NCBI GenBank assembly: GCA_028683855.1
Contig: JAQUHA010000001.1
Span: 124,001-188,000 of the forward strand
From: Desulfuromonadaceae bacterium
GTDB lineage: Bacteria > Desulfobacterota > Desulfuromonadia > Geobacterales > Pseudopelobacteraceae
Length of the DNA: 64,000 bases
Direction: 5' to 3'
Positions 1-64,000 of this stretch are shown in pieces. The notes below the pieces were generated by a model. That model was not told the origin of the DNA. It saw nothing but the letters and a program-made list of their open reading frames with translations, and ran no database searches. Every line of letters begins with the position of its first letter. The first letter of the stretch is position 1. A program made the position numbers and the translations under genes.

Positions 1-1360
1 TATCCATTTGTCCTTCGGCAATTTCCCTGTCAAGATTTTCGGCTTTCAGAATCAGCAGCTGATGCCGTTCACCAAGCTGCAGGGCTTCACGTCCATGTCG
101 GTCCAGCCGTTCACGAAGTGCAGCCAGCCGCTTCTCCGCATTTTCAGAGCGGCTTCTGAACTTCGCCGTTTCCGCCAGTGCTGTAAACAGATCTCTTCGG
201 CGGCTTTCCAGATCTGAATTTAACCGCTCTTCTGCCAGCTGATGCTCAGATAACTGATGCTCTGCCTCTTCAAGTTCTTTCTGTATTTCTGCGGCATCAA
301 CCGAGCCTGTATCCCGCCGCAGCTCAAGAAGCGCTCTCTTATCACTGCACTCTTTAAGCATAATCTCAAGCTCTTTTGACTCTGCAGAAAGCTTGACTAG
401 ACGCCCATTCAGCCCCTCCAGCTCTTTGCGTTGAAATTCCAGCCCGTTAGTAGTCGTACTGAACTCACTTTTAAGGCGATAAATCTCCTCCTGCGCAACG
501 GTAAGCCGCTTTTCAGCTTCCAGCAGCGTTACACGAGCCTCTTCCGCCTGAGTCTCCCCAACTGCGGATGCGGTAAAAACCTCACGGATCCGGTTGTTAA
601 GCAGTTCAAGCTCTTTCTCAGCAATATTCCGCTGCCGCTGAGTCTCACAATATTCGCTTGCTGTAAAGAGAAGTTCAATCTCGCGCAGCTCATCCCGATA
701 CTCTCTGAACTTTTCAGCTTTCTTCGCCTGACGCTGTAATGAAGCAAGTTGACGCCTTATCTCTCCAAGTACATCAGCCAGACGGGCGAGGTTCTGGCGC
801 GTCCCCTCGATCTTTTTAAGTGCAAGCTGTTTGCGTGACTTAAACTTTGTAACCCCGGCTGCCTCCTCAATCAGAAACCGCCGCTCTTCCGGTCTCGAAT
901 GGAGAATCTGCCCGATTTTACCCTGTTCAATAATTGAATAGGCACGGGTGCCGACACCTGTATCCATAAAAAGTTCGGTAATATCAAGAAGTCGGCATGG
1001 GGTTTTGTTGATAAGATAGTCACTTTCGCCATCGCGGTAGAGTCGGCGGGTAAGCTGTATTTCGGCATAGTCCAGATATTTGGCAGGTGCGCGACCATCC
1101 TCGGTGGAGAAAATCAGCGATACCTCTGCAACGCTTAGAGGTTTACGACTCTCGCTCCCCACAAAAATAACATCTTCCATAGCCTTGCCGCGCAGGTTTT
1201 TGGCAGACTGCTCCCCCATGCACCAGCGGATGGCATCAACAATATTGGATTTGCCGCAGCCGTTAGGACCAACAACGCCTGTAACATCCTGCTGGAAATC
1301 CAGCACAACCTTATCAGCGAATGATTTAAAGCCTGATATTTCGAGTCGTTTGATTTTCAT
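1..1360 (-). CDS. smc: Chromosome segregation protein SMC, N-terminal part (3' end of gene lies outside window)
   Basis: Absent from the ORF track because it runs off the window edge. Reverse-strand translation from ATG at 1360 gives MKIKRLEISGFKSFADKVVLDFQQDVTGVVGPNGCGKSNIVDAIRWCMGEQSAKNLRG..., the SMC Walker A head, followed by coiled coil. Confidence 0.95.
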   Translation of the reverse strand, partial: MKIKRLEISGFKSFADKVVLDFQQDVTGVVGPNGCGKSNIVDAIRWCMGEQSAKNLRGKAMEDVIFVGSESRKPLSVAEVSLIFSTEDGRAPAKYLDYAEIQLTRRLYRDGESDYLINKTPCRLLDITELFMDTGVGTRAYSIIEQGKIGQILHSRPEERRFLIEEAAGVTKFKSRKQLALKKIEGTRQNLARLADVLGEIRRQLASLQRQAKKAEKFREYRDELREIELLFTASEYCETQRQRNIAEKELELLNNRIREVFTASAVGETQAEEARVTLLEAEKRLTVAQEEIYRLKSEFSTTTNGLEFQRKELEGLNGRLVKLSAESKELEIMLKECSDKRALLELRRDTGSVDAAEIQKELEEAEHQLSEHQLAEERLNSDLESRRRDLFTALAETAKFRSRSENAEKRLAALRERLDRHGREALQLGERHQLLILKAENLDREIAEGQMD

Positions 1361-1566
1361 AGTCTCATCATGTGCCTCAATGTTGTATTCACGGACTGAT
1401 TTATCACTATAGTTTACCGCTGAATATACTTCAAGATTGTCCTTTCCTTGCCGGATTATTTTTTGAACAGATCTGATAAACGGTTATGCAAAAAGACACT
1501 ATTACGTATTTTGTATACAATAAGAAGAGCTTGCAACTGTAAATTTATCAAGATATATAAGTTAGA

Positions 1567-2256
1567 ATGAATAAACTGAGGATAATTATAGTTGAGGATG
1601 AGGAGGATCTACTGAATGTTCTGGTAGAGATCCTTTTGCGTCTTGGGCTTGACGTGCGTGGAGTTTCTGATGGAACATCACTTGATCTGGCACTTGCCGA
1701 CTATCCGGCTGACATTGTAGTTCTCGATCTCAACCTGCCGGGTGAGGATGGAGTAGATATTGCCCTCCGTCTACGGCAGAAACACCATTGCGGCATTATA
1801 ATGACCAGCAGTCGTGCCATGGTAAATGAACGGGTAAAAGGTTTTGAAAGCGGAGCCGATCTGTATTTTGTCAAACCGATCAATCCAATTGAACTTCATG
1901 CCGCACTTCTTAACCTTGGTCGCCGACTCAAGCAAACTGACTCACCTGTAAAAGCACCCTGGTGCTATGAATCATCAGCTTCCGTCTTGCGGACTCCCAA
2001 CGGGGTCAGCATCAATCTGACTGCAAACGAATGTACAGCCATTAAGCTGCTGTTTGCTGCCCCAGGTGAAACTATCAGCACTATATCGCTCCTTTATGCT
2101 TTGGGGTATCCTGATGATCAATACGGCTTACAGCGACTCAAAACCCTGTTTAGCCGCCTCCGCTCAAAAATCCACGATCTTGACCCGGAATCCGAATTAC
2201 CGGTTCGGGCACGCCACTCTCAGGGATACTCTTATTTAGCTGAATCATCACAATAG
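1567..2256 (+). CDS. Response regulator, REC plus OmpR-type winged-helix output domain
   Basis: IIIVEDEEDLLNVLVEIL...DIVVLDLNLPGEDGVDIALRLR...KPINPIELHAAL, then a wHTH-like C-terminus (FSRLRSKIHDL...RARHSQGYSYL). Confidence 0.88.
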   Translation: MNKLRIIIVEDEEDLLNVLVEILLRLGLDVRGVSDGTSLDLALADYPADIVVLDLNLPGEDGVDIALRLRQKHHCGIIMTSSRAMVNERVKGFESGADLYFVKPINPIELHAALLNLGRRLKQTDSPVKAPWCYESSASVLRTPNGVSINLTANECTAIKLLFAAPGETISTISLLYALGYPDDQYGLQRLKTLFSRLRSKIHDLDPESELPVRARHSQGYSYLAESSQ

Positions 2257-2376
2257 CCCACCGAACTTCCACACCCCTTTTTTAGAATTGTAACAAAGTG
2301 TTACCAACTTTTCTCCGGTAAGTCGTGTAGAATACTATCATTTCAATCATGCCGAATACTTACAGGGGGGGCATCT

Positions 2377-3483
2377 ATGTATAACACCGCCAAAATACTG
2401 ATTGTAGATGACAACCAGAATATCCATGACATTCTGGAGAGACTTTTCTCCCGGGGTGAAGATGGTTCGCCTCAATTAATCCTGCATGCCGATAATGGTC
2501 GAGTGGCGCTGGATATTCTCGCTAATAATCCTGACATTGATGTCATTGTTCTTGATCTGGATATGCCGGTTATGGACGGTTTTGAGGCACTGGCACTAAT
2601 CAAAGCCGACCTCCGCTTGCAGACAATTCCTGTCTGTGTTTTCAGCAGCAGCAAGGATGACTCCACCAAAGCCCTGAAACTAGGCGCAGTTGACTATATC
2701 ATTAAGCCTGGCGACTATCAGGAAATCAGAATACGTGTCCTGAACCTTATTGAGAGCAAACGCCGATCCGAAGCAGGTGAATTGGCTAAGACAAATTTTC
2801 TCGCCAATGTCAGCCATGAATTGCGGACACCGATGAACGGCATTCTTGGAATAGCGCAAATGCTAGAGGATACTGATCTGACGGCTGAACAAGCCGAATA
2901 TGTTGATTTGCTTGAACAATCTGCAAACGATATGATGAATATCATCAATAATTGTCTCAACTTTTTGCAAAGCGAAAATCCGCTTCATGCCCTGCCTTCA
3001 GTATCTTTTTCAATTAAAACAGTTTTGCAGGAGTTGTTTGCTTCTCTGGTTAAAGAAGCGGAAATGAACGGGGTGACCATGGAACTGGATATTCAACCGA
3101 GCCTTCCGGAAAATCTTATCGGACTGCCGGATAAGATCCAGCTTATTTTCCGTCACCTGCTAAGCAACGCCATCAAATTTTCCCCGTCAGGAAAGGTAGT
3201 CGTGGCTATCGAGCGGGGGGTGCATGATGATACATCTGTGCAACTTGTCTGTTCGGTAAGCGATACCGGAGTCGGCATCCCAGAGGAAAAGATGACAGCT
3301 GTTTTTGAACCGTTTACCCAGGCTGACAACTCATCAACCCGTAAATTCGGTGGTTTGGGCATAGGAATTTCGATTGCTAACCGCATGGTTCAGATGATGG
3401 GTGGCGCAATTCACCTTGAGAACAATCCAGCCGGTGGGAGCAGGTTCAGCTTTGTTATCAGCTGCGGGGTAGGCAGGGGATAG
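2377..3483 (+). CDS. REC-HisKA-HATPase_c hybrid histidine kinase
   Basis: N-terminal REC (ILIVDDNQNIH...VIVLDLDMPVMDGFEAL), H-box NVSHELRTPMNGILG, ATP-binding DTGVGIPEEKM...GGLGIGISIANRMVQMMGG. Confidence 0.92.
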   Translation: MYNTAKILIVDDNQNIHDILERLFSRGEDGSPQLILHADNGRVALDILANNPDIDVIVLDLDMPVMDGFEALALIKADLRLQTIPVCVFSSSKDDSTKALKLGAVDYIIKPGDYQEIRIRVLNLIESKRRSEAGELAKTNFLANVSHELRTPMNGILGIAQMLEDTDLTAEQAEYVDLLEQSANDMMNIINNCLNFLQSENPLHALPSVSFSIKTVLQELFASLVKEAEMNGVTMELDIQPSLPENLIGLPDKIQLIFRHLLSNAIKFSPSGKVVVAIERGVHDDTSVQLVCSVSDTGVGIPEEKMTAVFEPFTQADNSSTRKFGGLGIGISIANRMVQMMGGAIHLENNPAGGSRFSFVISCGVGRG

Positions 3484-3508
3484 ATCAGCCTCAGCGGAGA
3501 GAAACAAT

Positions 3509-5791
3509 ATGCACTTCAATAACTTCAAATCTTCGTTCAATATACGGATAATCATCCTCATAATGGTTGTTTTCGTGAGCAGCATCTGGGCGCTGACGCA
3601 CTATGGTCGCTATATTCTGAATGAGGATACACAGCGCCTGCTCGCAGAACAACAGCTCCTGACCGTTACAATGGTCGCGGCGAACATTGATGCAAAATTG
3701 CAAACCCGCTTACTAACGCTGGAAAGAATTGCCCAGACAATCTCGCCCCCACTTCTTGTCAATGCGGCCGAAATGCAGGAATTCCTCGAAAAACGTCCTC
3801 ATCTTCAAATTATGTTTAATGCCGGAGTTTTCATTACGGATTCCAATGGAAACGTGATTGCCGATATTCCAGTTTCGGCGAATCGGATCGGCCTAAATAT
3901 AATAAACAGTGATTACATGATCGCTGCCCTCAAGGAGGGGAAATCATCAATTGGACAACAGGAGCTGGGGAAGAATCTGAAGATTCCGGTTTTCTGTCTG
4001 GCTGCGCCAATTTGCAATGCACAGGGCAGGGTGATTGGTGTCATTGTCGGAGTAACCAATCTTGACAAATCTAATTTCCTGGATGATTTTTTGGAAAATA
4101 GCCTCGGCAAAATCGGCGGCTATCTGCTTGTAGCGCCGGCGCAGCGGCAAATTATAACTGCCACCGACAAAAAACGGATTATGGAATCTCTACCCCCCAC
4201 TGGTGCCGACCCTTTTATTGACCGTGCCCTTCAAGGTTTTAAGGGCTCCGCTATTTCAACCACAGCGCAGGGCCTAAAGGCTCTGACCGCTGCTACTGTT
4301 GTCCCCGCCGCTGGTTGCTATGTGGTTGGATTTATTCCCATCAAAGAAGCTTTTGCCCCGATTGATTCCATGCAGTCGCATCTGATGCTGGCTGCATCGC
4401 TCATCACCCTGTTGGCGTTTTTTATGACCTTCTGGCTTCTTAAGATACAGCGGGTCAAGGATACACTCACGGTTCAGTTGGTGGAACGGGCGGAAGAGCT
4501 GCAGAGGAAAAACCACTTTGAACAATTTCGCAACCGGATTCTCGGACTTATCACCGAAGGTGAATCACTCTCGACTGTGCTTGAAGCAATTGTTCTTGGG
4601 GTTGAAGAAGATAATCCAGAGATTCTATGCAGCATTTTGCTGCTCGACAGTGAAGGTAGGTTTTTTGCTAAAGCCATCTCACCCAGTCTGCCTGATTTTT
4701 ACAGCTCCGCGATTGAGGGGCTTGAAATCGGAATGGGCGTAGGTCCCTGCGGGACGGCTGCCTTCACCGGTCAGAGAGTCATAGTTGACGACATAACTAC
4801 ACATCAGTATTGCCTGCAATTCCAAGGGCTTGCGGCTCGTGCAGGATTAGGATCCTGCTGGTCGCAGCCCATTATTTCGTCCTCCAGGCAGGTTCTTGGT
4901 GCATTTGGCATCTATCACCGGGAAGCGTGTGAACCTACAGAAAGCGAAATAGCCAGTATTGAACAGATCGCCACTCTAGCCAGTATCGCAATCGATAAAT
5001 TTACTACATCTAAAGCGCTGCAGGAGAGCGACGAGTTGCTTACGCAGTTTATGCTGCACTCGCCTATTCACGCTTATGTCCAGTCGGTCACGCCCACCGA
5101 AAGCCGTACAATCAAGTGCAGCGACAGTTTCCAGGATATGCTCGGAATGGAGAGTGAGGAAATGATCGGCAAGACTATGGACGAACTGTTTCCAGCCGAC
5201 TTAGCCGCGAAGATTAACTCTGATAACTGGGCTGTCATAACCGGTGGAAAAGCAGTAGTGCTGGATGAGGAACTTAACGACCGCTACTATACTACTTTCA
5301 AGTTTCCGATTATTCAGGGGGACAGGACGCTGCTGGCCGGTTACACGATTGAAATAACTGAGCGTGTACAGGCGGAAGAGATGATGCAGCGGTTTAATGA
5401 AGAGTTGCAACAGAAGGTGTCAGAACAGACAAGGAGTTTGAAGGAGAGCCTTTACCGTATCGATCAGTTATCCGAGCAGAGTCATACTATGATTTGGGAG
5501 GTCGACGCCCAGGGGCTTTACACTTACGTTAACCTTATGTCTGAGCGTGTTTTCGGCTATCGCCCAGAGGAAATGGTTGGGAAAATGCACTGGTACGATG
5601 TTTTTCCTGAATCAGAGCGGGAGTCGATCAAAAATCTTATTGCACCTGTATTTGAAAGCAGGGTTCAAATCCTTAATATTGAAAACCAGACTACTACTAA
5701 AGATGGACGCAATATTTGGTGGTTAACCAACGGCATCCCCATTCTAAATGAAGATGGAAGTCTAAAGGGGTTATCGTGGCAGCGATACTGA
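3509..5791 (+). pseudogene. Sensor part of a histidine kinase (dCache-like, GAF and PAS regions), split from its kinase domain by an apparent frameshift
   Basis: TM-flanked extracytoplasmic region, GAF-like region (LVLGVEEDNPEILCSILLLDSEG...), two PAS-like regions. ORF ends ...EDGSLKGLSWQRY*. The alternate frame continues [42 protein letters not shown]. Confidence 0.8.
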
Positions 5792-5840
5792 TATTACCGA
5801 GAGTAAAAAACTTAGAGAACAGCTGATTCAATCCCAAAAA

Positions 5841-6962
5841 ATGGAAGCTGTCGGGCAGCTTGCCGGTGGTCTTGCCCATGATTTTAATAACGTACTCAGC
5901 ATTATCAACGGCTATTGCTGTTTGTTGCAGATGGAGTTGTATCAGGATAAGAGCCTGAAAGAATATCTGGAGAAAATTATGGCAGCATCCGGGAGGGCGG
6001 GCGAGTTGACCCACAGTATGCTGGCCTTCAGCCGTACGCAAGTCATGAATCCGAAAAAATGTGACCTGAACGAGATCGTTTCCAGAACAGGAGCTTTTGT
6101 AGAAAAAATTATCGGGGAGAACATTCTTTTTAAAACAGTAATCAACGCATCTAATCTGCCGGTTTATGTTGATGGTGGACAGGTTGAGCAGATTATTATC
6201 AATCTGGCTAACAACGCACGGGATGCAATGCCGCACGGGGGTGAAGTGCAAATTGAGACAGATTGCATAACCTTTGATGATTCATTCATTTCACTTAATG
6301 GATTTGGAAAACCGGGAAGATATGCCGTTATCTCTTTATCAGATACCGGAATAGGGATGGATGAGGCAACCAGAAAGAGGATTTTTGAACCGTTCTTTAC
6401 CACAAAGGATGTTGACAAGGGTACCGGACTCGGCTTGGCAATGGTGTACGGCATCGTAAAACAGCACAATGGATTTGTAGATGTCTCCAGTGAACCGGGT
6501 CAGGGAGCCTGCTTCAAAATATACCTGCCGATTGACGAAGAGAGAAGTACGGATCTTGACGTGAACATTCAGACCAGTCTGGCGTTTTCTGGCGGAACGG
6601 AGACTATCCTGATTGCCGAAGATAATCCTGCTTTACGGGAATTTCTGCGTAATATTCTGACTAAGCTGGGTTATCAAGTTATCTGTGCAGTCGACGGTCA
6701 GGATGCTGTTGAGAAGTTCAGCGAAAATGCTGACCGCATTCAGCTTATTATTATGGATATGGTCATGCCGAAAAAAAGTGGTAAAGTTGCTTATGATGAA
6801 ATTAAACAGATCAATCCAAACGCCAGGGCGCTCTTCAGCAGCGGCTATAGTGCCAATATTGTTCAACAGCAGGGTGAACTTGGTGAATATGCCGAGTTTA
6901 TATCTAAACCGGTACAACCGGCGGAATTGATGAAAAAGGTGAGGGAAATGCTGGATGGTTGA
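5841..6962 (+). CDS. HisKA-HATPase_c-REC portion of the same kinase (3' fragment after frameshift)
   Basis: [26 protein letters not shown] (H-box), [39 protein letters not shown], C-terminal REC [14 protein letters not shown]...[13 protein letters not shown]. Confidence 0.88.
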   Translation: [373 protein letters not shown]

Positions 6963-7056
6963 AGAGAGTTGTTAAGCTTATCTCTGCTAACGATACCGGC
7001 TGCTTGTATGGCATATAACTGTAACTAATGTTGCGTAATGTTAAAAGGAGAACTCA

Positions 7057-7296
7057 ATGAAGAACGCACAGAATCTTACAGAAATGGGCTTCACCGAAGA
7101 TAAGCATCCTGCAGGTACTCATATGTGTTTGATCTATTCCAGTGAAAAAGAGCGACGAAGAGTCATCGAGAGGTTCCTGCGGAGCGGCATACTCGGCAGA
7201 GAAAAGGTTTCATATTTTGCCGATGTAATGACTCCGGAGGAGGTTTGTGACTGGCTGTACGATATGGATATAGATATCCCGCTTGCATCCGGTTAA
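7057..7296 (+). pseudogene. Truncated MEDS-like (DcmR-type sensory) domain ORF
   Basis: 79 aa: GTHMCLIYSSEKERRRVIERFLRSGILGREKVSYFADVMTPEEV resembles the start of MEDS domains; stops early with no continuation recognised in the other frames. Confidence 0.5.
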
Positions 7297-7482
7297 AGAG
7301 GAATTTATAAGTTGAGGATGTTTTTTAAAAATCTATGATTTCTTTATTACATCCTCACACTTCCTACTTCTTTAATATACCATCCAAATTTACATACGCA
7401 ACTGCAATTAAAAATTAAAGATTCACATAGCCTATTTCAAAATATCCTGCTGGATCAAAAGGCAGTTTGGTTCTGCCCGTGG

Positions 7483-8544
7483 TTAAGCCGGAGTCAGATA
7501 CTGCTCGAACTGTTTTTTGTCTACAGCGCAACGGTACGCCTCTTCCGGATTGACTTTCTTGGTTTTAAGCAGATCGAGCAGATGCTGATCCATCAGCTGC
7601 ATTCCATCTTTCTTTGCTGTCTGCATGATGGAGGGGATCTGGAAGGTTTTCCCCTCACGGATTAGATTTCCTATCGCCGGTGTGCCGAGCATTATTTCAA
7701 GTGCGGCGACGCGCCCCTTGCCGTCGGCTGTTTTTAAGAGCTGTTGGCAGACGACCCCTTTTAATGATTCCGAAAGCATGGCGCGAACCTGCTCCTGCTG
7801 ATCAGTCGGGAAGACGTCTATAATACGATCAACCGTTTTTGCGGCGGTACTTGTGTGCAGTGTTCCGAAGACAAGATGTCCGGTTTCAGCTGCGCTCATG
7901 GCGAGTTGTATGGTTATCAGGTCGCGCATCTCTCCGACAAGAATTACATCGGGATCTTCACGGAGTGCTGCTTTTAGGGCTGATGCGAAACTTTCGGTAT
8001 GTTCGCCTATCTGACGCTGGTTCAGTAGTGATTGTTTGTTTTCGTGAATAAACTCCAGAGGGTCCTCAAATGTAAGAATATGCTCTTTACGGGTTGAATT
8101 TATAAGATCAATCATACCTGCAAGAGTTGTTGATTTTCCCGAACCGGTCGGACCTGTTACAAGTACCAGCCCCTTTTTAAAGGCGGTCATTCTGCGGACA
8201 CCTTCGGGAAGTCCGAGGTCGTCGGCTGAAAGTATCTTGGTTGGAATTATCCTGAATACTGCTGCGATGCCGCGATACTGCATAAGAATATTTCCCCTGA
8301 AACGGGCAACGCCTGGAACTTCGTAGGCAAAATCGAGGTCTTTGGTTTCATTGAAGTGCGCCTTCTGTTTTTCGCTCAGAATTTCAAACAGAATCGCTTT
8401 AAGTTCATCATGTCCGAGAGGTTTGTAATTCAGGCGTACCATTTCGCCCCTGAGGCGGAAGATGGGGGGATTGCCGGTTGAAAGGTGCAGGTCTGAAGCA
8501 CCCTGTTCCTTGAGCATATTAAAAAGTGCATCTATGCGTGCCAT
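7483..8544 (-). CDS. pilT: Twitching motility ATPase PilT
   Basis: GLVLVTGPTGSGKSTTLAGMIDLIN, ALREDPDVILVGEMRDLITIQLAMSAAETGHLVFGTLHTSTAAKTVDRIIDVFP. Confidence 0.96.
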   Translation of the reverse strand: MARIDALFNMLKEQGASDLHLSTGNPPIFRLRGEMVRLNYKPLGHDELKAILFEILSEKQKAHFNETKDLDFAYEVPGVARFRGNILMQYRGIAAVFRIIPTKILSADDLGLPEGVRRMTAFKKGLVLVTGPTGSGKSTTLAGMIDLINSTRKEHILTFEDPLEFIHENKQSLLNQRQIGEHTESFASALKAALREDPDVILVGEMRDLITIQLAMSAAETGHLVFGTLHTSTAAKTVDRIIDVFPTDQQEQVRAMLSESLKGVVCQQLLKTADGKGRVAALEIMLGTPAIGNLIREGKTFQIPSIMQTAKKDGMQLMDQHLLDLLKTKKVNPEEAYRCAVDKKQFEQYLTPA

Positions 8545-8559
8545 GAAATTTCTCCTCTC

Positions 8560-10212
8560 TTAGAGAACTACTGAAGCTATATATTCTTCGGGTGAGACTT
8601 CACCCGACATGAGTAGGCGAAGTCCTTCATCTTCAAGTCCGCGATAATTCATCAATCTGAGGTAATTTTCAATCGCGGAGACATCACTTGACTGCTCAAA
8701 GATCCGGATAAATTCATCATTAAAGATAATAATGTCGGTTAAATATTTTCTGGAGCTGAATCCGCTGTGGCTGCAGACCGGACATCCGGTTGTCCGGTAG
8801 AACTGCTTCGGCTGCTCTTTAAGGTTCATTGCGGCAAGCTCTTCGGCCGGCGGGGTATAGTCGGTGCGGCAGTCAGAGCAGAGCAGTTGCATCCCTTTGA
8901 AAGAGATAAGCCCGTTTACAAAGAACGGCAGAAAATAGTTCTTCTGCTGGTATAGAAGCAGGTGGCGCAGAGCATTCTGTGTTCCACGTATTTCCAGTCC
9001 GGCAAGGACAAGTTTGCCGCGCATGGCTGCTCTGCAGGCAGCTGTGAACGGCATACCTTCGGTTGCATCCTCAACTACGAGGATGTCGGGAGAGTGGTCA
9101 AGCGCTCTCATTATGGTTGCCGCGCGTTCAGTTTCGTTGCGTGGCAGAACTATGCGTGGAAACTGGCGGGTGGTTTTTCCCGGCCCTTCGCCGAGAATTA
9201 TCACGTTTTTATCGGTTGTATCAATCTCGCCCAGCATCAGGTCGATAAAACGGTCACGCTCCTGTGTATTCCTTGAGTTAAAGAAGGTAATCCCCTGCTT
9301 TTTGCGAGAAAGTTCAATGAAATCGGTTTCCTGTGCCGGAGGGAGGTGCAGGTCTGAGAGGCGTGCAGGCACGCTTGCTGCGACAAACGGGCGGATGGTG
9401 ATGTATTCCCCTCCGTAACCGGACATTCCGTTAATCTGGAAGGTAGTCGGATTAGAGCGGTAGTTGAATGTCAGCAGTCCGTTGAAATCCGGTTTTGGTG
9501 AAACGTGGCTGCCGGTACTTTTCCGTATTTTCATAGTGAGATCGGGGTAGTAGGTTGAAGCTAATGTGCCGACCGGGCGGGATATTCCACCGCGTCTGCC
9601 GCTTATAACTACCGTTTCACCCATTGGTTGAAGCGAGGTTGATGAGAGTCGGTTCTGAAGCATAAAAACAAGCAGATATTCAAGAAATTTCCCCCCGCTC
9701 AGGTCGCTGTTAACAGCATCCAGAACCTTGTCTGAAAATGCTCCGGAGTCAAAACCGAGTCTTTCACGCCCGCTGTCGCCGTAGCAAATCTGAATCATTT
9801 CACGGATCTCACGGATTAATGCGACCGAAATATTCACCTGGCAGCCGCTATGTTCTTCTACTGTTTTTATTGCAGATTTGTTGAGGGGGTCTGATATAGC
9901 GATGTTCAGCTCATTGCCGGCTTTTATAAGCGGAATAAGGTTGAATTTTCTGGCTATTGCCGCCGGTACTAGCTCCACCGCTTCCGGGTCGATCATATCA
10001 GCTTTGAGCCGGATGTAAGGGATATCAAGCTGATTTGACAGCGCCCAGTCAATATCTTCCTGTGTTACGATTCCCAGACTTATGAGGGCTTCTCCGAAGC
10101 GGACGCCGTTTTTTTCCTGAAGTTCGAGAGCCGCGCTTATATCGGCCTCGGTTATTATGTTGCATTTAGAGAGGATAGTGCCCAGTGACTCTTTTTTTGC
10201 CTCTTCTGTCAT
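8560..10212 (-). CDS. MshEN-domain GspE/PilB-like protein with degenerate ATPase motifs
   Basis: N-terminal MshEN-type repeats (LGTILSKCNIITEADISAAL / FGEALISLGIVTQEDIDWAL), ATPase-like fold region and C-terminal zinc cysteines (CSDC...CPVC), but no P-loop. Confidence 0.8.
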   Translation of the reverse strand: MTEEAKKESLGTILSKCNIITEADISAALELQEKNGVRFGEALISLGIVTQEDIDWALSNQLDIPYIRLKADMIDPEAVELVPAAIARKFNLIPLIKAGNELNIAISDPLNKSAIKTVEEHSGCQVNISVALIREIREMIQICYGDSGRERLGFDSGAFSDKVLDAVNSDLSGGKFLEYLLVFMLQNRLSSTSLQPMGETVVISGRRGGISRPVGTLASTYYPDLTMKIRKSTGSHVSPKPDFNGLLTFNYRSNPTTFQINGMSGYGGEYITIRPFVAASVPARLSDLHLPPAQETDFIELSRKKQGITFFNSRNTQERDRFIDLMLGEIDTTDKNVIILGEGPGKTTRQFPRIVLPRNETERAATIMRALDHSPDILVVEDATEGMPFTAACRAAMRGKLVLAGLEIRGTQNALRHLLLYQQKNYFLPFFVNGLISFKGMQLLCSDCRTDYTPPAEELAAMNLKEQPKQFYRTTGCPVCSHSGFSSRKYLTDIIIFNDEFIRIFEQSSDVSAIENYLRLMNYRGLEDEGLRLLMSGEVSPEEYIASVVL

Positions 10213-10247
10213 AATGACCCTCCATTCTTAATGCTGATAGATGAAAT

Positions 10248-11609
10248 CTATTCAGTACGCTCACTCAGGTTTTCAAATCTCGTATGTTCGCCGAAGAAGG
10301 CGAGAGGTACTGTTCCTATTGCACCGTTTCGCTGTTTTCCAATAATAAGTTCTGCTGTACGGGCATGACCCTGTGTGCATGATCCGTCTCTTTTGCGACA
10401 CTGCTCGCAGTATACAGCTTCGCGGTAGACGAACATTATCACGTCGGCATCCTGCTCTATTGCCCCCGATTCTCGAAGGTCACTCATCATGGGGCGTTTG
10501 TCGCCACGTTTTTCAAGTTCGCGATTGAGCTGTGAGAGGGCTACGACCGGGACATTAAGCTCTTTTGCAAGTGCTTTAAGCGATTGGGATATCTCTGAAA
10601 TCTCCTGCTGACGGGATTCAACCCTTGTGCCTGCCTTCATAAGCTGCAGGTAGTCGACTATTATAAGCCCTATATCATGTTCGCTCTTCAGACGTCTGGC
10701 TTTGGAGCGCAACTCCAGAACCGATATTGCCGGTGTGTCGTCAATAAATATTTTCGCATCATGGAGAATCCCGGCTGCTTTCATAAGTCTCGGCCAGTCG
10801 GTGTCCTGAAAGTGACCGGTACGCATTCTTGCGGCATCTACGCGTGAAATAGCTGCAAGAAAACGCATTACCAGATCTTCCTTCCCCATCTCCAGAGAGA
10901 AGATGACGGAGCCGGTTTTATTCTTGCTCTCGGCGCTGGCGTGTTGAGCTATGTTAAGTGCCAGTGTCGTTTTACCCATAGATGGTCTGGCGGCTATTAT
11001 TATCAGATTGCCCGGCTGGAAACCTGCGGTCATCTGATCCAGGTCTGTATAGCCGGTAGGGACTCCGGTGATATGCTCTTTTCGGTTGTGAAGATCTTTC
11101 AGAATTTTAAAGGCATCTTTTATGAGGGGTTGAATAGGGAAATACTGTGGTCGCAGCTTGTTTTCACCAATTTCAAACAGATCTTTCTGCGCCATATCCA
11201 GCAGTTCATTTACATCTGTCTGGTCTTCATAACTGCGGGTCACTATTCCCGTTGCGATTGTGATCAGTTTGCGGTTTACAGATTTCTCTTTTACAATTTT
11301 ACAGTAGTAGGAGATGTTGGCAGCGGTCGGAACGTAGTCAACCAGCATCAGCAGGTACGGCGCTCCCCCTACTTCATCAAGTTCCCCCTTCTTTTTCAGG
11401 GTTTCTGTAAGTGTAACCAGATCGCACGGTTCCCGTTTGTCAGAGAGCTGCATCATCGCGAGAAAAATTTTGCGATGCACCTCTCTGTAGAAGTCTTCCG
11501 GCACGATGCTTTCCAGTACACGGTTGATTGCATCGTTATCAATAAGAATTCCGCCAAGGATAGACATTTCGGCATCAAGGTTCTGCGGCGGTAGTTTTGG
11601 GTCGATCAT
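10248..11609 (-). CDS. dnaB: Replicative DNA helicase DnaB
   Basis: PQNLDAEMSILGGILID..., GNLIIIAARPSMGKTTLALNIAQHA, GLIIVDYLQLM, SDLRESGAIEQDADVIMFVYR. Confidence 0.97.
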   Translation of the reverse strand: MIDPKLPPQNLDAEMSILGGILIDNDAINRVLESIVPEDFYREVHRKIFLAMMQLSDKREPCDLVTLTETLKKKGELDEVGGAPYLLMLVDYVPTAANISYYCKIVKEKSVNRKLITIATGIVTRSYEDQTDVNELLDMAQKDLFEIGENKLRPQYFPIQPLIKDAFKILKDLHNRKEHITGVPTGYTDLDQMTAGFQPGNLIIIAARPSMGKTTLALNIAQHASAESKNKTGSVIFSLEMGKEDLVMRFLAAISRVDAARMRTGHFQDTDWPRLMKAAGILHDAKIFIDDTPAISVLELRSKARRLKSEHDIGLIIVDYLQLMKAGTRVESRQQEISEISQSLKALAKELNVPVVALSQLNRELEKRGDKRPMMSDLRESGAIEQDADVIMFVYREAVYCEQCRKRDGSCTQGHARTAELIIGKQRNGAIGTVPLAFFGEHTRFENLSERTE

Positions 11610-11645
11610 ACTTTATAGTTCCTTGCTGTTACGGATTTTTTAGCA

Positions 11646-12893
11646 TTATGCCGGCACAGATTTCTCACGGCGCAACAGATCTCCTGCTGCCGCCGGAAAT
11701 GGCAGTTTAAGCAGGATTACTGAGTTTGGGTTTGCAACTTCCGCCTGAATTGGCGCACCTCTTTCGGGGATAATGTAAAATGGTTCAACGATGAGAGATT
11801 CGCTTCGCATACCAGGTCCAATGAATTCGATACAGTCACCGGTTCTGATCCGCCCACGGATCTTTATTCGCGATACTCCGTCATCATTTACATCGTCTAT
11901 AATTCCGATGAAGTCGTGACTCCGGATGTATGCAGATTCATACTCCTGACCTACGTTGCGTGGCTCGCCAAAAAGGAATCCGGTCGTATAGCCGCGATGG
12001 CTAAGTTTGGCGAGTTCATCAAGCCATTCCGCTCTGCAGTGCCAATTTTCAGGGTCGGTGAGGTATTCATCAAGAGCCTTCCGGTAAACCCGGAGTACAG
12101 AGGCTACATAGTTTATACCTTTCATCCTCCCCTCTATTTTGAGTGAATGAGCACCGCTTGCGACAATGGACGGGATCTGTTCGAGCAGGCAGAGGTCGCG
12201 GGAATTGAAAATAAATGTCCCCCCCTGATCCTCAACAACCGGAAAATATTCTCCCGGTCTCGACTCTTCAACAAGGTGATAGCTCCAACGGCATGGGTGA
12301 GTGCACTCACCCTGATTGGCATCCCTTCCGGTGAGCATACTTGAAATAAGGCAGCGTCCGGAGTAGGAGATGCAGAGCGCTCCATGTACGAAGACCTCAA
12401 ACTCCATTCCAGGGACTTTTGCTACGGTTTCAACTATGTTGTTCAGAGTCATCTCTCTGGCAAGGTTTATCCGGCTTATGCCCTGTTGTTCCCAGAATGC
12501 GGCGGAGCGCCAGTTTATGGTGTTTGCCTGCGTCGAGAGGTGCAGTTCACGGTCCGGCGAGATCTCTCTTACTGCGTTGATTACACCCGGATCGGCTACT
12601 ATGTAAGCATCGAACGGTAGCGGTGCGATGGCAGTCAGATACTCTTCAAGTGAATTAAGTGCTTCGTTGCGTGGGTAGCTGTTGATGGTCAGATAAACTT
12701 TAACCCCTTTTGCATGGCAGAAATCCAGGGCGATCTTCATCTCGTCAATAGAAAAATTGTCTGCCATGTTGCGGAGTCCGAATGCTTCTCCCCCTAGATA
12801 TACTGCGTCGGCACCGTAATGTACCGCAATTTTCAGTTTTTCCATATTGCCGGCGGGTGCCAGCAGTTCAAGCCTGCGCATAAGTGCTTCCAT
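11646..12893 (-). CDS. Peptidase U32 family protein (TrhP/YegQ-like)
   Basis: LELLAPAGNMEKLKIAVHYGADAVYLGGE, FVHGALCISYSGRCLISSMLTGRDANQGECTHPCRW, SLKIEGRMKGINYVASV. Probable start is the internal MRRLELL. Confidence 0.9.
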   Translation of the reverse strand: MEALMRRLELLAPAGNMEKLKIAVHYGADAVYLGGEAFGLRNMADNFSIDEMKIALDFCHAKGVKVYLTINSYPRNEALNSLEEYLTAIAPLPFDAYIVADPGVINAVREISPDRELHLSTQANTINWRSAAFWEQQGISRINLAREMTLNNIVETVAKVPGMEFEVFVHGALCISYSGRCLISSMLTGRDANQGECTHPCRWSYHLVEESRPGEYFPVVEDQGGTFIFNSRDLCLLEQIPSIVASGAHSLKIEGRMKGINYVASVLRVYRKALDEYLTDPENWHCRAEWLDELAKLSHRGYTTGFLFGEPRNVGQEYESAYIRSHDFIGIIDDVNDDGVSRIKIRGRIRTGDCIEFIGPGMRSESLIVEPFYIIPERGAPIQAEVANPNSVILLKLPFPAAAGDLLRREKSVPA

Positions 12894-12982
12894 TTTTTAT
12901 TGGTTGGATTGTTCAGCCGGATTAGTGAAGTCTGGATGCTATCATAATCATTCTGCCAATAAAACTTAAAACCACCTTTCGC

Positions 12983-13011
12983 TTGACAAAGCCGCCTATA
13001 TCGCTTTAATT
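12983..13011 (+). promoter_or_regulatory. Sigma70-like promoter for the CpoB/YbgF-like gene
   Basis: TTGACA at 12983-12988 with TTTAAT/TAATTA-like -10 about 16-17 nt downstream, in the divergent intergenic region. Confidence 0.45.
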
Positions 13012-13040
13012 ATGAAAAACGTACGTTAAATGGGGGTATT

Positions 13041-13769
13041 ATGCCGTCAGTCAGTCGAATGGTCGCCTGCCTTTTCATTTCATTTTTACTCTCCGGTTGC
13101 GCCGCGAATGACATAATAGTCAAACGTCAGGCGGAAGCGGAGGCTAAAATAGAATTTCTTATCCAGACATCAAAAAAAAGCGAGCAGCGTCAGAACGAAC
13201 TTGCCGGTCTGTTGCAGTCGGAACGGGAGAAGTTTCAGGCTGTTGACGATGAGATAAAGGTGCTGAAGGATGAAAACCGGAGTTTAAAGGCTTTCCGCGA
13301 TGAATTCTCGGTCAAAGTTGCGTGGCTCGTACAGCAGGCGCAGACGCCGAAGGTGGAGATTGTTAATCAGCCCTCTGCAGTTAAAACCACTACAGAGTCA
13401 GATCCGCCTGAAGAGTATCTGAAATCTTTCGGCCTCTATAGCGCCAACAACTTCGCGGATGCCATTGAAGCTTTTAAACTCTTCCTTAAAAACAATCCTG
13501 AAAGTTCCTATGCTGCAAATGCGCTGTACTGGATCGGAGAGTGTCATTACACGCTTTCAGATCTGGTGAACGCAAAAGAGGCTTTTCTTCGCGTGACAGA
13601 GCTGTATCCTAAGAGCAGTAAGGCTCCTGATGCATTTCTTAAGCTTGGTTATACGCTTTCGGGTCTGAATCAGAAGGAAGAGTCTGCTGCTGTTTTTGAA
13701 AAAATAATTACTATGTACCCGAGCAGTCATGCAGCAAAAAAGGCGCGTGAACGTTTGAACGCAAGGTGA
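13041..13769 (+). CDS. Lipoprotein with coiled coil and TPRs, Tol-Pal associated CpoB/YbgF-like
   Basis: Lipobox LLSGC; coiled-coil N-terminus; tetratricopeptide C-terminus (AIEAFKLFLKNNPESSYAANALYWIGECHY...). Confidence 0.82.
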   Translation: MPSVSRMVACLFISFLLSGCAANDIIVKRQAEAEAKIEFLIQTSKKSEQRQNELAGLLQSEREKFQAVDDEIKVLKDENRSLKAFRDEFSVKVAWLVQQAQTPKVEIVNQPSAVKTTTESDPPEEYLKSFGLYSANNFADAIEAFKLFLKNNPESSYAANALYWIGECHYTLSDLVNAKEAFLRVTELYPKSSKAPDAFLKLGYTLSGLNQKEESAAVFEKIITMYPSSHAAKKARERLNAR

Positions 13770-13810
13770 AGCCGGACGGTTTGATAGAATAGTACCGAGA
13801 GGTGTCTAAA

Positions 13811-14827
13811 ATGAGAATGAAATTACTGGTTCTGCTGATTATGTTTGTCATGCCGTCTCTCCTGTCTGCTGCCGAGCAGGAGGAGCCCACAGTTTATGTT
13901 ATAAAACAGGGGGATACTTTATGGGGGCTTTCAGAGCGCTTTATAAAGGATCCGAATTACTGGCCGAATATGTGGTCAAAAAATTCACAGATAACCAATC
14001 CGCACTTTATTTATCCGGGGCAGAAAGTAAGAATTTTCCCAGACCGTCTGGAGTTTATTCCAAAGGAGCCTGCGGCGGCTGTTAAGGCGCAGAAGGTTGC
14101 TGCAGCGGATTCTGTAGCCGAAACAGTTCAGGAGGTCGCTTCTGAAAAGAGCTATACAGTTTACGGTTCGGAAGGTTTTATCGCTGAAGATGATTTTAAA
14201 CCCTACGGTCTGTTGTTGGCTGCTCAGCACAACAGGGTCATAGTCGGAGTTGATGATATTGTTTATACCGATATCGGTACAGATAACGGCAGTGCCAGCG
14301 GTGATAAATTCTCCATATTTTTTAAGGACGCATTAGTTCGTCATCCGGTTACAAATGAGAAACTTGGTAACAAGATAATTCCGCTCGGCACTCTTCAGCT
14401 TACAGATGTTGAGCAGAAGTCGTCGCGGGCGATTGTTACCAGGGGGACAAGAGAAATCAGCCCGGGTGCATACCTGTTGCCGTACAGAGAGAGTCGTCGG
14501 CGGGAAATCTCCCTGAAGAACAGTAACGCGGAACTGAAGGGGGTTATAGTTGAGAGCCGCAGCGGTATAGGCATAATTGCAGCGGGTGATATTGTTTATA
14601 TTGATCTTGGCAGCAATCATGGCGCTGAAGCAGGAAATATGCTTTATATCGTTCGTGATGTGACTATTGACAAGAGTTATGTAAAGGGCGAAATAGGGGC
14701 ACTCCCGCAGGAGCTCCTTGGGGCGCTCGTTATTCTTGAAGCCGGCAAAAATACTTCAACAGCATTGGTTGTAAAGAGTATCGATACGATTTACAAGGGT
14801 GACAGTATCGTTTCACAGACAAAGTAA
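13811..14827 (+). CDS. LysM domain-containing exported protein
   Basis: Signal peptide, then YVIKQGDTLWGLSERFIKDPNYWPNMWSKNSQITNPHFIYPGQKVRI (LysM). Track start is GTG 13802; ATG 13811 is in frame. Confidence 0.88.
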   Translation: MRMKLLVLLIMFVMPSLLSAAEQEEPTVYVIKQGDTLWGLSERFIKDPNYWPNMWSKNSQITNPHFIYPGQKVRIFPDRLEFIPKEPAAAVKAQKVAAADSVAETVQEVASEKSYTVYGSEGFIAEDDFKPYGLLLAAQHNRVIVGVDDIVYTDIGTDNGSASGDKFSIFFKDALVRHPVTNEKLGNKIIPLGTLQLTDVEQKSSRAIVTRGTREISPGAYLLPYRESRRREISLKNSNAELKGVIVESRSGIGIIAAGDIVYIDLGSNHGAEAGNMLYIVRDVTIDKSYVKGEIGALPQELLGALVILEAGKNTSTALVVKSIDTIYKGDSIVSQTK

Positions 14828-14848
14828 TCTGTGAGAAACCTGCAGTTT

Positions 14849-14875
14849 AAAAACCGGCTTAGTGCCGGTTTTTTT
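14849..14875 (+). terminator. Rho-independent terminator after the LysM gene
   Basis: AAACCGGC-TTAGT-GCCGGTTTTTTT. Confidence 0.85.
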
Positions 14876-14897
14876 ATCCGCAATAAATGGGCATGAA

Positions 14898-15989
14898 ATG
14901 GATAATTTATACTGGATAGGTCTTAAAGCGGTTTCAGGGGTCGGGAATGTTGCCTTTCGTAGGCTTCTGGAGTGTTTTGATACACCGGAGGCTGTTCTTA
15001 AGGCGTCTTCGGACTCCCTTGAAGTTGTCAGAGGGATAACTCCTGCAATTATTGATGGAATTAAAAAGGGTGAGTGGCGGCGTTTTGCTGAGGAGGAGTG
15101 CAGACGACTCAACTCAACCTCCGTAAAGTTGGTAACGTATCTTTCTTCTGATTATCCGAAGTCACTTTTTGAGATACACGACCCTCCCCCGTTTCTGTAC
15201 GTTAAGGGCAAAATCCGTTCTCGCGAACTATCGATAGCAATAGTCGGCTCACGTCGGGCAACATCGTATGGACTTATGACGACAGGCAAACTGGCAGAGG
15301 CGCTCGCTGCAAATGGTGTATGCATAGTTTCTGGATTGGCTCGCGGTGTTGATACGGCTGCTCATAAGGGGGCAATCAATGCTGGCGGCAGGACAATCGG
15401 TGTTCTGGGGTGCGGAGTTGATAACGTATATCCGCCGGAAAACCGATTGTTGTTTGAACAGATGGAGGAGAGTGGGTGTGTTGTGTCTGAGTTTCCTCTT
15501 GGCACCCAGCCGCTTGCAGAAAATTTCCCTCGACGAAACCGCATTATCAGCGGTCTTTCACGTGCGGTTCTGGTTGTTGAGGCGGCAGAAAAGAGCGGCT
15601 CGCTTATTACGGCTAAGTATGCTTTGGAGCATGGCAGAGATGTATATGCAGTCCCCGGCAACATATCATTTGCTACAAGTCGCGGCTGCAACCGCTTGAT
15701 AAAAGAGGGTGCAAAGCTGGTTGACTGTGTTGAGGATATTCTTGAAGATCTCCCGGGGGGCGAACTATCCTTTCTTGATTCTCCGCTTTTTCAGCCGCAA
15801 TCGCGATCATTCTCGTTAACTCCGAAAGAGGCTGCCATATACGAACTGCTTGCGCGGTCGCCACTGCATATCGACGATATAATTTCCCAAACTGAATTGA
15901 CAGCCGGAGAGGTTTCCTCTATGTTACTGCACCTTGAACTCAAGGGGGCGGTAACGTCGCTGCCGGGAACACACTACGCGGTAGTGTGA
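14898..15989 (+). CDS. dprA: DNA processing protein DprA
   Basis: IAIVGSRRATSYGLMTTGKLAEALA..GVCIVSGLARGVDTAAHKGAI...GTIGVLGCGVDNVYPPEN...FPRRNRIISGLS. Track start (GTG 14862) lies inside the terminator stem; ATG 14898 is in frame and more likely. Confidence 0.93.
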   Translation: MDNLYWIGLKAVSGVGNVAFRRLLECFDTPEAVLKASSDSLEVVRGITPAIIDGIKKGEWRRFAEEECRRLNSTSVKLVTYLSSDYPKSLFEIHDPPPFLYVKGKIRSRELSIAIVGSRRATSYGLMTTGKLAEALAANGVCIVSGLARGVDTAAHKGAINAGGRTIGVLGCGVDNVYPPENRLLFEQMEESGCVVSEFPLGTQPLAENFPRRNRIISGLSRAVLVVEAAEKSGSLITAKYALEHGRDVYAVPGNISFATSRGCNRLIKEGAKLVDCVEDILEDLPGGELSFLDSPLFQPQSRSFSLTPKEAAIYELLARSPLHIDDIISQTELTAGEVSSMLLHLELKGAVTSLPGTHYAVV

Positions 15990-16049
15990 AAGTACTGATT
16001 ACAGGTTGAATTTGCAGCAAATTCCAGATCAAGGATACCTTTAGATATC

Positions 16050-18353
16050 ATGTCAAAAAACCTAGTTATTGTAGAATCCCCCGCCAAGGGGAAAACCATT
16101 GAAAAGTTTCTGGGGCCGGATTATAAGGTTTTGGCTTCTTTCGGTCATGTAAGAGCTTTGCCGAGTAAGCAGGGGTCTGTCGATATTGAAAATGGTTTTG
16201 AGCCTAAATACCACGTTCTTCCCGAAAGCAAAAAGCATCTTGATGCAATAAAGGCTGCGATGAAGGGGGCGGATCGATTGCTTCTGGCAACTGACCCCGA
16301 CCGTGAAGGTGAAGCCATATCCTGGCATCTTCTGGCTGCTCTGGGTCTTGATAAAAAGAATCCCGGCATAAAGATCCAGCGTGTTGAATTTCACGAAATA
16401 ACAAAAGATGCCATTTTGTATGCCGTTGATCACCCTCGTGATATTGCCGGTGAGCTGGTTGATGCACAGCAGGCCCGTTCGATCCTCGATTATCTGGTAG
16501 GCTTTAACCTCTCCCCTTTCCTCTGGAAAAAAATCCGTTACGGTCTGTCAGCCGGTCGTGTTCAATCTGTTGCCCTGCGTCTGGTCTGTGAGCGTGAGAA
16601 GGAGATTCTGGCTTTCAAGGATCAGGAGTACTGGACTATAGCAGCCCGTCTTTGTGTCGCGCCAGGGCAGGAGTTTAAGGCAGGTCTGGTGGATGTGGGT
16701 GGTAAAAAACTTGGTAAATTCGACATCCCTTCCGAAGAGATTGCCACTGCTCTTAAAACGTCCCTTCAATCAGGCAGTTATAAGGTTTCACGGATTACCA
16801 GAACGGAAAAGAAGCGGAATCCTTCTCCCCCCTTTACAACCTCTACCCTTCAGCAGGAGGCTTCCCGCAAACTCGGTTTTTCGGCTAGAAAAACCATGTC
16901 AACCGCACAGAAACTCTATGAAGGTATAGATATTGGCGAAGAGGGTTCTGTCGGTCTTATAACCTATATGCGTACGGATAGCGTTAATCTCTCTGCAGTT
17001 GCTCTCAAAGATGCACATGATGTCATATCGGCTGCCTACGGAGCTGAGTATGCACTTGCAAAACCGAGAATATTCAAAACAAAATCCAAAAATGCCCAGG
17101 AGGCACATGAAGCGGTTCGTCCGACTTACATCGCAAAAACTCCTCTGGAGCTGAAAAAATATCTGACTCCTGACCTGTTTAAGCTGTACGAGCTGATATG
17201 GAAGCGTACGGTCGCCTGCCAGATGGCGGAAGCCCTGCTTGATCAGACTTCGGTAGATATCACAGCAGAACTCTCTCTGCCATTGACGACGTCACAGTTT
17301 GCCGGTTCATCGAGGGCTGGTCTGCGTGCCGCCGGGACAGTTATACGTTTCCCCGGTTTTATGAAGTTGTATATCGAGGGGCTTGACGATCAGGATGAGG
17401 AAAAAGAGGGGCTGCTCCCGGTTATGTCCGAAGGTGCAGCGCTGAAACTGCACGAACTTCTCCCTGAACAGCATTTTACGCAGCCCCCCCCACGCTATAC
17501 GGAAGCTACTCTTGTAAAAACACTTGAGGAGTATGGGATTGGTCGCCCATCAACATTCGCCTCCATTATGAACACGCTGGTTGAGAGGAAGTACGCCAGA
17601 CTCGAGAAGAAGCGTTTTTTCCCGGAAGATGTGGGTATGATTGTCAGTGACCTTCTGACTGCTCATTTCCAGAAATACGTTGATTATAACTTCACCGCCG
17701 GTCTGGAAGAAGAGCTGGATCAGGTTTCCAGGGGAGAAAAAGAGTGGAAGCCTCTTCTCAAGGAGTTCTGGGAACCTTTTATCTCGCTGCTGAAACAGAA
17801 AGAGGGGGAGGTTAACAAGTCCGACCTCACTACTGAGGCTACCGACGAACTCTGTCCTGAGTGCGGCAAACCGTTAGTTGTTAAGCTCGGTAAGCGAGGG
17901 AAATTCATAGCCTGCTCCGGTTTTCAGGAGGGGTGTAAATACACGCGTAATGTGGATCAGGATGGTGAAGTTGTTGAGCCTGTCGTTTCTGACGAAAAGT
18001 GTGAAAAGTGCGGTCTGCCGATGTTGATAAAGGATGGGCGGTTTGGGAAATATCTCGCCTGTTCCGGTTATCCCGCCTGCAAAAATATACAGCCGCTTGT
18101 TAAGCCGGCGAGTACAGGTGTTGTCTGTCCAGAGTGTAAGCAGGGGGAGCTTATCGAGAAAAAATCCCGTTTCGGGAAGCTCTTTTACTCGTGCAATCAA
18201 TATCCCAAATGTAAGTTTGCGCTATGGGATCTCCCTGTGGAAACCCCCTGCCCAAAGTGTGGTTTTCCGCTGCTTATCAAAAAGATTTACAAGCGGAAGG
18301 GTGAGTTTTTAAAATGCCCCAAAGAGGGATGCGATTATAACAGCAGCGAATAG
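16050..18353 (+). CDS. topA: DNA topoisomerase I with C-terminal zinc-ribbon repeats
   Basis: NLVIVESPAKGKTIEKFLG, ATDPDREGEAISWHL, GLITYMRTDSVNLS; several CxxC zinc-ribbon modules at the C-terminus. Confidence 0.97.
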   Translation: MSKNLVIVESPAKGKTIEKFLGPDYKVLASFGHVRALPSKQGSVDIENGFEPKYHVLPESKKHLDAIKAAMKGADRLLLATDPDREGEAISWHLLAALGLDKKNPGIKIQRVEFHEITKDAILYAVDHPRDIAGELVDAQQARSILDYLVGFNLSPFLWKKIRYGLSAGRVQSVALRLVCEREKEILAFKDQEYWTIAARLCVAPGQEFKAGLVDVGGKKLGKFDIPSEEIATALKTSLQSGSYKVSRITRTEKKRNPSPPFTTSTLQQEASRKLGFSARKTMSTAQKLYEGIDIGEEGSVGLITYMRTDSVNLSAVALKDAHDVISAAYGAEYALAKPRIFKTKSKNAQEAHEAVRPTYIAKTPLELKKYLTPDLFKLYELIWKRTVACQMAEALLDQTSVDITAELSLPLTTSQFAGSSRAGLRAAGTVIRFPGFMKLYIEGLDDQDEEKEGLLPVMSEGAALKLHELLPEQHFTQPPPRYTEATLVKTLEEYGIGRPSTFASIMNTLVERKYARLEKKRFFPEDVGMIVSDLLTAHFQKYVDYNFTAGLEEELDQVSRGEKEWKPLLKEFWEPFISLLKQKEGEVNKSDLTTEATDELCPECGKPLVVKLGKRGKFIACSGFQEGCKYTRNVDQDGEVVEPVVSDEKCEKCGLPMLIKDGRFGKYLACSGYPACKNIQPLVKPASTGVVCPECKQGELIEKKSRFGKLFYSCNQYPKCKFALWDLPVETPCPKCGFPLLIKKIYKRKGEFLKCPKEGCDYNSSE

Positions 18354-18373
18354 TTGTTAAATATCCAATTTAA

Positions 18374-18422
18374 AAAGGCACGGGATCGGAAAATTCGGAT
18401 ATTTTCACGATTTCGTGCCTTA
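18374..18422. repeat. Long inverted repeat between topA and trmFO
   Basis: AAGGCACGGGATCG-GAAAAT-tcggat-ATTTTC-a-CGATTTCGTGCCTT, near-complete stem with two G-U pairs and one bulge. Confidence 0.75.
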
Positions 18423-18443
18423 TCAGTTTTAAAGGAATGACGT

Positions 18444-19763
18444 ATGTCTGAACAGCAGATAACAATAATAGGCGGAGGTCTTGCGGGGTGTGAAGCAGCC
18501 TGGCAGGCTGCGCAGCGCGGAGTCTCCGTTGTCCTCCACGAAATGAAGCCGGTTAAATATTCTCCAGCTCATGAGTTGCACTCTCTGGCGGAACTGGTCT
18601 GCTCTAACTCCCTTCGAGGGATATCGCTGGATAACGCCGTTGGTCTATTGAAAGAGGAGTTGCGGCGCTGCGGCTCTCTTGTTATGGAGGGGGCGGAGGC
18701 TACTTCCGTTCCTGCCGGCGGCGCGCTCGCAGTTGATCGCTCTCTCTTCTCGACTTATATAACAGAGAAAATCGAGGCGCATCCACTTATTCGGATCGAA
18801 CGGGGCGAGGTTTTAAATATCCCTGAGAGTGGTGTCGTTGTTATAGCATCCGGTCCTCTTACGAGTGATGCCCTGGCTGCCGCTCTAGCCGCTGTAACCG
18901 GAGACCGCCTCTACTTTTACGATGCTATCGCACCGATCGTTTATGCCGACTCACTCGATATGACGAAGGTCTTTGCTGCATCAAGGTACGGTAAAGGTGA
19001 CGGTGACGACTATCTTAACTGCCCGTTGAACGAGGAAGAGTACATCCGTTTTATAGACGAGCTGAATCGGGGAGAAAAAGTCCCTGCTCGTGATTTTGAG
19101 AAGGTTGTTCATTTTGAAGGGTGTATGCCTGTGGAGGAGCTTGCATCACGAGGGATTGAAACACTCCGCTTCGGGCCGATGAAACCGGTCGGACTGCTGA
19201 ATCCGCATACCGGACATGAAGCCCATGCGGTTATACAGCTACGGGCGGAAAACCGCGAGAAATCGATGTATAATCTGGTCGGATTTCAGACAAAGCTGAC
19301 TTATGGCGAGCAGAAGCGTGTATTCAGAATGATTCCCGGACTTGAAAGTGCAGAATTTGTAAGGCTCGGATCGATGCATCGCAATACATTCATTAACTCC
19401 CCTCAGCTATTGGAAGTAACGCAGCAGCTTAAGAGCGATCCACGAATCTTCTTTGCAGGACAGATAACCGGAGTTGAAGGTTATGTGGAGTCTGCCGCAA
19501 GCGGTTTTCTGGCTGGAATCGCTGCTGCTTCGATGCTGGAATCAAAAAGCATTCCGGTTCCACCGCCTGAAACAGCTATGGGCGCACTGATGGCGCATAT
19601 AACAAATACTGACGCAAAGCATTTTCAGCCGATGAATGTTAATTATGGATTATTCCCTGAATTGCCGGGGAGGATAAAAAAGAAGGAGCGTCGTCAGAAA
19701 CTTGCCGAACGCGCGCTCCTGGCGCTCGTGGAGTGGAGATCTGCTGTCATTAATGCGTGTTGA
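18444..19763 (+). CDS. trmFO: Methylenetetrahydrofolate-tRNA-(uracil-5-)-methyltransferase TrmFO
   Basis: [64 protein letters not shown]. Confidence 0.96.
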
Positions 19764-19878
19764 AATAAACGATGAAAAAGCTGTAGATTAAACCTCTTGT
19801 AAAGCTTCAGCCAGTTTGTTTATTATAAAGGTCGGGTTCATTTTTTTGATTTACCGCCTGGCTTTAAAAGGATTTTTT

Positions 19879-21162
19879 ATGTCGAACAACGAAAATACAG
19901 ATCCTCTGGACAGGGTTCAGGATCAACTGAAAAAGTGTGTTAAATGCGGAGCCTGCCGACAGAACTGTCCGGCTTTTAACGCTTTCCAGCGGGAGCCGGC
20001 GGTTGCACGCGGTAAGATTGCGCTTGCTCAACACGTCCTCGCAGATGATATCGAACTTGATGATCAGACCTATACTGCTATGTCAAAATGTCTGCTCTGC
20101 GGCAGTTGTGTTGAAAAATGCCCAAATAGTGTGCCGACCGATGAGATAGTTATTGCCGCACGTGAATCTCTGGCTAAAAAACGAGGATTAACAACATTCC
20201 ATTCTGCGGTTGGTCAGGTGATTAAGAGCAGGGCTCGAATGAAGATGGGTGCAAAAATGGCATCTCTTCTAGGTCCGATGTTTTTTAAAAAAGTGCCGGA
20301 AAATTCCGGTCTGCGACTACGTTTCCCGATGCCTTTTGTTGGAAACCAGCGATTTATTCCTCAGGTGGCAAAAAATAATTTCATAGACCGGCATCCGGAG
20401 GTTATTCCCGGTGAGCCGGGTAAACCTCGAATAGCTTTCTTTGTAGGATGTATGACCAATTTCGTTTACACCGAAGTCGGCGAAGCTGCACTGAAGCTCT
20501 TTAAGCATCTCGGCTGTACAGTTATAATCCCCAAAGAGCAGCAGTGCTGCGGCTTGCCCGGTATGTCGGGGGGGGATATCGGTACGGTTCGTGAGCTTGC
20601 CGAGAAGAATCTGGTTGAGTTTGAAAAATATGAAGTAGATTATGTTATGAGCGCCTGTGCGACCTGCGGCGGAGCACTGCATCGTCTCTACCCTCTTGTG
20701 GTCGGCAAACGCAACCCGGAACTGCGCGAACGTCTGGAGTCTCTGGCAAAGAAAACCGTAGATGCAGCACAACTGCTTTATCAGTTAGGGCTTAACCCGG
20801 CTGAAACCGGGAGCGGCGAAAAGCTCCGCATAACATATCACGACCCATGTCATTTGCGGACAAGGGGGCTTTCGAAGCAACCACGCGAACTCCTTAAATC
20901 GACTCCGGGGATCGAGTTGGTTGAGATGGAGGGGGCTGACAGGTGTTGCGGGCTTGGAGGTACTTTCAACGTCTATCACTATGAGTCGTCCATGAATATT
21001 AATGATGCCAAGAGTGAGGCGATAATAGCAACCGGCGGCGGGGCTGTTGCCACAGGGTGTCCGGGCTGTATGATGCAGCTGTCTGACGGGCTTAAACAGC
21101 ATGAATCCGATGTTGAAGTTATGCACACTCTGCAGCTTCTCGCTCGTACTATCAAACCCTGA
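19879..21162 (+). CDS. (Fe-S)-binding protein, GlcF/LutA-like with two CCG domains
   Basis: CVKCGACRQNCPAFNAF, CLLCGSCVEKCPN, CCGLPGMSGG, CCGLGGTFNVYHY, GCPGCMMQL. ATG 19879 preceded by AAAAGGA; the track TTG start looks too early. Confidence 0.9.
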   Translation: MSNNENTDPLDRVQDQLKKCVKCGACRQNCPAFNAFQREPAVARGKIALAQHVLADDIELDDQTYTAMSKCLLCGSCVEKCPNSVPTDEIVIAARESLAKKRGLTTFHSAVGQVIKSRARMKMGAKMASLLGPMFFKKVPENSGLRLRFPMPFVGNQRFIPQVAKNNFIDRHPEVIPGEPGKPRIAFFVGCMTNFVYTEVGEAALKLFKHLGCTVIIPKEQQCCGLPGMSGGDIGTVRELAEKNLVEFEKYEVDYVMSACATCGGALHRLYPLVVGKRNPELRERLESLAKKTVDAAQLLYQLGLNPAETGSGEKLRITYHDPCHLRTRGLSKQPRELLKSTPGIELVEMEGADRCCGLGGTFNVYHYESSMNINDAKSEAIIATGGGAVATGCPGCMMQLSDGLKQHESDVEVMHTLQLLARTIKP

Positions 21163-21235
21163 TCTATTATTTTATTTTCAATAAACTATTATTTATTGAG
21201 GCTGTTATTATTTGTTGTAACTGAAGGAATTTTTA

Positions 21236-21264
21236 TTGACATTGTAAAGTAAATTGTATACAAA
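21236..21264 (+). promoter_or_regulatory. Promoter-like TTGACA with overlapping palindromic operator TTGTATACAA (21254-21263)
   Basis: TTGACA at 21236-21241; perfect 10-bp palindrome where the -10 would lie, 46 nt upstream of the XRE-cupin start. Confidence 0.5.
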
Positions 21265-21308
21265 ATTCGCACTGAAACTGAGTTCTACTTTTATTGTCAG
21301 GGGTTTGA

Positions 21309-21872
21309 ATGCGAGAGTTCAACATCGGGGCTAAAATAAAGAAGCTCCGCCTTTCAAAGAAACTTACCCTCCAGGCTGTTGCCAAAGAGACCGGTTTTTC
21401 TCCGGCTCTTATATCCCAGATTGAAAATAATAACGTCTCCCCCCCAATTGCCACACTATCCAGAATTGCAAAATTCTTTGATGTAAAAATCGGTCTTTTC
21501 TTTACAGAAGACGAGGAAGAGTGCCGTTATGAAGTTGTCCGTGCTAATGAACGGAAAGCTATACCCCGTGTAATATCAAAAGCCGGCACGACACAGGGGT
21601 ACTCATACGAATCGCTCTCGTTTCACAAACAGAATAAAAAAATGGAGCCGTTTCTCCTTTCAATTACTGAAAAGGCGTTGGAGGAGAATACCTACAGTCA
21701 TGATGGAGAAGAGTTTCTCTTCGTTATGAGCGGTACCGCAGAACTCGTTCTTGACGAGAAGCGGATTATGCTTGAAGAGGGGGATTGTGTCTATTTTGAT
21801 TCTTCTCTGAAGCATAGACTCCTCTCTAAAGACGGTAGTGAAGTGAAAGTGCTGGCAGTAGTAACCCGATAA
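21309..21872 (+). CDS. XRE-family HTH plus cupin transcriptional regulator
   Basis: GAKIKKLRLSKKLTLQAVAKETGFSPALISQIENNNVSPPIATLSRIAKF, C-terminal cupin (HDGEEFLFVMSGTAELVLDEKRIMLEEGDCVYFDSSLKHRL). Confidence 0.92.
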   Translation: MREFNIGAKIKKLRLSKKLTLQAVAKETGFSPALISQIENNNVSPPIATLSRIAKFFDVKIGLFFTEDEEECRYEVVRANERKAIPRVISKAGTTQGYSYESLSFHKQNKKMEPFLLSITEKALEENTYSHDGEEFLFVMSGTAELVLDEKRIMLEEGDCVYFDSSLKHRLLSKDGSEVKVLAVVTR

Positions 21873-21921
21873 TTATCTATAAACTTAAAATAAGTCGACT
21901 GAGTTAAATCAAACTGGAAGG

Positions 21922-23655
21922 ATGGCGAAGATGTCAAAAACTGCAATAACACCATCACTGAACAATCCGTTTGCCCCTCATAACGAGGTGGAGTTCACTA
22001 TTCCGGGGGAGATCCCCGGTAAAAAAGGTGGCTACGAAGAGGTAATGAAGGTTGGTCACGAACTGATTGAGCGACCTATCAAATCGGTCAGCATTGGTCA
22101 GATCGAGAAACAGCACTTCAAGAAACGTATGACCGTATGGGAACGCATCAAGGTTCTGACAGAGAAAGAGCCTAACATTCTCTTTCAGAACTGGGGCAAG
22201 AATCTTGACGGCGCATCTCTTGTTACCGGCATTTTGAATGTCAACGGTCGTGATGTTGCGCTTTACGGTCATGATTTTACCGTTAGAGCCGGATCAATAG
22301 ATGCGACAAACGGTCGCAAGCTTGCGCTTCTTTTTCAGATGGCTGCGGAGAAGGGGATTCCGGTAATCGGAATGAATGACTCGGCTGGAGCTTTCGTGCC
22401 GGCGGGTGTCGGCGGACTGGATGGATATGCCGAGGCTTTCACTGCGTTGCGTAAAATGAGCGGTGTTGTCCCTTCAATTATGTGTATGTTCGGTTTTAAT
22501 GCGGGTGGAGGCAGCTACCTGCCGCGTCAGGGTAGTTTTGTTATTCAGCCCAAAGATACGTTTTTCGGACTCACAGGGCCCGGTGTTGTTAAGTCGGTTC
22601 TTGGTGAGGACGTTACTCCGGAAGATCTCGGCGGTCCAAAGGTTCACGGAGCTACCGGTGTTGCAGATCTCACGGTTGAAGATGAAGTGGGAGCGTTACG
22701 CGCAGCACTTCAACTCCTTTCATATCTGCCGGACAATAACAGTGTAATGGCTCCTTTCCAGAAGACGAGTGATCCGCTGGATCGCAAAACCTGGGAGATA
22801 AATACACTGCTGAAGAAAGCCTTTAACTCCCCTACGGGGTTCAATACACCGTTTGATGTATCTATTATGATTCAGCAGATATGCGATCATGGTGACTATT
22901 TTGAGCTGCAGCCTGACAGGGCAAGAGAGGCTGTTACAGCTTTTGGTCGGGTAGGCGGAAATGTTGTCGGCTTTGTCGCCAACAACAGTGCTGTCGCATC
23001 AGGTCAGATTTCGGTTGACTCAGCGTACAAAATTGCAAGATTCAACCGCTTCTGCAACATATACAACATTCCGATGATTTTTATGGAAGATACGACAGGT
23101 TTCCTCCCCGGTCGTGAGCAGGAGGGTCGAGGTATAGTTCAGGCAGGGCGTGCAATGCTTGATTCGATAGTTGATATTCGTACTCCGCGCATTCTGCTTA
23201 TTATCCGCAACGCCTACGGCGGAGCGTACGCCTCCTACAACAACTATCCAACAGGGGCAGACCTGGTTCTTGCTCTCCCTACGACACGTCTGGCGGTTAT
23301 GGGGCCTGCGGGTAAAGAGTTTGTTTACAAGGATGAACTCCGAAAGGCTCGCGGTGCTGTTGCCGGACGAATTGCTCAAGGCACTCAGGACAGAATCGAC
23401 GCAGGTATGGAGCCTGGGGAGGCAAAGCTTGATGCCGAACGTGAAGCGGCGGAATGGCTCCGTCTTGAGGATCTTGCCCTTAATCAGCGATACGAAAAAG
23501 AGTTGATGAATCCAAAAGAGGGTCTGGCTCTCGGTTCGATCTCTTCGCTCGTTATGCCGACAGACCTTCGCAAGGTTCTGGGAGAAAATATCAACTTTTT
23601 CCTCCGTCATTACAAGGCTTGTCCAATGCAGGCTGTACAGCGTGAGTTCCATTAA
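21922..23655 (+). CDS. Acyl-CoA (propionyl/methylmalonyl-CoA) carboxyltransferase subunit
   Basis: Carboxyl transferase fold: [87 protein letters not shown]. Confidence 0.9.
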
Positions 23656-23701
23656 TAAATTTATTCTGATATCCGACTTTTAGACTGGGAGATAGTGACA
23701 G

Positions 23702-26614
23702 ATGAAACAACTTACAGCCAACTATACTAAAAACCCATTGGTTCACCGGGATCGCCGTTTGAGCCAGTCCGCCTCTCCATGGGTGCAGTCCTTTTCCTGT
23801 GAAGATCTGAAGCCTTTGATTGTCTGCCGTGGTCCTATCAGAAAAGAGGCTATGGATGTTTATCACGAGATGGGAATTCTGCATTACGGCATTCTGGTCT
23901 CTGAAAAAGATTCAATAGTTTATCCGAACGCACTGGCTCCAGAGCTGCGCACAATGACTGACTCGCGCCGGGTTCATCGTGTACCCGATTACAGCGGTGC
24001 TACAAAGGAAGAGCGTGTCGAGCGAATCAACCAGATTATCGGCATTGCAAAAGATAACGGTTATGACTCCATATTTGCCGGTTATGGGTTTATGGCTGAA
24101 GATGAAGAGTTCGTTGCGGCAATTGAGGGAGCCGGTCTTAAATTTATCGGTCCATGTGCCGGAACACAGGCGCGTGCCGGTAAAAAGGATGAAGCCAAAC
24201 GTACTGCTCTCTCCGTAAATGTGAGCGTTACCCCCGGCATCGACAACGTAACAGCCCGGACACTTGTCGCAAAATACCCTGATCGCACAAAGCTCCTGCA
24301 CGTTGTTAAAGCCGAAGAGCTGTCATGCGAAGAGGCGGTGCTGTCTGATACATCTCTTACACTTGAAGCGCTGGCAGATCATATTCTTATGGCTTCATAT
24401 CAGAAAGGGATCGATCTGTTCTCGATCGAAGAGCTATGCGCTCAGGTTCAGAAGGAGGTTGCCGGTCTTTTTAAGGCTTATCCGCGCAGCCGTTTCCGTC
24501 TTAAGGCGATCGGCGGCGGCGGTGGCAAAGGGCAGCGTATTCTAGGTGCATCTCTCCTCTCGACTAAAACTGCAGATGACAAGGCAATTGCAAAAGCTGC
24601 TGCAGAAGCTCCTGCTATGGTGCGTGAGGTACTGAACGAGATAAAGGCAAATGGTGTCGGTGATAATAAGAACGTTCTTATTGAGCTTAACATTGAACAG
24701 ACGCGTCACAATGAAATCCAGCTGTTAGGGAACGGCGAGTGGTGTATAGCTCTTGGCGGCAGGGACTGCTCTCTTCAGATGCATGAGCAGAAACTGCTTG
24801 AAGTTTCTGTCACGCAGGAGGGGTTGACTGCAGCTATCGCATCTGCAAAAGCGGCTGGTCGCAAAGCAGAAGTCAAGGCGCTGGAAAGTGACTTGAAAGT
24901 ACTGAAAAAAATGGAAGAGGAGTCGGAACGGTTCGGACTGGCGGTAGGGCTGGATTCAGCATCCACATTTGAATGCATTGTGGACCGTGACCGTTACTAC
25001 TTCATGGAAGTAAATACACGTATACAGGTTGAACACCGCGTTACCGAACTCTGCTACAGCCTCAAATTTACCAATCCAAAGGATAAGAAGGACTTCTTTA
25101 TAGTTGAATCTCTGGTTGAAGCAATGGCTCTGCTGGCTCGCCATAAGAAGAATCTTCCAAAGCCGGAACGTGTTGTCCGTTTTAACGCTTCGGTTGAAGC
25201 CAGACTTAATGCTACAGATGCTTCCCTTTCGCCGAGTGCCGGTGGCATGATCAGGTACTGGTCAAAACCTATAAGCGGTGAGATCAGAGACGATCAGGGT
25301 ATAAGTATGGTAAATCCTGATACCGGCTTATTCGTTAAGTATAAAGTTGCCGGTGCGTATGATTCGAACATAGCTCTGCTTCTTACAAAGGGGGAGCATC
25401 GTCTTGAGAGTTATGAGGCGCTTTCTGAAGTACTTAGGAGCGCTACGCTTAGAGGCACAGCCTTGGCGACAAATCTGGAGTTCCACTACGGACTCGTCAA
25501 CTGGTTTCTCGGTCGTAATGTAATGGCAAAGCCGACAACCAGATTTGTTGTTCCGTATCTTGCTCTGGTTGGTACGCTGAAGGAAGAGGCAAACAGACTC
25601 GATCCTGTTTACGCTTTTATGCAGATGAAGAAACATTATGACAAGCACGTTCAGGCAACTTATGCGGATCAGCCCGCAAACCTCGCCAAAGAGCGTAAAA
25701 ATATGTCAGCACTGCTGGACCGCAAGGGGACATTGATCACACGACCGATGGAACGCCTGTTGGCGGATCCGCATCTTCTCTCAGGCTGGCTCAGTATAAA
25801 TACCAAAAATTTCCGCATTGAAAACGGCAAGGTTGTCTGGCTCAGGAATCCGCTTGGTGTATTAAATGAAACATACCAGTATCTCCACATGGATTACAGA
25901 CCTCATAAGCCGGCAGCAGAGGTTATATGGGAACATGACAACGAACTGCTAAAGCAGGCTATACATTTCTATCGCACGCTGAGAAAACATTTCGGTCTGC
26001 CAAGAGAAGAGTACTTCAAGTTAAACGATATACTGAAAAAGGAAAAACCGCAGGGTGGATATGACACCGAGATGTGGGGACAGATACGTTCCGCACATTA
26101 CGGTTATGAGGCAGGTCTCGAACTCCTTGCAATGCTGTTCCTTATCGGTGGCAATACACGTTTCTGGGAAATGACGGTTCAGGATGATCTTGAAGTTGTG
26201 ATTCCTGATTTCCTCACAGATCCGGAGCTGCAGGCTCGTGTCAAAAAGATTCTTGTCCCTCCACCGGCAACAAAGGCAGACGAAATTGTTTCTGTCTGCG
26301 GGGGAATGTATTATGGGCAGGAGGCTCCCGGACTCCCGCCGTTTGTAACGGAAGGTATGCATTTTGAAAAAGATCAGCCGCTCTATATCATTGAAGTAAT
26401 GAAGATGTTTAATACGATCAGGGCACCGTTTTCAGGCACGATTGACAAAATTATCATGGAGGGTGCTGACGGTACTGTTGTTCAGAAGGGGCAGCCGCTT
26501 TTCAAGATCACACCGGATGAAAAGTTCGTTGAGATCGATCAGAAAGAGGTGGACAAGGCAATCCGTAAGAGAACAGATGAATATCTGAAAGCAGTCCTGC
26601 ACAGCACATTATAA
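23702..26614 (+). CDS. Biotin-dependent carboxylase: biotin carboxylase with C-terminal biotinyl domain (970 aa)
   Basis: ATP-grasp glycine-rich FRLKAIGGGGGKGQRI, FMEVNTRIQVEHRVTELCY; biotinylation motif IIEVMKMFNTIRAPFSGTI. Confidence 0.9.
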   Translation: MKQLTANYTKNPLVHRDRRLSQSASPWVQSFSCEDLKPLIVCRGPIRKEAMDVYHEMGILHYGILVSEKDSIVYPNALAPELRTMTDSRRVHRVPDYSGATKEERVERINQIIGIAKDNGYDSIFAGYGFMAEDEEFVAAIEGAGLKFIGPCAGTQARAGKKDEAKRTALSVNVSVTPGIDNVTARTLVAKYPDRTKLLHVVKAEELSCEEAVLSDTSLTLEALADHILMASYQKGIDLFSIEELCAQVQKEVAGLFKAYPRSRFRLKAIGGGGGKGQRILGASLLSTKTADDKAIAKAAAEAPAMVREVLNEIKANGVGDNKNVLIELNIEQTRHNEIQLLGNGEWCIALGGRDCSLQMHEQKLLEVSVTQEGLTAAIASAKAAGRKAEVKALESDLKVLKKMEEESERFGLAVGLDSASTFECIVDRDRYYFMEVNTRIQVEHRVTELCYSLKFTNPKDKKDFFIVESLVEAMALLARHKKNLPKPERVVRFNASVEARLNATDASLSPSAGGMIRYWSKPISGEIRDDQGISMVNPDTGLFVKYKVAGAYDSNIALLLTKGEHRLESYEALSEVLRSATLRGTALATNLEFHYGLVNWFLGRNVMAKPTTRFVVPYLALVGTLKEEANRLDPVYAFMQMKKHYDKHVQATYADQPANLAKERKNMSALLDRKGTLITRPMERLLADPHLLSGWLSINTKNFRIENGKVVWLRNPLGVLNETYQYLHMDYRPHKPAAEVIWEHDNELLKQAIHFYRTLRKHFGLPREEYFKLNDILKKEKPQGGYDTEMWGQIRSAHYGYEAGLELLAMLFLIGGNTRFWEMTVQDDLEVVIPDFLTDPELQARVKKILVPPPATKADEIVSVCGGMYYGQEAPGLPPFVTEGMHFEKDQPLYIIEVMKMFNTIRAPFSGTIDKIIMEGADGTVVQKGQPLFKITPDEKFVEIDQKEVDKAIRKRTDEYLKAVLHSTL

Positions 26615-26651
26615 ACATCATAATAATCAGGACAGCATATTTTTAAGGAAA

Positions 26652-26695
26652 TGAAAGCCAGGGCGGGGAGTGCTACTTCTCCCCTGGCTTTTTAA
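26652..26695 (+). terminator. Rho-independent terminator
   Basis: AAAGCCAGGG...CCCTGGCTTTTTAAT. Confidence 0.85.
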
Positions 26696-26732
26696 TAGAA
26701 AGAACAAAATAAATAACTAGGGGTCTAAAACT

Positions 26733-28385
26733 ATGAGCATTCAGGACAAAAAACAGAAATGGAGTGAAAAAGTCGCCAAGAGTGTTGCAAGGTCACCTGA
26801 GCGTATGGATCCATTCCTTACCTCATCCAATATCGAAATGGAACGCTGCTTTACTCCAGGCTTTGATTACCCCGGTTATGAAGAGCAGTTGGGCTTTCCC
26901 GGAGAATATCCTTATACCAGGGGAGTTCAGCCGACCATGTACCGGGGTCGTTTCTGGACAATGCGTCAGTATGCAGGTTTCGGCACAGCAAAAGAGTCAA
27001 ACGAACGTTACAAATATCTCCTTTCTGCAGGACAGACCGGTCTTTCTATAGCTTTTGACCTGCCGACACAGATGGGTTATGACTCCGATGCCGGCATGAG
27101 TCTGGGTGAAGTCGGTAAAGTCGGCGTTGCAATAGACTCTCTTGCAGATATGGAGATCCTCTTCGACGGTATTCCGCTCGACAAGGTATCCACCTCTATG
27201 ACAATTAACTCCACCGCTGCAATTCTACTCTGTATGTATATCGCCGTTGCAGAAAAGCAGGGCGTTTCTGCTGACAAAATATCCGGCACAATCCAGAATG
27301 ACATTCTTAAAGAGTATATGGCGCGTGGCACATATATATATCCGCCTAAGGAGTCGATGAGGATAATTACGGATATATTTGCTTACTGCAAAGACAATGT
27401 ACCTAAGTGGAACACAATATCAATTTCGGGGTACCACATTCGTGAGGCCGGATCGAGTGCAGTTCAGGAGGTTGCTTTCACGCTCGCAGACGGCATTGCA
27501 TACGTAGAGGCTGCAATCAAGGCAGGGATGGATGTAGATGAGTTTGCGCCACGCCTGGCTTTTTTCTTCAACGCCCACAACAACCTTTTTGAGGAGGTTG
27601 CAAAGTTTAGAGCTGCTCGTCGTATATGGGCAAAAATAATGAGAGAACGGTTCGGGGCAAAGGATCCAAAGTCGCAGATGCTCCGTTTTCACACTCAAAC
27701 TGCAGGTTGTACTCTAACCGCTCAGCAGCCTGATAACAACATAATGCGAGTTACTATTCAGGCTCTTTCGGCAGTTTTGGGTGGAACTCAATCGCTGCAC
27801 ACAAACTCCCGTGATGAAGCATTGGCACTCCCCACAGAAGATTCGGTTCGTATTGCTCTGCGGACACAGCAGGTAATTGCATACGAGTCAGGTGCAGCAG
27901 ACAGTATAGATCCACTTGCCGGATCTTTCCTCGTTGAATCCCTGACAGATCAGATAGAGGCAGCCGCACTCGAATATATTGATAAGATCGATAAACTGGG
28001 TGGCGCTGTTGAGGCTATATCACGCGGTTTTCAGCAGAAAGAAATTCAGGACTCTGCGTATGCGTATCAGAAGGCGATTGAAAAGGAGCAGTTGATTATT
28101 GTTGGTGTAAATAAGTTTACTGTTCAGGAGCCACCTCCAACCGGTCTTTTAAAAGTCAAGGAAGAGGTTGAGATATCTCAGAAGTCATCCCTTGCCGCAA
28201 TGAAAGGGAGTCGTAATGAGGATGAGGTGAAATCAGCGCTCTCAAAATTAGAGGCTGCAGCTAAAAGCACCGATAATCTGATGCCGCACATTCTTGCAGC
28301 AGTCAAAACATACGCAACCCTCGGCGAAATTGCTGATGTATTCAGAGGTGTATTTGGAAAACATACTGAAACAGTAGTGTTGTAG
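26733..28385 (+). CDS. Methylmalonyl-CoA mutase, catalytic (large/N-terminal) subunit
   Basis: [108 protein letters not shown]. Length lacks the B12-binding domain. Confidence 0.96.
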
Positions 28386-28455
28386 AGATATCAGACTCTC
28401 TTAAAATCTGAATGTGTATTTTAAATAATACGACATTATAAATACAGGAAATATT

Positions 28456-28860
28456 ATGCTGACAAAAATAGATCATATAGGTATTGCCGTAACTTCTCTT
28501 GAAGCTGCGATTCCTTTCTACCGTGACAATTTAGGGATGGAGTTCAGGGGGACAGAAGAAGTTTCCGAGCAGAAAGTTCGTGTTGCCATGTTGCAAATCG
28601 GGGAATCCAAGATAGAGTTGCTGGAGCCGATTGCTGAAGATAGCCCTGTTGCAAAGTTTATTGAAAAAAATGGTGCAGGAATACACCACATCGCATACGA
28701 AGTTGACGACATTCAGGCTTCGATCGATAAACTGCTTGCCGAAGGGGTCAGGATGATTGATACCCAGCCGAGATCAGGTGCGCATGGAGCAAGCATCTGT
28801 TTTATTCATCCAAAGAGCAGTATGGGTGTGTTGACAGAGTTGTGTCAGCATTTAGCTTGA
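28456..28860 (+). CDS. mce: Methylmalonyl-CoA epimerase
   Basis: IDHIGIAVTSLEAAIPFYRDNLGMEF...GAGIHHIAYEVDDI...GAHGASICFIHPKSSMGVLTELCQ. Confidence 0.94.
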   Translation: MLTKIDHIGIAVTSLEAAIPFYRDNLGMEFRGTEEVSEQKVRVAMLQIGESKIELLEPIAEDSPVAKFIEKNGAGIHHIAYEVDDIQASIDKLLAEGVRMIDTQPRSGAHGASICFIHPKSSMGVLTELCQHLA

Positions 28861-28932
28861 GTTACAGCGACTTGCAAAAATGATATATCGTTCTGTTTTA
28901 TCGTTTAAAATGTCATAAATTTAAAATTGCTG

Positions 28933-28960
28933 TTGACATTCGTTTGATTTGTAGTATATT
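28933..28960 (+). promoter_or_regulatory. Sigma70-type promoter upstream of the porin-like gene
   Basis: TTGACA (28933-28938), 16-nt spacer, TATATT (28955-28960). Confidence 0.6.
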
Positions 28961-29065
28961 TCAACGACCTTAATAGAACAAGGTGTGAAAAAATAGATCT
29001 GTTATTAGCTAACAAGCTGTTTTTATTTATTTTTGCTATTTCCGCAAAAAGAGCCTCAATGGGTG

Positions 29066-29112
29066 TTTGAGTAAATAAAATTTCTGAATTACAGCTCTTT
29101 TATTTACTCGGA
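29066..29112 (+). promoter_or_regulatory. Perfect 12-bp inverted repeat in the long 5' leader of the porin-like gene
   Basis: GAGTAAATAAAA (29069-29080) / TTTTATTTACTC (29098-29109), 17-nt loop, extendable by G-U pairs. Confidence 0.7.
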
Positions 29113-29274
29113 CAGCTGTACAGGTAAATGGAGAAAATTTTAACGCAATGATTGGATGTGTTTCGTAAATAAGTTATGAAAGGTGGTGAGTAACGGAATC
29201 GGATTAATCTTAATTCAAGTAATGTTCAAATCTGCCGTGTAAGCAACTAACTATAAAATTGGAGGAACACACAC

Positions 29275-30720
29275 ATGAATATTAAAAAAACAGTAGCAAT
29301 CGCAACTGCAGTAGGAGCACTTGGCGCTTTATCAGTACCGGCTATGGCTTTGGAAAATGAGTTTCATGGTATGTATCGTCTTCGCGGTATGATGACAAAC
29401 TTTGAAAATGCCGGAGTAGCGAATACAGCTGTAGTGCCGGCAACTTCAGTTCCGGTAGTTGATGCAAATGGTAACATCGTCGTGAAAAATACTGCTGCAA
29501 AGGCTGCTACAACAGCCCTGAAACAGGATGCACGCACAACAACTCTGCTTGAGCAGCGTCTGCGTCTGCAGTACACAGCGAAAGCAAGCGATGATCTGAA
29601 ACTTGTTACACATTTCGAGGTTGATTCAACCTGGGGCGATGCAGCTTATGCAAATGGTAGAGGCGTAGGTGGCGGTATGGCTGCTGATAGCGTAAACCTT
29701 GAAACAAAGAACGTGTATCTGGATTATAACTGCCCACTGACCGGTGCTAATGTAAAAGTAGGTATTCAGGGAGCATCAGATACTTATAAGGGAATTTTCT
29801 TTACTGACGACGTTGCCGGTATTTTTGCCAGCAAAAAAATTGGCGAAGTAAAAGCCACTGCCGGTTTCTCCCGTTTGTATGATTACGCAGGCGCAGCTCC
29901 CCTTGGACAGAATAAATCCGATCTTTACCTGCTTGATGCCAAGTTGTCAGTCTCAAAAGACATTACTGTTGGAGGTGCGTATTACTTCCTTCGTGATAAC
30001 CAGGCTAATGTTGCAGCCAGCAATGCAATAAACATTCACGTAATTGGCGCAAATGCTGCTGTTAAAGCTGGAATAGTTAGTGCGGATGCTTTCTTAGCAT
30101 ATCAGGATGGTACAGAATTCACTCTAGCAGGCAGAGACCTTTCCGCATGGGCAGGTCAGTTTGCTGTAAAGGCTAATCTTGACAAAGCCGGTACTGTACA
30201 CGCTAATGTTCTTTATACATCCGGTGGCAAGGCTACGGATAAAGATGCCAAAGCATGGCAGAGTCTTAACAGCAGTAGCGTAAGCAATGCCAATCATAAT
30301 GTTTCGTCAAATGCATACTATGACGCCAATATGCTGCTCCTTATGAGAAGCAAGTGGAATATGGATTCTGATAAGAGTGTTATTTCTACCACTAACAATA
30401 GCAATCATGGCGTTACGCTTTTGGCAGCAGGTTATGATGCAAAGATTAGCGACAAGCTTGGTGCATCGGCAAATATTGGGTATGCAATGGCATCTCAAAA
30501 AGATGGCGCTGATTCCGGTTCAATTGGAACAGAGCTTAATATTCAGGTTGACTATAAATTGTTCAGCAACCTTACAGCAAGCTTTCAGGGAGCATTTGTT
30601 GTGCTTGGTGATGGTATGAATGATGATTCTGCTACAGCAAGGCTTCTGGCTGGCATGGGCGCTGCTAAAAGCGCTGATAACCCATACCTTGCCGGTTTCA
30701 TGATGAATTACACGTTCTAA
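29275..30720 (+). CDS. Outer-membrane porin-like beta-barrel protein
   Basis: Signal peptide MNIKKTVAIATAVGALGALSVPAMA; alternating beta-strand pattern; C-terminal aromatic ...FMMNYTF; RBS GGAGG. Confidence 0.72.
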   Translation: MNIKKTVAIATAVGALGALSVPAMALENEFHGMYRLRGMMTNFENAGVANTAVVPATSVPVVDANGNIVVKNTAAKAATTALKQDARTTTLLEQRLRLQYTAKASDDLKLVTHFEVDSTWGDAAYANGRGVGGGMAADSVNLETKNVYLDYNCPLTGANVKVGIQGASDTYKGIFFTDDVAGIFASKKIGEVKATAGFSRLYDYAGAAPLGQNKSDLYLLDAKLSVSKDITVGGAYYFLRDNQANVAASNAINIHVIGANAAVKAGIVSADAFLAYQDGTEFTLAGRDLSAWAGQFAVKANLDKAGTVHANVLYTSGGKATDKDAKAWQSLNSSSVSNANHNVSSNAYYDANMLLLMRSKWNMDSDKSVISTTNNSNHGVTLLAAGYDAKISDKLGASANIGYAMASQKDGADSGSIGTELNIQVDYKLFSNLTASFQGAFVVLGDGMNDDSATARLLAGMGAAKSADNPYLAGFMMNYTF

Positions 30721-30747
30721 AAAATAGAACAAAGATTTTGTGTATTG

Positions 30748-30779
30748 AAGGGCGGGAGAGATCCCGCCCTTTCTTTTTG
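30748..30779 (+). terminator. Rho-independent terminator
   Basis: AAGGGCGGGA-gaga-TCCCGCCCTTTCTTTTT. Confidence 0.9.
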
Positions 30780-30835
30780 ACTTGTTTAACGGAGTTTGTG
30801 ATAATCCCCGAATTGATTCTAAGAGCGGAGGGAAA

Positions 30836-32332
30836 ATGAGAAAAATAACTGTTACTGCAGTTTTAATGCTTCTGTCACTTTTTGCTGCACCAGCTTTTGC
30901 CGCACCGTTTAAAGTATTTGTCGCTAAAATAAACTCTACCGGAGTTAAAAATAGCGATGAGATGCAAACAACGATACAAACTCTGCTCGCATCGAGACTG
31001 AGCAGTGAGAAAATTCAGGTAGTTGAGAAAGCTTCTGATGCTGATGCTGTAATTCACGGGACATACATTTCAATAGGTAAAATTTTCAGTCTGGATGCAA
31101 TAGCCAAAACTGCAGAAGGGGAAGTTATTGCCCGTACTTTTGTGCAGGGCAAAAATGAGGATGAACTGATACCGGCAGTTGGCTCTCTTGCAGAGAAACT
31201 GACTGCAGAGCTGCTTAATCTGTCAGTAAGCATGACAACAGCATTAACCTCTAAAAAAGAGAATAAAGAGGAAACTCCAAAAACCGATTTAATCATAAAT
31301 AATGAAATTAAAAAGGCTGCTGTCGGGGAGTTCATTAAACCTGAGATCCCGGTTGCTACCGCTAACATTGGGTGGTTGAGCCAGAGACTTGACGGCGCTT
31401 CCAATCTTATGGCAAGCGGCAGAAAGTTTTCAGATGGGAGTAGAGAAATGTTTTTGGCGGATGCACATCGCCTGACGTGCTACAAACTGGAACAGGGAAA
31501 GGATTTGAAACTTGTTAACAGCACAATCCTCGAAAATACGGAGAAAATTATTTCTCTAGATACAATGGAGCGTGATGGCGGGGTGGATATATATCTGACG
31601 GTTATCCGGTCTGGTGAGCTTGCTTCGCAGGTCTGGTTTCTGAAGGATGATAAGCTTACTCAGTCAGCCAGAGGGCTTGGTTACTATTTCCGGACAAACA
31701 GAATAAACGGTGGAGAGAAAAAACTTTACATCCAGGCAATGGGGCGTACTGAAGATTTTTACGGTGAGGTAGCGGAGGCGGCTAGAAATGGCGCAGATAT
31801 TATCCCTGGTAAAAAAATAAGGATGCCACGACATGGCAATATCTATAGTTTCAGTCAATTCAAAGACTTAAGCGGAAATGTTTTTACGGTAGTAATTAAC
31901 CCAGATGGATACCTGGTTGTGTACGACCAGAATCTGAGTGAAATTTGGCGAAGCAATGACAAGTTTGGTGGCTCCGAGCTGTATTTTAAAAAAGATGATG
32001 ATGCAAATATGAGGATTACCGGTGAAACATCGCGCTGGATATTCATGAATCAGCGTATTCAAATAACAGCCAAGGGTGAGCTTCTTGTCGGTAAAAATGA
32101 TGGATTCTGGGTTCTCGGCAACTCAAGATCATATAAAAGCGGAGCTGTCTACTGTCTTGTCTGGAATGGATCGAGTCTGGAAGAAAAATGGCATACAAGG
32201 GCAACACAGAACTATATGCCTGATTACTATCTGGATGAGTCAGAAAATGAGTTGTTTCTTCTGCAAACAGTTCAACGTCCTGGTATAAAAACTGAGGGTG
32301 CCTCCTCCTTGTCAATCAAAAAAGTTGAGTAG
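30836..32332 (+). CDS. Exported protein of unknown function, possibly beta-propeller/VCBS-like
   Basis: Signal peptide MRKITVTAVLMLLSLFAAPAFA; ATG 30836 preceded by GGAGGG; repeated beta-rich segments downstream of an N-terminal domain. Confidence 0.65.
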   Translation: MRKITVTAVLMLLSLFAAPAFAAPFKVFVAKINSTGVKNSDEMQTTIQTLLASRLSSEKIQVVEKASDADAVIHGTYISIGKIFSLDAIAKTAEGEVIARTFVQGKNEDELIPAVGSLAEKLTAELLNLSVSMTTALTSKKENKEETPKTDLIINNEIKKAAVGEFIKPEIPVATANIGWLSQRLDGASNLMASGRKFSDGSREMFLADAHRLTCYKLEQGKDLKLVNSTILENTEKIISLDTMERDGGVDIYLTVIRSGELASQVWFLKDDKLTQSARGLGYYFRTNRINGGEKKLYIQAMGRTEDFYGEVAEAARNGADIIPGKKIRMPRHGNIYSFSQFKDLSGNVFTVVINPDGYLVVYDQNLSEIWRSNDKFGGSELYFKKDDDANMRITGETSRWIFMNQRIQITAKGELLVGKNDGFWVLGNSRSYKSGAVYCLVWNGSSLEEKWHTRATQNYMPDYYLDESENELFLLQTVQRPGIKTEGASSLSIKKVE

Positions 32333-32346
32333 AAAGAGCAAAACAG

Positions 32347-32386
32347 AGAAAAGGCAGGAAGGTATCTGCCTTTTCTTGTCTTTTCT
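32347..32386 (+). terminator. Rho-independent terminator
   Basis: AGAAAAGGCAG-gaaggtat-CTGCCTTTTCTTGTCTTTTCTTT. Confidence 0.75.
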
Positions 32387-32469
32387 TTGACGATTCACGT
32401 TGCCTGTGTTACATTCCCGCCTCGCAGAATTTTGAATGATTTACAAAATCAGAGCCGATACAGAAACGA

Positions 32470-33264
32470 GTGAAACTCTCCTTGAAATCACAAACTAAAA
32501 TAATCTGTATAGCAAATCAGAAAGGCGGAGTTGGTAAAACAACTACCGCAGTCAATCTGGCTGCCAGTTTAGCTGCAGCAGAGCGACTTACTCTCTTGAT
32601 TGATTTTGACCCGCAGGGGAATGCTACAAGCGGAGTGGGGATCGATAAAGCCGGCTTGAAACAGACAGTTTATGACACGCTGATTAATGAAACCGATCCG
32701 AACGGGGTTGTTGTTGAAACAGGACACCCATTTCTTCATATATTGCCTGCTAATTCAGATCTGGCTGGTGCTGAGCTGGAACTGGCGTCAGAAATCGGGC
32801 GTGAGCAGAGATTGAAATTTGTGCTTGCGTCACTTACCGAAAAATACAGATATATCATAATAGACTGTCCTCCATCCTTAAACCTTCTGACAATTAACGC
32901 TTTAACTGCCGCAGAATCGGTGCTGATACCACTTCAATGCGAATTTTACGCAATGGAGGGTCTTTCACAGATACTTAAGACAATTAAACTTATTCAGAAA
33001 ATAATTAATCCGCTCCTGCGTATTGAAGGAATACTCTTAACCATGTTTGATGCTCGTGGCAATCTGGGTAAAGAGGTGGCGGCTGAAATCCGTACACATT
33101 TTGACGGACAGGTCTTTGAAGCCGTAATTCCGAGAAATGTTCGCCTCGCAGAGGCACCGAGTCATGGTAAGCCGGTAATATATTACGATATTACATCACG
33201 CGGGGCAGCAAGCTATCTGCAGCTGGCACGTGAGATAATTCAGAGGGAGAATAATAATGGCTAA
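32470..33264 (+). CDS. parA: Chromosome partitioning ATPase ParA/Soj
   Basis: IICIANQKGGVGKTTTAVNLAASLA, LLIDFDPQGNATSG, YIIIDCPPSLNLLTINAL. Confidence 0.95.
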   Translation: MKLSLKSQTKIICIANQKGGVGKTTTAVNLAASLAAAERLTLLIDFDPQGNATSGVGIDKAGLKQTVYDTLINETDPNGVVVETGHPFLHILPANSDLAGAELELASEIGREQRLKFVLASLTEKYRYIIIDCPPSLNLLTINALTAAESVLIPLQCEFYAMEGLSQILKTIKLIQKIINPLLRIEGILLTMFDARGNLGKEVAAEIRTHFDGQVFEAVIPRNVRLAEAPSHGKPVIYYDITSRGAASYLQLAREIIQRENNNG

Positions 33265-34111
33265 AATAGGCGGCCTCGGCAAAGGGATGGCTGCGCTTTT
33301 GCAGGTTACGGAAACTGTTGACGAATCAAAAAACTACTTTGTCTGTCCAGTTGAAAAGATAACTCCTAATCGTAATCAGCCTCGCAAGCATTTCTCGGCA
33401 GAAAAACTTGATGAGTTGGCTGCATCCATACGTGAAAAGGGGATAATTCAGCCGATAGTAGTCACAAAAAAAGATGATGGTTACGAAATAATTGCCGGTG
33501 AGCGCCGCTGGCGTGCTGCACAGAAAGCCGGGTTGTACGAGATTCCGGTAGTTATTCGTGAGGCTTCATCCGATGCGGTGATGGAGTTAGCTCTGATAGA
33601 AAATATACAGAGGCAGGATCTTAACGCCATAGAAGAGGCTCATGCTTACCGTTCGCTCGTCGAGCAGTTTGAAATATCGCAGGAAGAGGTGGCAAAAAGA
33701 GTCGGTAAAAATCGAACTACAGTTACAAATGCATTACGTCTGCTTAAACTGCCCGATGATATCCAGAGAGATATTGTCGAAGAGCGTTTAAGTATGGGGC
33801 ACGCACGAGCGCTGTTATCGCTTGAAAGTGCTGATCTGATAGAAAAAGCAAGACACGAAATACTGCAGCGTCAACTGAGCGTACGCGCTACAGAAGATCT
33901 GGTGCGCAGGTTAAAGATCAATCCTCAACAGACCAAGGTTAAGCGTATGCAGCAACCCGACCTTCTTATGACCGCTTTAGAGGAGCAGCTTCAAAAACGA
34001 TTTCAGTCGCGAGTTGCAATTCGCAAAGTCGGAGCAAAAGCCGGCAGACTCGAAATTCATTTCAGCGATTCTGATGAGTTAACCCGCATAATAGACCTGC
34101 TTGATGTATAA
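33257..34111 (+). CDS. parB: Chromosome partitioning protein ParB/Spo0J
   Basis: ITPNRNQPRKHFSAEKLDELAASIREKGIIQPIVV, IAGERRWRAAQKAGL, ALIENIQRQDLNAIEEAHAY. Overlaps parA by 8 bp. Confidence 0.95.
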   Translation: MAKIGGLGKGMAALLQVTETVDESKNYFVCPVEKITPNRNQPRKHFSAEKLDELAASIREKGIIQPIVVTKKDDGYEIIAGERRWRAAQKAGLYEIPVVIREASSDAVMELALIENIQRQDLNAIEEAHAYRSLVEQFEISQEEVAKRVGKNRTTVTNALRLLKLPDDIQRDIVEERLSMGHARALLSLESADLIEKARHEILQRQLSVRATEDLVRRLKINPQQTKVKRMQQPDLLMTALEEQLQKRFQSRVAIRKVGAKAGRLEIHFSDSDELTRIIDLLDV

Positions 34112-34148
34112 AATTACAAAATAAATTTATCGGAATACTCATTAATCC

Positions 34149-34176
34149 TTGACACCAATCAATTGCTTATGATACT
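34149..34176 (+). promoter_or_regulatory. Candidate sigma70 promoter of the atp cluster
   Basis: TTGACA at 34149-34154, 16-nt spacer, GATACT at 34171-34176. Confidence 0.45.
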
Positions 34177-34246
34177 TAGCCTCTGTTTTGCACCGGTTTT
34201 GCCGGCAATAATTTTATAAAATCAGCATACCTGCAAGGGGTAGGTC

Positions 34247-34672
34247 GTGATAGAACTAAACATTTCATTTGTAATTCAGGTAATAAATTTCGGCATTCTT
34301 GTATTTATTCTTAACGCATTCCTCTACAAGCCGATTCGCAAAGTTTTAGCGGATCGTCGACAGGTTATCGATGCCGCTAGAGACAAAACAGTTTCTGTAG
34401 ATGCTGAAGTAGAGAACAAGATGGCTCAGTACGAAGCACGTCTTCACGCGGCAAAAGCCGAAGCCGGTTCACATAGGGCTGATGCTTTGAAAGTTGCCCA
34501 GGCGGAAGAGGCTGCAGTTCTGGATAAAGCTCGTAAGCAGGCAGCGGAATCACTGGCTTCGATTAAGGTTAAAGTTGCTGCTGAAGCTGCTGAAGCGCGG
34601 GAGTTGTTAAAAAAGCAGGCCGAGGAACTGTCCGGTGATATCTGCGAGAAAATCCTCGGGAGGACTCTGTAG
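34247..34672 (+). CDS. F0F1 ATP synthase subunit b'
   Basis: N-terminal TM then charged coiled coil (FLYKPIRKVLADRRQVIDAARDKT...); first gene of the atp cluster. Confidence 0.85.
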   Translation: MIELNISFVIQVINFGILVFILNAFLYKPIRKVLADRRQVIDAARDKTVSVDAEVENKMAQYEARLHAAKAEAGSHRADALKVAQAEEAAVLDKARKQAAESLASIKVKVAAEAAEARELLKKQAEELSGDICEKILGRTL

Positions 34673-34674
34673 TT

Positions 34675-35286
34675 ATGGGCATTATAAATAGCCGCTCAAA
34701 AAAAATAATATTAACTGCAGCATATATAGCCGCTGTTGTAATGGTTGCATCAATAGGGTTTGCATCAGAAGGTGGCGGCGGTACTCACCATCCTGATTCA
34801 GGGGCTCAACTGAAAGATTTTGGCTGGAGAGTGCTGAACTTCGCAGTTCTTGCCGGAATAATCGTATGGGCACTTAAAAAAGCAGATCTCAAGGGGTCGC
34901 TTGCAGCCAGACGATCGGATATTGAGAAAAGTCTTAAAGATGCGGAGTCTGCTCGTGATGCAGCAGAGGCTAAACTTGTTGAGTACAGTCAGAAATTGGA
35001 TCAGGCGTCGAAAGAGATAGATGAGCTTCACGCAGCAATCATTCGTGAAGGTGAGCAGGAAAAAAATCGTATAATAGCTGAGGCAAAAGCAGCTGCAGAA
35101 AAGATAATTGCTCAGGCAGCACAGTCTGCAGAGCAGGAAACGCTAAAGGCTCGTAATGTTTTGCGTGTTGAAGCTGCGAAGCTTGCTGTTGAAATAGCAA
35201 CCGGAAAGTTGACGGGAGCCATTCAGAAGAACGACCACGACAGATTTGTCGGTGAATATCTTGACAAGGTGGTACAGATCCAGTGA
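34675..35286 (+). CDS. atpF: F0F1 ATP synthase subunit b
   Basis: DFGWRVLNFAVLAGIIVWALKKADLKGSLAARRSDIEKSLKDAE..., coiled coil, precedes atpH. Confidence 0.9.
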   Translation: MGIINSRSKKIILTAAYIAAVVMVASIGFASEGGGGTHHPDSGAQLKDFGWRVLNFAVLAGIIVWALKKADLKGSLAARRSDIEKSLKDAESARDAAEAKLVEYSQKLDQASKEIDELHAAIIREGEQEKNRIIAEAKAAAEKIIAQAAQSAEQETLKARNVLRVEAAKLAVEIATGKLTGAIQKNDHDRFVGEYLDKVVQIQ

Positions 35287-35825
35287 TTAATAACGGGCTT
35301 GCAAAACGATATGCCAAAGCGCTAGTGCAGCTTGGCTCAGAAAATGGCCTGATAGACCGCTTCCGTAGTGAACTCGGCGTTGTTGACGGTATTTTTAGTT
35401 CAAGTAATGAATTGCGGGCTGCTTTTTCGAATCCGGCGTTAACTCAGGATCAGAAACGATCAATGATGTCTGATCTGGTTGCCAAAGCAGGTTGTTCTGA
35501 GTTGGTAGGAAATTTTCTTCTCCTGCTTGTAGATAAGAATCGGGTGGCTTTTCTTGGGCAGATTGTTCAGACGTACGAAAAGCTTGCAGATGAATTTTCC
35601 GGAGTGGTAAGACCGGTTATAACCACAGCCTTGCCGCTTGACGACACTCAGGTTGCTGCTATTCAGAATGCACTTGAGAAGAAGACAGGTAAAAAAGTGA
35701 TTCCGCAGATGTCGGTTGATGCATCGTTACTGGGTGGTGTGGTGACGCAGATTGGCGATATCGCTTATGACAACAGTATCAAAACTCAGCTTAAACGGAT
35801 TAAAGATATATTACAGAAGGGGTAG
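35283..35825 (+). CDS. atpH: F0F1 ATP synthase subunit delta
   Basis: [22 protein letters not shown]...[29 protein letters not shown] start/stop overlap with atpF. Confidence 0.94.
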
Positions 35826-35833
35826 GAGCATCC

Positions 35834-37342
35834 ATGGAAATCAGAGCCGAAGAGATCAGCGAGATCATTAAAAAACAGATCAAAGAGTATGGCAAGGAAG
35901 TTGAAGTATCCGAAACCGGCACAATCATCTCAATCGGTGACGGTATTGCGCGTATTCATGGCTTGGCTGGTGCCATGGCAGGCGAGTTGCTGGAATTCCC
36001 TGGTGGAGTTACCGGAATGGTTCTCAACCTTGAAGAAGATAACGTCGGTTCCGCAATTTTGGGTGAGTTCTCTGAAATTAAAGAGGGCGATACTGTTAAG
36101 CGTACCGGACGTATTACTGAAGTTCCTGTAGGTGATGCGCTTATAGGACGTGTTGTTAATGCGATTGGTCAACCAATTGACGGTAAAGGCGCAATCAACA
36201 CAAACAGCTTCAGTAAGGTCGAAATAAAGGCACCTGGTATTGTTGATCGTAAATCAGTACATCAACCGATGGCAACCGGTCTTAAAGCTATCGACTCAAT
36301 GGTTCCAATCGGGCGTGGGCAGCGAGAGCTTATAATCGGCGATCGTCAGACAGGTAAAACAGCCGTTGCAGTAGATACCATCATTAACCAGAAGGGTGGC
36401 GATGTTATCTGTATTTACGTTGCTATCGGACAGAAGCGTTCAACTGTTGCCCAGGTTGTTTCCAAGCTTACCGAGCATGGCGCAATGGACTACACAATAG
36501 TTGTTGCCGCCACAGCGTCAGAATCTGCACCGCTCCAGTTTATTGCGCCTTATACCGGTGTAACTATGGGTGAGTACTTCCGTGACAACGGCAAGCACGC
36601 ACTCATTATTTACGATGATCTTTCCAAGCAGGCTGTAGCTTATCGTCAGCTTTCACTTCTTCTCCGTCGTCCGCCAGGACGTGAAGCTTATCCGGGTGAC
36701 GTTTTCTATCTGCACAGCCGTCTGCTCGAGCGAGCCTGTAAACTCTCCGATGCTCGTGGTGCCGGTTCCCTGACGGCTCTCCCTATTATTGAGACACAGG
36801 CAGGTGACGTTTCCGCATATATTCCTACTAACGTAATTTCAATTACTGATGGTCAGATATATCTTGAATCAGATCTTTTCTTCTCTGGTGTCCGTCCGGC
36901 TATTAACGTAGGCCTCTCGGTATCTCGTGTTGGTGGTTCGGCACAGACCAAGTCGATGAAACAGGTTGCAGGTACTCTTCGCCTTGACCTTGCACAGTAT
37001 CGTGAGATGGCAGCTTTTGCACAGTTCGGCTCGGATCTTGACAAAGCGACTCAGATGCAGCTTGAACGCGGTGTGCGTCTTGTAGAGATTCTTAAGCAGC
37101 CCCAGTACCGGCCAATTCCGAATGAAAAACAGGTACTTGTTATTTTTGCTGCAAATAACGGCTTCCTCGATGAATATCCTGTTTCAGCGCTTAGAAAGTA
37201 TGAGACGGAATTGTATGCTTTCTTTGATAATCGTCAGGCGGAACTGGTTGCTGAACTTCGCGAGAAGAAGGCAATTGACGATTCTTTAAAGGCTAAAATA
37301 ATTGCGGCTATGGAACAGTTCAAGAAGGAATTCACAGAGTAA
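35834..37342 (+). CDS. atpA: F0F1 ATP synthase subunit alpha
   Basis: [75 protein letters not shown]. Confidence 0.98.
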
Positions 37343-37360
37343 ACAAGGACGGTTTGAGAT

Positions 37361-38227
37361 ATGGCAAGCCTTAAAAGCATTAAAAAACGGATAGTATCCG
37401 TAAAAAATACTCGCCAGATCACCAAAGCCATGAAGATGGTTTCGGCTGCGAAGCTGCGCCGTGCTCAGGAGAATGTTGTAGCTGCACGCCCGTATGCCAA
37501 AAAGCTGGGCGAGGTGCTTCAAAACTTATCGGCAAGTCTGGAAGGTGATTTGCATCCACTTCTTGAAAAGCGTGATGCAAAAAATCTTCTGCTTATTGTT
37601 CTGACATCTGATCGCGGATTGTGCGGCGGATTCAATACAAATCTTTGCAAGGCTGCCGACCGTTATCTGAAGGAGAAAGAGTCTTCGTTTGATCAGATTA
37701 GCGTAATGACGATAGGTCGTAAGGGTTATGAGTTCCTTAAAAGCCGTTATACTGTCTATAAAAATTATTCAAATGTCCTTGCAAAGCCTAACTATCAGAC
37801 CGCTGCAATGATGGCGCAGGAAGTGATAGATGGTTTTGTTGCAGGTGAATATGATCAGGTAGAACTGTTGTATAATTCATTCAGAACAGTAATGAGTCAG
37901 GATATAACTTTTGAACCGATGCTTCCGGTCGTTCCTGATAAATCAGCTGAAACTGATGCAACGCCGGTTGAGTATATTTACGAACCATCAGTCGACGAAT
38001 TGCTTGCGGAGATTCTGCCCAAAAATATTGAAGTTCAGATTTTTACAGCAATGCTGGAGACGGTAGCGGGTGAGCACGGGGCGCGAATGACGGCAATGGA
38101 TAGCGCATCAAAGAACGCCAATGAAATGATCGGCAAGCTCACACTTCAGTACAACAGGGCAAGACAGGCAGCAATTACTACGGAATTAATGGAAATTATC
38201 TCCGGTTCCGAATCGATTAAAGGCTAA
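37361..38227 (+). CDS. atpG: F0F1 ATP synthase subunit gamma
   Basis: [36 protein letters not shown]..., [13 protein letters not shown]. Confidence 0.97.
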
Positions 38228-38251
38228 AACTAATAAAGTAATACTATATGA

Positions 38252-39697
<1,446 letters not shown>

Positions 39698-39777
39698 TTT
39701 ATTCGTAGGGGTGGCTTTCTTTAGCCTACTGTGAAAAAGGACAAACTTATCAGGTTGTCTCCTACAAGGAATGATAT

Positions 39778-40194
39778 ATGGCTGAAAAGATGAAACTTGA
39801 AATTGTTACACCTTATAAAAAAGTTGTTGATACCGAGGTAGAGGAAGTTACAGCGACCGGAAGTCTGGGTGAGTTCGGCGTTCTCCCCGGTCACGCTCCG
39901 TTTCTTACTTCTCTAAGAATTGGTGAACTTGCTTATAAGCTGAATGGTGTTTATGAACATATGTCTCTTAACTGGGGCTATTTTGAAATCTGCGATGATA
40001 AAATAATAGTTCTTGTTGAAACAGCTGAACTTGCAGCCGATATTGATCTGGAACGAGCAAAGGCAGCACTTAGCCGTGCAGAAGAAAAACTTAAAAAGCT
40101 TACTTCTGAGGATAAGCAGTTTAAGGTTTATGAGGCTGCGCTACAGAGGGCGTTGATTAGAATGCAGGTTGCCGGTAAAGGTGTTCGTAAATAA
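39778..40194 (+). CDS. atpC: F0F1 ATP synthase subunit epsilon
   Basis: LEIVTPYKKVVDTEVEEVTATGSLGEFGVLPGHAPFLTSLRIGEL. Confidence 0.96.
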   Translation: MAEKMKLEIVTPYKKVVDTEVEEVTATGSLGEFGVLPGHAPFLTSLRIGELAYKLNGVYEHMSLNWGYFEICDDKIIVLVETAELAADIDLERAKAALSRAEEKLKKLTSEDKQFKVYEAALQRALIRMQVAGKGVRK

Positions 40195-40220
40195 ATAAAT
40201 CAGTCAATCAGAATAGTTAC

Positions 40221-40256
40221 AAAAAAAAGAGCGGCAGCGATGCCGCTCTTTTTTTT
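40221..40256. terminator. Perfect, bidirectional-looking intrinsic terminator after atpC
   Basis: AAAAAAAAGAGCGGCA-gcga-TGCCGCTCTTTTTTTT (16-bp perfect stem). Confidence 0.92.
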
Positions 40257-40381
40257 GTCTAATTCAACATAATTACATTTCGGTATAAAGAGTCATTGCA
40301 ATTTGATACTATTTTCAGACGAAATGTCCAATTAGGTAACACAAAGGCAGAGCATTATCTTGTTATTAAGGAACATTATCT

Positions 40382-42751
40382 ATGATTAAAACTGAAACAG
40401 TTAACAGTCTTGAATTCAATAAAATATTAACAGAAATTGCAACTCATGCTCACTCAGCGGCTACAGTTGAGAAGATAACTGCAATTAAGCCGGAAAACAG
40501 CATTGCAAAAATTGAGCAGATATCTGGAAGAGTAAGTGAAATATGTAAGCTTAAAGAGAGTGGAATAACACTTGCTCTTGAAAATTTTGAGGATATACGG
40601 CAGTCATTTGAAGTTTTGAAGCCGAACGGTGCGATACTTCCAACCGTGGAACTGCTGAAATTCATTCCTGTCCTACGCAGTTGCGGTTCTTTAAGCCGTC
40701 AGTTGAATTATCGACATGATCTTCCCCTGTTAAAAAGTATAGAGCCGATGTTGCGGAGTTTTCCTGAGATTCTTGAACCGTTGGAAAATTCAATTGATAT
40801 TGATGGAAGTATAAAGGATACCGCATCGGAACTCCTAAAAGAGACTCGCTGCGCAAAACGTACTCTTGCCGCACGAATTCGGAAAAAAATTGATGAAATA
40901 ATAAGAAACAGTGACATTGAAAAATTCTTGCAGGAAAACTTCATTACCCAGCGATCTGGTAGATGGGTAATTCCCGTGAGAATGGACTCCAAGGGTATGG
41001 TTAAGGGTGTAGTGCACGACGTATCCTCTTCTGGTGAAACGGCTTTTATGGAACCTCTGGAGATAATCCCGTTTACCAATGAGCTTGAAAATCTTAATGC
41101 CGAAGAGAAAGCCGAAGAGATACGCATTCTACGCCAGCTATCAAGCTGGGTTAGAGAGGATCTGGAAATACTTACAGGTTGTTTTGATACGCTGCTGGAA
41201 ATTGACAGATTAAACTCTATTTCAATGTTTTCAGCAGATTACAATCTTAATAAGCCAAAAATAAATGAAAACGGGGAATTCAGACTTGTAAATGCACGTC
41301 ATCCGATACTAATTCAGATGCATAAACAGAATTTACTTGAGAAAATTGAGCCGTTGGAAATTAGATTGGGTGGGGAAGCAGAAGAGTCAGTAATGATTAT
41401 TACGGGACCAAACGCCGGTGGAAAAACAATAGCTATCAAAACTGCTGGAATATTGATGCTGATGGCTCTCTCAGGGATTCCGGTTCCTGCTGATAGCGAA
41501 TCACAGTTTCCAATTATAGACTCTCTCTTGGTGGATATAGGTGACGAGCAGTCAATAGAGCAGAAACATTCAACTTTCTCGGCACATATCGCTAGAATCA
41601 CATCAATTATTCAACAGAGCAGTATGCGGTCAATGATCCTTCTGGATGAGCTTGGAGCTGGCACCGACCCTTTGCAGGGGGCAGCAATAGCTTGTGGTGT
41701 CCTGCGAGAATTGCAGTTGAGGGGCAGCCTTGTAATAGCTACTACGCATTTAAGTGATATAATAAGCTTTGTGCATAAAACCACTGGAATGATCAACGCC
41801 GGTATGGCATTTGACGATAACAGTTTTACTCCGCTTTACCGCCTGGTTATTGGAGTGCCCGGTGAGTCTCATGCTCTTGAAGTCGCACGCCGTTTCGGAC
41901 TTCCGGAAAAAATTATAAGCTTTGCACGTCAAATGATTGGTACTGACGGAAGTGAAATTTCGGAAATGCTGAAAGATTTGCGTCAGAAGCGTACTGAATT
42001 TGAAAACTTATTATCTGATTTAGAAGAACAGAAACGAATTGTTGATCTTCGTAACATTGAGTTGAACATCAGAGTCGACGAAATTGAGCAAATTCGTAAA
42101 GAGACAGCTGAAAAAGGGTATAGCGAAGCAAAAATGCTTATTTCGACTACCAGGCGTAGAATGAATATTATTCTGGAAGAGCTTAAGCGGGATAATAGAT
42201 CGGAAATTATAAACAAAATAAGAGAGGCGGAAAAAGATCTGCTTACGCAGATTAAACAGGAAGCAAACATCAATGAAAATAAGGGCATTACTTCTGTCAA
42301 AGCGGGTGACAGCGTATTTGTTGATTCAATAGGTTGCATCGGTCAGGTTCTTTCCTCTGAAAACCGTAACGGTAAAGTTAGAATAAGAGCGGGGCGTATG
42401 GAGTTGGAAGTCCGGTTGTCAGACCTTTCCCGTTCAGAGAAATCAGAATCGATAAAACTTATGAAAGCAGCTTCGATAGTCTGGAAGTCAGACATCGATG
42501 AAAATGCAAGTAATGAAGTTAAACTTATCGGATTGCGTGTTGACGATGCATTGTCAGAGTTGGATACATTTATAAATCGGATGTTTTCAGCCGGTATAAA
42601 AGATATTCGAATAATTCATGGATTAGGAAGCGGTCGGTTGCGCGACGCAGTAAGAGAAGAGCTTAAAAGACATACTCTTGTAGAATGTTTTCGATCAGGA
42701 GAAGCACATGAGGGGCGTGACGGAGCCACATTCGCTACATTAAAAGTGTAA
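40382..42751 (+). CDS. mutS2: Endonuclease MutS2 with C-terminal Smr domain
   Basis: MIITGPNAGGKTIAIKTAGILMLMA, ILLDELGAGTDPLQGAAIA; Smr: GLRVDDALSELDTFINRMFSAGIKDIRIIHGLGSGRLRDAVREEL. Confidence 0.95.
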   Translation: MIKTETVNSLEFNKILTEIATHAHSAATVEKITAIKPENSIAKIEQISGRVSEICKLKESGITLALENFEDIRQSFEVLKPNGAILPTVELLKFIPVLRSCGSLSRQLNYRHDLPLLKSIEPMLRSFPEILEPLENSIDIDGSIKDTASELLKETRCAKRTLAARIRKKIDEIIRNSDIEKFLQENFITQRSGRWVIPVRMDSKGMVKGVVHDVSSSGETAFMEPLEIIPFTNELENLNAEEKAEEIRILRQLSSWVREDLEILTGCFDTLLEIDRLNSISMFSADYNLNKPKINENGEFRLVNARHPILIQMHKQNLLEKIEPLEIRLGGEAEESVMIITGPNAGGKTIAIKTAGILMLMALSGIPVPADSESQFPIIDSLLVDIGDEQSIEQKHSTFSAHIARITSIIQQSSMRSMILLDELGAGTDPLQGAAIACGVLRELQLRGSLVIATTHLSDIISFVHKTTGMINAGMAFDDNSFTPLYRLVIGVPGESHALEVARRFGLPEKIISFARQMIGTDGSEISEMLKDLRQKRTEFENLLSDLEEQKRIVDLRNIELNIRVDEIEQIRKETAEKGYSEAKMLISTTRRRMNIILEELKRDNRSEIINKIREAEKDLLTQIKQEANINENKGITSVKAGDSVFVDSIGCIGQVLSSENRNGKVRIRAGRMELEVRLSDLSRSEKSESIKLMKAASIVWKSDIDENASNEVKLIGLRVDDALSELDTFINRMFSAGIKDIRIIHGLGSGRLRDAVREELKRHTLVECFRSGEAHEGRDGATFATLKV

Positions 42752-42778
42752 TTTATGTCTTCAAAGAGGTGAGAACCC

Positions 42779-44716
42779 ATGTCAGAAAAAAAAATTGGTG
42801 AACTACTGATTGAGAATAAATTGATCACCTCCGAACAGTTTAACGAAGCGCTGGAGTTGCAGCAGATGAACCCTAAAGAGCCTATTGGGCAGATACTTTG
42901 TCAGATGGGATTTTTAAAGATAAATGATCTGGAATACATTCTGGATCACAACAAAAAGCGTCGGAAGCTGGGCGACATTCTTATCTCGCAAAAACTGATA
43001 GATGAAGAGAGGCTCAACAATGCCCTTAAACTCAGCAAGGTTGACAATATACCTCTTGGGAGGGCATTGATTAGACAGCATCTGATTGAGGAAGAGCAGA
43101 TGTCACGAGCTATAGCTTCACAGTACGACATGAAATATGTAAATCTTGCAGGGGTTCGCTTTGATCAGGAAATGTCCGGTTTCATCAACGCCTCTTTTGC
43201 TCAGAGACACAGAATAGTCCCTATAAGGTGCAGAGATAATGTTCTGACAATTGCCATGGCATATCCGGTAGAGAGAAATGAACTTGATCAGATCGAAAAC
43301 TGGTCAAAAATGAAGATTGATCCGGTTATTGCTAAAGAGAGTGACATTCTGATAGCTCAGCAGAAAATATTTAATTTACGCGGAGAATCAAAACGTGAAG
43401 AGCTTAGTTTCGAGCTTTCCGAAGACCAATTGCGCGATGTCGGTAAATCGAAATATGTAACTGACTTTATTAGCGCAGACGTAGATTTTCTGGTAAAGCG
43501 TATTATCACAACCGGTATCAGAGACGGGGCTAGCGATATTCATCTTGAGTCGACAGAAGATGGTATGCAGATCAGATACCGCATTGACGGAATTCTCCAG
43601 GCCGTCGAATTGGGTGCGGATGAATCACTGATAAGCCCTCACTCACGGCAGATTGTATCCAAAATTAAAATAATGAGTGATATGGATATTGCTGAGCGTA
43701 GACGACCGCAAGACAGCAGTTTCAAAATGAAAGTATCGAAAGGGGGCACTGTCCGCGGGGTAGATTTTCGGGTCTCAACTGTTCCAACGCAGTACGGAGA
43801 GAATGTTGTAATCAGAATTCTTGATAAGCGAAGTGATGCCATTTCTTTGGAATCACTTGGATATGCCCCGGAGGAGGTTTCAGCATTAAATCAGGCATTA
43901 GATAAACCGACTGGTATTTTTCTGGTAACCGGCCCAACCGGTTCCGGGAAATCTTCGACTCTATACGCAATCCTATCCCGGATTAATACTCCAGGAGTTA
44001 AGACTCTTACAATTGAAGACCCGATTGAGTACGCTATTGATGGAATTACACAATCTGAAGTAAACGATGTTATCGGTAATACATTTGCGCGTCTTCTACG
44101 GGCATTTCTACGCCAGGATCCCGATAATATAATGGTTGGTGAAATCCGTGATTTAGAAACTGCAACCATATCAATGCGAGCTGCCCTTACTGGGCATACG
44201 GTTTTATCAACTCTGCACACAAATGATGCTACAAGCGCTGTTACCAGATTGATGGATATAGGGGTGGAGCCAAGTCTTATTACTGCTACATTGCGCTGTG
44301 TACTTGCACAGCGATTGGTACGCAGAATATGTAGTAACTGCTCCATTCAATATACTCCCGCAGAAAAGATTCTGGCTGAATTTGATCTTCCGTTGGGGAG
44401 TGACATCAGATTTATGCAGGGGAAAGGTTGTTCAAAGTGTAATTATACAGGCTTCAATGGTCGTATTCCGATAGTCGAGCTATGGATTCCAACGCGCGAT
44501 GAACTTTTGATGATTAATAAACAGCCGGATAATCAGACATTGAGAAATGTAGTTTTTGCGACATCGCAGAGGCTCACAATGATTGAAAACGGATTTCGTC
44601 AGGTACAGGCAGGTAAAACCACATTGGAGGAGCTGTTGAGGGTTGTCCCGTTTGAACAGATTGAAGCGGGTAGAGAAAAAATCTCCGAAATGTTTAAAAG
44701 GCAATCCGGCAAATGA
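42779..44716 (+). CDS. Type II secretion/type IV pilus assembly ATPase (GspE/PilB family) with tandem MshEN repeats
   Basis: GIFLVTGPTGSGKSSTLYAILSRIN, RQDPDNIMVGEIRDLETATISMRAALTGHTVLSTLHTNDATSAVTRL, CSNC...CSKC; four N-terminal MshEN-like motif units. Confidence 0.93.
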   Translation: MSEKKIGELLIENKLITSEQFNEALELQQMNPKEPIGQILCQMGFLKINDLEYILDHNKKRRKLGDILISQKLIDEERLNNALKLSKVDNIPLGRALIRQHLIEEEQMSRAIASQYDMKYVNLAGVRFDQEMSGFINASFAQRHRIVPIRCRDNVLTIAMAYPVERNELDQIENWSKMKIDPVIAKESDILIAQQKIFNLRGESKREELSFELSEDQLRDVGKSKYVTDFISADVDFLVKRIITTGIRDGASDIHLESTEDGMQIRYRIDGILQAVELGADESLISPHSRQIVSKIKIMSDMDIAERRRPQDSSFKMKVSKGGTVRGVDFRVSTVPTQYGENVVIRILDKRSDAISLESLGYAPEEVSALNQALDKPTGIFLVTGPTGSGKSSTLYAILSRINTPGVKTLTIEDPIEYAIDGITQSEVNDVIGNTFARLLRAFLRQDPDNIMVGEIRDLETATISMRAALTGHTVLSTLHTNDATSAVTRLMDIGVEPSLITATLRCVLAQRLVRRICSNCSIQYTPAEKILAEFDLPLGSDIRFMQGKGCSKCNYTGFNGRIPIVELWIPTRDELLMINKQPDNQTLRNVVFATSQRLTMIENGFRQVQAGKTTLEELLRVVPFEQIEAGREKISEMFKRQSGK

Positions 44717-44795
44717 AACAAAATTACAAAACTATTACATTTTTACAAGTAGACTCCTGTTAAGATGCTGAGCAATTAATTTATTGGAGGCTACA

Positions 44796-45869
44796 ATGAC
44801 ACAGCCGCTTACAATTGGTAAACATACGGTTCGATATCCGCTTATTCAGGGTGGTATGGGTGTTAGAGTCTCAGCCGGAAGACTTGCCGGTCATATAGCG
44901 AAAAACGGTGGAATAGGTCTGGTTGCTGCTGCAGGCATTGCACTCAACAGCGGACTTTATGACGGCAAAAATTATTTTCAGGCAGAAGCGGAGGCTTTTA
45001 AGGCTGAGCTGAAAAAAGCATACGAGATTGCGCCTGACGGTGTTGTAGGGGTAAACGTAATGGTTGCCCTCTCAGATTTCGAGACCCTCGTAAAGGCAGC
45101 GATTGAAGGGGGTGCTAAAGTTATAGTTTGCGGTGCGGGACTCCCTATGGGGCTGCCTGAACTGACAGCTGATTATCCTGATGTAGCTCTTGTGCCGATA
45201 GTCTCCTCTCTACGTGCGGCACAGCTGATAGTTCGTAAATGGCAGAAAGCTTATAACAGGCTGCCGGACGCAATTGTTGTTGAGGATCCTGATACCGCTG
45301 GTGGTCATCTGGGAGAAAAGATGGAAAATATCGGCACCGGTGAGTATGACCAGTACGCCACAGTGCGCGCCATAAAAGCGTTTTTCAAGGACGAGTGCGG
45401 TGTCGAAGTTCCGGTTATCGCTGCCGGCGGAGTATGGGATAGAGCCGATCTGGAATATGCAATTGCACAGGGAGCAGATGGAGTTCAAATGGCAAGCCGT
45501 TTTGTCTGTACTGAAGAGTGTGATGCGGAAGATTCCTTCAAGCAGCTCTATATTAAATGTACGAAGGAAGATATAGGTCTTATAATGAGCCCGGCTGGTC
45601 TGCCTGGTAGGGCAATATTGAACAATAAAGAAAAAATCCGGCAATATGATGTAGATAACCAGACACCTTGTCGTATGGGCTGTCTTAAAAAATGCTCCTA
45701 CAAAGAGTCGAGAGAACGATTCTGTATTGTATCTTCTCTTGACAGGGCGCAACGTGGAGATGTAGAAACCGGCCTTGTTTTTTGTGGAACCAACGCATGG
45801 AAGGCTGACAGAATTACAACCGTCAAAGCGATATTTGATGAACTGTTTGCCGATGAATCAACCAATTAA
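44796..45869 (+). CDS. NAD(P)H-dependent flavin oxidoreductase, nitronate monooxygenase/FabK-like
   Basis: YPLIQGGMGVRVSAGRLAGHIAKNGGIGLVAAAG, VEDPDTAGGHLG, VPVIAAGGVWDRADLEYAIAQGADGVQMASRF. ATG 44796 preceded by GGAGG. Confidence 0.9.
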   Translation: MTQPLTIGKHTVRYPLIQGGMGVRVSAGRLAGHIAKNGGIGLVAAAGIALNSGLYDGKNYFQAEAEAFKAELKKAYEIAPDGVVGVNVMVALSDFETLVKAAIEGGAKVIVCGAGLPMGLPELTADYPDVALVPIVSSLRAAQLIVRKWQKAYNRLPDAIVVEDPDTAGGHLGEKMENIGTGEYDQYATVRAIKAFFKDECGVEVPVIAAGGVWDRADLEYAIAQGADGVQMASRFVCTEECDAEDSFKQLYIKCTKEDIGLIMSPAGLPGRAILNNKEKIRQYDVDNQTPCRMGCLKKCSYKESRERFCIVSSLDRAQRGDVETGLVFCGTNAWKADRITTVKAIFDELFADESTN

Positions 45870-45935
45870 TCAGTACTATAATTTGCGGGCTACAGCCGGG
45901 TCTGTAAATATTCAATGTGTCGATGTATTTTATAC

Positions 45936-45964
45936 TTGACTTGTTTATCCTAAGTATCTATATT
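45936..45964 (+). promoter_or_regulatory. Sigma70-type promoter for rplU-rpmA
   Basis: TTGACT (45936-45941), 17-nt spacer, TATATT (45959-45964). Confidence 0.55.
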
Positions 45965-46004
45965 CCAAAACTCTTTAAAAATCAGAAGCGGATGGAGATG
46001 GCAT

Positions 46005-46313
46005 ATGTACGCAGTTATTAAAACAGGTGGCAAGCAGTACAAAGTTAGCGAAGGCGAATTTCTCAAAGTTGAAAAGCTTGAGGGAGAAATTGGCGATAGT
46101 GTAGAGTTTGCAGAGATTCTTATGGTTGGTGGTGAAAAGACCGTAGTTGGTGCTCCACTGGTCGCCGGTGCATCTGTTACAGCAAAGATTGCTGTTCAGG
46201 GTAAAGGGAAGAAAGTTCTCGTCTTCAAATCAAAGAGACGTAAAGATTCAAGAAAACTGCGCGGTCATCGTCAGCATCTGACTGTTCTTAAGATCGAAAA
46301 GATTACGGCGTAA
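46005..46313 (+). CDS. rplU: 50S ribosomal protein L21
   Basis: MYAVIKTGGKQYKVSEGEFLKVEKLEGEIGD...KVLVFKSKRRKDSRKLRGHRQHLTVLKIEKI. Confidence 0.98.
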   Translation: MYAVIKTGGKQYKVSEGEFLKVEKLEGEIGDSVEFAEILMVGGEKTVVGAPLVAGASVTAKIAVQGKGKKVLVFKSKRRKDSRKLRGHRQHLTVLKIEKITA

Positions 46314-46349
46314 TCCTAGTATAACTATTTTTTCCCAGGAGATACGGAA

Positions 46350-46604
46350 ATGGCACATAAGAAAGCTGGTGGTAGTTCAAGAAACGGCAGAGACTCTTCA
46401 GGACAGCGTTTGGGCTGTAAAAAATTCGGTGGCGAAGCTGTAAAGGCTGGTAATATAATCTATCGTCAGCGTGGTACGCAGATTCATCCGGGTAACAATG
46501 TAGGTTGCGGTAAAGACTATACTCTTTTCGCCTTGATTGAAGGCGTTGTTGCTTTTGAGCGTCTCGGTAAGGATCGTAAAAAAGTTTCGGTGTATCCGAA
46601 CTGA
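46350..46604 (+). CDS. rpmA: 50S ribosomal protein L27
   Basis: [62 protein letters not shown]. Confidence 0.98.
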
Positions 46605-46631
46605 TTTTTTTAAAACAGAAGAAGCTATTGT

Positions 46632-46667
46632 AAAAGGCTCTGAAGAATTTCTTCAGAGCCTTTTTTA
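46632..46667 (+). terminator. Rho-independent terminator after rpmA
   Basis: AAAAGGCTCTGAAGA-att-TCTTCAGAGCCTTTTTT. Confidence 0.92.
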
Positions 46668-46686
46668 CGGACTGCGGTTTGCGCAT

Positions 46687-46729
46687 ACAACGATGGGTCA
46701 CAGATATTATTTCTGTGACCCATCGTTGT
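46687..46729. repeat. Perfect 18-bp inverted repeat with 7-nt loop and no U-tract
   Basis: ACAACGATGGGTCACAGA (46687-46704) - tattatt - TCTGTGACCCATCGTTGT (46712-46729). Confidence 0.9.
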
Positions 46730-46746
46730 CCTGGTTTAAAAACCTG

Positions 46747-48552
46747 CTAACCCTTGTTTGAACGTTTACGGCGCGTAGGGTCGAGTTCTTTCTTCCGGAG
46801 ACGGACTGAGCCTGGAGTGACTTCGACAAGTTCATCATCTTCTATAAACTCGAGAGCCTGCTCAAGAGTCATTACCTTCGGTGGTGTAAGCTTTATAGCA
46901 TCGTCTGTGCCGGAGGCTCTGACGTTGGTTAGCTTTTTACCCTTGCATGGATTCACTTCCAGATCATTATCCTTGTTGTTCTGCCCAATTATCATACCCC
47001 CGTACACTTCGACGCCGGCACCTATGAACAGAATTCCGCGAGGCTGCAGAGCGTCGAGCGAGTAGGCAGTTGTTTCGCCATGATCCATAGCCAGCAGCGC
47101 GCCGTTTTTGCGACCAGGAATATCTCCCCTGTAAGGTGCATATTCGTGGAAAGTATGAGTCATAACAGCTGTTCCTCTGGTGTCAGTCAAGACTTCTCCA
47201 CGAAGTCCGATCAAGCCACGAGCCGGTATAACGAACTCAAGTCGTACCATTTCACCCATTGGTGCCATTGCAACCATTTCACCCTTGCGTGGTCCCATTT
47301 TTTCTATGATTGCCCCCTGAAACTCTGATGCTACATCTACAACCAGATATTCCATCGGCTCCATTTTTACACCATCTTTAATGCGTACAATGACTTCAGG
47401 TTTTGAAACTGCAAGCTCAAAACCCTCTCGACGCATCGTTTCGATCAAAATTGACAAATGAAGTTCGCCACGTCCTGAAACTTTGAATGTGTCTGCACTG
47501 TCGGTATCCTCTACGCGCAGAGAAACGTTTGTACGAAGCTCTTTTGTAAGGCGCTCGCGGATATTACGGGAGGTTACCCATTTCCCTTCACGTCCGGCGA
47601 AGGGGGAGGTGTTTACTATGAAGTTCATTGAGAGAGTCGGTTCGTCTATGGAAACATAAGGGACTGCGATGGGGGTTTCAGCAGAAGCGAGAGTTTCGCC
47701 GATGCTTACCTCCTCAAAGCCGGCTACTGTCACAATATCGCCTGTTCCCGCCTCTTCGATCTCTATCTGCTTTAACCCCTCGTAGCCGAGCAGTTTTGTA
47801 ATGCGCGAACGAGTTACTGATCCATCCTGTTTTATCATCGCAACAGTTTCTCCGGCTTTTACCTTACCGTTAAAAATACGTCCTGTTGCCATTCGGCCGA
47901 TATAATCGTTGTAATCGATATTGGCGATAAGCATCTGGAACGGGGCGTTCGAATCGCCTTTGGGGGGGCGTACATTTGACTCTATAACCGCAAATAGCGG
48001 TTCCATGTTGTTTGAATCAACCGATATATCCATTTTTGCATATCCCATTTTTGCACTTGTATAAACAACAGGGAAATCAAGCTGGTCATCCGAGGCATTC
48101 AACTCGCAGAATAGGTCTATAACCATGTTGAGTACTTCATCGGGGCGAGAACCGGGGCGGTCAATTTTATTGATTACAACAATCGGCTTAAGTCCAAGAT
48201 CCAGAGACTTTTTAAGTACGAATCGCGTCTGTGGCATAGGTCCATCAAGTGCATCCACCAGCAGAAGAACCGAATCAACCATTTTTAAAACTCGTTCAAC
48301 TTCACCGCCAAAGTCGGCATGGCCGGGGGTGTCGACAATATTTATCTTATAAGGTCCGTGGTGGATCGAGAGACTTTTGGCAAGAATAGTTATGCCGCGC
48401 TCTTTTTCAAGGTCATTGGAGTCCATGACACGTTCGGTAATGGCTTCGTTGGCGCGGTAAACACCGGCGTGTTTGAGCATGGCATCAACCAGGGTTGTTT
48501 TCCCGTGGTCTACATGGGCAATTATGGCAATATTTCTGATTCTTTCCTGCAT
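46747..48552 (-). CDS. typA: Ribosome-associated translational GTPase TypA/BipA
   Basis: [65 protein letters not shown] 48552 with GAGGAGC upstream; the track start 48576 is upstream of this. Confidence 0.96.
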
Positions 48553-48583
48553 TTTAAAGCTCCTCATATAAAGCAAAATAAAA

Positions 48584-48605
48584 CGACGGGCATTACTGCC
48601 CGTCG
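48584..48605 (-). terminator. Terminator/attenuator-like hairpin in the typA 5' leader
   Basis: Minus strand: CGACGGGC-agtaat-GCCCGTCG followed by TTTTATTTT, about 30 nt upstream of the typA start codon. Confidence 0.65.
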
Positions 48606-48610
48606 AAGGT

Positions 48611-48640
48611 TTGACAATATGTCAGGTTTTCATTTATATA
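48611..48640 (+). promoter_or_regulatory. Candidate uvrD/pcrA promoter
   Basis: TTGACA at 48611-48616 and TTATAT-type -10 about 17 nt downstream; -35 lies in TGACA-ata-TGTCA palindrome. Confidence 0.4.
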
Positions 48641-48750
48641 GCAAGCATTTAAGCAGCAATGTCCGAACATATCTATGTAAAAACAGCGATTTTTCAATAT
48701 CTCCTGACTTTTCCATTGACGCAACCTTTTCCGGAGTCTAAAAACAAACC

Positions 48751-51009
48751 ATGAATTCTCTGAAAAACCTCAATACTCCACAACGTGAAGCGGTGCTTCA
48801 TGGCGAAGGGGCTCTTCTTATTTTGGCCGGAGCCGGATCTGGTAAGACGCGCGTCATAACAAACCGGATAGCCTATCTTATTCGTGAACGGGGTGTGTCA
48901 CCCTGGAATATACTTGCGGTGACATTTACAAACAAGGCGGCGAAGGAGATGGCCGAACGAGTGGGCAGATTGCTGGATGGAGGCGATCTCCCTTTAATAT
49001 CAACCTTTCATGCGGCTTGTGGTCGAATACTCCGGCGCGATATTCATCATCTAGGTTTTCAATCATCTTTTGCGATATACGATGATCGTGATAGCGAAAG
49101 ACTATTGAAAGACGTTATCTCTGAGATGGATCTTGATGAAAAGCGTTTTGCGGTTAAAGCTGTTTCGGGCAGAATTGATGATTTCAAAAATCGTGGTCTT
49201 TTTCCCGATGACATTAAATATATAGCAGAGGGGGATCTCTATAATAAAAAAGTTCTTGAGATTTATGCAAGATATCAAGAACGCCTTAAAAAATGTAATG
49301 CTCTCGATTTTGGAGACCTGATGATTCAGGTTGTAAGGCTTTTAAGAAATTTTCCGGAAGTATGTAGCTACTATTGTGAACGATTTCGGTGGCTGCTGGT
49401 TGATGAATATCAGGATACAAATCCTGTTCAGTACCAATTAATTTGTTTGCTTGCCGGAGAACGAAAAAATCTTTGTGTAGTTGGTGACGACGATCAGTCA
49501 ATTTATTCATGGCGTGGTGCAGATATCCGCAACATTCTAGAATTTGAAAAGGATTTTCCAGGAGTAAAAATAGTAAAGTTGGAACAGAATTATCGATCAA
49601 CAGCAAATATTCTCGCTGCTGCAGGTGAAGTTGTAAAACAGAACTTCGGGCGGAAGGAGAAGGAACTCTGGACAGAAAATCCAAAAGGTGCCCCAATCCG
49701 TTATGAGAGGCTGGAATCGGATCGCGAAGAGGCTCGTTTTGTAAGTCGCGAAATTTTGTACTTAAAAGATAGAGGCGTTCCGATGGAGGAGATTGCGGTC
49801 TTTTATCGTACAAATGCACAGTCCAGGCTTGTTGAAGAAGCGTTGGTCGGGAGTGCGCTGGCTTATCATATAGTCGGTGGCGTACGCTTCTATTCGCGCC
49901 TTGAAATCAAGGACATACTGGCTTATATGCGTGTTCTTGATAATCCTGCAGACGAAGTTTCCCTTAAGAGAATTATTAATGTCCCTGCAAGGGGGATTGG
50001 AAATACGACGGTAGATAAAATTTCTCAGTATGCTTTCCGGCAGGGTATAACTTTTTTCGATGCTTTAAACGGTGCAACCGCAGACGGCTTGTTGGCTGCC
50101 AATACTCGCGGCAGGGTAGCATCTTTTATAAAAATGATGGATGGATTCAGAGCAGAGGCAGCAAATGTTTCTCTGGCTGAATTGACACGATTTGTAATGG
50201 ACGAAAGCGGTTATGTTGACCGGTTAAAGTGTAGCAGCGACAAGGATGATTCTGAACGACTCGAGAATCTTGAACAGCTTCTTGCTGCAATGGAAGAGTT
50301 TAGTGAAAAGAACCCTGATGCCGGTTTGTCAGAGTTTTTGGAACAGGTGGCGCTGGTTTCTGATCTTGAGCGGGGTGAAGCGGGGCAGCCGTCTGTTACG
50401 CTTATGACCCTCCACGCAGCCAAAGGGCTTGAATTCAAAGTTGTATTTATGGTCGGGATGGAAGAGCGCCTCTTTCCACACGTTCGTTCATTGGATGATC
50501 TGGATGGTATGGAGGAGGAGCGCCGACTCTGTTATGTCGGTATGACTAGAGCCAGAGAAAGTCTCTACCTGCTGAATGCACATCGCAGATATCTGTTTGG
50601 TCAGGAACAGTGCAATCCTCCATCAAGATTCTTGAAAGATATTCCACCGGAACTGATTTCTGAAGAGAGTAAAGTGCGGGGGTGGAGTCAAAGTCATCGG
50701 CGCGAAGAGTTTCTCCAACTCTCAAAAAAAGATGGTAATCACATTTTGGACAACGAAACTGGGAGACCACCAATACACAACCTCTCTTCGATTGCGGATG
50801 CTTTCTCAAACGATATTGAGGTAGTGCCTGACCCTCCTGAAAACGAGGATGGCGTCTACATAGGTATGAAAGTGCGACACGCTAAATTTGGAATTGGAAC
50901 GATACGAAAGGTTGAGGGGGAGGATGACTCTCAAAAAGTCGTAGTCTGGTTTAACTCTGTAGGGCCCAAAAAACTGCTGCTTCGGTTTGCAGGATTGGAA
51001 AGAGCCTGA
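48751..51009 (+). CDS. UvrD/PcrA-type superfamily 1 helicase
   Basis: LNTPQREAVLHGEGALLILAGAGSGKTRVITNRIAYLI, FTNKAAKEMAERV, LLVDEYQDTNPVQYQLICLLAG, VGDDDQSIYSWRGADIRNIL, LMTLHAAKGLEFKVVFMVGMEE. Confidence 0.96.
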   Translation: MNSLKNLNTPQREAVLHGEGALLILAGAGSGKTRVITNRIAYLIRERGVSPWNILAVTFTNKAAKEMAERVGRLLDGGDLPLISTFHAACGRILRRDIHHLGFQSSFAIYDDRDSERLLKDVISEMDLDEKRFAVKAVSGRIDDFKNRGLFPDDIKYIAEGDLYNKKVLEIYARYQERLKKCNALDFGDLMIQVVRLLRNFPEVCSYYCERFRWLLVDEYQDTNPVQYQLICLLAGERKNLCVVGDDDQSIYSWRGADIRNILEFEKDFPGVKIVKLEQNYRSTANILAAAGEVVKQNFGRKEKELWTENPKGAPIRYERLESDREEARFVSREILYLKDRGVPMEEIAVFYRTNAQSRLVEEALVGSALAYHIVGGVRFYSRLEIKDILAYMRVLDNPADEVSLKRIINVPARGIGNTTVDKISQYAFRQGITFFDALNGATADGLLAANTRGRVASFIKMMDGFRAEAANVSLAELTRFVMDESGYVDRLKCSSDKDDSERLENLEQLLAAMEEFSEKNPDAGLSEFLEQVALVSDLERGEAGQPSVTLMTLHAAKGLEFKVVFMVGMEERLFPHVRSLDDLDGMEEERRLCYVGMTRARESLYLLNAHRRYLFGQEQCNPPSRFLKDIPPELISEESKVRGWSQSHRREEFLQLSKKDGNHILDNETGRPPIHNLSSIADAFSNDIEVVPDPPENEDGVYIGMKVRHAKFGIGTIRKVEGEDDSQKVVVWFNSVGPKKLLLRFAGLERA

Positions 51010-51071
51010 TTTCCTCACAGAATTTCTGGAGGGTAAAAAACTTTTGCAGTAGTCTTAGAAAATAAGCAATG

Positions 51072-51103
51072 AAAAAGGGAAAGCCTTTCGGATTTCCCTT
51101 TGA
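51072..51103. terminator. Shared terminator between convergent uvrD/pcrA and rpsI
   Basis: AAAGGGAAA-gcctttcgga-TTTCCCTTT. Confidence 0.6.
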
Positions 51104-51130
51104 AGTATGCTCTGTATGAAGAACGAACTC

Positions 51131-51523
51131 TTAACGCTTTGAAAACTGGAATCTTGCGCGAGCCGCTTTTTTACCGTACTTCTTACGTTCCTTGATGCGT
51201 GAGTCGCGTGTGATAAATCCTGCTTTTTTCAGAACACCGCGAAGCTCAGGGTCGTGCAGAAGGAGCGCCTTGGTTATTCCGTGCTTGATAGCGCCTGCCT
51301 GACCGGTATCTCCACCGCCTGAGACAGTTACATAAACATCAAAAATACCAACTTTTTCAACCAGCTCAAACGGCTGACGGACAACCATTTTCGATGTCTC
51401 ACGACCAAAGTACTGATCGAGTGTTTTGTGGTTAACGGTAAATTTACCATCACCCGGCTTAAGCCATACGCGAGCTATTGAGCTCTTTCGTTTGCCTGTT
51501 CCGTAAAATGTGACTGCAGCCAT
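51131..51523 (-). CDS. rpsI: 30S ribosomal protein S9
   Basis: [36 protein letters not shown]...[24 protein letters not shown]. Confidence 0.98.
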
Positions 51524-51543
51524 ATAAGTTTCTCCTTAAAGTA

Positions 51544-51972
51544 TTAAATTGCCAGGCTCTTGGGTTGCTGAGCAGCGTGTGGGTGATTTGGTCCTGCATA
51601 AATCTTAAGCTTGCTGAGCATGGCACTGGCAAGTTTATTCTTTGGGAGCATACCTTTTACGGCTCTTTTAATAAGCTCCTCAGGTTTTTTCGCAAGGAGT
51701 TTCTCTGCAGTAATTTCTTTCAGGCCGCCAACATAGCCGGAGTGGTTGTAATAAACCTTTTTAGCTGATTTAAGCCCTGACAGAGCAATTTTTTCCGCAT
51801 TTATCACAATAACAAAATCACCTGTATCAACACTTGGTGTAAAAAGGGTTTTGTTCTTACCGCGCAAAACATTTGCAATCTGTGTGGAGAGACGACCAAG
51901 GACTAAATCCTGAGCATCAACAATGTACCAGTCACGCTTTACATTTTCTGCTTTTGCAACTTCTGTTTTCAT
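51544..51972 (-). CDS. rplM: 50S ribosomal protein L13
   Basis: [54 protein letters not shown]...[29 protein letters not shown]. Confidence 0.98.
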
Positions 51973-52037
51973 ATAATTCCCCGCCCGCAGTACAACCTGT
52001 AGATTTATTACAAGCCATTATTTTTTTGAAGAGGTGT

Positions 52038-52066
52038 AACTTACTGAAAGTGTGTTGTCGTGTCAA
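52038..52066 (-). promoter_or_regulatory. Sigma70-type promoter for rplM-rpsI
   Basis: Minus strand TTGACA (52066-52061), 17-nt spacer, TAAGTT (52043-52038). Confidence 0.5.
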
Positions 52067-52190
52067 GCAAAAAATTTCATCATATTGAATAACCTGCTTT
52101 ATTCGTGAGTGCTTTTAGTTTGACAAAACGGTGTCTGCAAAATTATTATCACAACGATTTATTATATGTGAACTTAGAATGGGGGAATTT

Positions 52191-53279
52191 ATGGGAAAGT
52201 CGTATAAAATTGCAGTTCTGGCTGGTGATGGAATAGGGCCTGAGGTTATGGTTGAGGCTCTTAATGTTCTTGATGCGATAGAGAAAAAATATGATGTGAC
52301 ATTTACGCGTACCTCCGCCAATGTTGGTGGTGCGGGAATTGACAATGAAGGGAAGGCGCTGCCGCAGAGCACTATTGATATATGTAAAGCTTCAGATGCA
52401 ATTCTCTTCGGATCTGTCGGAGGGCCAAAGTGGGAAACTCTTCCGCCCGACGAACAGCCTGAGCGTGGTGCTCTGCTGCCTCTCCGCAAAATCTTCGGTC
52501 TTTACGCAAATCTTCGCCCTGCAATCATATTTCCATCGTTAACAGGGGCTTCTTCACTGAAGGAAGAGGTAATAGGTGGCGGATTCAATATTCTGGTTAT
52601 TCGTGAGCTGACCGGAGGTATCTACTTCTCTCAGCCTAAAGGGATTGAAGGGGTCGGACGCGAAAGGGTTGGAATAGATACGCTTCGCTACTCCGTAGCT
52701 GAAATTGAGCGCATTGCCCATGTTGCTTTTCAGGCAGCCCAAAAGCGAGACCGGAAGGTCTGTTCGATTGACAAGGCGAATGTACTCTCTTCATCTGTTC
52801 TTTGGCGTGAAATAGTTATTGGAGTTGCTAAAGAGTATCCTGAAGTTGAACTGACCCATATGTATGTCGATAATGCTGCTATGCAGCTTGTAAAGTGGCC
52901 GAAACAGTTTGATGTAATTCTCGCTGAAAATATGTTTGGCGATATTCTCTCGGATGAGGCGGCTATGCTGACCGGATCACTCGGAATGCTCCCCTCCGCC
53001 TCGCTTGCAGAGGGGACTTTCGGTATGTACGAGCCATCAGGAGGGTCAGCGCCCGACATCGCAGGACAGGGGATTGCAAATCCGATTGCACAGATTCTGT
53101 CAACTGCCATGATGCTCAAATTCTCGTTTGGTATGCTTGAAGCTGCGGATGCTATTGACAAGGCTGTTGAAAAGGTGCTTGATCAGGGGTACAGGACAGC
53201 TGATATTTTCCAGAAGAAACAGGGTGAAAAGCTAGTTAATACAAAGGAAATAGGCGCTGCTATAATCGCAAACCTTTAG
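52191..53279 (+). CDS. leuB: 3-isopropylmalate dehydrogenase
   Basis: [102 protein letters not shown] 52191 preceded by GGGGGA. Confidence 0.97.
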
Positions 53280-53310
53280 AAATAATTTTACTGGGAAAGG
53301 GAAAACTACA

Positions 53311-54411
53311 ATGAAAGTTGGAATCGTCGGCTGGCGCGGTATGGTTGGTTCTGTTCTTATGCAGAGGATGCAGGAAGAGAATGATTTTGCACTTGGCTTT
53401 GAACCGGTATTTTTCACCACTTCACAGGCTGGACAGCCAGCCCCGATGAATGCTGGTACACTGAAGAGTGCGTCGGATATAAACGAATTAAAAAAACTGG
53501 ATGTAATTATCACCTGTCAGGGTGGAGATTACACGAAAGCGGTTCACCCGGAACTCCGCAGTCAGGGGTGGAATGGATACTGGATTGATGCAGCTTCTAC
53601 TCTCCGTATGGAGGACAATGCCGTTATTATACTGGATCCGGTTAACCGTGATGTTATCGATGCCGCTCTTGCCAAAGGGGGGAAGGACTTTATAGGTGGC
53701 AACTGTACGGTAAGCCTTATGCTTATGGCGCTTGGCGGTCTGTTCCGTGCCGGTGTGGTGGAGTGGCTATCATCTATGACCTATCAGGCTGCCTCCGGTG
53801 CAGGAGCACCGAATATGCGGGAACTGTTATCTCAGATGGGGGTCTTGAACGGAGTTGTTGCAGAAGAGCTTAAAAATCCCGGCTCTGCAATTCTTGAAAT
53901 CGACAGGAAGGTAACTGCCACTCTGCGTGACGGTTCTCTCCCTACTAAAGAGTTCGGTTTTCCTCTTGCCGGCAGTGTTCTCCCGTGGATTGACCGCGAA
54001 GTTGAGGATGGTCAGAGCCGCGAAGAGTTGAAAGGATTTCAGGAGACCAACAAAATACTAGGCACTACAAATCCTATTCCTGTAGACGGAATCTGTGTCA
54101 GAGTCGGTGCAATGCGATGTCACAGTCAGGCGATCACCATGAAGCTGAACAGGGATCTCCCTATTGAGGAGATTGAAAACCTGATAAAAAATGATAATCA
54201 GTGGGTTAAGCTCATACCTAATAACAAGGCTGATTCTCTTGCAGGACTCACTCCGACTGCAGTCTCCGGAACTTTGACGGTTCCGGTTGGGCGCGTTCGG
54301 AAGATGAAAATGGGGCCGCAGTATATTTCGGCTTTTACCTGCGGTGATCAGCTCCTCTGGGGTGCTGCAGAACCGCTCCGCAGGATGCTACGTATTCTGC
54401 TTGAAAAGTAG
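53311..54411 (+). CDS. asd: Aspartate-semialdehyde dehydrogenase
   Basis: [61 protein letters not shown]. Confidence 0.97.
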
Positions 54412-54445
54412 CAGTGAACTTATGGATCTGTATGTATTTTAGTCT

Positions 54446-54473
54446 GCGCCCCGAAAGGGGCGCTTTCTGTTTT
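54446..54473 (+). terminator. Rho-independent terminator after asd
   Basis: GCGCCCC-GAAA-GGGGCGC followed by TTTCTGTTTT; GNRA-type tetraloop. Confidence 0.85.
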
Positions 54474-54483
54474 AGGAGATATA

Positions 54484-56859
54484 ATGACTGCTGTTTCAAT
54501 ATTTAAACCGGAACTACTCGCTCCAGCAGGTTCGCTGGAGGCATTCTTTGCCGCTATGGAAAAAGGCGCTGATGCTGTGTATGCCGGGCTGCAGGAATTT
54601 TCAGCCAGAGCACGCGCCAAAAACTTCACTCTGCAGCAGATGGAGCGAATGCTCTCATTCGCTCATGGGCAGGAGCGGAAGATTTACATTACTCTTAACA
54701 CTCTGGTTAAGGAGAAGGAGTTGCCACAGCTCGTTGATACGCTTGCTGCTCTTGCCGGAATGCGTGTTGACGGAGTGATACTTCAGGACATGGGTGTTGC
54801 ACGACTGATTCGCAATCATTTTCCTTCAATACCCCTTCATGCTTCGACACAGATGACGATCCATAATACTCCAGGTGTAAAAATGCTGGAAAGGCTTGGC
54901 TTCCAGAGGGGGGTTCTTGCCAGGGAGCTGGCTATAGATGAAATCTCTAAAATTGCCTCTTCAACAGAGGTTGAAATTGAATGTTTTGTTCATGGAGCCC
55001 TCTGTTTCTCGATATCCGGTCAATGTTTCTTCTCCTCGCTGCTTGGCGGTCACAGTGGTAACAGGGGGCGCTGCGCTCAACCGTGTCGCCGACTTTACAG
55101 TCATAGAGGGAAAGATGGTCACTATTTTTCCACAAGTGACCTCTCTGCAATTGATATGATTCCTGAACTGGTGAAGGCGGGTGTAAAATCACTTAAAATT
55201 GAAGGGCGTATGAAATCAGCTGAGTACGTTGCCTCGGTTGTTGAAGCCTATCGTACTGTTCTTGATGCTCCGGCAAAATCAGAGAGAGAGGCGCTTGCGG
55301 CAGCAAAGCAGATTCTGAAATACTCCTTCGGCAGAACACCAACCAAAGGATTTATTGCATCACAACAGCCTGACGACATCGCCAACCCATGGCAGAAGGG
55401 GGGAACCGGGCGCTTTGTCGGTAAAATAAAGTCACTTGGGGGGAAGAGTCTGACTTTTGAAACAAGAGACCCGATCTATGTCGGAGACCGTCTTCGAGTT
55501 CAGCCGAAAAGCGATATGGCCGGACAGGCATGGACGGTACGCTCTCTCTCTGTAAACCGTAAAAAATGTATGGAATCAGCCGCAGGTTCTACGGTTGAGG
55601 TTGAAACTCCATTCCGTTTTTCCGTCGGTGATTCAATATATAAGGTGTCGTCCAGAGAGGCTTATACGCTGAGTGACAATGCCTGCCTAAGGAGACTTGA
55701 GGGGGGGCATGGAGAAAAGATACCGTGCTCTCTCTCTGTATCTCTTAAAAACGGTCAGCTGAATATATCCGCCTTTATCAAGGGATTTCAGCAGGAATTC
55801 ACCTTTCAGTTGGGTGATATGGAAGCGTCGCGAAGTTCTGATATGCAGGCTGTTTTAAGCGGGCAGTTCTCTAAATGCGGTGAAACTCCATTCAGGCTGG
55901 AGTCACTTACAGCCCCAGACTTTCCGCAGGTGCTGATTCCATCGGCACTGTTCAAGGATCTGCGTCGTCGGTTCTATCAGCAGCTGTTCGAGGCTTTTTC
56001 GGCTGTTTTCACAGAGCAGATAAAGAGTGCACACAAGGGTGCTTTAAAGGACGTGTCTCAGGTTCGTGCCGGAACAAGCAGAAATTCGGGCAGAGAGATG
56101 GTTACTGTTGCCGTAAACGAGCCTAAAGAGTGGCGTTTTCCGCTTCAGAATGGCGCGGACTTTACTCAGCTGCAGCTTACAAAAGCGGTGATTCATAGCC
56201 TTGCCTCAACTGTACCGCGTATGCGCGGCTCTGAAGAGAGCATTATCTGGCAGCTCCCCTTTATAATATTTGACCGTGATATTGCACTCTATCGCAACAC
56301 TCTTGAAAGTTTGTACAGTTCCGGTTTCCGCCATTTTGAGGCATCCAACCTGTCTCATTTTGAACTTTTCGTAGCTTTAAAAAATATTGTTATTTCAACA
56401 GGTTATAGATGTTTTTCTCTGAACAGTCAGGCGCTGCTGCATTGGAATGAACTTGGCGCTGCTTCTGCGACGCTCTACCTGGAGGATGATAGTGCCAATC
56501 TAGGCGATCTGCTGGTGACTGATCTTGCTATCGAACGTAAAGTGATTGTTCATTCCCCGCTTCCGGTTATGACAACAAAAATACGTCTCAAAGATGTTCA
56601 TGGCAATACCCCGCTTCGCTCAGACCGGGGTGAAATCTACCGTGTTACAAGTCAGGATGGTCTACAGACTATCAGCTCATCGCTGCCGTTTTCGTTAAGT
56701 CGAAGAGGGGGGGAACTGCGTCAAAAGGCTTGCAGATCCTTCTTTATCGATCTAAGTGATGAGACGAGGGAAAGGTGGGGGGATATTATTGCCTCGTTCA
56801 GAACCGGCAGAGAGCTGCCAGGTACAACAGAGTTCAATTATCCGGCTGAGCTGATCTGA
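54484..56859 (+). CDS. Large peptidase U32 family protein with C-terminal extension (RlhA-like architecture)
   Basis: ELLAPAGSLEAFFAAMEKGADAVYAGL, FVHGALCFSISGQCFFSSLLGGHSGNRGRCAQPCRRLY, SLKIEGRMKSAEYVASVVEAYR; 791 aa. Confidence 0.9.
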   Translation: MTAVSIFKPELLAPAGSLEAFFAAMEKGADAVYAGLQEFSARARAKNFTLQQMERMLSFAHGQERKIYITLNTLVKEKELPQLVDTLAALAGMRVDGVILQDMGVARLIRNHFPSIPLHASTQMTIHNTPGVKMLERLGFQRGVLARELAIDEISKIASSTEVEIECFVHGALCFSISGQCFFSSLLGGHSGNRGRCAQPCRRLYSHRGKDGHYFSTSDLSAIDMIPELVKAGVKSLKIEGRMKSAEYVASVVEAYRTVLDAPAKSEREALAAAKQILKYSFGRTPTKGFIASQQPDDIANPWQKGGTGRFVGKIKSLGGKSLTFETRDPIYVGDRLRVQPKSDMAGQAWTVRSLSVNRKKCMESAAGSTVEVETPFRFSVGDSIYKVSSREAYTLSDNACLRRLEGGHGEKIPCSLSVSLKNGQLNISAFIKGFQQEFTFQLGDMEASRSSDMQAVLSGQFSKCGETPFRLESLTAPDFPQVLIPSALFKDLRRRFYQQLFEAFSAVFTEQIKSAHKGALKDVSQVRAGTSRNSGREMVTVAVNEPKEWRFPLQNGADFTQLQLTKAVIHSLASTVPRMRGSEESIIWQLPFIIFDRDIALYRNTLESLYSSGFRHFEASNLSHFELFVALKNIVISTGYRCFSLNSQALLHWNELGAASATLYLEDDSANLGDLLVTDLAIERKVIVHSPLPVMTTKIRLKDVHGNTPLRSDRGEIYRVTSQDGLQTISSSLPFSLSRRGGELRQKACRSFFIDLSDETRERWGDIIASFRTGRELPGTTEFNYPAELI

Positions 56860-57387
56860 ATGAGAGTATATCTTCTTGTAATATTACATATACTGTTTCT
56901 TGCGTCTAATGCAGATGCGGGTAGAGTGATTGAAGGGGTTGTAAAGATTGTCTATGATGGTGACACCGTTCAGCTTCTAACCCGCTCCAACAGCCGGCTT
57001 AAGATGCGTCTGTACGGCATTGATGCCCCGGAAATCAGAAAGCCTGATAAGCCGGGGCAGTCTTATGCCGACAGATCAAAAGTTGTACTAAAATCCAAGA
57101 TTATGGGGCGGCGTGTTTCGGCGGAAGTTGTTGATGTAGACCAGTACGAGCGGGCGGTTGCTATAGTTCGTTACTCGGGAAGAGATGTTAATAGGGAGAT
57201 GCTTGAAGAGGGGATGGCGTGGGCTTATCGTAAATATCTTCAGTCGCCATACGAATCAAAATATATCGACAGCGAGAACAGAGCCCGTCTCCGGCGGGCT
57301 GGACTATGGAGGGATGCAAATCCCAAAGCACCATGGGATTTCAGGCATGAAGTTAAAAGGAAAAAACAGAAAAGATATTGGTATTAG
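56860..57387 (+). CDS. Exported thermonuclease (SNase)-like protein
   Basis: Signal peptide; VVKIVYDGDTVQL, RLYGIDAPEIRKPDKPGQSYADRSK, DVDQYERAVAIVRYSGRDVNREMLEEGMAWAY; start abuts the preceding stop (TGAATG). Confidence 0.92.
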   Translation: MRVYLLVILHILFLASNADAGRVIEGVVKIVYDGDTVQLLTRSNSRLKMRLYGIDAPEIRKPDKPGQSYADRSKVVLKSKIMGRRVSAEVVDVDQYERAVAIVRYSGRDVNREMLEEGMAWAYRKYLQSPYESKYIDSENRARLRRAGLWRDANPKAPWDFRHEVKRKKQKRYWY

Positions 57388-57401
57388 ACGGTTTGTGGTA
57401 G

Positions 57402-58223
57402 TTATCTGCGGTATTTTTTAGTCATATCCAGAATATGTTTTACGCGGGAAACCACTCGCAACGGCTGAACCGGTTTGGGGATAAAGTCGCTGAAACCGAA
57501 CTCCAGAGCTTTCTGCTCGTCTTCAGTTGATGCTTTTGAAGTCAGCATGATAATAGGGGTTTCCGATGTCATCGGATTAGCCCTTACCGCACGCAATAAG
57601 CCGTAACCATCCATTCGCGGCATGACCGAATCTGTTATGATAAGTTTCGGACGTTCAGATATTGCTATTTTCAAAGCTTCCAACCCGTCAGAAGCCAGCA
57701 AAACCTTGTACCCCTCTTTGACGAGAGCAATCTGTATAAGCGTTGCTATCGGCTTTGAATCCTCAACCACAAGAATTGCATCGCCACCCTCCGGACTGCT
57801 TTTCAGATAGTGAACTGATATGGCATCCAGAATTTCTCTGCGTGTTGCAAGAACCGGAATAACCTGAAGTCCTGTCATTCTGCTGAGCATCTCCATTGTT
57901 TCAAGATCAAACGGGTCGGTTATTGCGACTGCCAGCATGGAGTCCTTCTGGCGGAGAGGGAAAGCAAGTTTCTTCATAGCGAAATCAGATGGGAGCATAT
58001 CAAGCAGCTCCTGCGGATATTCGTGGTCAACGAAATTTTTTATTGTTTTAAAATTAAACTGTTTGGAGAGAGCCCCTACCAGCTCTTCTTCTGTGATGAC
58101 CCCCATCTCCTCCAGAACAATCCCCAAACGTTTTTTTTCAGATTTTTGACGTTCCAGTGCCCGTTCCAGCGTCTTTTTGCTGATTATATCTGCTTCAACT
58201 AATATGTCACCCAAGTGCTTCAT
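57402..58223 (-). CDS. MshEN-type domain fused to a REC receiver domain
   Basis: N-terminal LGDILVEADIISKKTLERALERQ / LGIVLEEMGVITEEELVGALSKQF, then REC AILVVEDSKPIATLIQIALVKEGY...LIITDSVMPRMDGYGLL...IIMLTSK...FIPKPVQPLRV. Confidence 0.88.
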   Translation of the reverse strand: MKHLGDILVEADIISKKTLERALERQKSEKKRLGIVLEEMGVITEEELVGALSKQFNFKTIKNFVDHEYPQELLDMLPSDFAMKKLAFPLRQKDSMLAVAITDPFDLETMEMLSRMTGLQVIPVLATRREILDAISVHYLKSSPEGGDAILVVEDSKPIATLIQIALVKEGYKVLLASDGLEALKIAISERPKLIITDSVMPRMDGYGLLRAVRANPMTSETPIIMLTSKASTEDEQKALEFGFSDFIPKPVQPLRVVSRVKHILDMTKKYRR

Positions 58224-58240
58224 AAAACCTCGCCACTATC

Positions 58241-60343
58241 TTATTTCGGTGCGATGTACCCGATGCGAATGCCACCCCAATGTCTGTTATTAATAAAGAC
58301 CGGTTTTGACATATCATTCAGGATTTCTCCTGTATCCCGCCTATAGGTCTGGAGGAGAAAACCATCGGTGTTACGGGCGCAGCGAAGTCCCGTTCTATCA
58401 TTGAACATCCGTTTGGTGCGGTTATTATTCTTGTCAGTTTCCGGATCACCAGTTAACGGTTTGGTGTAGCGCAGATTATGAGTCGGTACATAACCATTGT
58501 TGTCAATAAACAGTGTAAACAGTATGCTGCTGTCGCCACGATTAATAATTGATTCCTGTATCGGTGATATCTCTCTGTCAAAAAAAGCATCGAACTTAGT
58601 CGTGAATTTTTGAGGATTCGTATTAGCTATCGGCAGATAGTTTCTGTCAAAAAGACTTTCGATAGAAATTGTGTTGTTTCGGAGAGCTTTTTCTATAACT
58701 TCATGGAATTGTGACTCCATATCACGTAAGCAACTCTTTATAGTGTCGTGATAATTGCCAACCGAAAATTTGCCGACAGAGCTGTAAATCTGCTCAACAA
58801 CATCAGCAAAAGTGGCAAAACCCTCACTTGTGCGCTGCATCATATTGTATGTCTCTTCAGCGCTGTTGGAAACCAGATGAATCATCTCTGAAATATGATT
58901 TGTGGTAGCATTCTGCTCCTCTGACGCAGTAGCAATCTGCTCAATCATCACCCGAGACTCGTTAGCATGGTTCTTTATGTTTTCAAGGCTGTTACGAGCT
59001 TCCTCAGCTTTGCAGAGACCCGTCTGCACCAGAGAGCTTTCCGTTTCAATCATATTTGCGGCGCTGCTGCTGGTTTTCTGTATATTCGCCACCACTTTTT
59101 TAATCTCGCGAGTAGATGCAGTTGTTTTCTCCGCAAGTCCCTTTACTTCACTCGCAACGACGGCAAATCCCTTGCCGGCATCACCGGCTCTTGCCGCTTC
59201 AATAGAGGCGTTAAGTGCCAGCAGGTTGGTCTGGTCAGCGATATCTTCAATAAGAACAACCATCTCTCCGATATGTGTGGAAGCTGCTTCAAGCTCGCGA
59301 ATTATAAGCAACGTATCATTTACACTGCCGCTTATCTGCTGCATACAGTTCCACGTCTCCTCAACAACCGCCATGCCGCTGTTTGCAGCATCATCAACCG
59401 CATTGGAGAGTGATGCCGCGCGATGAGTGTTCAGTGTTACGTCGTGGATTGTCTGTGCCATCTCTTCTGTAGAGGTGGCAACGGTCAGGGTCTGATCCTT
59501 CTGATCCTTTGTCATTTTTAGAGTTCGCTCGGTACCTGCAGCAAGTTCACATACGTTTGTCCCTATCAGGCAGGTTTGTGAATACAGATCCGAAAAGGTG
59601 ACGCGTATTTTTTCGGTGAGGTGATTCACCTCTTCACCGAGTCGACCTATTTCACAGGTTGTCCTGATATCCATCACTTTTGTCAGATCGCCTTCGCTTC
59701 CTGCTAGATCACCCAGCTGTTTGTACAGCTCTGTTATCTGCTGGACAACCGTGCGATTGAAGAAAATGTACAGAGTTGCGAGCATTGCAAAAAAGAAGAA
59801 CAGACCGACTGAAGACATCACAAGAGTTAGATGCAGAGCGGCGGCGAAACCATCTTCCAGAGAGGTGGTCAGAATTACCCCCCCTAAATATTTTGCCTCG
59901 CTTTTGTGACAGGTTCTGCATCGCTGCTCATTCTCCAAAGGGAGTGCCAGATCAAGAAACCGTTTCCCGCCGCTGCTTGCAGAGAGCTCCTTAGGTTCTC
60001 CCGAAGATATGGCGGAGCGTATCTCATCATTTGTTTCACTGCCGCCCCACTCTTTCCCTTCTGCATTATAAAGCCTTATTCCGGCAACGCCCCCTTTAGC
60101 TTTTATTTCGGAAACGTATCCAGAAAAGTCCTTCATATCACCTTTAGCCATCTGATTAAGGATGTCGTGGGTAACTGTAGAGGCAAGCTGGCGGGCATTT
60201 TTTTTCTGAAGCTCAATTGTCGCGGTATATTCAAGGTAAATTGAAAGAATGCCGAGACCGGCAAAGCCGACAATCAGTGTTGCGGCAATAATGAGTACAA
60301 TTTTTCGGGAAAGACTGGATTTAATCATAACCATCCCCATCAT
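58241..60343 (-). CDS. Methyl-accepting chemotaxis protein with a periplasmic CxxCH motif and extra C-terminal domain
   Basis: TM1, periplasmic region with [22 protein letters not shown]2, HAMP, signalling hairpin ([43 protein letters not shown]), then about 170 aa of additional sequence. The exact start codon is uncertain. Confidence 0.92.
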
Positions 60344-60572
60344 GGCGTAATTAACGATAGTGCAGTGTGGAAAAGAACTTTACACCAGGAAGCTCGAGAA
60401 TGCTAAAACTTTTTTTATACGGTCAGCTAAACAGTTGCGTTAAAAACCTCCGTTGCATGAAATTTACAGGTTTAAAACAGGCTGCTCGCCGAGCCCTTTA
60501 AAGGTGTAGTCAAAGGATAAGTGTAATCCATTTTTAATACATAACAACCACTCATATACTGCAGGTTAGCAG

Positions 60573-63134
60573 ATGAAAAATAAGGTATTCATCTGTGTCT
60601 TTTTGATTCTAATGTGCTATTGTGACTCCCAAATGGAAACTCAATTTACCTCTGACTGCCGCGCTCTCATGCGCCATGAAATTGACTCTGCAAACGGGAA
60701 CGAAGTGTTCTTCATTGGTCGCACCAATGTTGATGGTATCGTCTTTGAGACGGAAACTATTGCTCGTGGCAGTAAAGTCGCAGTGCCTGCCATAATAACA
60801 CGTGCGTCTGAAGGTGATGTTGTGATTCATAACCACCCTACCGGCGACTTGACACCATCTTCTGCCGATATGGATATTGCCTCCGTTTGCGGCAATCAGG
60901 GGATTGGATTCAGCATTATCGACAACACCGCCTCCCGTTGTTATCAGGTTGTTTCTCCGCATACCGAAAAAAAGGGGGAGTTGCTCTCTCTCGAAGAGAT
61001 CGGGCGGGTTTTTGCTGGCGACGGAATGATGGCTCACCTGAAAGGGTATGAGCAGCGAGATGAACAGGTCAGGATGGCGTTTTCTGTCGCCGAAGCTTTT
61101 AACAGGGATCGGGTTGTACTTGTAGAGGCCGGTACCGGCACAGGTAAATCTCTGGCATATCTGATCCCCTCAATTCTCTGGGCAACCCGTAATAATGAAC
61201 GAATTGTTGTATCAACGAACACAATAAACCTTCAGGAACAGTTAATCAGAAAAGATCTCCCCTTTCTCGCACGCAACTCAAAAATTGATTTTAAAGCCGT
61301 TCTGGTTAAAGGTCGTAGCAATTATGCGTGTCAGCGCAAACTTGAACACGCAGAGGCAGAACCCTCACTTTTCCCTGATGAATCGTCTGCTGAACTGACA
61401 ACCATCATCGAGTGGAGTCATAGCAGCAAAGATGGGTGCCGGAGCGATCTGGCTTTTACACCTCAAACCGGCACCTGGGAGGAGATATGCTGTGAGGCGG
61501 ATCAGTGTGCCAGATCCCACTGCAAATATTTCGGAAGTTGTTTTTTTTATCGTGCAAGGCGTGAATCATCTGCAGCAAGAGTTCTGGTTGTCAATCACGC
61601 TCTTCTCCTTTCAGATATAGTTCTTAGAAAAGAGACAGGTTATGATGCTACCGCAATTCTTCCCCCGTTCACCCGTCTTATTTTCGATGAAGGTCATCAC
61701 CTTGAAAATGTGGCAACCAGTCATCTCTCGCTCACCATTACCCGCAGCGGGATAGTCAAACAGCTGCAGCGACTTGTTCCGCAAAAGAGCAATAGAGCAG
61801 GTCTGCTCACCATAATATCCTCCATGATTACACGATTCCTGCCGGAATCTCAGGAGGGGCTTTATGCCGAGCTTTCAGGCCTGCTTGAAATGCATCTCTT
61901 TCCCAAGGCGCTTGATTTAACAGGCATAACAGATCAGACCATGGATTGGCTGGCTTTTTCCATTGACCACCACGGTAAAGGGGATCGCGGTCGCGAACAG
62001 AAACTGAGAATAACTTCAGAAGTCGAAAAAACCTCGTTCTGGCTGGAATGCCGTCAAAAACTTCACCTGCTGGCTGACGCTATCGGTGACTATGCCTCTG
62101 CACTCCGAACTCTTGTTCAGCGTTCTAAAGATCTTCCTGAGAGGCTGCAGGAGAAACTTGCAGATCAGCTGCTGGATACCTGTGGAATAGAGGGGCGTTT
62201 GCAGTCCATGGCGGACTCGCTGCTTTTTTTTACAACCGAAGCAGAGGGGTACTGCCGATGGATTGAGATAAGAAAAAACATTCGTGGAGTTCAGGCGCGA
62301 CTCAGCGCCGCCCCGCTGGACATCTCCTCTCAGATGAAGGAGGCAGTCTTTGATAAAATAAAAACCATAATCGTAACATCCGCAACCCTGACAGTAGGTG
62401 GAGATTTTGGTTACCTTAAAAAGCGGACCGGTTTCTCTCTGCTCCCTAAAGCGCGGCTTGATGAACTGCAACTGGAGTCACCGTTCAATTATGCGAAACA
62501 GGTGTTTGTAGCTGTGCCGGAAGATATGCCCGAGCCTACAGGAGAGGGGTACAGAGACGCTCTGGAGAACCATATTCTGACGGCGGTAACACTATCGCAG
62601 GGGGGGGCTTTTATCCTCTTTACCTCATACGATTTACTCAATAGAGTCTATCAGGCGCTGCAGCCGAAGCTTACCCGTTTAGGTCTGGCTGCCCTGAAAC
62701 AGGGGGAGACCGGACGTCATGCCCTTCTTACCAGGTTCCGTAATGAGGGTAATGCCGTGCTGTTCGGGACTGACTCGTTCTGGGAGGGTGTAGATGTTAA
62801 AGGGGAGGCGCTGCGTCTTGTAATAATCGCAAGACTCCCTTTTCAGGTTCCGACGGAACCTGTGCAGCAGGCTCGTGCCGAGAAGATAAAGAGTGATGGA
62901 GGGGATCCTTTTCGTGATTTTTCTGTGCCGCAGGCGGTCATAAAATTCCGTCAGGGTTTTGGTCGTCTGATTCGCAGCCGTGATGACAGGGGGGCGGTTC
63001 TCATCCTCGATAAACGTGTACTCAACAAAAGTTACGGGAGAATATTTCTTCGCTCACTTCCGGATACTGAGATTGTAAGAGGCGGATCGGATGAAGTTTT
63101 CGGCAGGATGGAGAAATTTTTCAACCCTGCCTGA
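60573..63134 (+). CDS. JAMM/JAB (MPN+) domain fused to DinG/XPD-type Fe-S helicase
   Basis: JAMM HNHPTGDLTPSSAD; helicase LVEAGTGTGKSLAYLIPSILWA, Fe-S type cysteines ICCEADQCARSHCKYFGSC, LIFDEGHHLENVA, ATLTVGG, GTDSFWEGVDVKGEALRLVIIARLPF, QGFGRLIRSRDDRGAVLILDKR. The start may be ATG 60633 instead. Confidence 0.9.
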   Translation: MKNKVFICVFLILMCYCDSQMETQFTSDCRALMRHEIDSANGNEVFFIGRTNVDGIVFETETIARGSKVAVPAIITRASEGDVVIHNHPTGDLTPSSADMDIASVCGNQGIGFSIIDNTASRCYQVVSPHTEKKGELLSLEEIGRVFAGDGMMAHLKGYEQRDEQVRMAFSVAEAFNRDRVVLVEAGTGTGKSLAYLIPSILWATRNNERIVVSTNTINLQEQLIRKDLPFLARNSKIDFKAVLVKGRSNYACQRKLEHAEAEPSLFPDESSAELTTIIEWSHSSKDGCRSDLAFTPQTGTWEEICCEADQCARSHCKYFGSCFFYRARRESSAARVLVVNHALLLSDIVLRKETGYDATAILPPFTRLIFDEGHHLENVATSHLSLTITRSGIVKQLQRLVPQKSNRAGLLTIISSMITRFLPESQEGLYAELSGLLEMHLFPKALDLTGITDQTMDWLAFSIDHHGKGDRGREQKLRITSEVEKTSFWLECRQKLHLLADAIGDYASALRTLVQRSKDLPERLQEKLADQLLDTCGIEGRLQSMADSLLFFTTEAEGYCRWIEIRKNIRGVQARLSAAPLDISSQMKEAVFDKIKTIIVTSATLTVGGDFGYLKKRTGFSLLPKARLDELQLESPFNYAKQVFVAVPEDMPEPTGEGYRDALENHILTAVTLSQGGAFILFTSYDLLNRVYQALQPKLTRLGLAALKQGETGRHALLTRFRNEGNAVLFGTDSFWEGVDVKGEALRLVIIARLPFQVPTEPVQQARAEKIKSDGGDPFRDFSVPQAVIKFRQGFGRLIRSRDDRGAVLILDKRVLNKSYGRIFLRSLPDTEIVRGGSDEVFGRMEKFFNPA

Positions 63135-63606
63135 TCTTTTTTTTCGCAATAAAATTGAAACATTGAAAATACATAAGGCAGGTCAGTAGAAACGAGAAGA
63201 TTGTTCCTGCAAGAACCAGCAACGCTCCGGGAGCTTTTTTTGAATCCGGAATAAGTGTTGCGAAGACCAGAAAGAAGGCAACACCACAGAACTTCCAAAG
63301 ATCGCTTATCATCCTTTTTTTTCGCAGAGCAGCGAGTTCTGCTGTGGTGAGTCCTGAACGACTCCCTTCTATTTCAATGCCGGCATCGCGTCCCGCCAAT
63401 CGGTAAACCGGATAAAGCAGCAGCAACTGCACAACGACCGCCGAAATTATACTGCTGTAGAACATTTCCGTTCTGCCGACTGAATCGAAGCGCCCCTGTA
63501 ATGCAATCGCGACAACAACCAGCAATCCTGTCAGGATGGTTTGTACTATGCGGTAGATCATCATCTGCCGGTTTAGTCTCTTGAAATCCGCACTCGCCAT
63601 TGACAT
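63121..63606 (-). CDS. Small integral membrane protein of unknown function
   Basis: Several hydrophobic TM segments; CTGGAG upstream of ATG 63606; 3' end overlaps the helicase 3' end by 14 bp. Confidence 0.65.
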   Translation of the reverse strand: MSMASADFKRLNRQMMIYRIVQTILTGLLVVVAIALQGRFDSVGRTEMFYSSIISAVVVQLLLLYPVYRLAGRDAGIEIEGSRSGLTTAELAALRKKRMISDLWKFCGVAFFLVFATLIPDSKKAPGALLVLAGTIFSFLLTCLMYFQCFNFIAKKKIRQG

Positions 63607-63701
63607 ACACTCCAGAAGATATTTATAACGTAATCCGGCGCGCAAGATATCAGAACACCTTTAAATGTACAAGGATTCAAAAAGGGGAGAAGTACTTAAA
63701 T

Positions 63702-64000
63702 ATGAATATAATGCGCCGCATATTTAATCCTGTTATTGCATTGATTGCAATTCAGCTCGTCTGGATAACTGTAGTTGTTTTCTGGATATACTGGTTTATC
63801 GGTAAAAACCGAGAATTTAGGCAGCTGGCTGAAAAATACCGCCCTGAACTTCTTGGGCAGAGTGCGAACTGGCCGATCATGGTTGAAGGTCTGGTCATGA
63901 TGGTAGTCATACTTATTGGTGTTTATGTAATTTTCGTTTACTGGAACCGCCAGTCAAATCTTTATCTGCAGCAGCGCAATATAATTTCCCAGGTTACCCA
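63702..64000 (+). CDS. Membrane protein N-terminus, probably a sensor histidine kinase (cut by window end)
   Basis: MNIMRRIFNPVIALIAIQLVWITVVVFWIYWFIGKNREF...GLVMMVVILIGVYVIFVYWNRQSNLYLQQRNIISQVT; two TMs then a segment that looks like it leads into an H-box. Confidence 0.5.
   Translation, partial: MNIMRRIFNPVIALIAIQLVWITVVVFWIYWFIGKNREFRQLAEKYRPELLGQSANWPIMVEGLVMMVVILIGVYVIFVYWNRQSNLYLQQRNIISQVT

Follow-up and report, generated by a model that had tools for sequence, protein, structure and literature searches.

A RadC-like DinG, joining a RadC-type JAB/JAMM domain to a YoaA/DinG-type Fe-S helicase, as the only DinG/YoaA-type helicase in a Geobacterales genome

In the window (the whole 64,000-nucleotide stretch of DNA analysed here) we identified a RadC-like DinG gene on the chromosome of a Geobacterales bacterium, which has no other DinG/YoaA-type helicase. 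In the protein a JAB/JAMM domain and an Fe-S SF2 helicase share a single reading frame, as the initial annotation had proposed, and both parts have Pfam matches (Table 1). The combination of RadC and DinG is already published and standard in Geobacter and relatives: RadC-DinG/RAD3 fusions were cited by Iyer et al. 2017 (PMC5512222), and ‘RadC-like DinG’ is one of the ten DinG subgroups of a 2025 review (PMC11981726), which models the Desulfuromonas soudanensis protein, lists the conserved E, H, H and D as a putative metal centre, and reports HolC to be absent from organisms that carry this subgroup. The window protein has in common with the subgroup the N-terminal RadC-like domain, the YoaA-like Fe-S DinG helicase and the bacterial lineage, and is its ortholog by each feature tested, with no difference found; the review names four site residues (PMC11981726), and here the JAMM serine is invariant too. 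Our additions are small, namely the near-universality of the fusion in the class, the lack of a second DinG-type protein, the compatibility with a single origin, and a dead-site homolog in another genome of the phylum (G328).

Table 1. Features of the RadC-like DinG gene and their positions in the window
Feature	Position	Strand	Basis and remarks
CDS of RadC-like DinG protein, most likely	60633..63134	+	833 aa, stop codon included; start is Met21 of ORF 60573-63134
RadC-like JAB/JAMM domain	60633..60956	+	PF04002 above cut-off and AlphaFold2 model; end approximate, after last predicted strand
JAMM glutamate E44 in NEVFFIG	60702..60704	+	invariant in 56/56 class orthologs
JAMM motif HNHPTGDLTPSSAD, predicted metal ligands H86, H88, D99, plus S96	60828..60869	+	invariant in 56/56 class orthologs
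Walker A AGTGTGKS, motor domain 1	61128..61151	+	read directly; invariant in 26 orthologs
Fe-S cluster region, Cys253, Cys312, Cys317, Cys323	61329..61541	+	four cysteine columns invariant in 26 orthologs
DEGH box (motif II)	61686..61697	+	read directly; DEAH-type in homologs
Helicase_C_2, motor domain 2	62577..63065	+	PF13307, E 5.5e-50
QGFGRLIRS (motif VI)	62952..62978	+	read directly; largely invariant among orthologs

The initial annotation had placed the start at 60573, the first position of a plus-strand ORF (60573-63134) that runs for 853 codons without interruption. We moved it to Met21 (60633), because this residue is kept in 54 of the 56 class orthologs aligned (the codons before it are not conserved) and in several orthologs a stop closes the frame 2-7 codons before the equivalent position. 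Judged by this comparison, translation almost certainly begins at Met21, and the first 20 codons of the ORF are probably untranslated.

The N-terminal domain belongs to the RadC branch of JAB domains rather than to the isopeptidase branch, by sequence as well as by fold. The Pfam RadC model (PF04002, gathering cut-off 22.1 bits) scored 24.9 bits in the whole protein and 29.1-29.4 bits in the domain alone, and also matched all 26 diverse orthologs searched. The JAMM spacing (HxH-x7-S-xx-D at 60828-60869) is exact, the E44 region was aligned by hhalign with the KEYF segment of the same genome's canonical RadC, and all five site residues (E44, H86, H88, S96 and D99) are invariant throughout the class alignment (56/56); of 16 further homologs from elsewhere in the phylum, 15 retain the whole set, which makes 71 of the 72 compared overall. 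The full JAMM signature with an upstream glutamate, which had been read from the letters of this stretch, is thus borne out both by a JAMM-family match and by the conservation of its residues. The JAB part is conserved to the same degree as the whole protein (mean column identity 68% vs 66%). The AlphaFold2 models were confident for both the JAB domain (pLDDT 88.6, pTM 0.73) and the full-length protein (pLDDT 86.0, pTM 0.77). In fold searches the best PDB match of the JAB model was RadC (2QLC, E 1.9e-6), followed by COP9 CSN5, bacterial BubCD and Rpn11 (all isopeptidase-type), with the dsDNA deaminase 9K3E ranking lower and the TM-scores of the matches being moderate (about 0.4-0.5); the full model best matched E. 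coli DinG (6FWR, E 8.3e-40), and thereafter the exonuclease-fused S. aureus DinG (9II8/8ZEF) and XPD-type helicases. RadC proper (PF04002; C. tepidum 2QLC) belongs to the same JAB branch and has the same HNHPxGxxxPSxxD signature, but in its canonical form it stands as a protein by itself, extended at the N-terminus; the genome under study holds one such canonical RadC as well (229 aa).

The body of the protein is covered by Pfam DEAD / ResIII / Helicase_C_2 matches, and the P-loop (Walker A), the Fe-S domain with its CCCC motif, the DExH box (DEGH), motif VI (QGFGRLIRS) and Helicase_C_2 were all found, so that, by its motifs, it is a complete YoaA/DinG-type Fe-S SF2 helicase, in agreement with the initial annotation. 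From the helicase family we infer an Fe-S cluster, 5' to 3' polarity and a role in repair. The closest unfused helicase type is E. coli YoaA, with NCBIfam YoaA as the best model at 573.8 bits, a score that falls short of the curated cut-off for YoaA (680); YoaA differs in lacking a JAB domain and in working with HolC. ExoDinG (S. aureus DinG, 8ZEF/9II8) resembles the window protein in bearing a catalytic domain on the N-terminus of a DinG helicase, but the domain is a DnaQ-type exonuclease where the window protein has JAB, and the S. aureus protein is described as being without a full Fe-S site and without helicase activity (PMC11981726). A link to CRISPR type IV, raised by PADLOC matches, was ruled out (Csf4 model 116 bits vs a curated cut-off of 400, and no recurrent neighbours).

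A survey of the class, with the segment from the JAB domain through the first helicase motif as the query, gave matches in 265 of 277 genomes at E<=0.001, of which 258 reached E<=2e-12. Most of the places listed fall within a single open frame that measures about 840-1030 aa, and shorter frames occur mostly on fragmented assemblies. With strong matches in 258 of 277 genomes the fusion is near-universal in the class and a core gene there. The initial annotation's guess of an architecture that is conserved in the lineage, and not new, is supported. In the phylum sample the JAB profile separated sharply a set of 36 matches (E<=6.5e-41, nearly all in long frames) from weaker ones, the gap extending down to about 1e-9, and nearly all of the latter are RadC-sized proteins. 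Among the best 80 of 507 relatives, which are Geobacterales/Desulfuromonadales-type or unresolved delta-proteobacterial, the nearest belong to Geobacteraceae, Oryzomonas, Trichlorobacter, Pelotalea, Geomonas and Geotalea.

The genome under study encodes exactly one Helicase_C_2 protein, the RadC-like DinG, which is its sole DinG/XPD-family helicase. Across 197 genomes of the phylum, those with the fused protein likewise show a single DinG-type gene (in G517, in pieces on two contigs), and the other matching genomes mostly have an unfused protein of about 630-720 aa. The phylum relatives without JAB are either unfused YoaA-like or DnaQ-exonuclease-fused DinGs, and in the relatives without JAB that we inspected from a related class (that of G328), DnaQ motifs read from the sequence (DLETTGLDP, HNAAFE and HRALDDALDTL) occupy the same N-terminal place. 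In the helicase tree the RadC-like DinG groups with E. coli YoaA and the unfused YoaA-like proteins, and lies separate from the DnaQ-fused DinGs. As a tree with all JAB-bearing proteins held as one clade was not rejected (p-AU 0.50), one fusion event for all of them is possible on phylogenetic grounds. Furthermore, tblastn found no JAB relatives on viral contigs, plasmids gave no match, and all of the phage matches listed begin at query residue 133 or later (i.e. in the helicase only); there is no hint here of a mobile element as carrier of the fusion.

The lower-scoring group of the phylum sample contains one clear exception, a frame of 1185 aa in G328 (L170, G328:C4; JAB-profile E 4e-9), which has G, R, R, E and E at the five JAMM positions, and has thus lost all five residues, with Walker A, the DEAH box and the Fe-S cysteines intact. 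Seven other aligned JAB-bearing members of the same class keep the JAMM residues. Since L170 nests inside the JAB-bearing group on the helicase trees, it is best read as a pseudo-RadC DinG that would have lost its JAMM site secondarily. Pseudo-exonuclease DinGs, a parallel case, are described in the 2025 review, the accessible part of which makes no mention of a pseudo-RadC version (PMC11981726).

The gene upstream (58241-60343, minus strand), which is divergent, encodes a chemotaxis-type receptor carrying a haem-binding-like CRTCH motif, and is adjoined by a gene that joins an MshEN domain to a response-regulator receiver domain (57402-58223, minus strand). Farther upstream, a Staphylococcal-nuclease-like ORF with a signal-peptide-like N-terminus (56860-57387, plus strand) directly abuts a peptidase U32-like ORF, its first base following that ORF's stop codon. 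Downstream lies a convergent gene (63121-63645, minus strand) that has a 14-base overlap with the helicase gene's end and encodes a small membrane-type protein of 174 aa, for which there was no Pfam match. Because its neighbours are divergent and convergent, respectively, the RadC-like DinG gene is probably transcribed alone. Among 26 ortholog loci we found neither a widely conserved gene neighbour nor a conserved operon, the commonest neighbour being the convergent small membrane-type protein (11 of 26). A conserved element, TGTGCTATnGT, precedes the ATG by about 9-10 bases in the upstream regions of many same-genus loci (aligned regions L004-L032; in the window, region 60613-60632 and the ATG at 60633), and in most of the loci having it the element is itself directly preceded by a terminator-like hairpin with a T run. 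The element resembles an extended -10 element, whose position would give a nearly leaderless mRNA. Searches upstream for LexA-type boxes with the delta-proteobacterial pattern GGTT-N2-C-N4-G-N3-ACC and two other patterns gave stray matches only, in 3 loci, and therefore no sign of SOS control.

As to function, the reading we favour, although we would put it slightly below an even chance, is that the JAB domain processes nucleic acid exposed by the helicase; we place it first because of the RadC family to which the domain belongs, its helicase partner, and the exonuclease that holds the same position in related proteins. The Fe-S helicase would load on single-stranded DNA where replication structures are stalled or damaged and translocate 5' to 3', and the RadC-type JAMM site, in which two His and an Asp would hold one metal and the Glu would activate water, would hydrolyse the nucleic acid exposed by the motor, in place of the DnaQ exonuclease of ExoDinG. 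The narrower proposal that the JAB domain is itself a nuclease or a nucleotide hydrolase is more doubtful, and we know of no JAB domain that acts as a nuclease. For the RadC branch, the groove for the ubiquitin tail has been predicted to be absent and a nuclease-like role has been proposed on a positional argument (PMC5512222). Points against the processing of nucleic acid are that the reported DALI neighbours of the RadC-like domain are metalloproteases and not nucleases (PMC11981726), that our own fold search lists CSN5, BubCD and Rpn11 after RadC, and that normal sensitivity to DNA damage is reported for radC mutants of E. coli (cited in PMC11981726).

The same fold matches would suit a JAB domain with metallopeptidase or isopeptidase activity, by which DNA-bound or DNA-crosslinked proteins would be trimmed on their encounter with the helicase; the fusion would then be a helicase-coupled crosslink-repair protease. 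The characterised JAMM enzymes named in PMC5512222 and PMC11981726 are all peptidases or isopeptidases, and the E, HxH, S and D found here match the JAMM motif exactly. We nevertheless consider this unlikely, given that the domain is RadC-type with the predicted lack of a ubiquitin-tail groove (PMC5512222), that the 26 loci, without a widely conserved neighbour, offer no conjugation partner, and that nothing ties the protein to adduct repair; three E2 families had no match in the genome, but they had none in any of the control genomes either. The initial annotation had suggested that the helicase removes or processes protein adducts during unwinding, which is possible, yet it drew no support from a RadC-type domain without a conserved partner and with a DnaQ exonuclease at the same place in relatives. 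None of our results gave peptidase chemistry an advantage over chemistry on nucleic acid.

Still less probable, in our estimate, is that JAB serves mainly as a docking, DNA-guiding or regulatory module of an ordinary YoaA/DinG helicase, with its chemistry secondary or absent. The G328 homolog, nested in the intact group with its helicase and Fe-S residues preserved, fits such a role, as do the published pseudo-exonuclease DinGs (PMC11981726), and since this one homolog keeps the helicase with all five JAMM residues lost, cutting by JAB would not be indispensable everywhere; the retention of the five residues in 71 of 72 homologs, however, points to maintained catalysis. Lastly, the modest Pfam score of the lone JAB domain (29.4 bits) could raise the suspicion that two adjacent genes were joined by an annotation or assembly artefact, to which we give practically no credence: the genome survey, with the same unbroken frame in a large number of separate genomes, refutes it, and the fold match to RadC is independent support for the domain.

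If the JAB domain is indeed a nuclease or nucleotide hydrolase, the RadC-like DinG would be a helicase-nuclease built on a deubiquitinase fold, and this would explain RadC domains generally. The natural dead-site homolog in G328 offers a ready comparison for JAB function. RadC proteins are very widespread in bacteria but have no established activity. The version that is covalently tied to a DNA helicase of a well-understood type, and that Geobacter relatives have as their only DinG-type protein, provides a direct way to test the target of the RadC/JAB site.
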